Below the pieces are notes generated by a model. That model was not told the origin of the DNA. It did not search any database and saw nothing but the letters and a program-made list of their open reading frames with translations. From positions 1 through 32,760 of IMG/VR virus record IMGVR_UViG_3300042465_002830: a stretch of 32,760 nucleotides of DNA; one strand, written 5' to 3'. The position numbers were made by a program, and so were the translations under genes. Of the stretch, positions 1 through 32,760 are shown in pieces (the stretch's first letter is position 1; each line of letters starts with the position of its first letter). The stretch is from a virus.

Positions 1-2
1 TA

Positions 3-1046
3 AAGTCACAATTAGATTCTGCTAAAGAAAAGATTAATCATTTGGATAAGCATGAATATGACCCAAATTGTAAGTTTTGTTGCGATAATGAATTTGTTAA
101 AGATGCAATGAGAGCAAAAGAAGCATTACCTGAATTGGAAGGGTTTGTTAAAAATGCAACTATACAATGTACGGGTATTCAACAAACTTTAGATTCTTGG
201 GAAGGTGTAGAAGAACAATTCAAACAATGGAAGGAATATACCGATGAATACAAAAGATTAATTAATGTTACAGAAAGATTGGAAGGTGATATTAGAACTG
301 CAGATTCTAAAATTGAATTATTACAAACTCAAAACGAAACTGTAAATGCAGATATTAAACGATATAATGATAATGTAGAAACAATTACAAAGAATCAGGC
401 ATTAGATATTCAAATACAAAATGTTCGTAGATTAAAGCAAGGTGTTGAAAAGCAAATATCAGATGTAAACAAACTTATGTTGAAATTAATGTCAGAGGTA
501 GGTGCAACAAAAACCTACATTGATAATATGATAGCTAAAATGGAAGAAGTAAAAGAATTGGAAAGTAAAAACCAATTATACACATTCTACTTAGATGCAG
601 TTAAGAAAGACGGTGTACCATACGAACTAATATCTAAGGCACTTCCAGCAATTGAGAACGAAGTGAACAACATATTAGGACAAGTAGTAGATTTTTCAAT
701 ATCAATGGATACTGATGGAAAAAACATTAACGCTAAAATCGTTTACGAAGACCAGGAATGGGCTTTAGAGATGTGTAGTGGTATGGAGAAGTTCATATCG
801 GGATTAGCGATTAGAGTGGCTCTAATTAACATATGCAACCTACCTAGACCTAACTTCTTAGTAATCGATGAAGGGTTTGGAACATTGGATGCAGATAACC
901 TATCATCGCTCTTTATGATGATGCAATATCTTAAAACTCAATTTGATTTTATTTGGGTAATTTCTCACTTAGAACAAATGAGAGATATCGTAGATGGACT
1001 TATTGAAATTAAAAAAATAGATGGTTTTAGTAAGATTAACTTTTAA
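3..1046 (+). CDS. 46: Rad50/SbcC-like recombination endonuclease subunit (T4 gp46-like), 5' partial
   Basis: The reading frame is open to the left edge of the window, so only the C-terminal 347 residues are seen. Residues 23 and 26 are a cysteine pair (NCKFC) like the Rad50 zinc hook, followed by a long coiled-coil arm (about 45-200) and the C-terminal half of an ABC ATPase. The ABC signature CSGMEKF is near residue 259, and Walker B with the D-loop (FLVIDEGFGTLDADN) is near 286-300. In T4, gp46 with gp47 forms the Mre11/Rad50-type nuclease that resects DNA ends for recombination-dependent replication and host DNA degradation. The Walker A half lies upstream of the window. The 3' end overlaps a minus-strand gene by 11 nt. 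Family assignment is firm; calling it gp46 rather than a bacterial SbcC rests on the T4-like surroundings. Confidence 0.9.
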   Translation, partial: KSQLDSAKEKINHLDKHEYDPNCKFCCDNEFVKDAMRAKEALPELEGFVKNATIQCTGIQQTLDSWEGVEEQFKQWKEYTDEYKRLINVTERLEGDIRTADSKIELLQTQNETVNADIKRYNDNVETITKNQALDIQIQNVRRLKQGVEKQISDVNKLMLKLMSEVGATKTYIDNMIAKMEEVKELESKNQLYTFYLDAVKKDGVPYELISKALPAIENEVNNILGQVVDFSISMDTDGKNINAKIVYEDQEWALEMCSGMEKFISGLAIRVALINICNLPRPNFLVIDEGFGTLDADNLSSLFMMMQYLKTQFDFIWVISHLEQMRDIVDGLIEIKKIDGFSKINF

Positions 1047-1209
1047 CCACTGGTAATACATTTTTAGGTGTGGTCTTGTTCAAAGACTGCACCTTTTCTT
1101 TTATAAGGGTTTCTACCAATCCATTTATCTTATACCCTTTCTCTTTACAAAATTCCTTTAATGCTTGATGTATTTGAGCATCTATTTGTATCATTGCGTA
1201 CTTCTTCAT
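1036..1209 (-). CDS. Small ribbon-helix-helix (Arc/MetJ-type) DNA-binding protein
   Basis: A 57-codon gene, the only minus-strand gene recognised here. The protein starts MKKYAMIQIDAQIHQAL and has the ribbon-helix-helix layout: an N-terminal beta strand with alternating residues (YAMIQID), helix A (QIHQALKEFCKEKG), a turn (YKIN), and helix B (GLVETLIKEKVQSL). A short basic tail follows. Such proteins dimerise, insert the paired strands in the major groove and usually repress transcription, often of their own gene. It is convergent with, and overlaps by 11 nt, the gp46-like gene, and is divergent from the giant fibre gene at 1300. Its start is the ATG at 1209; an A-rich leader precedes it. Two tandem 9-bp repeats lie just upstream and could be its operator. 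The fold call is from pattern; the target is unknown. Confidence 0.75.
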   Translation of the reverse strand: MKKYAMIQIDAQIHQALKEFCKEKGYKINGLVETLIKEKVQSLNKTTPKNVLPVVKS

Positions 1210-1213
1210 AACG

Positions 1214-1232
1214 TTTCTTTAGATTTCTTTAG
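1214..1232. promoter_or_regulatory. Tandem 9-bp repeats, possible operator of the RHH gene
   Basis: TTTCTTTAG occurs at 1214-1222 and again at 1224-1232, a 10-bp period that places both copies on the same helical face. A third degenerate copy (TTTTCTAA) follows at 1233-1240. Ribbon-helix-helix dimers commonly bind tandem short repeats, and these lie between the ATG of the RHH gene (1209) and its proposed promoter. Autoregulation is an inference. Confidence 0.35.
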
Positions 1233-1241
1233 TTTTCTAAT

Positions 1242-1249
1242 ATAAATAT
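1242..1249 (-). promoter_or_regulatory. ATATTTAT element, proposed phage promoter for the RHH gene
   Basis: Read on the minus strand this is ATATTTAT, 32 nt before the ATG at 1209. The same octamer or its C variant (ATACTTAT) precedes nine + strand units, and its presence here in the opposite orientation before the only minus-strand gene supports a promoter role. On the + strand the same bases read TATAAATA, the T4 late consensus, but no + gene starts at a matching distance other than the fibre gene at 1300. Confidence 0.4.
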
Positions 1250-1270
1250 TAAAGTAATTATTTTTTACGA

Positions 1271-1278
1271 ATATTTAT
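1271..1278 (+). promoter_or_regulatory. ATATTTAT element, proposed late promoter of the giant fibre gene
   Basis: ATATTTAT lies 21 nt before the ATG at 1300, in the 90-bp divergent region between the RHH gene and the fibre gene. The spacing fits a -10 box with a short leader. Confidence 0.45.
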
Positions 1279-1299
1279 TTAATATAATAGAATAACTAA

Positions 1300-4200
1300 A
1301 TGGCAGTAATAAAAAAATTTGCAGAAAATCTAACAACTCCGCTTACCAATTACGGAACATTTTTAAATGATACAAATCCAAATTCGGATTATTTTAGAAT
1401 AACTGAATTTAAAGATACATTTACTGGTGGTAAGAACGGATTTCTTATAGAAGGTTCTCAGTATTTAAAAGAATCTACTGAACTTAAAGTTGAAATATTA
1501 GATGTAGAGGGTAATCCAGTATATTGGGAACCTGGTAATGGTATCCCAGAATATTATGAGGGGTTATCTAAAGTTGTTGCTGCATATATCTATGAAGATA
1601 CGCCAATTGGATTGGGTAAAATTACTATATTAGGTGAGGCAAAAACATATATAGATGCAAATGGTAATACACAAGATGTACCGGATGAATGGAAAGGAAT
1701 TTATAATTTAAAATGGGAAAGAACATTTCAAATCAATAGATTATTAAGTAACGAAGATAAAGTTAGATTTTATCGTAGACCTGAAGTATCTATAAATGAA
1801 ATAGTAAAACCAATATTTAATAATATTGTAACTGAAAAAATTCAAAAAGGTATTGCGGATGGAACTGCACAATCTCCTAGAGAGGGTGAAACATTAACTA
1901 ATTATACATTACCAACTTCATATCTACTAACAACAACAGATGATACTTTTTGGACTGGTTCTGTTATTGGTACTAATATTCAATTTACCGATTTAGGAGT
2001 TACTTTATTGGCTGATAACTTAGTAAATGATAGAAATTTAACAATATCTACCCCATATACTGTAAACGGAATTGTTACTGATTTTATAGGGCAGGGATAT
2101 ACTGCATCATTTAATTATACCGAAGGTGTTGATAATTTAAAAACAGCATTGACTGGTTCTTTTGCAAAAATAACTATATCAGATTTAACAACATTTGTTG
2201 GTGATGTTGCTAGAGTAAAAGTATTTAGAAAATCTCAATCCGATTTAGCAGATTTTCAGTTCATTCAAGAAATACAATTAGAATCAAATGAATTATTGGT
2301 TGATTTAGAATCAACAACAAAGAATCAGGAATTTTATGGATTATTTGATAATAGAAATTTTAAAAATTATTGGGTAACATCTTCAAATAATTTAACAACT
2401 GAATTTAATCAAAACTTTTTATTTAATTCCGTAAAGTTAGATGCCAATGGAGGACCTTATAGATATTTTACAACTAAGTCAATAGCAATAACAGAAAATG
2501 CAGAATATACTTTAAATTTTAATACTAGACTATTACAAAATTTAAATCCAACAAATTATATTTCCGTTTACATAAGTGGTTCTAAACAATCTACATTTGG
2601 TGGAACTACAACAAAAGTAGCAGCATCTCAAGAAATTATAAAAATATATTCTGATAATTCTTTATTACAAAAAACATCAAAAACAATTAATTTTAAAGCA
2701 GATGGATTATCCGATGCTAAATTATACTTTGATGTTAAAGGAATGGGTTGGCATATTTCAGATGTTAGTTTAAGAGCTTCACAAGAAAGTTCATTCTCAC
2801 CGGATGAAATTACATTCATACAACCTGTACCAAGAACTTTACCAAGAGAAACATTTGAATTTTTATTTCAATTCTATGATATAAACAATAACTACATTCC
2901 AGTAGTTGTTAGTGAAACCAAAACATTTGATGGTGGTAACTTGAATGTAATTAATAAAAGTATTGAATTAATTCCATCATCATTATATTTCCAATTTGAT
3001 TCTGGTTCTGGTAATGGTAATCCAGTTCCACCAACTGTTATTAATGTTGATATTAAGAAAAATTATTTAACTGGTTCTTATACATTCACATCACGCTCAT
3101 TTGATTTCTTTGGTACGGAATTATCATCATCGATGTATGCTCCAATAGTAACTCCGGGTTATTTAGGCGGACAATTCCCTGGTTATCTAATTGATAACGA
3201 TGGTAAAAATAATAACGTTATTTTAACTGTACAAAACTTTACAGGTTCAAGAGATGAAGCATTAGAAGAATTAGTAGTACAATTTATTGAATATACAGTA
3301 GAGTGTGAGGGTGTTGAAGATTCAATTGTTATTACTAGAGTTATAGATGGTAAGGGTGGTGTTAATTATGAAATTAGACCTTATGATGGAACTATTATTA
3401 GAAACTCACATCCATCATCTTCATTGGAAGTTCAGGCTATTCGTATTGATGGTGTGAATGAAGTTCTATTGCAAAGTGGGTTACCTAAAGGACGTTCAAA
3501 TACTATGTTGTACGTGCAATCTGGGTCTACTTATGTGACTTTAGAAGCTGCAAGTGCATCTCAATTCGTAAGAAGTATTCAGCCCGGCATAACTGGTTCA
3601 GGTGAAGTAAATTATAATGCAATATTCAATAGAGATTCTATAAATGGACAGTTGACATTGTATATGATACCAACGGGCTCAACAAACCCATCTGGTTCTA
3701 TTTTAACAACATTAACTCTTACTGATATTCAAGATGGTTTAGATACTGGACTTGTATTATTTGATACAAATCAATTTTCTATAAATCCAAGAACTGAAAC
3801 CAAATTTAGACCAACATACTCATCTGCAACGGCATCATTCTATCGTAGAGGTACGTTTGAAGCACCTATAAGTTGTTCATTTGAAGTATATCCATCGATG
3901 TCAATAAATAAGGATTGGGTTCCTGAATATTGGATGCACTACACTACATTTAGTTGTGCGGAAGATATAACTGTTGCTGCATATGATGAAAACGGAAAAA
4001 TAATTCCATCTAGAGCAGATGCATCTACATATAGATTGAGTTCACCACTATCTCAAAGTAAACAATTATTGGTTAGCTTTACTTATACTGAACCTTGGAC
4101 TTCGGCATCGGTATCTGTAGACCAATCATTTACAATTACGCCTGATGGTGCACCCGGCGATGAAACAATTATATTTGAAGTAGTTCCATCATCAATTACA

Positions 4201-7200
4201 TTGGGAGCAAATTCAAGAGGTATCGTTGGAGATTATAAACCATCAATTACTGATATTAAATTAAAGCAAGGTTCTAGATATCTTTCTTTTAGTGGTAGTG
4301 CCGGTGAAAATAAGTTTTCATCACATGGGCAATTTTATATAGCAACGGCTTCTATTGTTGAGAGTAATGTTAAGGCTGGTAATGTACAATTTACTTCTTC
4401 AAACGGAACGGCATATACATCTTCATTGATAGTAAGTGCATCTTCGGATTTAAGGCAATTGAGTGGAAGTATTACATATCCGTTGATTATACATCCATAT
4501 TTTACTTCATCAATTTATACGGCAAGTGTTGTTGTTAATTATACAAAAATATTAGAAGGAGCACCCCCAATTCAAGTAATTATAACACCAAACGCACCAA
4601 ATTTAAAAGCTGATGAGGTTGGGTATGTTTCAGAATATACAGCTGCTAGTACAACTATACAGGTAAAAGATGGGGATGATTTTTTAAGATTTACAACTCA
4701 ATCAACCGCACCTGGAACATTTAGAATACAAAATGGAGGGTCTGTAATAGTATCAAATATTAGAACGGGTTCGGTAGCTAGTTCATCATTTAATACTGCA
4801 ACTGTATCATTCCAAAGATTTGATTATCCATTTGTTTCTGCTAGTGCACAATATAATATTGTTGCATATCCTTACGCTTTGGGACCTGGTCACGAATATA
4901 CATCTTCTGTAATTCAAAGAACTCAAACTTTTACAAAGAATGTAGCTCCGGCAAATGCTAGAAGTGTAAATTTAAAAGCATCCTTTGATACTGTAAACTT
5001 TAATAAAGATGGAGTTGTATCTTCACCACTAGACCCTATTATTTTAACGGCAACTGCAACAAATACAACCGGAGCAGTTTGGTTTCAATTTTATAAAGAT
5101 GATACTGATTATAGTGGTATTGTTGGCGAAGATTCCCCTAATTCAAAATTTGCAACTCAAGAAATAGGTGGTGGTGATGCAACTGGACCTGGTGAAAATG
5201 CAACTTGGACTGTAAGAATTAGAGATGGTAATTCATCACCAACAGCACCAATTAGAGCAGAAAATTCTCTAACAATCGCTGGTATAAAAGCTGGAGCAGA
5301 TGCATATAAGTTAGTAGCATCAAATGAAAGTACAACAATTACTGCTGATTTGTGGAATACATCTTTTAGTGGTAGTGGTATGAAGATAACTACATTTAAA
5401 GGTACGGAGCAATTATCAAATGTTAGTACACCAACATATAATGCATCTAATGATGTTTATGATTTCTTAGGAAATTATATTGGTAATTTAGGATTTTCAT
5501 CAGCATCAATATTTTTTACATCTTCTTTTGTTACACAATCATCTAATAAATTCCCAACAAGCAATCCAGCTTCAATTGGAGATATAGCTGCATGGTACGC
5601 ACCTGCAATAAATAAAAGTGGACAAATTGTATATAAAATTGATTTTGAAAATAATAGACAAGTTCAATTTGTAACACAATCAATATCTGTACAATTCGAA
5701 CCACCAGCACCATACGATATTAAATTAACAAATGAAAATTCATCAGCAGTTTATAAAGTATCTGGGCAATTTACATTATCAAATACTGGTACTGATATTA
5801 GAGTTTATAGAGGTGGTACTGAATTAACAAACAAACCTGCTGGTTTTACAAACCCACAACGAGATGCATATGGTGTTACTGGATATCAAAATCAATGTAG
5901 AGTTTCTATATATTCAAAATCATCTCATATAACATTAGCAAATAGTTGGTTAGCTGCAAGTTACGTTACTGGAGTGCCCGCACAAATGCCAAACATAGTT
6001 GGTTGGGTAGACCCAAATACAAATCCAAATGGTGAAATTGTTTATCAAATAGAATGCGAAGGAAGGCAAACTCTTTATAAAACACAATCATTGTCTGTAC
6101 AATTTGAAGGTTCTACTGGACCTGGTATTGTAATGAGAGGTGAGTGGAATAGTTTAACAAATTATAGTGGTTCGGTTGAGACTAGAAATTTTCGTAGAGA
6201 TGCAGTAATATACGGAACTAATCCAACAACATATTATGCAGCGATTAGTGGTAGTGGGCCACAAACATATAATAAATCAGGTACTTTAGTTGGTTCAAGA
6301 GCCCCAACGGCTGGTAGTGATAATGCATGGTGGCAATTTTTGGGACAACAAGAATTCTTTGTTGCAGCTAAGATTGCAATATTTGATGAATCATTTGTAA
6401 AAAATACAATCAACGTTGGTAACAATAGTGGTAGTGCATTTGCAAACATTGTATTAGCCGGTGGTAGAGAAGACCCGTATATGGCAGTTGGACAATATAG
6501 TACAATTGGATATGGTAATAGTGGAATTTGGTTGGGTATATACGATGATGGTACAAGCGCAAGTACATTTAAACCTAGATTTTCTTTAGTTAATGGAGAT
6601 AATAGTAGGTTTATGCGATGGACGGGAACTGATTTGGAAATCAAAGGTTCTATTACCGTAACTGGTGGAGATGCTGAAACAACAAGTGGTGCACAATCTA
6701 AAGCAAATGCTGCACAAGCAAATGCAATTAGTACAGCAGGTTCAAATGCAACAACCGCACTTAATGTATTTAGTAGTTCGTTGGGAGCAATGGCTGCAAT
6801 TAATTCTATTAATAGTGGTAACGCTGTAACATATATTGGAGCTGGTTCTATTGTAACTAATATGGTTGCAACAAATTTAATACTTTCAACAAACTATTCG
6901 GCATCAATTGAAGCTGGAAACTTTTCAGATACTGGTACATTTCTTAATTTAGCAGATGGTACGATTACATCTCCTGGATTTGCAACTAAAAATGATGGAA
7001 CTGCATATTTTAAAGGAGTACTTAATTCATCTCAAGCAACATTTGGTGCGTGGACACTAAACGCACAAGCGTTCTTTATTACGGCAAATAGTAGAATTAA
7101 ATTAGATGCAGCACAGGAACAAATTCAAGTATTGGATTCGGATGGAGCAGTTAGATTTACAGCAAATACGGCATTAACATTACCAAATCCAGCCGGTGTT

Positions 7201-8340
7201 CAGGCAACTTCTGGTACACCAGGTTCCCCAACCGGAGGAACTACCACTCCATTGGTTATAACACCAACCTCAGCAACTGTTGTTAGTGAGACTAGTATTA
7301 ATGGAGATAATGATTTCTTTTATACGGGAGTTTTTCATGAATTGGGCTCATTTATATCATCAGCTAATGGAGGACAACACAATATAAGATATACATGGAA
7401 TCCATCAAGTGCATATTATTCAGGCATAGCAGAAGCTGCCGGAAATGCATATGCATCTCTTAGTGTAAGTTTAGTATTAACACCGGATGCAACAAATGAT
7501 ATTGTAGCATATGGTACATCGGATTATGCATCGGCATATGGACAAATGTATGAAGAAGGTTATGGTGGTTCATATGGTGGATTTAGAAGTTATTATGCAC
7601 AACAAAACACAGACCTTTTAATAGACCCAAAAACATATACTGTTAGTGCAACTTTAACAGCAAGTACTAGATATAGAGTAAAATTACTTGTTTCCTATAC
7701 AGTAATTGCTGATGATACCGATGGAGCTCCTTATTATGAAAATTCCTCTGCTGGTGTGGTTTACGAAGAAAACGGCGATACTGGTAGATTGGTTGTTGAA
7801 GCGGTATCGGCTGGTACTATTGTTAATGGTGGTGGTTTCCAAACGGCAGCTGGTGCTGGTAGATATTTAAAACACGCTACTAATCCTGATACAATTGGAA
7901 TATACACATATGTTGAGGGCGGATTATCTACCGATAAACATTATCATAAAGATACTGGTACTTCATTGGGTTATAATGTTGGTGGTTATCCTATGGTTAA
8001 AGGATATGCAAGATGGGCTAGTAATGTATCCCAAACTGGAGCTCCATCGATACCAACTCTACAATCTTTAGGCGGAGTTGTTACATCTTTAGCTTCAGCA
8101 GGGTCGCAAGGTGCATACAATTTAAATTTTGCATTAACAACATCAGATGGTGCTTCGCTTTCTACTATTACACCATCTGTATTTTTTACAGGAACTAGAG
8201 ATATAGCAAATCCTGTTGAATGTACATTTACTTTTGGAAAATTTGCTGGAAACAGTACTTATATAAACTTTAGAACTCAAGATAATAATACCGATGGATT
8301 ATTTAATATGGATGAAATTGGTGTAATAGTAGTAATGTAA
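1300..8340 (+). CDS. Giant virion fibre/baseplate-type protein (2,346 aa)
   Basis: A very long beta-rich, Ser/Thr/Asn/Gly-rich protein with almost no Cys and no signal peptide, typical of a phage tail fibre or baseplate appendage. The N-terminal 190 residues (FRITEFKDTFTGGKNGF, then a stretch with LGEAKTYID and EWKGIYNLKWER) look like the conserved attachment region of large fibre proteins of marine T4-like phages. Residues about 950-1330 hold Ig-like units (FEVVPSSITL, ITPNAPNLKADEVGYVSEY, LKASFDTVNFNKDG). Two tandem copies of a domain beginning YKLVASNES and YDIKLTNEN follow at about 1331 and 1470. An Ala-rich linker lies near 1790-1815, then a tail-tip-type segment (FATKNDGTAYFKGVLN) near 1890, and a C-terminal beta domain. 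It heads an operon with two small genes. Receptor-binding or baseplate role is inferred; the exact structural equivalent in T4 is unclear. Confidence 0.75.
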   Translation: MAVIKKFAENLTTPLTNYGTFLNDTNPNSDYFRITEFKDTFTGGKNGFLIEGSQYLKESTELKVEILDVEGNPVYWEPGNGIPEYYEGLSKVVAAYIYEDTPIGLGKITILGEAKTYIDANGNTQDVPDEWKGIYNLKWERTFQINRLLSNEDKVRFYRRPEVSINEIVKPIFNNIVTEKIQKGIADGTAQSPREGETLTNYTLPTSYLLTTTDDTFWTGSVIGTNIQFTDLGVTLLADNLVNDRNLTISTPYTVNGIVTDFIGQGYTASFNYTEGVDNLKTALTGSFAKITISDLTTFVGDVARVKVFRKSQSDLADFQFIQEIQLESNELLVDLESTTKNQEFYGLFDNRNFKNYWVTSSNNLTTEFNQNFLFNSVKLDANGGPYRYFTTKSIAITENAEYTLNFNTRLLQNLNPTNYISVYISGSKQSTFGGTTTKVAASQEIIKIYSDNSLLQKTSKTINFKADGLSDAKLYFDVKGMGWHISDVSLRASQESSFSPDEITFIQPVPRTLPRETFEFLFQFYDINNNYIPVVVSETKTFDGGNLNVINKSIELIPSSLYFQFDSGSGNGNPVPPTVINVDIKKNYLTGSYTFTSRSFDFFGTELSSSMYAPIVTPGYLGGQFPGYLIDNDGKNNNVILTVQNFTGSRDEALEELVVQFIEYTVECEGVEDSIVITRVIDGKGGVNYEIRPYDGTIIRNSHPSSSLEVQAIRIDGVNEVLLQSGLPKGRSNTMLYVQSGSTYVTLEAASASQFVRSIQPGITGSGEVNYNAIFNRDSINGQLTLYMIPTGSTNPSGSILTTLTLTDIQDGLDTGLVLFDTNQFSINPRTETKFRPTYSSATASFYRRGTFEAPISCSFEVYPSMSINKDWVPEYWMHYTTFSCAEDITVAAYDENGKIIPSRADASTYRLSSPLSQSKQLLVSFTYTEPWTSASVSVDQSFTITPDGAPGDETIIFEVVPSSITLGANSRGIVGDYKPSITDIKLKQGSRYLSFSGSAGENKFSSHGQFYIATASIVESNVKAGNVQFTSSNGTAYTSSLIVSASSDLRQLSGSITYPLIIHPYFTSSIYTASVVVNYTKILEGAPPIQVIITPNAPNLKADEVGYVSEYTAASTTIQVKDGDDFLRFTTQSTAPGTFRIQNGGSVIVSNIRTGSVASSSFNTATVSFQRFDYPFVSASAQYNIVAYPYALGPGHEYTSSVIQRTQTFTKNVAPANARSVNLKASFDTVNFNKDGVVSSPLDPIILTATATNTTGAVWFQFYKDDTDYSGIVGEDSPNSKFATQEIGGGDATGPGENATWTVRIRDGNSSPTAPIRAENSLTIAGIKAGADAYKLVASNESTTITADLWNTSFSGSGMKITTFKGTEQLSNVSTPTYNASNDVYDFLGNYIGNLGFSSASIFFTSSFVTQSSNKFPTSNPASIGDIAAWYAPAINKSGQIVYKIDFENNRQVQFVTQSISVQFEPPAPYDIKLTNENSSAVYKVSGQFTLSNTGTDIRVYRGGTELTNKPAGFTNPQRDAYGVTGYQNQCRVSIYSKSSHITLANSWLAASYVTGVPAQMPNIVGWVDPNTNPNGEIVYQIECEGRQTLYKTQSLSVQFEGSTGPGIVMRGEWNSLTNYSGSVETRNFRRDAVIYGTNPTTYYAAISGSGPQTYNKSGTLVGSRAPTAGSDNAWWQFLGQQEFFVAAKIAIFDESFVKNTINVGNNSGSAFANIVLAGGREDPYMAVGQYSTIGYGNSGIWLGIYDDGTSASTFKPRFSLVNGDNSRFMRWTGTDLEIKGSITVTGGDAETTSGAQSKANAAQANAISTAGSNATTALNVFSSSLGAMAAINSINSGNAVTYIGAGSIVTNMVATNLILSTNYSASIEAGNFSDTGTFLNLADGTITSPGFATKNDGTAYFKGVLNSSQATFGAWTLNAQAFFITANSRIKLDAAQEQIQVLDSDGAVRFTANTALTLPNPAGVQATSGTPGSPTGGTTTPLVITPTSATVVSETSINGDNDFFYTGVFHELGSFISSANGGQHNIRYTWNPSSAYYSGIAEAAGNAYASLSVSLVLTPDATNDIVAYGTSDYASAYGQMYEEGYGGSYGGFRSYYAQQNTDLLIDPKTYTVSATLTASTRYRVKLLVSYTVIADDTDGAPYYENSSAGVVYEENGDTGRLVVEAVSAGTIVNGGGFQTAAGAGRYLKHATNPDTIGIYTYVEGGLSTDKHYHKDTGTSLGYNVGGYPMVKGYARWASNVSQTGAPSIPTLQSLGGVVTSLASAGSQGAYNLNFALTTSDGASLSTITPSVFFTGTRDIANPVECTFTFGKFAGNSTYINFRTQDNNTDGLFNMDEIGVIVVM

Positions 8341-8356
8341 TTTAAAAAATAAAATT

Positions 8357-8674
8357 ATGGAAGAAACAGTAGTTATTTATCAAAGTAAAGATGACCCAAC
8401 TATTGGTTGCTGGTTAATACCCAATCTAATGTATGATTTGGAATGGATTTGTAAAAGAGATATTCCAGTTGGAAGTGCATATGTAATATTATCATCAAGT
8501 CAATTACCATTTAATTATCATAACGAATTTGATTGTTACACATTTGATTTTTCAAATCCAGATGGTTGGGGCTCGGGTTCATATAATTTACAAAATAGTG
8601 CTGTTATATATCCAGCAACATTTGATATATCTCATGCTGAGTGGATAGAAATGAAAGCAAGTGGTTCATTATAA
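8357..8674 (+). CDS. Small hypothetical protein after the giant fibre gene
   Basis: A 105-residue acidic, aromatic-rich protein starting MEETVVIYQSKDDPTIG, 16 nt after the fibre stop and probably co-transcribed with it. No motif was recognised. The C-terminal FDISHAEWIEMKASGSL resembles the ends of small accessory proteins found after fibre genes, so a role as fibre cap or assembly helper is possible from context only. Confidence 0.6.
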   Translation: MEETVVIYQSKDDPTIGCWLIPNLMYDLEWICKRDIPVGSAYVILSSSQLPFNYHNEFDCYTFDFSNPDGWGSGSYNLQNSAVIYPATFDISHAEWIEMKASGSL

Positions 8675-8688
8675 AAAATAATTATATT

Positions 8689-8958
8689 ATGTTTACATAC
8701 GATACAAGTAAAGCATTGGAAATATTAAAATCCAAAATTAGAATAAAAAGAGCAAAATTATTCAGTGATTTGGATGTTCAATATATGAAAGCATTAGAAA
8801 CGGGTAATACAACATTACAATCTGAGATAGTTGCAAAAAAAGAAATATTAAGAAACCTAACGGATATTAGTATTGATGGAATAACCACAAGAGAGGAATT
8901 GATTGGGTTGTGGCCTGAAGATATATTGGGAACTAGTCCGTTTCGTAAAAATTCATAA
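8689..8958 (+). CDS. Probable tail-fibre assembly chaperone-like protein
   Basis: An 89-residue helical protein. The ATG at 8689 is preferred over an in-frame GTG at 8641 because the latter would overlap the preceding gene by 34 nt. The region KIRIKRAKLFSDLDVQYMKA, followed by a second helix ending KKEILRNLTD, resembles the R..R...L..LD..y.kA....l...I...K..LR.L pattern of phage tail assembly chaperone-type proteins encoded after tail fibres. It is the third gene of the 1300 operon (14 nt gap). The role is inferred from the pattern and position; no enzyme motif is present. Confidence 0.6.
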   Translation: MFTYDTSKALEILKSKIRIKRAKLFSDLDVQYMKALETGNTTLQSEIVAKKEILRNLTDISIDGITTREELIGLWPEDILGTSPFRKNS

Positions 8959-8963
8959 TATAT

Positions 8964-8980
8964 ATACTTATATATAAACA
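8964..8980 (+). promoter_or_regulatory. ATACTTATATATA element, proposed late promoter
   Basis: ATACTTATATATAAACA, ending 8 nt before the ATG at 8989, with the core octamer at 8964-8971. Nearly the same string occurs before the paralogous gene at 12703 and a shorter version before 16079. Confidence 0.45.
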
Positions 8981-8988
8981 CTAACGTT

Positions 8989-9273
8989 ATGGCACAAAAA
9001 ACAGAAAAATTATCGCAAGAGTTAATAGATGACCTAAGAGGTATGCAAACTAAAGCAAACGAATTGATTATTGGTATTGGACAATCTCACTTAAAATTAA
9101 AAAATTTTAAAATTGAAATGACTAAACTTATGGAAGAACAAAAATCTATGGAACTTGAGTTTGAGTTAAATGATAGTAAATTTACAACTGCAATTAGGGA
9201 TTTGGAAAAGAAATATCCAATGGGAGAACTTGATTTAAATGAAGGTATAGTAATATACGAATCTGCAGAATAA
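8989..9273 (+). CDS. Coiled-coil small protein, paralogue of the 12703 gene
   Basis: A 94-residue, almost entirely helical protein with charged heptads (residues about 5-75) ending in LEKKYPMGELDLNEG and a short beta tail (IVIYESA). The same terminal signature, LDEKYPQGRINIQDG with TIQYQPGA, ends the 126-residue protein at 12703, so the two are paralogues. Both start ATGGCA and carry the ATACTTATATATA element upstream. Together they bracket the glycosyltransferase cassette. The function is unknown; small structural or assembly roles are plausible from their position among virion genes. Confidence 0.7.
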   Translation: MAQKTEKLSQELIDDLRGMQTKANELIIGIGQSHLKLKNFKIEMTKLMEEQKSMELEFELNDSKFTTAIRDLEKKYPMGELDLNEGIVIYESAE

Positions 9274-9279
9274 AATAAA

Positions 9280-9311
9280 TTTGGTAGTTTGAGAATTATT
9301 TTGTATCTTTG
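9280..9311 (+). promoter_or_regulatory. Bacteroidetes-type primary sigma promoter of the glycosyltransferase cassette
   Basis: TTTG at 9280-9283 and TATCTTTG at 9304-9311, 20 nt apart, match the Bacteroidetes -33 TTTG / -7 TAnnTTTG promoter. The ATG follows 16 nt after the -7 box. No ATAYTTAT element lies here, so this cassette appears to be read by host polymerase and differently from its structural neighbours. Confidence 0.7.
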
Positions 9312-9327
9312 TTACAATTAATAAAAT

Positions 9328-11508
9328 ATGTCTAAAAAGAAGTTACTTTATGTTGCGCCTCACTTATCTACGGGAGGACAACCACAATACCTATATAAAC
9401 AGGTAAAACATTTTATTAAAAATTTTGATATCCAAGTTGTTGAGATAAACAACAGCGGAGGACATGCTTTTGTGGTTCAAAAAAATAGAATAAAATCATT
9501 AGTAGAGGTTCATACATTGGGAGATGATAAATCAGAAATACTTAATATAATAAGTGAATTTAAACCCGATATTATACATTTTCAGGAAATACCACAATTT
9601 GATTTAGCTCCATTTATATTAGACCAGATTTTTACAAAAGATAGAAATTATTTTATTATAGCATCTACGCATGGTTCATATACAAATCCATCGGAAATAG
9701 TTTACCACCCAGATAGATACATTTTAGTATCTGAATGGAGTAGACAAAGATTCATTGATACTGGAGTTGAAACTATGTTATGGGAATATCCAATCGAAGA
9801 ATATAAATTTGATAAAGAAGCTGCACAAAAAGAATTAGGATTTGAATCAGATTGGAAACATATTCTTAATGTTGGATTATTTGCACCAGGTAAGAACCAA
9901 GGTGAAATATTTGCATTAGCAACTCAATTGGAAAAATATAAAATTAAATTTCACTTTGTAGGAAATCAAGCTGGAAACTTTGAAGATTATTGGGCACCAT
10001 TGATGAAACACAAACCATACAATTGTGTGATATGGGGAGAGCGTGATGATGTAGATAAATTTTATGCAGCAAGTGATATGTTTTATTTTAGTTCAAAGTT
10101 GGAATTAAATCCACTTTCAATTAAGGAAGCATTAAGTTATAAACTACCATCAATATTCAGAAAACTCCACACTTATTTAGATACCTATGATAATAACCCG
10201 TTAGTAACATATATTAATGAAGATTTAAAAGCAACAAAGAAAGTTATATTAGATACACTTAACCCCGAGTTCAATGAAATTCCTGGTTGGTTTGCATATG
10301 ATGAATTATATAATGAATTTGTTAATGAAGCAAAGGATGGTGATACATTTGTAGAAGTTGGTACATGGTTTGGTAAATCAACAAATTATTTAGCAACAAA
10401 AATAAAAGAATCTAAAAAAGATATTAAGTTTATAACGGTAGATACGTTTAAGGGAACTGATAATGAGGAATTGCACCAAAATATAGTTGGAGCATTTAAC
10501 GGAGATATATTTTATGAATTCATAGATAATACAGTACTTTCAGAAAACTATGGTTCATTTGAAATAATAAAAGATACATCACATAACGCAGCTAACCAAT
10601 TTAGTAATGGTAGTATTGATTATATAATGTTAGATGCTGGGCATAGTTATGAAGATGTGAAAGATGATATTCATTTTTGGTATAACAAAGTAAAACCTGG
10701 TGGAACTATTAGTGGTGATGATTATGGTGGAAGTTTCTTTCCCGGTGTTACTCAAGCAGTTAATGAATTCTTTTATGACCAATGTACAATTGGATTTAGA
10801 AATTGGAGAAAGCAAAAACCTCGTATTCAAATAAAGCATTTATTGACTAGACCAGATGATATGAGAGAGATGGTATCTATTCAATCTCTTAAGCAATTGG
10901 AAAAATACGGAATTGTATATCAACCAATTGTTAATAAAGTATATGAGGGATTCGCACCTGCTGAAAATTGTAGAAGACCGGAGCATATAAGTAAAGATAA
11001 TAAGCCTGGTGAATTATATCCTGGTGCTGGTTTGGGTTGGATGACTGGTAGACACTATGGATGTTATTTAGCACATAGGGGAGCATTGGAAACTATGGAT
11101 ACTGAAAACTTTGATTACACTTTAATATTTGAAGCAGATGCGTTTATCTATACTGGATTAGAAGAATTTGTAGAAATTGTACATAGAGCTTGTTTTATTT
11201 CAGAAAGAGATAATGTACCATTCATTTCATTTGCAGATAATCCATCAAGAGAAAAAACAAAAATAGATGAATTATTTTCAAAAACAGCATTTAATCAGGA
11301 TTTGGCACATTGTTATTTAATTCCAAATAGAGAGAAGCAATGGTGGTTAGATAGAATACAAGATTGTGGATGGGATGTTGGTGACCTTTGGTTTAATCAC
11401 GTTTTCTATAATCATCCAAGACCTCGTTATACAACAAATAAAATGTATAGTAAACAGGCCGAAGGATATTCTCTATTGGATTTAACAGTTAAAACTTGGA
11501 ATACATGA
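9328..11508 (+). CDS. Trifunctional glycosyltransferase-methyltransferase-glycosyltransferase fusion
   Basis: A 726-residue cytoplasmic protein with three apparent domains. Residues 1-320 resemble a GT-B family 4 glycosyltransferase (LYVAPHLSTGGQPQYLYKQV at the N-terminus, LNVGLFAPGKNQGE and the donor-side region FSSKLELNPLSIKEAL). Residues about 325-480 are a class I SAM methyltransferase (motif I FVEVGTWFGKST near 340, IDYIMLDAGHSYEDV, VKPGGTISGDDY), like the Methyltransf_24 group. Residues about 500-726 resemble a GT25-type GT-A enzyme (TRPDDMREM, GRHYGCYLAH, and the DxD-like LIFEADAF at 599-606). It is driven by a host-type promoter and overlaps the next gene by ATGA. The enzyme probably builds or modifies a glycan together with the TibC-like protein downstream. 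Sugar donors and acceptor are unknown; the first two domain calls are firmer than the third. Confidence 0.8.
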   Translation: MSKKKLLYVAPHLSTGGQPQYLYKQVKHFIKNFDIQVVEINNSGGHAFVVQKNRIKSLVEVHTLGDDKSEILNIISEFKPDIIHFQEIPQFDLAPFILDQIFTKDRNYFIIASTHGSYTNPSEIVYHPDRYILVSEWSRQRFIDTGVETMLWEYPIEEYKFDKEAAQKELGFESDWKHILNVGLFAPGKNQGEIFALATQLEKYKIKFHFVGNQAGNFEDYWAPLMKHKPYNCVIWGERDDVDKFYAASDMFYFSSKLELNPLSIKEALSYKLPSIFRKLHTYLDTYDNNPLVTYINEDLKATKKVILDTLNPEFNEIPGWFAYDELYNEFVNEAKDGDTFVEVGTWFGKSTNYLATKIKESKKDIKFITVDTFKGTDNEELHQNIVGAFNGDIFYEFIDNTVLSENYGSFEIIKDTSHNAANQFSNGSIDYIMLDAGHSYEDVKDDIHFWYNKVKPGGTISGDDYGGSFFPGVTQAVNEFFYDQCTIGFRNWRKQKPRIQIKHLLTRPDDMREMVSIQSLKQLEKYGIVYQPIVNKVYEGFAPAENCRRPEHISKDNKPGELYPGAGLGWMTGRHYGCYLAHRGALETMDTENFDYTLIFEADAFIYTGLEEFVEIVHRACFISERDNVPFISFADNPSREKTKIDELFSKTAFNQDLAHCYLIPNREKQWWLDRIQDCGWDVGDLWFNHVFYNHPRPRYTTNKMYSKQAEGYSLLDLTVKTWNT

Positions 11509-12653
11509 TATACGATAATTTAAAAAAGAATATAAATCCAATTGTAAATGTTGAGAACAAAGTAGTGATACATTTTGTTAGAGGACCTTTTGTAGAAATC
11601 AAAGGAGGTAAAGTTGCTGAATACAAAGTTGAATTTATAGATAATAATACTGGTAGAATTGTTTACTCAACTACTGTTGGTAATAATTGTTGGTGTAAAT
11701 GTAGTGTTGAATATTTTGTTAATTGGAAAATTAACATATATGAAAACGGAAAAATGTGGCATCAACATTTATATAATGCAAAAGATAAAAGAATTTATAT
11801 CGCATTAGATTCAAGCGCTTTGGGTGATTCATTGTCTTGGTTTCCATATGCAGATGAGTTTAGAAAAAAACATAATTGTAAGGTAATTGTATCTACATTT
11901 ATGAATGATATGTTTATAGACAAATATCCGCAACTTGAATTTGTTAGTCCTGGCACAAATGTTTCCGATTTATACGCAATGTACAGTATTGGATTATTTT
12001 ATAATGAAGATAACAATGTAAACCAAATGAGAAATCCAATAGACCCAAAAACAGTTACATTGCAAAAAATGTGTTCTGATATTTTGGGATTGGAATACAA
12101 AGAAGTAAAACCAAAAATAAAAGATATTAAAACAAAAATAGACCCAAATCTTAAACAAGTATGTATTGGTGTATTTGGAACAGCACAATCTAAGTTTTGG
12201 AATAATCCAACCGGATGGCAGGATGTGGTAGATTGGTTAAATAATAAAGGATATACGGTAAGATTACTTTCTAAAGAGGGAGATGATTATATGGGAAATA
12301 AATTACCAAAAGGAATTATTCATCAACCAAAAGGACCTATTGAAGTAGTTATGATGGAAATGTTAAAATCAAAAGCATTCATTGGTATTGGTAGTGGGTT
12401 AAGTTGGTTAAGTTGGAGTTTAAATGTTCCTACTGTACTGATTAGTGGATTCTCATATGATTGGGCCGAAATGCAAGATTGTATTAGAATTGCAGCACCT
12501 AAAGGTAAATGTGAAGGGTGCTTTAATAGGCTTAAGTTGGATGCTGGTGATTGGAATTGGTGCCCTGACCATAAAGGTACGGAAAGACAATTCGAGTGTA
12601 CAAAATCAATAACTTCGGATATGGTAATAAAAGAATTGGAAAAATTTTTATAA
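11505..12653 (+). CDS. TibC/Aah-type autotransporter O-heptosyltransferase homologue
   Basis: A 382-residue GT-B glycosyltransferase. The ATG at 11505 overlaps the TGA of the preceding gene (ATGA), favouring it over a TTG three codons earlier and implying translational coupling. Family landmarks of the strand-loop-strand O-heptosyltransferases are clear: DSSALGDSLSWFPYADEFR (102-120), LEFVSPGTNVSDLYAMY, DILGLEYKEVKP, AQSKFWNNPTGWQDVVD, IGIGSGLSWLSW (294-304) and VLISGFS. The iron-binding cysteine motif is complete: C336, C339, C353 and C365 (CEGCFN, GDWNWCPDHKGTERQFECTK). D108 lies in the ALGD motif that carries the proposed catalytic Asp. Known members transfer heptose to Ser or Thr of AIDA-I/TibA-type adhesins in the cytoplasm. 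Here the nearest comparable substrates are the phage fibres; donor and target are inferred. Confidence 0.88.
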   Translation: MIYDNLKKNINPIVNVENKVVIHFVRGPFVEIKGGKVAEYKVEFIDNNTGRIVYSTTVGNNCWCKCSVEYFVNWKINIYENGKMWHQHLYNAKDKRIYIALDSSALGDSLSWFPYADEFRKKHNCKVIVSTFMNDMFIDKYPQLEFVSPGTNVSDLYAMYSIGLFYNEDNNVNQMRNPIDPKTVTLQKMCSDILGLEYKEVKPKIKDIKTKIDPNLKQVCIGVFGTAQSKFWNNPTGWQDVVDWLNNKGYTVRLLSKEGDDYMGNKLPKGIIHQPKGPIEVVMMEMLKSKAFIGIGSGLSWLSWSLNVPTVLISGFSYDWAEMQDCIRIAAPKGKCEGCFNRLKLDAGDWNWCPDHKGTERQFECTKSITSDMVIKELEKFL

Positions 12654-12668
12654 AAACAAAAAAACAAT

Positions 12669-12687
12669 ATACTTATATATATAAACA
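12669..12687 (+). promoter_or_regulatory. ATACTTATATATA element, proposed late promoter
   Basis: ATACTTATATATATAAACA, 15 nt before the ATG at 12703; the core octamer is 12669-12676. It is nearly identical to the element before the paralogue at 8989, suggesting that the promoter and gene were duplicated together. Confidence 0.45.
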
Positions 12688-12702
12688 ATAAAAAACAAAA
12701 TT

Positions 12703-13083
12703 ATGGCAGCATTGGATAACATTCCGCAAAAACAATCTATTGAGATTGAAATTGTAAAATTAGATGAAAACGTTCTAAAAACAATTACAGACTTAAATCA
12801 AAAATCAAATACAATCATTTCTGATTTTGGTAATATCTACATTAGAAAAAAAGAATTACAAGAAGAATTAGTGAGATTGGATTCTCTTTTAGAAGAAGCT
12901 GAGGCCCAATTTAAATCAGTTAATGCTGAGTTAAAAGAAGTAGCAGATGAATTGGATGAAAAATATCCTCAAGGTAGAATTAACATACAAGATGGTACAA
13001 TTCAATATCAACCGGGTGCATTAAGTAGAAAACAATTAGCTGAAAAGCAATTAGCTGAACAACAAGCAAATAAAGCTAAATAA
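12703..13083 (+). CDS. Coiled-coil small protein, paralogue of the 8989 gene
   Basis: A 126-residue protein, largely one long helix (residues about 20-90) with heptad Leu/Ile positions, then LDEKYPQGRINIQDG and a Gln/Ala/Lys-rich tail (RKQLAEKQLAEQQANKAK) with a repeated KQLAE. The shared terminal signature and helix layout make it a paralogue of the 94-residue protein at 8989; it is longer at both ends. No catalytic motif is present. It lies between the glycosyltransferase cassette and the 969-residue protein and has its own promoter-like element. Confidence 0.7.
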   Translation: MAALDNIPQKQSIEIEIVKLDENVLKTITDLNQKSNTIISDFGNIYIRKKELQEELVRLDSLLEEAEAQFKSVNAELKEVADELDEKYPQGRINIQDGTIQYQPGALSRKQLAEKQLAEQQANKAK

Positions 13084-13104
13084 TTTCTAAAAGATTAATC
13101 CTCA

Positions 13105-13112
13105 ATATTTAT
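13105..13112 (+). promoter_or_regulatory. ATATTTAT element just before the 13118 gene
   Basis: ATATTTAT ends only 5 nt before the ATG at 13118. As a -10 box it would put the transcript start at or just after that ATG, so either the message is leaderless, the true start is the ATG at 13172, or this copy is chance. Confidence 0.3.
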
Positions 13113-13117
13113 ATGAT

Positions 13118-16027
13118 ATGAAAGGATTAGAAAAGTTTTTAGTAGAAACAATATTGGGAGAAGCGGCTCAAATGGACAAAGTAGTTGTTGTCTATTCGGG
13201 CCGCTTTCAACCATTTCATAAGGGACACTACGCAACCTATGAAAACTTAGTACGCAAATTCGGTAAGGATAGTGTATATATCGGAACTTCTAATGTTACC
13301 GATTCAAAAAAATCTCCATTTAATTTTAAGGAAAAAAAAGCAATAATGATGCAGATGTTTGGAATACCATCATCTAAAATCGTTAATATTAAAAATCCAT
13401 ATGCGCCGGAAGAAATACTAAATAAGTATGATTCTGATACAACTGGTTTAATAGTTGTAGTAGGTGAGAAGGACCAAAATCGTTTAAGCGGTAAATACTT
13501 CACTCCATATAAAGGTAAGGTAGAGCAAGGATATTTAGATAAAGGATATGTGTACGCTTCGCCGGCACAATCAAATCCTATTAGTGGTACTGATGTTCGT
13601 TATTGGTTAAGTGCTGGTAGTTCAGATGATAGAAAGAAAAACTTCACAAAAGCTTATCCTAAATTTGATTCTCAAATATTCAAATTAATTACTCTTAAGT
13701 TAAAGGGATTAAAAGAATGTATTAATGAAGAAATTAAACTAAACGTAAAAGTTGGTGATACTTTGTTAATGGGTAAATTTAAAAACAAAAAAGTAGTTGT
13801 TAAATCAATAGGTGAAGATGAATGGGGAATGCCAACAATTAATGGTAAAAAGGCAGTAACATTCAGAATACCTAAAAAAGAAAACTTAAAAGAAACTGCA
13901 TCCAATGGTGGGTTTAGAGGACAAGATGAGCCTGATACATCATTTGTAGCAGATGGACAACCTAGAATATTGAATAAAGCTAAGCCTGAAGGTTGGTATA
14001 AGCAAGGTGGATATACTCAAATGGATACTCCTAAAGCAGACGCTATGAGAGGTAGGGGAAAATCAAAAGATACAGAAACTCAATTCAGAAAAGCATATTA
14101 TAAACTTAAAAATGTAACACAAAGTACATTAAACCCAGCCGATGACCCATTTAAGGTAGAAGACTGGCAGGATGCATATAGAGAAAATCCTAACGAAAAA
14201 CCTAAAAGATTTTGGGAATTGCCTGATAATCAAAAAAATACAATAATTTCAAAAGAAGATATTAAAGAAATAGTTTCCGATTTTGATTCTATATTAGATG
14301 AGATGGGACTTGGTGGTGGAGCTGGTGTAGGTTTAAGTTTGCCGGGTGGATATATTAATGGAGCACCAAAAGCTGATGATGTTAAGAAGGTTAGTAAGAA
14401 ACTTAACAACAAAGGAATGAGTGGTTATGAAGAAATTGATGAAGATAATATTCCTGGTGGTTTGGCAAAAGGATTGACACTAAACGATATTGCGGAGAAG
14501 CATGGTGTTAGTGTTGATATTATGGTAGCTCAATTTAAAAAAGGAATATCAGTTGAAATGGAACATACAACCGATAGAGAGATTGCAAAAGAAATAGCAT
14601 TAGACCATTTATTTGAAGACCCTAAGTATTACGATAAGTTAGCTAAAATAGAAAATCCAACAAACGAAGGATTAAAAGATTTAGAGAAAGAACTTGTAGT
14701 ATTATATAATAAGGCTTTTAAGATGATGCCAATGTCTCCGGCACAAATGAAAGTTAGAGCTGAGATAGACAAACTTAAAAAACAAATAGATTCATTAAAG
14801 AAAGAATCAGTAAACGAATCATTATTATTAGAAGGTGGGGCTTATGGACATATGAATCATCCGTTTGATATTGAAATGAATCTTACATTTGGTGATTTAA
14901 AACAAATTGTGGTAAGAGCACTTAATGGTGATTTAGAATTAGCAAGAGAGAAGACTGATGGACAGGCATTGGCAGTTAGTTGGGTAAATGGGAGATTGGT
15001 TGCGGCTCGTAACAAATCACACCTAAAGAACAAAGGGGCTGGTGCTATGACAATAGGACAAGTAGCAGATAAGTTTGCTGGTAGAGGTGGATTAACCGAT
15101 GCTTATAACTTCGCTATGCAAGATTTATCTAAAGCAATTGCAGCCCTATCAGAATCTCAACGTAAGAAGATATTTAAGGATGGTAGTTCGTTTATGAATT
15201 TGGAAGTAATATATCCAACCTCTGTAAATGTAATCCCTTACAATCAACCCCTATTGGTATTTCATGGTACATTTGATTATGATATCGATGGTACTATTGT
15301 AGGTGAGAACCAACAAGCGGCATCTATATTAGGTGGTATGATTAAGCAAGTAAATGCACATGTTCAATCTAAGTACACAATACAAGGACCTCCAATAAGC
15401 AAACTTCCTAAATCAGAACACCTTTCTAAATTGCAAGGGAAGTATTTAGGAATGATTTCTAAATTACAATCTGAATTTGCATTACATGATTCGGATGGTG
15501 TTGCTGATTATCACCAAGCTTGGTGGACTGACTTTGTAGAAAAGAAAGCTAAGAAATTAGATTATCAACAAAAAATAGGATTAGTTAAGAGATGGGCTTT
15601 TGGTGACAAGAGTTTCCGTATAGCAACAATAACTGATGACAAGATAAGAGCTTGGGCTGACCAAACTGATAAGCAGGACCAACAAAAAATAGGAAAGCAA
15701 AACCTAATGAGATTTGAGGAGATATTTTTAGGAGTTGGTGCGGATGTATTATCCTTTATGGACTCGGTTCTTACAGCAAACCCTGATAGTGCTAAAAGAC
15801 AAATGGTAGCTCGTTTACAATCAACTATATCTCAAGTAAAAGCAAGTGGAGACCCTAAGAAAATTGAAAAATTAAAATTAGAATTATCTCGCTTAAATGC
15901 ACTTGGTGGATTTGAAAAAATTGTACCAAATGAAGGTATTGTATTTGTCTATGGTGGTAACACTTACAAATTAACAGGTGCATTCGCACCCCTAAATCAA
16001 ATTTTAGGAATATTTTTCGATAAATAA
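13118..16027 (+). CDS. 969-aa multidomain protein: HxGH nucleotidyltransferase plus KxDG ligase-like domain
   Basis: Residues 20-165 are a cytidylyltransferase/NMN adenylyltransferase-type domain: VVVVYSGRFQPFHKGH (HxGH at 34-37), and ISGTDVR at 155-161 as the second nucleotide-binding motif. A small beta domain (205-255) follows. Near 470-520 a region reading VEMEHTTDREIAKEIALDHL resembles the phage DUF5661 family. The C-terminal part (573-969) holds EKTDGQALAV (K612, D614, G615), NLEVIYP (E696) and LLVFHGTFDYD, consistent with a nucleotidyltransferase/ligase-superfamily fold with K612 as candidate nucleotidyl lysine. T4 prohead-protease-like sites (L/I-x-E before A/G) occur at ILGE15/A16 and LLLE572/G573. 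An alternative start at 13172 gives MDKVVVVYSG. It may be a head-packaged enzyme or precursor; substrates are unknown. Confidence 0.72.
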   Translation: MKGLEKFLVETILGEAAQMDKVVVVYSGRFQPFHKGHYATYENLVRKFGKDSVYIGTSNVTDSKKSPFNFKEKKAIMMQMFGIPSSKIVNIKNPYAPEEILNKYDSDTTGLIVVVGEKDQNRLSGKYFTPYKGKVEQGYLDKGYVYASPAQSNPISGTDVRYWLSAGSSDDRKKNFTKAYPKFDSQIFKLITLKLKGLKECINEEIKLNVKVGDTLLMGKFKNKKVVVKSIGEDEWGMPTINGKKAVTFRIPKKENLKETASNGGFRGQDEPDTSFVADGQPRILNKAKPEGWYKQGGYTQMDTPKADAMRGRGKSKDTETQFRKAYYKLKNVTQSTLNPADDPFKVEDWQDAYRENPNEKPKRFWELPDNQKNTIISKEDIKEIVSDFDSILDEMGLGGGAGVGLSLPGGYINGAPKADDVKKVSKKLNNKGMSGYEEIDEDNIPGGLAKGLTLNDIAEKHGVSVDIMVAQFKKGISVEMEHTTDREIAKEIALDHLFEDPKYYDKLAKIENPTNEGLKDLEKELVVLYNKAFKMMPMSPAQMKVRAEIDKLKKQIDSLKKESVNESLLLEGGAYGHMNHPFDIEMNLTFGDLKQIVVRALNGDLELAREKTDGQALAVSWVNGRLVAARNKSHLKNKGAGAMTIGQVADKFAGRGGLTDAYNFAMQDLSKAIAALSESQRKKIFKDGSSFMNLEVIYPTSVNVIPYNQPLLVFHGTFDYDIDGTIVGENQQAASILGGMIKQVNAHVQSKYTIQGPPISKLPKSEHLSKLQGKYLGMISKLQSEFALHDSDGVADYHQAWWTDFVEKKAKKLDYQQKIGLVKRWAFGDKSFRIATITDDKIRAWADQTDKQDQQKIGKQNLMRFEEIFLGVGADVLSFMDSVLTANPDSAKRQMVARLQSTISQVKASGDPKKIEKLKLELSRLNALGGFEKIVPNEGIVFVYGGNTYKLTGAFAPLNQILGIFFDK

Positions 16028-16046
16028 TCGTTTTCTGAATTTTGAT

Positions 16047-16059
16047 ATACTTATATATA
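16047..16059 (+). promoter_or_regulatory. ATACTTATATATA element, proposed late promoter of the packaging genes
   Basis: ATACTTATATATA, with the core octamer 24 nt before the ATG at 16079. Same variant as before 8989 and 12703. Confidence 0.45.
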
Positions 16060-16078
16060 CAAATATATCGTAAGTAAT

Positions 16079-16762
16079 ATGGCAAAGGAATTCAATAAAA
16101 AGTTTATGCACCCAACGCGTAGAAAGTTGGTAGATATGGTAATGCATGGTGCTGAATATGAAAAAGAATCATTTATTTCATTTTCTGGAGCAGATAAAGA
16201 AATTATAAAACGTAAAGTTGGTGAAAAATGGACTGATGAAGATGGTAAGTCTTGGGAGCAATTAGAAGCAGGTAAAGTACAAACATCAGAATTGGGTGAT
16301 ATAATGGCCGAAACAAGAGCTTACTTAGATAAGTTAAACACTTGTAAATCGGATAAGTGTAAAACAATCAAAATAGGTAGAGTTGATAAAAAGTTAATAT
16401 CTAAAACTGGATATTGTTTACATTGTCTTACATTAAGAGAAGCCCAAATAAAATATGATGGATTGTGGGAAGCCTATGAAGATTATAAAATATTTTCTAA
16501 TATGATTGCATATGGTAACGATGTAGTGGCTCAATTTAAACAAGCATACAAAGATGCTAAACAAACATATGAAGTAGTTCAAGAAGATGGCAAGATTGAA
16601 ACTTGGAGTATGGAGAGAGATGTTGAAGAACTTAAAGCAGAAATCCTTTTGGAGATTGTTAAATTTGAAGGTGAGATTGAACAGGCTACAAAACTAAGAA
16701 ATGAGGCTTACGATAAATTAAAAGATAAAAATTACGATTTAGTAAGACCACTTAACGATTAG
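16079..16762 (+). CDS. Zinc-ribbon-like, coiled-coil protein upstream of the terminase
   Basis: A 227-residue charged protein. The middle has a possible metal site: C89-x4-C94 and C113-x2-C116, separated by a basic strand (KTIKIGRVDKKLISKTGY). The C-terminal third (about 165-220) is a predicted coiled coil. It lies 1 nt before the large terminase gene and shares its promoter-like element, the position of gp16 (small terminase) in T4. No direct similarity to gp16 could be recognised by eye, and its length exceeds T4 gp16 (164 aa), so the small-terminase role is a context-based possibility only. Confidence 0.6.
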   Translation: MAKEFNKKFMHPTRRKLVDMVMHGAEYEKESFISFSGADKEIIKRKVGEKWTDEDGKSWEQLEAGKVQTSELGDIMAETRAYLDKLNTCKSDKCKTIKIGRVDKKLISKTGYCLHCLTLREAQIKYDGLWEAYEDYKIFSNMIAYGNDVVAQFKQAYKDAKQTYEVVQEDGKIETWSMERDVEELKAEILLEIVKFEGEIEQATKLRNEAYDKLKDKNYDLVRPLND

Positions 16763-16763
16763 T

Positions 16764-18359
16764 ATGAGTACTGGTATAACACAAAAAAAATCTCTAAAAG
16801 AGATTATTGCAGAAGAATACAAAAAGTGTGCTACTGACCCAATACACTTTATGAAAAAGTATTGTATGATTCAGCATCCGGTGAGAGGTAAGATACCATT
16901 TCACCTATTTCCATTTCAGGAAAAGACTCTAACACAATTCGCAAGTAATAGATTTAATATAGTTCTAAAATCACGTCAAACTGGTATTTCAACCCTATCG
17001 GCTGGATATGCACTTTGGAAAATGATATTCAATGGTGATTTTAACGTATTGGTTATTGCAACAAAACAAGATGTTGCAAAGAACTTAGTAACAAAGGTTA
17101 GAGTGATGCATGAATTACTTCCTAGTTGGCTTAAGAACGGGTCTATGGAAGATAACAAACTTTCCCTTCGTTTAAATAATGGTTCTCAAATTAAGGCTAT
17201 TGCTAGTTCTCCTGATGCAGGACGTTCTGAAGCATTATCACTTCTAATATTTGATGAGGCCGCTTTCATTGATGATATTGATGAGATTTGGGTGGCAGCT
17301 CAATCAACACTTTCAACGGGTGGTAGTTGTATTGCCCTTTCTACTCCAAATGGTGTGGGTAATTGGTTTCACCAAACTTGGTTAGGAGCTGAAGAAAGTA
17401 GAAATCCATTTAATACAATCAGATTGCATTGGACAGTACATCCTGAGAGAGACCAAAAATGGAGAGACCAGCAAGAGGAATTATTGGGATTAAAGAAAGC
17501 AGCGCAAGAGTGTGATTGTGATTTTGTAAGTTCTGGTGAAACTGTAATTGAACCCGAAACCCTAATGTTCTATAAAGAAACATACATTCAGGACCCAATT
17601 GAGAAAGGTGGATTTGATGGAAACCTTTGGAAATGGGAACATGCTGATTATAATAAATCTTATATGGTTGTGGCTGATGTGGCCAGAGGTGATGGTGGGG
17701 ATTACTCTACCTGCCATGTAATTGATATTGTAAACGCAACTCAAGTTGCGGAATATAAAGGTAAAGTTGATACAAAGGATTTTGGAAATTTCTTAGTAGC
17801 ACTTTCAACCGAATACAATGATGCTTTGCTTGTTGTGGAGAACGCTAATATTGGTTGGGCAACAATTCAGCAAGTAATTGATAGAGGATATAAAAACTTA
17901 TTTTATATGAGTAAGGATTTAAAGTATATTGATATCCAACATCAAATGACAAATAAATACAGGTCAGAAGAAAGAGGATTGGTAGCTGGATTTTCAACTA
18001 CTTCTAAGACTAGACCTTTAATCATATCTAAATTAACCGATTACTTCAGAGAGAAATCAGTTATAGTTCGTTCTTCTCGTTTAATAGATGAGTTATTCAC
18101 ATTTATCTATATGAATGGTAGAGCAGAGGCTATGAAAGGTTATAATGATGATTTGACAATGGCATTTTCAATAGGATTATGGGTTAGAGATACCGCACTT
18201 AGATTAAGACAAGAAGGTATTGATTTAACTAAAAGTGCGGTTGGTGGTATTACATCAAATACTTATAATGGTATTTATGGTGGTGGAAGTGGTAGAGATG
18301 ATAACCCTTGGAAAATGAGAGTTGGCGATGGATTTGAAGATTTATCCGAATGGTTGTAG
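16764..18359 (+). CDS. 17: Terminase large subunit (T4 gp17-like)
   Basis: A 531-residue DNA-packaging motor. The ATPase domain has a Walker A variant KSRQTGIST (69-77), Walker B LLIFDEAAF (160-168, D164 E165) and the coupling motif STPNG (193-197). The nuclease domain shows the RNase H-like acidic residues: VVADVARGDGGDYS (D305), LLVVENANIG (E359) and YNDDLTMA near 480. These match T4 gp17, which docks on the portal, drives DNA into the prohead and cuts concatemers to headfuls. The protein is somewhat shorter than T4 gp17 (610 aa). It follows the zinc-ribbon protein by 1 nt and precedes the portal gene; the sheath and tube genes that separate these two in T4 are absent. Confidence 0.95.
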   Translation: MSTGITQKKSLKEIIAEEYKKCATDPIHFMKKYCMIQHPVRGKIPFHLFPFQEKTLTQFASNRFNIVLKSRQTGISTLSAGYALWKMIFNGDFNVLVIATKQDVAKNLVTKVRVMHELLPSWLKNGSMEDNKLSLRLNNGSQIKAIASSPDAGRSEALSLLIFDEAAFIDDIDEIWVAAQSTLSTGGSCIALSTPNGVGNWFHQTWLGAEESRNPFNTIRLHWTVHPERDQKWRDQQEELLGLKKAAQECDCDFVSSGETVIEPETLMFYKETYIQDPIEKGGFDGNLWKWEHADYNKSYMVVADVARGDGGDYSTCHVIDIVNATQVAEYKGKVDTKDFGNFLVALSTEYNDALLVVENANIGWATIQQVIDRGYKNLFYMSKDLKYIDIQHQMTNKYRSEERGLVAGFSTTSKTRPLIISKLTDYFREKSVIVRSSRLIDELFTFIYMNGRAEAMKGYNDDLTMAFSIGLWVRDTALRLRQEGIDLTKSAVGGITSNTYNGIYGGGSGRDDNPWKMRVGDGFEDLSEWL

Positions 18360-18376
18360 TGTTTTGATATTTTACG

Positions 18377-18384
18377 ATATTTAT
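18377..18384 (+). promoter_or_regulatory. ATATTTAT element, proposed late promoter of the portal gene
   Basis: ATATTTAT in the 71-bp gap between terminase and portal genes, 46 nt before the ATG at 18431. Confidence 0.4.
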
Positions 18385-18430
18385 GTTATATAATGTCAAA
18401 ATAGGATTTTGTAGAAATTAATAATAAATT

Positions 18431-20209
18431 ATGGCAGAACAAGAATTAGATGATAGAAGTTTTTTTGGTAGGTTAAAGAAGTTATTCTCAACCCAAGCTA
18501 TCGTAACTGTTGATAAAGATGGTAAACGTAAGGTTGTTGATACTGATGACCGCCAAATGAATACAAACTTCGTAAATCTTAGAGATAGATATACAAAGTT
18601 ACAAAGGTCTTATTATGAGACTAATCAGGGTGCACAATCAATGGCATATCATCAAGTTCGTAGAGAACTTTTTAGAGATTATGATGCTATGGATAATGAC
18701 CCAATTATAGCATCAGCATTGGATATATACGCTGATGAATCTACTACAAAAAATGAATATGGTGATGTATTACAAATTAAATCATCAAATGAGAATGTAA
18801 GTGCAATACTTCATAACTTATTTTATGATGTAGTTAATATAGAATTCAATTTATGGCCTTGGGTAAGAAACTTGGTAAAATATGGTGATTTCTTTTTAGC
18901 ATTAGAAATAGCAGAAGGTAAAGGTATTATAAATGTAACTCCATATTCAGTATATAATACTGAAAGATTAGAGGGTACTGACCCAGCTAATCAAAACTAT
19001 GTTAAGTTTAAAGTTGAATTAGATAGATTTGGTAAGAAGGAATATGAGAACTATGAAATGGCTCACTTCCGTTTACTTTCAGATACAAACTTTCTACCAT
19101 ATGGTAAAGCTATGATTGAAAATGGTCGTAGAGTTTGGAAGCAATTATCACTTATGGAAGATGCGATGTTAATCCATCGTATTATGAGAGCTCCTGAAAA
19201 AAGAGTGTTCAAAATTGATATTGGTAATATTAATCCACAAGAGGTTGATAACTATATGCAAAAAATTATCAACAAAATGAAGAAAACTCCGTTTGTTGAT
19301 AAAAATAGTGGTGACTACAACTTAAAATATAATATTCAGAATCTTACTGAAGACTTTTTCTTACCTGTTAGAGGTGGAGATAGTGGTACATCAATTGAAA
19401 ACTTAGCTGGTTTAGATTATGCAGCAGTTGAAGATATTGATTATTTAAAAGCTAAATTATTTGCCGCATTAAAAGTTCCAAAGGCTTACTTATCTTATGA
19501 TGAGAATGTTAATGGTAAGGCTACATTAGCTGCAGAAGATGTTCGTTTTGCTAGAACTATCGAAAGAATTCAAAGAACAATCGTTAGTGAATTATATAAA
19601 ATAGCAATCGTTCACTTAGCTGGACAAGGTATTGATGATGCAGAAATGACAAACTTCCAACTTACTTTAACTAATTCATCTACAATATATGAGCAAGAGA
19701 AAGTAAACTTATGGAGTGAGAAAGTGAGATTAGCAACGGATATCAAAGGAATGAATATGTTATCTACTGATTGGGTATATCATAATATATTTGGTATAAG
19801 TGAGGATGAGATGGATACTGAAAGAGCTAAGATGATATTAGACCTTAAAGACCGTTTCAGATACAATTCAATTGAACAGCAAGGACAAGACCCAGCAAAT
19901 CCACCTGAACAACAAAATGTAGAGGAGGAGATTGAAAAAATGAAGCAGGAGATTGTTGATAATAAAGGTGGTAGACCAAAAGAAGGTAATACTTATGGTA
20001 AAGATAAACATCCATATGGTAGAGACCCATTGGGAAATAAAGAAAATGAGAAAGAACGTAAAAGAGAAACTCGTTCAATCGAATCAAGTAAAAAATTGGC
20101 ACGTGAATATATTAACGGAATTTCAGCAAAAAAGAAGATTTTAAGTGAAAAAACGGAAAAATCTGACCTTTTAGATGAAAATAACCTGTTAGATGACACC
20201 AAATTTTAA
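18431..20209 (+). CDS. 20: Portal vertex protein (T4 gp20-like)
   Basis: A 592-residue protein of the T4 portal family. Recognisable stretches are DRYTKLQRSYYE, YDAMDNDPIIASALDIYADE near residues 95-115, the wing/stem region with VKYGDFFLALE, RIMRAPEKRVFKIDIGN, MQKIINKMKK, and KVPKAYLSYDENVNGKATLA. A dodecamer forms the head vertex through which DNA passes and on which the prohead core assembles; gp17 docks here. The C-terminal 80 residues are an extra hydrophilic, basic tail (GGRPKEGNTYGKDKHPYGRD, then a KENEKERKRETRS segment) not obviously part of the conserved fold. It has its own promoter-like element and is followed by the head-core cluster, as in T4. Confidence 0.93.
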   Translation: MAEQELDDRSFFGRLKKLFSTQAIVTVDKDGKRKVVDTDDRQMNTNFVNLRDRYTKLQRSYYETNQGAQSMAYHQVRRELFRDYDAMDNDPIIASALDIYADESTTKNEYGDVLQIKSSNENVSAILHNLFYDVVNIEFNLWPWVRNLVKYGDFFLALEIAEGKGIINVTPYSVYNTERLEGTDPANQNYVKFKVELDRFGKKEYENYEMAHFRLLSDTNFLPYGKAMIENGRRVWKQLSLMEDAMLIHRIMRAPEKRVFKIDIGNINPQEVDNYMQKIINKMKKTPFVDKNSGDYNLKYNIQNLTEDFFLPVRGGDSGTSIENLAGLDYAAVEDIDYLKAKLFAALKVPKAYLSYDENVNGKATLAAEDVRFARTIERIQRTIVSELYKIAIVHLAGQGIDDAEMTNFQLTLTNSSTIYEQEKVNLWSEKVRLATDIKGMNMLSTDWVYHNIFGISEDEMDTERAKMILDLKDRFRYNSIEQQGQDPANPPEQQNVEEEIEKMKQEIVDNKGGRPKEGNTYGKDKHPYGRDPLGNKENEKERKRETRSIESSKKLAREYINGISAKKKILSEKTEKSDLLDENNLLDDTKF

Positions 20210-20226
20210 TAAACATTAAAAAGTTT

Positions 20227-20234
20227 ATATTTAT
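20227..20234 (+). promoter_or_regulatory. ATATTTAT element, proposed late promoter of the head-core cluster
   Basis: ATATTTAT 42 nt before the ATG at 20277. No other such element precedes the next five tightly packed genes, so it may drive the block 20277-24350. Confidence 0.4.
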
Positions 20235-20276
20235 ATGTGTTAGTTTATAGACATTAGGTTAAATATAGGGAAATAA

Positions 20277-21155
20277 ATGAAAAAAATAAAACATTCTAAG
20301 GTTAAGAATACTGGAGTGTTATTTGAGCTTTTAGTAAGACAGATAACATTAGAAGTACTTAATGGTGATAAGACAGAAAATGCAAAAAATATTGTAAAAG
20401 AATTTTTTGCTTCTGGTACTGAATTAAATAAAGAATTACGTCTTTATGATTTACTATTAAAAGAAAAATATAATTCTGAAAGTAAAGCTGAAATGTTTGT
20501 AGATACTGTATCACAAGCACATTCTAAATTAAACGAAGGTAAACTTGTAAAAGAAAAGTATAATCTTATTAAGAAAATTAATGAGAAATTTGAATTAGAA
20601 CAATTTCTATCTTCTCCTATAACTAACTATAAAGTATTAGCTTCAATATATAAAGTATTTGAATCTAAAAATTCTGAAAACTACGATATTAAGGATATAT
20701 TCAATTCTAAAGTAACTCTTATTGAAAATATAATTTCAAGACCCCCTTTAGTAAAAACTAACAAAACTGAAGATTCTAAATTAATAGAAACCTATAAACA
20801 GCAAGATAAAGACCTAAGATTATTAACCTATAAGATTCTTGTTGAAACTTTCAATAAAAAATACACAAATTTAGATGAAAAACAAAAAGGCTTGTTAAAA
20901 GAGTATATTAATAACATGTCTAATACAACTAAATTTAAAGATTATTTAGCAGTAGAACTTCCACAAATTGTGAAAGAATTAAAAACAATTAAATCTAAAA
21001 TATCAGATAAAGTAACTACAATTAAATTGTCAGAAACTATTTCTGTTTTAGAAAAAATGAAAATTGGTAAAACTGTAACTGATAATAACGTTTCATCTAT
21101 AATGCTTTCTTATGAATTAATTAAAGAATTAAAATCAAAGGTAAATGTCAAATAG
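20277..21155 (+). CDS. Conserved phage head-cluster protein of unknown role
   Basis: A 292-residue, Lys/Glu/Asn-rich helical protein starting MKKIKHSKVKNTGVLFELLV, with a middle region LVKEKYNLIKKINEKF and NYKVLASIYKVFESKN that recalls conserved uncharacterised proteins in other T4-like phages. It has no catalytic motif. It overlaps the next gene by 11 nt and lies between portal and prohead protease, where T4 carries the small core genes 67 and 68. A prohead core or internal-protein role is plausible by position, but its length is larger than either. Confidence 0.65.
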   Translation: MKKIKHSKVKNTGVLFELLVRQITLEVLNGDKTENAKNIVKEFFASGTELNKELRLYDLLLKEKYNSESKAEMFVDTVSQAHSKLNEGKLVKEKYNLIKKINEKFELEQFLSSPITNYKVLASIYKVFESKNSENYDIKDIFNSKVTLIENIISRPPLVKTNKTEDSKLIETYKQQDKDLRLLTYKILVETFNKKYTNLDEKQKGLLKEYINNMSNTTKFKDYLAVELPQIVKELKTIKSKISDKVTTIKLSETISVLEKMKIGKTVTDNNVSSIMLSYELIKELKSKVNVK

Positions 21156-21834
21156 ATTAAAAGAAATAATTAGAGGTATAGTTAAAGAAATCCAATCTGA
21201 AAAAGAATTGGAGGAAATGTCTGTAACTGGCAATGTAGCTGGATATGATACTCCTAATGCATTTTCTAAACCTGGTCAAACTGCAAAGAAAAATAAAAGA
21301 TTAGCTAGTGTAACTGGTGGTGAAGTTGTTGATGATTTAGAAGAAGGAATAACAAGTAGTGCTGGTGCACCATTTTCAAAACCATCCGAAATTGCTGGTA
21401 AAAACGCTAAATTAGCTAAATTATCTGGAGCAACTGTTGTTGGTGAAGAAAAGGATTGGTTGAAGAACGATGTTCCTGCTAATTCTAAAAAACCATTAGA
21501 AATTAAACCAACTGCAACTGATTGCAGTGATTCTGGTGAAATTGCAGATAAGAGTGGTATGGTATTGGCAAAAGATGATGATGAGGCTAGCTTAAATGAA
21601 AATCGTTGGGTAGCATTAAAAAAAGAAGATGGTTCTGCAAAAGCTAAAATAGGTAAAGGTATAACATCTATTAAACAACAATTAGGTGAAGTTGAAAAAT
21701 TCGTTAATTGGTATTCAAAGTTAAAGACTGAGAATGGTGTTACGAAAGATGATTACTATAAAAGAACGCACAAAAGTTTACATAAAATAAAAGAGAGATT
21801 AATGAATCTTTCAGAAAAAATTAGAACTTTATAA
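21145..21834 (+). CDS. Probable internal head/core protein with duplicated motif
   Basis: A 229-residue protein. The N-terminal amphipathic basic helix (RLKEIIRGIVKEIQSEKELEE) resembles the short targeting helices of phage core proteins. It is followed by VTGNVAGYDTPNAFSKP, a motif seen in many T4-like phage head-cluster proteins. An internal duplication is visible: AFSKPGQTAKKNKRLASVTG near 39-58 and PFSKPSEIAGKNAKLAKLSG near 76-95, each followed by a VV and an acidic stretch. DLEEG at about 65-69 fits a T4-type protease site (LEE before G). The C-terminal 80 residues are helical. It overlaps the preceding gene and is 1 nt from the next. Function is inferred from location. Confidence 0.6.
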   Translation: MSNRLKEIIRGIVKEIQSEKELEEMSVTGNVAGYDTPNAFSKPGQTAKKNKRLASVTGGEVVDDLEEGITSSAGAPFSKPSEIAGKNAKLAKLSGATVVGEEKDWLKNDVPANSKKPLEIKPTATDCSDSGEIADKSGMVLAKDDDEASLNENRWVALKKEDGSAKAKIGKGITSIKQQLGEVEKFVNWYSKLKTENGVTKDDYYKRTHKSLHKIKERLMNLSEKIRTL

Positions 21835-21835
21835 T

Positions 21836-22507
21836 ATGCCAGCAGTATCTAAAGCACAACAAAAATTTATGGGTATGGTTCATGCAGTACAAAAAGGAGA
21901 CATGGAAGCACCATCTAAAGAAGTTGAGAAAGCAGCTGATAGTATGACTGATAAAGATGCAAAGGATTACGCATCTACATCACATAAAGGTCTACCAAAT
22001 AAAAAAGAAAGTATGAAAATCACTAAAGAAAGACTAAAAGAATTAGTTAAGGAAGTAATGACTGAAGAATCTGAATATCAGGCATTCTTTCAAAAGGCTT
22101 TAGATAAAGCAGGTAAAGGTATCAATGATATGAATGATGATGAAAAGAAAGCATTCTTTAATAAAATTGATTCTGCTTGGAATGGTAAGGGTGAAAAGAA
22201 CGAAGCATTAGTTGGTGGGCAAAAAGAATTGGATGTTGATAAAGATGGTGACATTGAAGCAGATGATTTAGCAGATTTAAGAGCTTCAAAAAAAGAATCT
22301 ATATCTACTGAATTACCAACCGCTACAATTCCATCGACAATTAAAATGAAATTATCTCAAGCTATTGATAAAATAAAAGATGCTAAACTTAGTAATGTTC
22401 AAAAATTACAATTAGTAGCACAAGTTGTTGATAGTTTAGGTATTGATAAAACTCAATTAGGTACTATTGCTAATAAGATTAGAAGCAAAATGGAATCTAA
22501 AAAATAA
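21836..22507 (+). CDS. DUF3008-type N-terminus fused to EF-hand-like head-cluster protein
   Basis: A 223-residue protein built of recognisable modules. Residues 1-57 match the DUF3008 pattern (PAVSKAQQKFMGMVHAVQKG, AADSMTDKDAKDYASTSHKG, LPNKK), usually a free-standing small phage protein. Next comes MKITKERLKELVKEVMTEE (about 60-78), a basic amphipathic helix that looks like an independent N-terminus or core-targeting sequence. A helical domain (EYQAFFQKALDKAGKG, KKAFFNKIDSAW) follows, then an EF-hand-like loop DVDKDGDIEADD near 135-146, and a C-terminal helical bundle. An internal Met and targeting-like helix suggest a fusion of two proteins. Its place beside gp21 implies a prohead-core role; not demonstrated. 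Confidence 0.65.
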   Translation: MPAVSKAQQKFMGMVHAVQKGDMEAPSKEVEKAADSMTDKDAKDYASTSHKGLPNKKESMKITKERLKELVKEVMTEESEYQAFFQKALDKAGKGINDMNDDEKKAFFNKIDSAWNGKGEKNEALVGGQKELDVDKDGDIEADDLADLRASKKESISTELPTATIPSTIKMKLSQAIDKIKDAKLSNVQKLQLVAQVVDSLGIDKTQLGTIANKIRSKMESKK

Positions 22508-22516
22508 GAATATAAA

Positions 22517-23113
22517 ATGAAATCACTCTTAATAGAAACAAACCTATTCGAAGGTAAGGTAAATGAAGATGAAGGAGGAAGAACCTTAGTAAAGGGAGTT
22601 CTACAAAGAGCATCTGCTGAAAACCAAAATGGTAGAGTATATCCTAGAGAAATCTTAATGAGAGAGGCTAAGAAATACGAAATACTAATTAAAGAACGTA
22701 GAGCATTAGGTGAATTAGACCATCCAGATTCTACTGTAATTAATTTGAAGAACGTATCTCATAACGTAAGAGAAATCCATTGGGAAGGTGATGACCTTTG
22801 TGGGACAGTAGAAATTCTACCAACTCCATCTGGTAACATCTTAAAAGAATTATTAAAAGCTGGAATCCTATTAGGTATCTCATCAAGAGGTATGGGTTCG
22901 GTAACTAATATTGGTGAGGGTAAAGTAAAGGTTCAGGATGACTTTGAATTAATTGGTTGGGATTTTGTATCTAACCCATCTACACATGGTGCATTTATGG
23001 TGCCTGTAAACGAATCTGTTAATAGAGGTTTACAACAAATAGGAACTGATGTTTGTGGTGAGTACTGCAAAGCACAGGATTTAATGAGAGAAATAATAAC
23101 TGAAATAGCATAA
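22517..23113 (+). CDS. 21: Prohead core protease (T4 gp21-like, S78-type serine protease)
   Basis: A 198-residue protease of the herpes-assemblin-like fold used by T4-like phages. The catalytic His is H69 in ALGELDHPDS, and the Ser is in GISSRGMGS (S122 or S123). The surrounding pattern NGRVYPREIL, VSHNVREIHWEGD, GWDFVSNPSTHGAFM is characteristic. T4 gp21 (212 aa) activates itself in the prohead and then trims capsid, scaffold and internal proteins at (L/I)-x-E before A/G. The N-terminus here carries such a site, NLFE12/G13, consistent with self-processing, and the C-terminus ends IITEIA. It lies in the core cluster before the scaffold and capsid genes, as in T4. Confidence 0.93.
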   Translation: MKSLLIETNLFEGKVNEDEGGRTLVKGVLQRASAENQNGRVYPREILMREAKKYEILIKERRALGELDHPDSTVINLKNVSHNVREIHWEGDDLCGTVEILPTPSGNILKELLKAGILLGISSRGMGSVTNIGEGKVKVQDDFELIGWDFVSNPSTHGAFMVPVNESVNRGLQQIGTDVCGEYCKAQDLMREIITEIA

Positions 23114-23115
23114 TA

Positions 23116-23670
23116 ATGGCAAAGAATTTCGACATATACGATTTTGTACACAACAATAAGATAACCTTAAAAGTTGATGGCAATAAAGGAACAACTGTAG
23201 CGAAAGCATACAATGATATCCGTAAAACTAACTTGAAAGAAGTAAAGATAGTAAATGGTAAATTCAGCATAGCTGAAAACTTAGAAGATGGTGATAGAAA
23301 ATTATCAAACGAAGTTAAAAAACACTTCTTAGAAATCATTTCTACTTACAACACTTTCCAAGACCAAATGAAAAGACAATCTGATATGACTGAGGTTGCA
23401 AACACATTAGGTGCTATTGTTGAGGCTGCAAAAGAAATGACCCTAAGAGAAAGTGGTGATTGGTTTGATAATGTGACTGTAAAAAGAAATATGCAGGAAT
23501 TAGATAAAATGGGTAAATCATTTGATAAATTCGCATTAGAAGCAAAAGCAATGGATGAGAGATTACATTCTTTATATGAAGATATGGGTCACATCTTAAA
23601 TCGTTACTATGAGATTGCAGATATTAGTACTGATACAATGCATGAAAGATTAGGTAATAAAAAGAAATAA
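23116..23670 (+). CDS. Hypothetical helical head-cluster protein
   Basis: A 184-residue protein starting MAKNFDIYDFVHNNKITLKV, with a short beta-containing N-terminus (about 1-55) and then long helices to the end (KHFLEIISTYNTFQ, NTLGAIVEAAKEMTL, FALEAKAMDERLHSLYEDMG). Similar small proteins accompany gp21 in other T4-like phages, but no function is known to me. It is 2 nt after the protease gene and 2 nt before the next, so clearly part of the same unit. No metal or nucleotide motif is visible. Confidence 0.6.
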   Translation: MAKNFDIYDFVHNNKITLKVDGNKGTTVAKAYNDIRKTNLKEVKIVNGKFSIAENLEDGDRKLSNEVKKHFLEIISTYNTFQDQMKRQSDMTEVANTLGAIVEAAKEMTLRESGDWFDNVTVKRNMQELDKMGKSFDKFALEAKAMDERLHSLYEDMGHILNRYYEIADISTDTMHERLGNKKK

Positions 23671-23672
23671 TT

Positions 23673-24350
23673 ATGATTCGTTTAGGAGGATTGGTATCAC
23701 AAAAAGCATTTGGTAAATTTGAAATGGGTAAAGTAATTTCTAATCCATTTGCAACCGCATTCGTTAATGAAGCAGAAGGCTCTGAAGACCACGAAGTATC
23801 AATGGCAAACAATTCATTGGATACTATCATTAAGATGGCAACTGAATTGAAAGCTAAGATGGGAGAAAATGAAAAAGATATTCCAGCTTGGATTCAAGAC
23901 CATATTACTAATGCAGAAAACTTTATTTCACAAGCATCATCTAACTATCACGAATACGGACAAAACGAAGCTAGAATAGCTGAAGATTCACCTTGTTGGA
24001 AAGGATATAAGCAAGTTGGTATGAAAGATAAAGGTGGTAAGCAAGTTCCAAATTGTGTACCTAACGAATCAGTAGTAAAAGAGGGCCCAATGAATTTACG
24101 TGGTGGAGTACCTAAAATGTATGTTAAGTATTTAGCAGTTCAAAAGAAAGTTGCAGAATTAGTAAATGCTCAACTTAAAATGAAAGATGCATATTTTGCT
24201 GAAAAAGACCCAAAGAAAAAAGCAGCTATGATGCCGGCATTAAAAAAAGGTACTGGTCAATTAGAAATGTGGAGAAGAAATTTACAAAAAATAGAAGATA
24301 AATATATTTTAAGTCTTGATAAAGATGTGGAATATACTGGTGATATTTAA
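23673..24350 (+). CDS. Phage head-cluster protein with CWKGY...VPNCVP motif
   Basis: A 225-residue protein. The most telling element is SPCWKGYKQVGMKDKGGKQV followed by PNCVPNE (about 108-134), a small two-cysteine motif repeated across many phage internal or capsid-associated proteins. Before it is a helical region (TIIKMATELKAKMGENEKDI, WIQDHITNAENFI) typical of the same group, and after it a helical domain (KMYVKYLAVQKKVAELVNAQ, KKGTGQLEMWRRNL). Sites FVNE33/A34 and VVKEG near 140 are weak matches to the prohead protease pattern. It closes the head-core cluster and is followed 24 nt later by a strong terminator. Likely a minor or internal head protein. Confidence 0.62.
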   Translation: MIRLGGLVSQKAFGKFEMGKVISNPFATAFVNEAEGSEDHEVSMANNSLDTIIKMATELKAKMGENEKDIPAWIQDHITNAENFISQASSNYHEYGQNEARIAEDSPCWKGYKQVGMKDKGGKQVPNCVPNESVVKEGPMNLRGGVPKMYVKYLAVQKKVAELVNAQLKMKDAYFAEKDPKKKAAMMPALKKGTGQLEMWRRNLQKIEDKYILSLDKDVEYTGDI

Positions 24351-24374
24351 TAAATTTAATAAAAAAATATAAAG

Positions 24375-24401
24375 AAAAGCTTGGTTATTCCAAGCTTTTT
24401 T
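24375..24401 (+). terminator. Intrinsic terminator after the head-core cluster
   Basis: Perfect 10-bp stem AAAAGCTTGG / CCAAGCTTTT with a 5-nt loop (TTATT), followed by further T residues. It separates the head-core unit from the methyltransferase gene. Confidence 0.85.
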
Positions 24402-24411
24402 CGTATATTTA
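24381..24411 (+). promoter_or_regulatory. Possible host-type promoter of the methyltransferase gene
   Basis: TTGG at 24381-24384 and TATATTTA at 24404-24411 with 19 nt between them are a weak match to TTTG / TAnnTTTG. The -33 part would lie inside the terminator stem. The box ends 3 nt before the ATG, implying a leaderless message. ATATTTAC at 24405-24412 is also a near match to the phage element. Confidence 0.25.
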
Positions 24412-24414
24412 CAT

Positions 24415-25737
24415 ATGATTAAGCCTTTCTCAATATTAGATACCCGAACTAAAGAATGGCAGGACCGTAAGAGGTACTGGATACAAACCTACAATATTCA
24501 ATCAGAATTGGGTAGGGAAGATATCGAAAGTAGAGCCCGTTTCTGGGAAGATAATACAATTTCAATATTCGATGCAACCCTTTGTGAACATATGTATCAA
24601 TGGTTCACTCCAAAGCAAGGTAAGGTTTTAGACCCATTTGCCGGCGGAAGTGTTAGGGGTATTGTGGCAACTGAAATGGGATATGAATATATGGGTATTG
24701 ATTTATCTAAAACTCAAATAGAGGAAAATAGAAAGCAATCTGATAAACCAAAATGGGTAACTGGTGATAGTGATGATATGTTAAATTATTTAGGTGATGA
24801 ACAATTTGATTTTGTTTTTACTTGCCCACCTTATTATGATTTAGAAGTATATAGTAATAATCCATTGGATATATCAACTATGGAAGATACGGAGTTTGAT
24901 GAGAAATATTTCAGTATCTTAGGAAAGGCTGCAAAAAAGTTAAAGAACAATAGATTCTTTGCAGTAGTAGTATCCGAAGTAAGAGAGCAATCACTAACTG
25001 GAAATTATAAAATTGGAAAATATAGAGGATTGGTAAACAAAACAATCCAAGCGTGTGAGGAAGCTGGACTACACTTCTATAACGATATGATTTTATTTAA
25101 TTCACAACATCAGGCTGCTAGAGTGGTTGATACCTACTTCAAAAGAAATCGTAAGGTAGCATCGGTTCATCAAAACATATTAGTATTTGTAAAAGGAAAC
25201 CCTGATATTGCGGCAGAAGATATTGAATTCGATGGAACTTATCAATGTGTGGTAGATGGTGTGAAATACAAATCATTTAGAGAAGCGGCAATTTCAATAG
25301 ACCCAAATACATTAGTAGCTACCGAAGTTGAAAGAAGATGCCGTTCAACTAAATCCAAGTACAAAGAGTGGCAAATCATTGGTGGGGAAACAAAACCACA
25401 AATTAAATACGAAGTTGATGATATTCCTTTTGAGAATCCAAAACAAATAGCAGAGTTGATTGGTGGTGATATGACCGAATCAATGGTTAGAAACTACATA
25501 GAATCAAACAATCCCAAATACCGTCATTGGAAGAAAGTAGATGGTTGGGATATCACCTACGAACAAATGCAAGATTTGTGGGAAAGAAACATTACATTAG
25601 AATTACCTATCATTAGTTGTGATGGTAAAGAATTTTATTCAATTATAGATGCAGCCAACCACTTTGGTTGTTCAGATGAGCGTATTCGCCAAAAACTTAA
25701 ATCAGATAAGCATTCTGGATTTATTTATCTTTTCTAA
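24415..25737 (+). CDS. DNA methyltransferase with NUMOD-like DNA-binding repeats
   Basis: A 440-residue protein. Residues 1-265 are an amino-methyltransferase of DNA: SAM motif I VLDPFAGGSVRG (71-82), YMGIDLS (92-98), and motif IV TCPPYYDLE (136-144), with order I then IV. Residues 277-440 hold three related segments of about 45 residues, each a short strand pair followed by helices: near 277 (VVDGVKYKSFREAAISI), near 331 (YEVDDIPFENPKQIAELIG) and near 398 (ISCDGKEFYSIIDAANHFG). They resemble NUMOD1-type modules of homing endonucleases. The gene is isolated by terminators on both sides, with little spacing before its ATG, and interrupts the head block between gp21 and gp22: a cargo gene. A role in protecting phage DNA from restriction is likely; target sequence and N6 or N4 chemistry are unknown. 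Confidence 0.82.
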   Translation: MIKPFSILDTRTKEWQDRKRYWIQTYNIQSELGREDIESRARFWEDNTISIFDATLCEHMYQWFTPKQGKVLDPFAGGSVRGIVATEMGYEYMGIDLSKTQIEENRKQSDKPKWVTGDSDDMLNYLGDEQFDFVFTCPPYYDLEVYSNNPLDISTMEDTEFDEKYFSILGKAAKKLKNNRFFAVVVSEVREQSLTGNYKIGKYRGLVNKTIQACEEAGLHFYNDMILFNSQHQAARVVDTYFKRNRKVASVHQNILVFVKGNPDIAAEDIEFDGTYQCVVDGVKYKSFREAAISIDPNTLVATEVERRCRSTKSKYKEWQIIGGETKPQIKYEVDDIPFENPKQIAELIGGDMTESMVRNYIESNNPKYRHWKKVDGWDITYEQMQDLWERNITLELPIISCDGKEFYSIIDAANHFGCSDERIRQKLKSDKHSGFIYLF

Positions 25738-25753
25738 AGAATTTTTTAGAAAA
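25730..25753 (+). terminator. AT-rich hairpin over the methyltransferase stop, possible terminator
   Basis: TTTTCTAAA (25730-25738) pairs with TTTAGAAAA (25745-25753) across a 6-nt loop; the stop codon lies in the stem. The stem is AT-rich and the following T tract is weak, so it may be a poor or bidirectional terminator. Confidence 0.4.
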
Positions 25754-25776
25754 ATTACGTTTTCCTAAACTTTTAC

Positions 25777-25784
25777 ATATTTAT
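25777..25784 (+). promoter_or_regulatory. ATATTTAT element, proposed late promoter of the scaffold-capsid operon
   Basis: ATATTTAT 142 nt before the gp22-like ATG, the longest leader of any unit here. It overlaps a small inverted repeat, TATTG-ATA-CAATA, at 25782-25794, which may be an operator or chance. Confidence 0.4.
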
Positions 25785-25876
25785 TGATACAATAACGTAT
25801 TTTATATGCGTTTTCCATTGGTAATGAATACTCACCTTTATGTGTAGTGACCGAAACGCCAATAAAAAAATTCTAT

Positions 25877-25902
25877 TGAAGTCCACAAATACAATGACTT
25901 CA
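25877..25902 (+). other. Hairpin in the leader of the scaffold-capsid operon
   Basis: TGAAGTC (25877-25883) and GACTTCA (25896-25902) form a 7-bp stem with a 12-nt loop, 24 nt before the ATG at 25927. It lacks a T tract, so it is not a terminator. The 189-bp gap otherwise holds the promoter-like element and a 13-codon open frame (25806-25847) that I do not call a gene. A role in mRNA stability or translation is a guess. Confidence 0.35.
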
Positions 25903-25926
25903 GAAATCCGATAAATAAGGAAACAA

Positions 25927-27033
25927 ATGGCAAGTTCAAAATTGTTGAAAGAAGCAATTGCTGATGCTAAAGCTGTACGTGAAACTGCTATCGCTAACGC
26001 TAAAATCGCATTAGAAGAAGCATTTACTCCTCGTTTACAATCTATTCTTTCTAAGAAACTAACCGCTGAAATGGAAGGTGAAGAAGAAGAAGTAGAAGTG
26101 AATGAAGATAATGATGTATCTAGTGAATTAGGTGGTGGTGATAACAAACAACCTGCAGATAAAGCAAACTCAGCACAAACTGACTTAAGTGGTATCGCTA
26201 AACAATCTGGAGAACCAGGTAGTGAAGGTGAAGAAACTAAAGTTAAAGACCTTACTGAAGGTGAAGATGAAGAATCAGAAGAAATGGGTGAGGAATACTC
26301 AACCGAAGATGATGAGGAAACAGCTCCAGCTATGGAAGGTGAAGATGAAATGGGCGAAGATGAATTAGATTTAGAATCTATCATCAGAGAATTAGAAGCT
26401 CAAATCGCAGGTGAAGAAAGTGAGGAAGAAGTTCCTGCTGAAGCACCAGCTATGGAAGGTGAAGAAGCACCGGTTGAAGAACCAGTAGCAGCTGAACCAA
26501 CTGAAGCACCAGCTATGGAAGCTGAAGAAGCTCCAGCTGATGAAGAAGAAATCGACTTAGACGAAATTCTAAGAGAAATGGGATACGGAGATGATGAAGC
26601 TGAAGAAGATAAAGCTGAAGATGCAGGTGAAATGAAAGCTGAAGTTGCAAAACTTGAGACTGAATTAGCAGAAGCAATCGCAGTAATTAAATCTTTGAAA
26701 GGTACAATCAACGAAGTAAACCTTTTAAACGCTAAATTATTATACGCTAACAAATTGTTCAGAGGTTATAACTTAACTAACGAACAAAAAGTTAAAGTTG
26801 TAGAAAATTTAGACAGAACTTCAACTGTAAGAGAAGTAAAATTAGTTTACGCAACACTTTCTGAATCAATGAAATTCACAGGAACTGAAAGAAAAGTAGC
26901 TCAAGTTAAAAAGAACATTACCGAAGGTATTGCTTCTAAGGCTCAAGCTTCAACAGCTCCTAAAAAAGAAATCATCGCAGAAAGTAATGAATTAGCAAAT
27001 CGCTTTAAGCAATTAGCTGGTATCATAAAATAA
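25927..27033 (+). CDS. 22: Prohead scaffold/core protein (T4 gp22-like)
   Basis: A 368-residue, extremely acidic, Ala/Glu/Pro-rich protein with low-complexity repeats (GEEEEVEV, EAPAMEGEEAPVEEP, EAPAMEAEEAPADEEE) between about 45 and 240, flanked by helical ends (LLKEAIADAKAVRETAIANA; KAEVAKLETELAEAIAVIKS). It immediately precedes the major capsid gene, the T4 position of gp22, the scaffold degraded by gp21 after assembly. Sites matching the protease pattern are seen (ALEE31/A32, NITE/GIA near the C-terminus). An AAGGAA lies 8 nt before the ATG, one of the few Shine-Dalgarno-like sequences here. Assignment rests on composition, position and sites, since scaffold sequences diverge quickly. Confidence 0.82.
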   Translation: MASSKLLKEAIADAKAVRETAIANAKIALEEAFTPRLQSILSKKLTAEMEGEEEEVEVNEDNDVSSELGGGDNKQPADKANSAQTDLSGIAKQSGEPGSEGEETKVKDLTEGEDEESEEMGEEYSTEDDEETAPAMEGEDEMGEDELDLESIIRELEAQIAGEESEEEVPAEAPAMEGEEAPVEEPVAAEPTEAPAMEAEEAPADEEEIDLDEILREMGYGDDEAEEDKAEDAGEMKAEVAKLETELAEAIAVIKSLKGTINEVNLLNAKLLYANKLFRGYNLTNEQKVKVVENLDRTSTVREVKLVYATLSESMKFTGTERKVAQVKKNITEGIASKAQASTAPKKEIIAESNELANRFKQLAGIIK

Positions 27034-27059
27034 AAAACCCATAAAAAAAATAAATAAAA

Positions 27060-28727
27060 ATGGCAAATTTTGATTTAAGCAAACTTATGGAAGGCAAGAA
27101 CCCACAAGCGGTAATGTTAGCTGAGACTCGTCAGTTAAAGAGCAAATGGGAAAAAACTGGCCTTTTAGAAGGTATGAAAGAAAGAGACCAACACTCTATG
27201 GCAGTTCTATTAGAGAACCAAGCAAAACAATTGTTGGACGAAGCAACTCAAACAGGTACATCTTCAGGTTCTGAGGAGTGGTCTGGTGTTGCTTTACCAT
27301 TAGTAAGAAGAATCTTCGGAGAAATCGCATCTAAGGAATTCGTAAGTGTACAACCTATGAACTTACCTTCAGGTCTTATCTTCTTCTTAGACTTCAAATA
27401 TGGTTCTGCACAAGGAGCAGCAGGACAGTTCGGTGGTAAATCACTTTTTGGTGGTACTAACGCAACTGGTTCTTCTGATAACTTCGGTAGAACTAACTCA
27501 GCTGTAAACGGTCTTTATGGTGAAGGACGTTATGGTTATTCAGTAAATGATGCAACATCTGCAGCTTTAACTGGTAAATTAACTTTAGCAGCTTCAGCAT
27601 TCACATCAGCATCTGCAACATGGGCTGAAGTTGGATTTGATTCAGCATTATCTGCATCTGCAGCTGCTGGACAAGTTGTAAAAATTACAGCTTTAAAAGC
27701 TAGTATTTCTTCAACTGCTGACACTGAGGCAGTACGTTCATTCGCTGTAAACAACGCAGCTGTTGTTTCTCAATTAGGTCAATTCAACTATGTATCTGGT
27801 ACTAACGTAGTGTTATTCGTATCTGCATCTGTAGCTGACTTATTTACAACTGCTGGTGAAACTGCAACTATCACTTATTCTGAAGTTCCTGTAGCTTACG
27901 ATAGAGGTGATTTTGAAGATTCAACTTCAAACGCAGCTGGTAACACAACAACTGCATTGGACATTCCTGAAATTGATTTAGAATTAAAATCAGAGGCTAT
28001 CGTTGCTAAGACTCGTAAGTTGAAAGCAGTATGGACTCCTGAATTAGCACAAGATTTGAATGCATACCATTCAATCGATGCTGAAGCTGAATTAACTTCT
28101 ATGTTATCTGATTATATCTCTTTAGAGATTGATTTAGAAATCTTAGATATGTTAAAATCAAACGCTTTAACAACTGAATATTGGTCAACTAGTGTTGGTG
28201 AAGAATACTTAAACAATGGTGCAACAGGTCAAGCGGCTTGGGCTAACATTGGTGGTTCTTCTAACGCTTACACTAAGAATGCATGGTATCAAACTTTAGG
28301 TATTAAATTGAACAAAGTTTCTAACAAGATTCATCAATTAACACTTAGAGGTGGAGCTAACTTTATTGTTGCTTCTCCTGATGTTTGTACTATCTTGGAA
28401 TCAATTCCTGGATTCGTTGTAAATGCAGATAAAGACGCAATGCAGTTCGCTGCTGGTGTTACTGCAGTAGGTTCTATGAGCAATAGATACACAGTTTACA
28501 AAAACCCTTACATGACTTCTAACGAAATCTTGATGGGTTATAGAGGTAACAACTTCTTAGAGACTGGTGCTGTTTACGCTCCATACGTTCCATTGATTAT
28601 GACTCCATTAGTGTATGACCCTCAAAACTTTACTCCACGTAGAGGTGTGATGACAAGATACGCTAAGAAAATGGTTCGCCCAGAATACTATGGTAAGATT
28701 TATGTTAAAGATTTAACAAATATCTAA
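27060..28727 (+). CDS. 23: Major capsid protein precursor (T4 gp23-like)
   Basis: A 555-residue HK97-fold capsid protein of the T4 branch. Conserved stretches are WSGVALPLVRRIFGEI (about 74-89), VSVQPMNLPSGLIFFLDFKYG, the middle ELKSEAIVAKTRKLKAVWTP, and YTVYKNPYMTSNEILMGYRG with a C-terminal TPRRGVMTRYAKKMVRPEYY. The first 61 residues are a helical propeptide; LLDE61/A62 fits the T4 protease consensus and lies close to T4 gp23's cleavage at residue 65. A variable Ala/Ser-rich insert lies at about 155-285. Codons shift toward AAC, ATC, GCT and GGT relative to neighbouring genes, as expected for the most abundant virion protein. It shares the leader with the scaffold gene (26 nt gap) and is followed by a terminator. 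Confidence 0.95.
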   Translation: MANFDLSKLMEGKNPQAVMLAETRQLKSKWEKTGLLEGMKERDQHSMAVLLENQAKQLLDEATQTGTSSGSEEWSGVALPLVRRIFGEIASKEFVSVQPMNLPSGLIFFLDFKYGSAQGAAGQFGGKSLFGGTNATGSSDNFGRTNSAVNGLYGEGRYGYSVNDATSAALTGKLTLAASAFTSASATWAEVGFDSALSASAAAGQVVKITALKASISSTADTEAVRSFAVNNAAVVSQLGQFNYVSGTNVVLFVSASVADLFTTAGETATITYSEVPVAYDRGDFEDSTSNAAGNTTTALDIPEIDLELKSEAIVAKTRKLKAVWTPELAQDLNAYHSIDAEAELTSMLSDYISLEIDLEILDMLKSNALTTEYWSTSVGEEYLNNGATGQAAWANIGGSSNAYTKNAWYQTLGIKLNKVSNKIHQLTLRGGANFIVASPDVCTILESIPGFVVNADKDAMQFAAGVTAVGSMSNRYTVYKNPYMTSNEILMGYRGNNFLETGAVYAPYVPLIMTPLVYDPQNFTPRRGVMTRYAKKMVRPEYYGKIYVKDLTNI

Positions 28728-28756
28728 TCTGAAGTAATTCTTAGATAATAAAATTG

Positions 28757-28783
28757 GGGGAGAAGAAATTCTCTCCCTTTTTT
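28757..28783 (+). terminator. Intrinsic terminator after the major capsid gene
   Basis: GGGAGA (28758-28763) and TCTCCC (28772-28777) form a GC-rich stem with an 8-nt loop, followed by six T residues (28778-28783). It lies 30 nt after the capsid stop codon. Confidence 0.8.
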
Positions 28784-28820
28784 ATGTCTTTTTTTATTTT
28801 TACCCCTTTCCAACATTTTA

Positions 28821-28828
28821 ATATTTAT
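28821..28828 (+). promoter_or_regulatory. ATATTTAT element, proposed late promoter of the distal fibre operon
   Basis: ATATTTAT directly downstream of the capsid terminator and 23 nt before the ATG at 28852, the expected place for the next promoter. Confidence 0.45.
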
Positions 28829-28851
28829 AAGAGTATTAAACCGAATTACTT

Positions 28852-29232
28852 ATGGCAGCAGGAAAATACTCTTTTATAATAGAGCAAGGAGCAACAACAA
28901 ATTTTCAAATCAATTGGAACGATGAATCAGGTTCAGCAGTTGATTTGAGTGGTTATCATGCTAGAATGCAAATCAGACCGGGTGTTGAATCATCTGATGT
29001 CTTTCTTTCACTATCATCATCTTTAAAGTCCGATAATACGGGAATCAATTTAAGTGGTTCTAATTTTATAACTCCATTGGCAAGTGGTTCAATAGGAATA
29101 TACATATCTGCAGCATCTTCATCCGCATTAAATTTCGGTGAAGCATTTTACGATTTAGAATTAGTAAAAGGTAATGAGGTTACCCGTTTATTAGAAGGTA
29201 AAGTTAAGTTATCTAAAAACGTAACACGATAG
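28852..29232 (+). CDS. BppU-N-like baseplate/fibre attachment protein
   Basis: A 126-residue beta-sandwich protein: GKYSFIIEQGATTNFQINWN, then VDLSGYHARMQIRPG, FYDLELVKGNEVTRLLEGKV and a final VTR. This pattern (IEQGaT, DLtGy.a.mqiR, YDLel, VtRLl.G) matches small phage tail proteins related to the N-terminal domain of baseplate upper protein BppU, which seats receptor-binding proteins on the baseplate. It is 1 nt from the long fibre gene, so it probably forms the adaptor for that fibre. Function is by fold pattern and context. Confidence 0.7.
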   Translation: MAAGKYSFIIEQGATTNFQINWNDESGSAVDLSGYHARMQIRPGVESSDVFLSLSSSLKSDNTGINLSGSNFITPLASGSIGIYISAASSSALNFGEAFYDLELVKGNEVTRLLEGKVKLSKNVTR

Positions 29233-29233
29233 G

Positions 29234-32200
29234 ATGTCAATACAAATAGAAAAAAATATTACAACTGTCCAAGTTGAAATACCAAAAACAAATGTTGCAA
29301 TTGAAACTGCGATAACGGAAATAACTGTCCAAACTTCACAACCGGAAATAATAATAGCAACGGCAGGAGTTCAAGGACCGGTAGGGCCAAGAGGTTTTGA
29401 TACTGGTACTTCGGGAACATCTGGAACAAGCGGAGTAACCGGCACATCGGGAACTTCTGGAATAGGAAGTAATGGTACATCGGGTACATCCGGTTCAAAC
29501 GGTATAACTGGAGCAGGTGGTACGGCTGGTTCATCTGGAACATCAGGTTTAAATGGTACATTCTTTGGAAGTAGTGGAACATCTGGAGTAAGTGGAACTG
29601 GTGGCACAAGTGGTACATCAGGAACTTCTGGAGTAAGTGGAAGTAGTGGGACTAGTGGTATAAGTGGTAGTGATGGTACAAGCGGCACATCTGGAACAAG
29701 TGGCACTTCGGGAACGTCTGGAGTAAGTGGAAGTGGTGGCACAAGTGGTACATCAGGAACTTCTGGTGTTAGTGGAGAAACTGGTAGTAGTGGTACATCA
29801 GGAACATCTGGAACTTCCGGATTAACAGGAGATAGTTTATTTGCACTAACTGGTTCTAAATGGGCAACAACAAATACAATAGAGATTACGGGTTCATTAA
29901 CAGTATCATCATCGGGTACTTTCACAAATATCGGACCTGCAAATTTTATAGGAAATCAAACAACAACTGGTTCATTAAATGTAACTGATTCGGTAAATAT
30001 TAACTCTCCAGAACCAAAACCATTATCAATAGGAGATAGTTTTGGGGGTGGGAAGTTGGCATATATACTAACACCTACCGATGCTGGGTACGATTCAACT
30101 TTAATTAAAGGTATTGTAGCAGCAACCGCTGATGAAGCAACAACTCAAACTTGGACTAACGCTATAACAGCATCTAACAATAAAGTTGAAAATGGATATG
30201 ATGATTGGTATCTTCCTAGTAAAGATGAATTAAATAAATTATATCTAAATAAAGATGCAATTGGTGGTTTTGTGAACGCCACATATTGGAGTTCTACACA
30301 GTCCAGTTCCACATTAGCATGGTTTCAGATTTTCTCAACTGGTACTCAAACCGTCTCTACTAAGACATTCGCACTTAATTTTCGTGCAATTAGGGCTTTT
30401 TCAATACCAAAGAATGCATTAAACGTAATTGGTAATACAACAATAACTGGTTCATTAAATGTAAGTGGTTCGACAACTATAACTGGTTCATTAAACGTAA
30501 GTGGTACTTTAAGTATTGGTGGAGATTTAAGTACTCAAAGTTCCGAAACCATAGCAAACACTTTAGAAGATGGTGGTGTATTTGTAAATAAACAAACCAA
30601 TGCGTTTCAATATTCTGCTTATACTGGAGCACCGCAACTTACTTTAGATATAGAATACCAAAAGCCACTAACCAGGGAAATTGGTATTAATACATTAGCA
30701 ATAGGATTTGCAGATTTAACGGTACAGACAACGGCATTCGTTCCAACAACATACGCAACAACCGGTTCAAATCAATTTAATGGTAATCAAACTATAACAG
30801 GTTCTCTTATTCACGGATTAGAGGGAAATCTAGCAACCGGAGACCAATCACATGCTGAAGGAAGTGTTACTAAAGCAATAGGAAACTACTCACATGCCGA
30901 AGGAGATTTTACACAAGCAAAAGGAGATTACTCACATGCTGAAGGACAAGAAACAATAGCATCGGGCTCATATTCACATGCAGAAGGTTATCAAACAATA
31001 GCATTGGGTCAAAGACAACACGTAACAGGTCAATATAATTTTGTATCACCCGTACAATCCGCTTTTATTGTAGGTAATGGAATTGATGGTGGTAATAGAA
31101 GTAATCTTATATACGCTGCAGAAAATGCAGTGGAGATAACTGGTTCATTAAATGTAAATGGTAGTATAAGTGCATCGGTTAAAGTAGATACTCCTAATAT
31201 TAATCTTAAAGGTGGAAACATTTCATTTGATACAAATGGGGCAGGTATTTTACATACTGGACAATTTAACATAACAACTGTATTTGAAGATAATGAGTTA
31301 GCAAAAACATGGACGTTTAATCAATATGGAACGCTAACAACTCCAGGTGATATAGTTGTAACTGGTTCATTAAATGTAAGTTCATCCTTTACCGCATCTT
31401 TAAGAGAAGGATATGTTTGGGTTGGTGATAATACTGGAAAAAGCACATTACAAATAGCAACATCTTCATTTGGTGTAGGTGGAGGAGCTGGTACATCAGG
31501 AACATCTGGCGTAAGTGGAACTTCGGGTACAAGCGGTATCAATGGTGTATCAACTAATTTATTCTTATACGAAGCTGATGCAAATTCTTTTACAGGTGCA
31601 CCTTCAAGTGGGCATATTCTTTGGAATAATGCAACACAGATAAGTGCTACCCAAATAAACATAAATCACTTAACAGATACCCCGATAACAGATATTGATA
31701 TATTTATATCTTTATGGCAAACAGGGCAAAAATTAACAATACAAGACAGAAACGATTCAGCTAACTATCAAATATGGACAATTAGCGCTACCCCTACTTA
31801 TGTCCCTACAACTTATTGGACTATACCTGTTACATTGGTATCATCAGCAGGAACGGGAACGACAGGGTTTGCTAATAACCATAAAATATTTGTAGCTACA
31901 TCTACTGTAAGCGGAACTTCTGGCACATCAGGAACTTCTGGTGATATAACATTATTTAACGCATTTACTGGTTCAATAAATACTTACACATCTTCAAACG
32001 ATTTAGTAAGAAATAGAATCTTACAAACAACCGCATCTTTAAATACATATACTGGTTCTAATGATAATATTGTACAAAGATTAATGCAAGCAACTGCTTC
32101 TATTAATATTACAACAGGTTCTTTATTAAGAATATATCAAACAACCGCATCATTGAATACTTACACTGGTTCTAATGATAGTGTGATAGCAAGAATATTA

Positions 32201-32760
32201 CAAGCAACGGCGTCTTTAAACTCAAAGACAGGCTCATTCGCAACAACTGGGTCTAATCAATTTAATGGTAATCAAACAATTACAGGTTCATTATTTGTAA
32301 CATCTACTACTATAAGTGATTCAATTTTATTAGCAACTGGTTCAAACTTAATATTGAATAGTGGTAGTAATTTATATATTAATAATGGTGGGTTTGCTGA
32401 TATTAGTGGTTCTTTAAGATTAACCGGTTCATTGAATGTAGGATTTTCAACAGGTACTTCCGAATTCCAAGTATTAAGTACTGGAGTAAATATTGGTAAC
32501 ATTTCAACGGATAGACATTTAATAACCGGTTCATTAATTGTATCAGCATCAACAAATTTAACGGGTTCGGTAACTATAAACGAAAGTAGAATTGATAACG
32601 CTTGGACTTCATATACACCAACATGGGAAGCTGCTACACCTCCTGCAATTGGTAATGGAACTATAACTGGAGCATATAAGGTAATTGGTAAGACTTGTTT
32701 TGTAAGAGGAAGCATTACTATGGGTTCAACTACTACATACGGAAGTGGTGATTGGAAAAT
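29234..32760 (+). CDS. Mosaic tail fibre/adhesin-like protein, 3' partial
   Basis: The frame opens at ATG 29234 and stays open for at least 1,175 residues to the window edge. Modules in order: a short N-terminal strand region (1-50); a collagen-like tract of Gly-x-Ser/Thr repeats (GTSGTSGVSG, about 55-200); a DUF1566/Lcl-like C-type-lectin-type domain (about 265-390, WYLPSKDELNKLYLN, TYWSSTQ, FRAIRAF); repeated ITGSLNV units; YadA-head-like repeats (SHAEGDFTQAKGDYSHAEG, about 535-600); further GTSG tracts; a trimeric coiled-coil-like repeat with TASLNTYTGSND (about 905-1005); and a C-terminal segment (WTSYTPTWEA, PAIGNGTITGAYKVIGK) found in phage receptor-binding domains. It is very rich in Ser, Thr and Gly, making it the best candidate substrate of the TibC-like glycosyltransferase. 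Likely a trimeric host-recognition fibre. Confidence 0.8.
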   Translation, partial: MSIQIEKNITTVQVEIPKTNVAIETAITEITVQTSQPEIIIATAGVQGPVGPRGFDTGTSGTSGTSGVTGTSGTSGIGSNGTSGTSGSNGITGAGGTAGSSGTSGLNGTFFGSSGTSGVSGTGGTSGTSGTSGVSGSSGTSGISGSDGTSGTSGTSGTSGTSGVSGSGGTSGTSGTSGVSGETGSSGTSGTSGTSGLTGDSLFALTGSKWATTNTIEITGSLTVSSSGTFTNIGPANFIGNQTTTGSLNVTDSVNINSPEPKPLSIGDSFGGGKLAYILTPTDAGYDSTLIKGIVAATADEATTQTWTNAITASNNKVENGYDDWYLPSKDELNKLYLNKDAIGGFVNATYWSSTQSSSTLAWFQIFSTGTQTVSTKTFALNFRAIRAFSIPKNALNVIGNTTITGSLNVSGSTTITGSLNVSGTLSIGGDLSTQSSETIANTLEDGGVFVNKQTNAFQYSAYTGAPQLTLDIEYQKPLTREIGINTLAIGFADLTVQTTAFVPTTYATTGSNQFNGNQTITGSLIHGLEGNLATGDQSHAEGSVTKAIGNYSHAEGDFTQAKGDYSHAEGQETIASGSYSHAEGYQTIALGQRQHVTGQYNFVSPVQSAFIVGNGIDGGNRSNLIYAAENAVEITGSLNVNGSISASVKVDTPNINLKGGNISFDTNGAGILHTGQFNITTVFEDNELAKTWTFNQYGTLTTPGDIVVTGSLNVSSSFTASLREGYVWVGDNTGKSTLQIATSSFGVGGGAGTSGTSGVSGTSGTSGINGVSTNLFLYEADANSFTGAPSSGHILWNNATQISATQININHLTDTPITDIDIFISLWQTGQKLTIQDRNDSANYQIWTISATPTYVPTTYWTIPVTLVSSAGTGTTGFANNHKIFVATSTVSGTSGTSGTSGDITLFNAFTGSINTYTSSNDLVRNRILQTTASLNTYTGSNDNIVQRLMQATASINITTGSLLRIYQTTASLNTYTGSNDSVIARILQATASLNSKTGSFATTGSNQFNGNQTITGSLFVTSTTISDSILLATGSNLILNSGSNLYINNGGFADISGSLRLTGSLNVGFSTGTSEFQVLSTGVNIGNISTDRHLITGSLIVSASTNLTGSVTINESRIDNAWTSYTPTWEAATPPAIGNGTITGAYKVIGKTCFVRGSITMGSTTTYGSGDWK
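29397..29830 (+). repeat. Collagen-like Gly-Thr/Val-Ser coding repeats
   Basis: Degenerate 9-nt units encoding G-T-S, G-V-S and G-S-S triplets, with variable codons for each residue so the repeat is stronger in protein than in DNA. Shorter tracts recur at about 31489-31540 and 31909-31943. The reverse complement of this region gives a long open frame of Val-Pro repeats, which is a shadow. Confidence 0.85.
30759..30806 (+). repeat. Repeated fibre module TTGSNQFNGNQTITGS (first copy)
   Basis: This segment encodes TTGSNQFNGNQTITGSL and recurs almost unchanged at about 32239-32290, some 1.5 kb downstream. Shorter copies of its ITGSLNV end occur near 29965, 30445, 30480, 31138 and 31360. Such repeats permit recombination that lengthens or shortens the fibre. 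Confidence 0.7.

Follow-up and report, generated by a model that had tools for sequence, protein, structure and literature searches.

A phage fusion protein with GT4, methyltransferase and GT25-like domains, encoded beside a TibC-type gene, as a candidate enzyme of protein O-glycosylation

An uncultured aquatic phage encodes a single polypeptide in which a GT4-type glycosyltransferase domain, a methyltransferase domain and a GT25-like glycosyltransferase domain follow one another, and the next gene encodes a TibC-type protein O-heptosyltransferase. We are nearly certain of the three domains and of their order, which a sequence-only reading had proposed and which Pfam profiles, the structure predicted by AlphaFold, fold searches and conservation across 84 aligned rows all bear out. 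On balance, we favor the view that the fusion is a three-site glycan assembly enzyme within a phage-encoded protein O-glycosylation module. The window, meaning the whole stretch of DNA analyzed, comprises 32,760 nt of IMGVR_UViG_3300042465_002830 and contains the following features of the fusion gene:

9328..11508, + strand: GT4-methyltransferase-GT25-like fusion protein, 726 aa (Pfam profiles, AlphaFold model, homologues)
9328..10272, + strand: GT4-type GT-B domain, residues ~1-315 (PF00534, HepE fold match, EX7E)
10102..10128, + strand: EX7E motif of the GT4 domain, E259/E267 (84/84 rows)
10291..10797, + strand: Methyltransf_24/TylF-like class I methyltransferase domain, residues ~322-490 (PF13578, MeT1)
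10348..10383, + strand: SAM motif I, FVEVGTWFGKST, residues 341-352 (G345 and G349 in 84/84 rows)
10816..11505, + strand: GT25-like GT-A domain, residues ~497-726 (COLGALT1 fold match; PF01755 below its cut-off)
11059..11076, + strand: GCYLAH motif, residues 578-583 (G578, C579 and H583 in 84/84 rows)
11122..11145, + strand: LIFEADAF, residues 599-606, with an ExD metal-site candidate (F601, E602, A603 and D604 in 84/84 rows)

Because homologues with 60-95% identity are present in 80 other viral contigs (cut by the contig end in 4 of the 80), the open reading frame of the fusion is not a chance frame, and the same architecture recurs in other genomes. For the conservation alignment, 190 complete fusion ORFs were reduced to 83 distinct ones, the window's included, and the window was added again to give 84 rows. 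All three motifs quoted in the sequence-only reading are present at the residues listed above, and K189, E259, E267, G345, G349, D436, D464, D465, H576, G578, C579, H583, E602, D604 and D686 are invariant in all rows. Pairwise identities of the three domains correlate at 0.70-0.81, with some pairs discordant. Searches of bacterial and archaeal genome contigs, using two short patterns each, revealed no relatives of the full fusion (alignment A1) or of the C-terminal domain (A4); given two short patterns per search, a distant host relative may exist.

The N-terminal domain scored above the cut-off of Pfam Glycos_transf_1 (PF00534; residues 162-282, E 1.5e-8, 34.8 bits versus 26.4), and in the AlphaFold model it matched HepE (4xsu_B) with a Z of 22.7 over 291 residues at 3.2 A (VIA). 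The GT-B donor-side pattern corresponds to the EX7E pair together with G188-K189-N190. Profile, GT-B fold and EX7E motif place the domain in GT4 (retaining GT-B), and retaining sugar-nucleotide transfer is the predicted activity. Further fold matches include the protein glycosyltransferases SdgB (7vfo_A, Z 20.4) and GtfA (4pqg_A, Z 19.7), as well as 1y6f_A (Z 19.0), which we take to be T4 alpha-glucosyltransferase.

In the middle domain, Pfam Methyltransf_24 (PF13578) matched residues 342-466 well above its cut-off (E 1.8e-18, 67.8 bits versus 26.3). TylF (PF05711) reached 21.0 bits, below its cut-off of 23, and for this reason we use the label TylF-like only. The presence of a SAM pocket, on which the methyltransferase call depended, is supported by matches of the fusion model to MeT1 (6g80_M, Z 19.1, 190 residues) and to MeT1 with SAM (6g7d, Z 18.6, 179 residues, 2.6 A), both from VIA. 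These alignments span residues 314-315 to 620-625, with a few aligned residues outside the methyltransferase domain. MeT1, the best PDB match of the middle domain, is presumably a mycobacterial sugar O-methyltransferase. The acidic residues D436, D464 and D465 are metal-site candidates found in every row; H439 is present in 80 of the 84, with a gap in 3 and Asn in 1.

The C-terminal domain is called GT25-like because Pfam Glyco_transf_25 (PF01755; residues 572-617, E 0.0051) gave 17.1 bits and did not reach its cut-off of 24. Folded alone, the domain adopts a GT-A fold (pLDDT 87.5, pTM 0.86), as had been anticipated from sequence, and its first match is COLGALT1 (GT25; 9evj_A) both in Foldseek (E 1.1e-8) and in VIA (Z 16.7, 204 residues, 3.2 A). 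N-acetylglucosaminyltransferase I (GnT-I), another GT-A enzyme, is close behind (Z 15.5, VIA). The structure match to COLGALT1 thus settles the weak Pfam call for the third domain. When the whole model was searched with VIA, no GT25 enzyme appeared; the list is taken up by matches to the GT4 domain and is therefore uninformative on this point. In the PDB sequence search, the C-terminal domain profile found no relative and the full single sequence gave three weak matches (E at least 0.19). Where a DxD motif would be expected, the domain has the acidic metal-site candidate E602-A603-D604.

The gene that follows the fusion was not part of the sequence-only reading:

11505..12653, + strand: TibC-type (BAHT) protein O-heptosyltransferase gene (TIGR04414; start ATG 11505 chosen)

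The mechanical ORF begins at TTG 11496, and ATG 11505 is our choice; with it, the two genes overlap in an ATGA at 11505-11508. NCBIfam TIGR04414 scored 285.9 bits against the protein, above the curated cut-off of 200, and among 14 control genomes it matched in one and exceeded the cut-off in none. Profile A3 matched TibC (4rap) with E 9.7e-82. Of the 81 loci searched, which come from 80 contigs and the window itself, 80 have a TibC-like ORF directly after the fusion; the exception, L061, ends inside the fusion. TIGR04414 was also present in 15/15 large records; this is by construction, since these records were picked for already holding a locus, and is not evidence of linkage or frequency.

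In the description of TibC (PMC4358343), the key residues are a catalytic Asp, the sugar-binding residues T226, K230, R286 and W305, and four iron-finger cysteines. Our alignment of TibC-type proteins contains 119 rows, namely 118 distinct stretches (>250 bits, >330 aa) plus the window, so that the window is counted twice; D111, T229, K233, W304, C339, C342, C356 and C368 are invariant, and by hand they correspond on the alignment to TibC D110, T226, K230, W305 and iron-finger cysteines 339, 342, 358 and 370. The equivalent of R286 is V285 in the window, and Arg is found at this position in only 1 of the 119 rows (LR756501), being replaced in the other 118; the sugar donor may therefore differ from that of TibC. 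The product shares with TibC/BAHT (TIGR04414) a score above the curated cut-off, the catalytic Asp, the Trp, two donor residues and all four iron-finger cysteines, and it differs in being phage-borne, in the replaced R286 and in its coupling to the GT4-methyltransferase-GT25 protein. TibC forms a dodecamer with ferric ions and transfers heptose to an autotransporter passenger; no autotransporter was identified in the present analysis. TibC-type enzymes are described as acting on proteins, with TibC modifying bacterial adhesins (PMC4358343), and the adjacent gene therefore points to protein glycosylation. No TibC match at E 0.01 was obtained in the immuto phages, the closest isolated relatives by terminase, or in the uncultured phage LR756508, indicating that the module is dispensable for this type of phage as a whole.

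Just after the TibC-type gene, 46 of the 76 loci with room carry two genes resembling both halves of the ADP-heptose synthase HldE, and 2 further loci carry the adenylyltransferase-like gene alone. The best NCBIfam matches of these genes, rfaE_dom_II and rfaE_dom_I, are both below the curated equivalog cut-offs, and since the kinase model matched all 14 control genomes and the adenylyltransferase model 11 of 14, neither match is specific alone. Judging from their sequences, the HldE-like genes of many relatives could make the donor for the TibC-type enzyme. The window contains no HldE-like gene (tblastn, no match better than E 0.14), and gmhA, sought in 15 large records, was found in none.

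Upstream of the fusion gene we note two further features:

1300..8340, + strand: fibre-like gene, 2346 aa, candidate acceptor (name and role both inferred)
9280..9311, + strand: possible Bacteroidota-type promoter, TTTG-N20-TATCTTTG, separated by 16 nt from the ATG

The fibre label is based on size, composition and position: Ser plus Thr make up 20.9% of the protein versus 9.7-17.1% in six other window proteins, and packaging and head genes lie on the other side of the module, downstream. The protein had no PHROG match, its Pfam and NCBIfam matches were weak, unrelated and below cut-off, and neither database found a known acceptor repeat in it. A homologue is present upstream in 55 of the 81 loci, a count for which short flanks partly account. 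LR756501, a phage of 735 kb, encodes a collagen-like protein of 695 aa, rich in Ser and Gly, next to its glycosyltransferase genes and on the opposite strand. The promoter site follows what we take to be the Bacteroidota consensus. With 4 occurrences in the window against 3.05 expected, this pattern shows no enrichment, and neither does the T4-type late promoter core; we regard the single site before the fusion gene as no more than suggestive.

The activities predicted from sequence and model are best read as the stepwise assembly of a methylated saccharide. In the module that we propose, the TibC-type enzyme would place a first, heptose-like sugar on a Ser of a phage virion protein, the acceptor most likely being the upstream Ser/Thr-rich fibre-like protein. 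The GT4 and GT25-like domains would each add one sugar and the middle domain would O-methylate one of the sugars, so that the virion would carry a short, methylated O-glycan produced in the host cytoplasm. A virion protein is the probable target, and the chance that heptose is the first sugar is about even; for this glycan, we infer both the acceptor and the sugars. It had also been suggested that the oligosaccharide might be capped. A cap as a required end step is doubtful, since some phages (L185, L194, L234 and L082) have GT4-GT25 without an intervening methyltransferase, which is thus dispensable. Other arrangements around TibC in more distant phages are GT4-TibC fusions, GT4 with a 1105-aa TibC-methyltransferase-GT25 ORF, and GT4 alone.

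The fold match to 1y6f_A could instead suggest DNA hypermodification, in which the glycosyltransferases would attach sugars to modified bases in the phage DNA as a protection against restriction. A thymidylate-synthase-family gene is present in 7 of the 15 large records, but this family also covers ordinary ThyA and so decides nothing. Phage glycosyltransferases in such a role are known (cited in PMC12619734). However, the partner gene belongs to a protein glycosyltransferase family and lies near packaging and head genes, and SdgB and GtfA are among the GT4 matches, even if a GT4 fold is too generic to weigh much on either side; we regard modification of DNA as quite improbable.

Remodelling of the host surface, where the enzymes would change O-antigen or capsule and exclude competing phages, is how glycosyltransferases of the pelagimyophage host-recognition region have been interpreted (PMC7029224). 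It seems unlikely for the fusion, given the action of TibC-type enzymes on proteins (PMC4358343) and the finding that no lipid-carrier enzyme was seen among the scanned window proteins. Since TibC itself modifies bacterial adhesins (PMC4358343) and no evidence here names the acceptor, the glycosylated protein might belong to the host or be a non-virion protein of the phage; yet across the family the module is flanked by the fibre-like gene on one side and packaging genes on the other, and we give this possibility a similarly small chance.

A glycan on a virion protein, the reading that we prefer, has counterparts in known systems. The C-terminal domain moderately matches 2p73 (Z 12.1), a capsid-glycosylating glycosyltransferase of PBCV-1 that we take to be domain 1 of A064R. 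Like the fusion, A064R of this chlorovirus is one viral chain with two glycosyltransferases and a methyltransferase, and it assembles and methylates the terminal portion of a glycan carried by the major capsid protein (PMC9614988). It differs in its domain order, with the methyltransferase last rather than between the glycosyltransferases, in making an N-glycan in a eukaryotic host, and in a second domain termed a new glycosyltransferase family, and the portion of that account used here mentions no TibC-type partner (PMC9614988). WsaE of Geobacillus stearothermophilus is likewise soluble and trifunctional, with a methyltransferase and two glycosyltransferases that make and terminate a protein-destined glycan; unlike in the fusion, its methyltransferase is N-terminal and the product is a bacterial S-layer rhamnan that is exported first and transferred to protein afterwards, again with no TibC-type partner mentioned in the part consulted (PMC2943079). 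Since it too unites a methyltransferase with two glycosyltransferases in a single chain, the fusion belongs with A064R and WsaE in kind, not in sequence family.

In line with the sequence-only reading, the portions of the literature covered on the architecture, virion glycosylation and TibC-type phage enzymes contained no phage description of a chain with two glycosyltransferases and a methyltransferase, or of these domains together with TibC and HldE. The principle itself is already known from the chlorovirus and the bacterium. Freeman et al., cited in PMC12619734, reportedly described virion glycosylation in mycobacteriophages in 2023.

A similar fusion may be present in databases without a description. 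The first match of the whole model in BFVD is A0A7S9XE01, a predicted protein of an uncultured virus (Virus NIOZ-UU157, 985 aa; Foldseek E 3.1e-30, 656 columns, 24% identity), with a global rmsd of 25.9, so that the domains align singly; it is followed by other multidomain glycosyltransferase/methyltransferase proteins of phages and giant viruses. In the Microcystis phage Mel-JY01, the nearest isolate identified with a module of this kind and one for which no literature was found, WWT39291.1 (1226 aa, annotated methyltransferase FkbM) has a comparable setting, with a structural protein upstream and a cytidylyltransferase and terminase downstream. A group-1 glycosyltransferase and a part resembling TibC are joined in this protein, and the stretch separating them matches Methyltransf_24 weakly (16.8 bits versus a cut-off of 26.3). 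In contrast to the window, TibC is fused in, and the other parts are missed by the domain profiles of the fusion.

The window's best major-capsid match is LR756508, which we guess to be one of the ERM phages of the moraphage paper. Moraphages are large aquatic phages, most of them predicted to infect Bacteroidota, placed near ERM phages and possessing four core groups of putative glycosyltransferases; compared by description, they differ in that the main text contains neither "methyltransferase" nor "heptosyltransferase" (PMC12619734).

A wider picture is possible, if somewhat short of probable. Large phages of Bacteroidota would own a protein O-heptosylation system, in which phage ADP-heptose genes feed a TibC-type enzyme, this enzyme attaches the priming sugar to Ser residues of the tail fibre, and the GT4-methyltransferase-GT25 protein finishes a methylated glycan, while lineages reshuffle the domains and thereby alter the sugar coat of the virion and host recognition or exposure. 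If this is true, phages start, extend and methylate a protein glycan whose make-up evolves through domain shuffling, and candidate genes for the donor often lie nearby. It would provide a traceable enzymology for phage virion glycosylation and place the TibC family, described from its action on bacterial adhesins, in a new setting; a role of sugar coats in tuning host range or shielding virions would become testable.

The sequence-only reading had seen GT4-like, methyltransferase and GT25-like domains fused in one phage protein, and this was confirmed by Pfam, AlphaFold, Foldseek and VIA. The ORF and its neighbor are:

9328-11508: fusion ORF, 726 aa
11505-12653, plus strand: the next ORF, TibC-like

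Glycos_transf_1 (fusion residues 162-282) and Methyltransf_24 (342-466) were over their curated Pfam cut-offs, and Glyco_transf_25 (572-617) was under its own. With an AlphaFold model of the whole fusion (32 sequences; pLDDT 84.5, pTM 0.68), a Foldseek search of the PDB returned GT4 enzymes such as BshA (5d01, E 3.1e-12), MeT1 (6g80, E 9.1e-8), and COLGALT1 (9evj, E 1.4e-8), the last match being scattered along the chain with an rmsd of 22. In VIA, HepE covered fusion residues 3-313 (Z 22.7, 291 residues) and MeT1 chiefly the middle of the protein (Z 19.1, 190 residues). The third segment, weak by Pfam, gave a COLGALT1-like fold when modelled alone (20 sequences; pLDDT 87.5, pTM 0.86), with COLGALT1 the top match in both searches (Foldseek E 1.1e-8; VIA Z 16.7), followed in VIA by GnT-I (Z 15.5) and mimivirus R655 (Z 14.4). 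Because its Pfam score is under the cut-off, we label this modelled domain GT25-like, not GT25. Among the predicted viral structures of BFVD, the best match to the whole model came from Virus NIOZ-UU157: a glycosyltransferase of 985 aa that aligned with 24% identity and an rmsd of 25.9 (E 3.1e-30). Other multidomain proteins of phages and giant viruses ranked after it.

A search of other genomes for the same order found GT4-MT-GT25 in 200 ORFs from three viral contig scans; 190 of them are complete, and recurrence of contigs between scans brings the number of distinct sequences down to 83. In each of the best 80 of 89 viral contigs carrying relatives, the match falls on a single ORF, with the fusion cut by the contig end in four (L053, L061, L066, L078). 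Across an alignment of 84 rows (the 83 distinct fusions including the window's, plus the window's added again), catalytic positions E259, E267, K189, G345, G349, D436, D464, D465, H576, G578, C579, H583, E602, D604, and D686 are constant, and M434, G438, H439, and Y441 in the methyltransferase loop vary. G438 is replaced by Asp in four rows and H439 by Asn in one, and both are gapped in L055, L062, and L063. This loop variation suggests that a few of the methyltransferases may be altered; in the three fusions with the deletion, activity may be lost or changed.

The partner ORF scored 285.9 bits against TIGR04414, the autotransporter strand-loop-strand O-heptosyltransferase family (cut-off 200), and a four-sequence family profile of it found TibC in the PDB with an E of 9.7e-82. 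Using the alignment of that profile with the PDB sequence, we mapped partner residues to TibC by hand, taking their roles from PMC4358343. The catalytic Asp, two donor residues, a Trp, and four iron-finger cysteines are constant in 119 partner rows (118 distinct stretches of >250 bits and >330 aa, with the window added again). TibC R286 corresponds to V285 in the window, and only the row of uncultured phage LR756501 has Arg; with this residue replaced, the donor may be other than TibC's heptose. A TibC-like ORF comes directly after the fusion in 80 of 81 loci (the best 80 of 89 contigs plus the window); the 81st, L061, stops within the fusion. In the window the fusion stop overlaps the ATG at 11505 as ATGA. 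The adjacency is conserved and the exact overlap is not, because the fusion ends in ATGA in only 18 of these 81 loci.

In many relatives TibC is followed by two ORFs of ~128 and ~246 aa, whose top NCBIfam matches, rfaE_dom_II (95.6 bits) and rfaE_dom_I (91.4 bits), are the two halves of HldE; both scores are under the equivalog cut-offs. Within the same 81 loci, both ORFs were present in 46, the first alone in two, and neither in 28, while four had no room and one no TibC. Thus 46 of the 76 loci with room carry the pair (heptose-1-P adenylyltransferase-like and heptose-7-P kinase-like), as at L018:9320-10439 and in the same slot elsewhere. Among the at least 80 TibC-scan loci listed, the kinase-like gene occurred in 28 of 46 fusion-bearing loci versus 2 of 34 fusion-less ones, three of the latter having no room for it. 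No HldE-like gene was found in the window. Fifteen large phage records, picked since each already contained one of the loci, yielded rfaE_dom_II in 11 and rfaE_dom_I in a different set of 11, and gmhA in none. Fourteen well-known control genomes also matched rfaE_dom_I (14/14, two over cut-off) and rfaE_dom_II (11/14, three over cut-off). The matches by themselves are therefore unspecific; it is the location beside TibC that argues for heptose.

The at least 80 TibC-like neighborhoods listed are varied. Upstream of the TibC-like gene stood an uncut fusion in at least 44, a cut fusion in at least two, and cut remnants in at least two (one GT25, one MT-GT25). At least two had GT4-GT25 without the methyltransferase, at least seven an ORF matching the GT4 profile alone, at least four a GT4-TibC fusion (one of them cut), and at least one, L219, GT4 upstream of a TibC-MT-GT25 ORF. 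At least 13 had a TibC ORF of >450 aa with no relative within 60 nt, several of these with a GT4-bearing ORF farther upstream (L223, L226, L227, L231, L232, L234), and in at least five the locus start was too close to judge. Other Pfam partners in distant TibC loci were FkbM and CmcI methyltransferases and family-2 glycosyltransferases. In the isolated and named phage collection, no record reached 80% coverage of the fusion. The highest-ranking was LR756501, an uncultured phage of 735 kb (LR756503 matched identically), which joins GT4 to the GT25-like part without the methyltransferase and has an adjoining group-1 glycosyltransferase-TibC fusion. Since domain combinations vary and some lack it, the methyltransferase is an optional unit within the shuffling set that accompanies TibC.

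On the opposite strand to the two LR756501 fusions lies a collagen-like protein of 695 aa (L082:3818-5905) that contains long Ser/Thr-Gly repeats and is a possible glycan acceptor. Microcystis phage Mel-JY01 encodes a protein labelled 'methyltransferase FkbM' (WWT39291.1, L085:4750-8430) that contains a group-1 glycosyltransferase and, as a weak match, a Methyltransf_24-like part, with a TibC-like domain at its C-terminus. Cyanophage 'DNA methyltransferase' proteins (L083, NC_047713; L084, NC_048102) match the fusion's methyltransferase domain, which is of the Methyltransf_24 type, so this label, also carried by PHROG 2675, may be wrong.

The window, a complete IMG/VR virus record of 32,760 bases, provides T4-like phage surroundings: an SbcC-like gene, a 2346-aa gene, terminase, portal, head protease, and major head protein. 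The 2346-aa gene had no PHROG match, and we infer a fibre-like product from size, composition, and position. By terminase, the nearest annotated relatives are the immuto phages of Flavobacterium (57% identity) and Microcystis phage Mel-JY01 (55%), and by capsid the nearest is uncultured phage LR756508 (54%), which points to a likely Bacteroidota host. Mel-JY01 has a TibC-like domain; no TibC match was found in immuto or LR756508 at E 0.01. Also in the window are a 969-aa protein (13118-16027) with an NMN/cytidylyltransferase-like N-terminal domain, a central DUF5661 and, C-terminally, a KTDG stretch that we take to resemble ligase motif I (uncut relatives in the loci are mostly ~790 to 1100 aa), and a DNA methyltransferase (24415-25737) whose C-terminus is like the I-TevI DNA-binding domain, scoring just below the Pfam cut-off (25.3 vs 27).

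TibC modifies Ser residues in the cytoplasm; GT4 and GT25 enzymes each move one sugar from a nucleotide donor, and enzymes of the TylF/MeT1 type put methyl groups on the hydroxyls of sugars. In the proposed pathway, priming of a phage protein would fall to the TibC-like enzyme, and the fusion would then extend the glycan by two sugars and one methyl group. The sequence-only reading had the anatomy of the fusion right, and the sequential assembly of a methylated saccharide that it suggested is plausible. Its position and its Ser+Thr content (20.9% versus 9.7-17.1% in six other window proteins) make the upstream fibre-like product the candidate acceptor, on weak evidence. Glycosylation of another protein competes with this choice, and DNA modification or a change to the host surface would be rival uses of the enzymes. 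The known TibC heptosylates bacterial autotransporters (PMC4358343).

An equal set of activities in a single chain has been shown by assay for PBCV-1 A064R, which acts on a capsid glycan (PMC9614988), and bacterial WsaE is the same kind of multi-activity chain (PMC2943079). A paper on moraphages, which are large, aquatic, and mostly Bacteroidota-linked, describes four core groups of putative glycosyltransferases and names virion glycosylation as one possible role; neither 'methyltransferase' nor 'heptosyltransferase' occurs in its main text (PMC12619734). Nothing was found in the open-licence literature on an O-heptosyltransferase in connection with bacteriophage and, as far as that literature shows, a GT4-MT-GT25 fusion with TibC is undescribed in phages. 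The main addition is that the fusion is coupled to a TibC-type protein O-heptosyltransferase, joined in many relatives by HldE-like genes.
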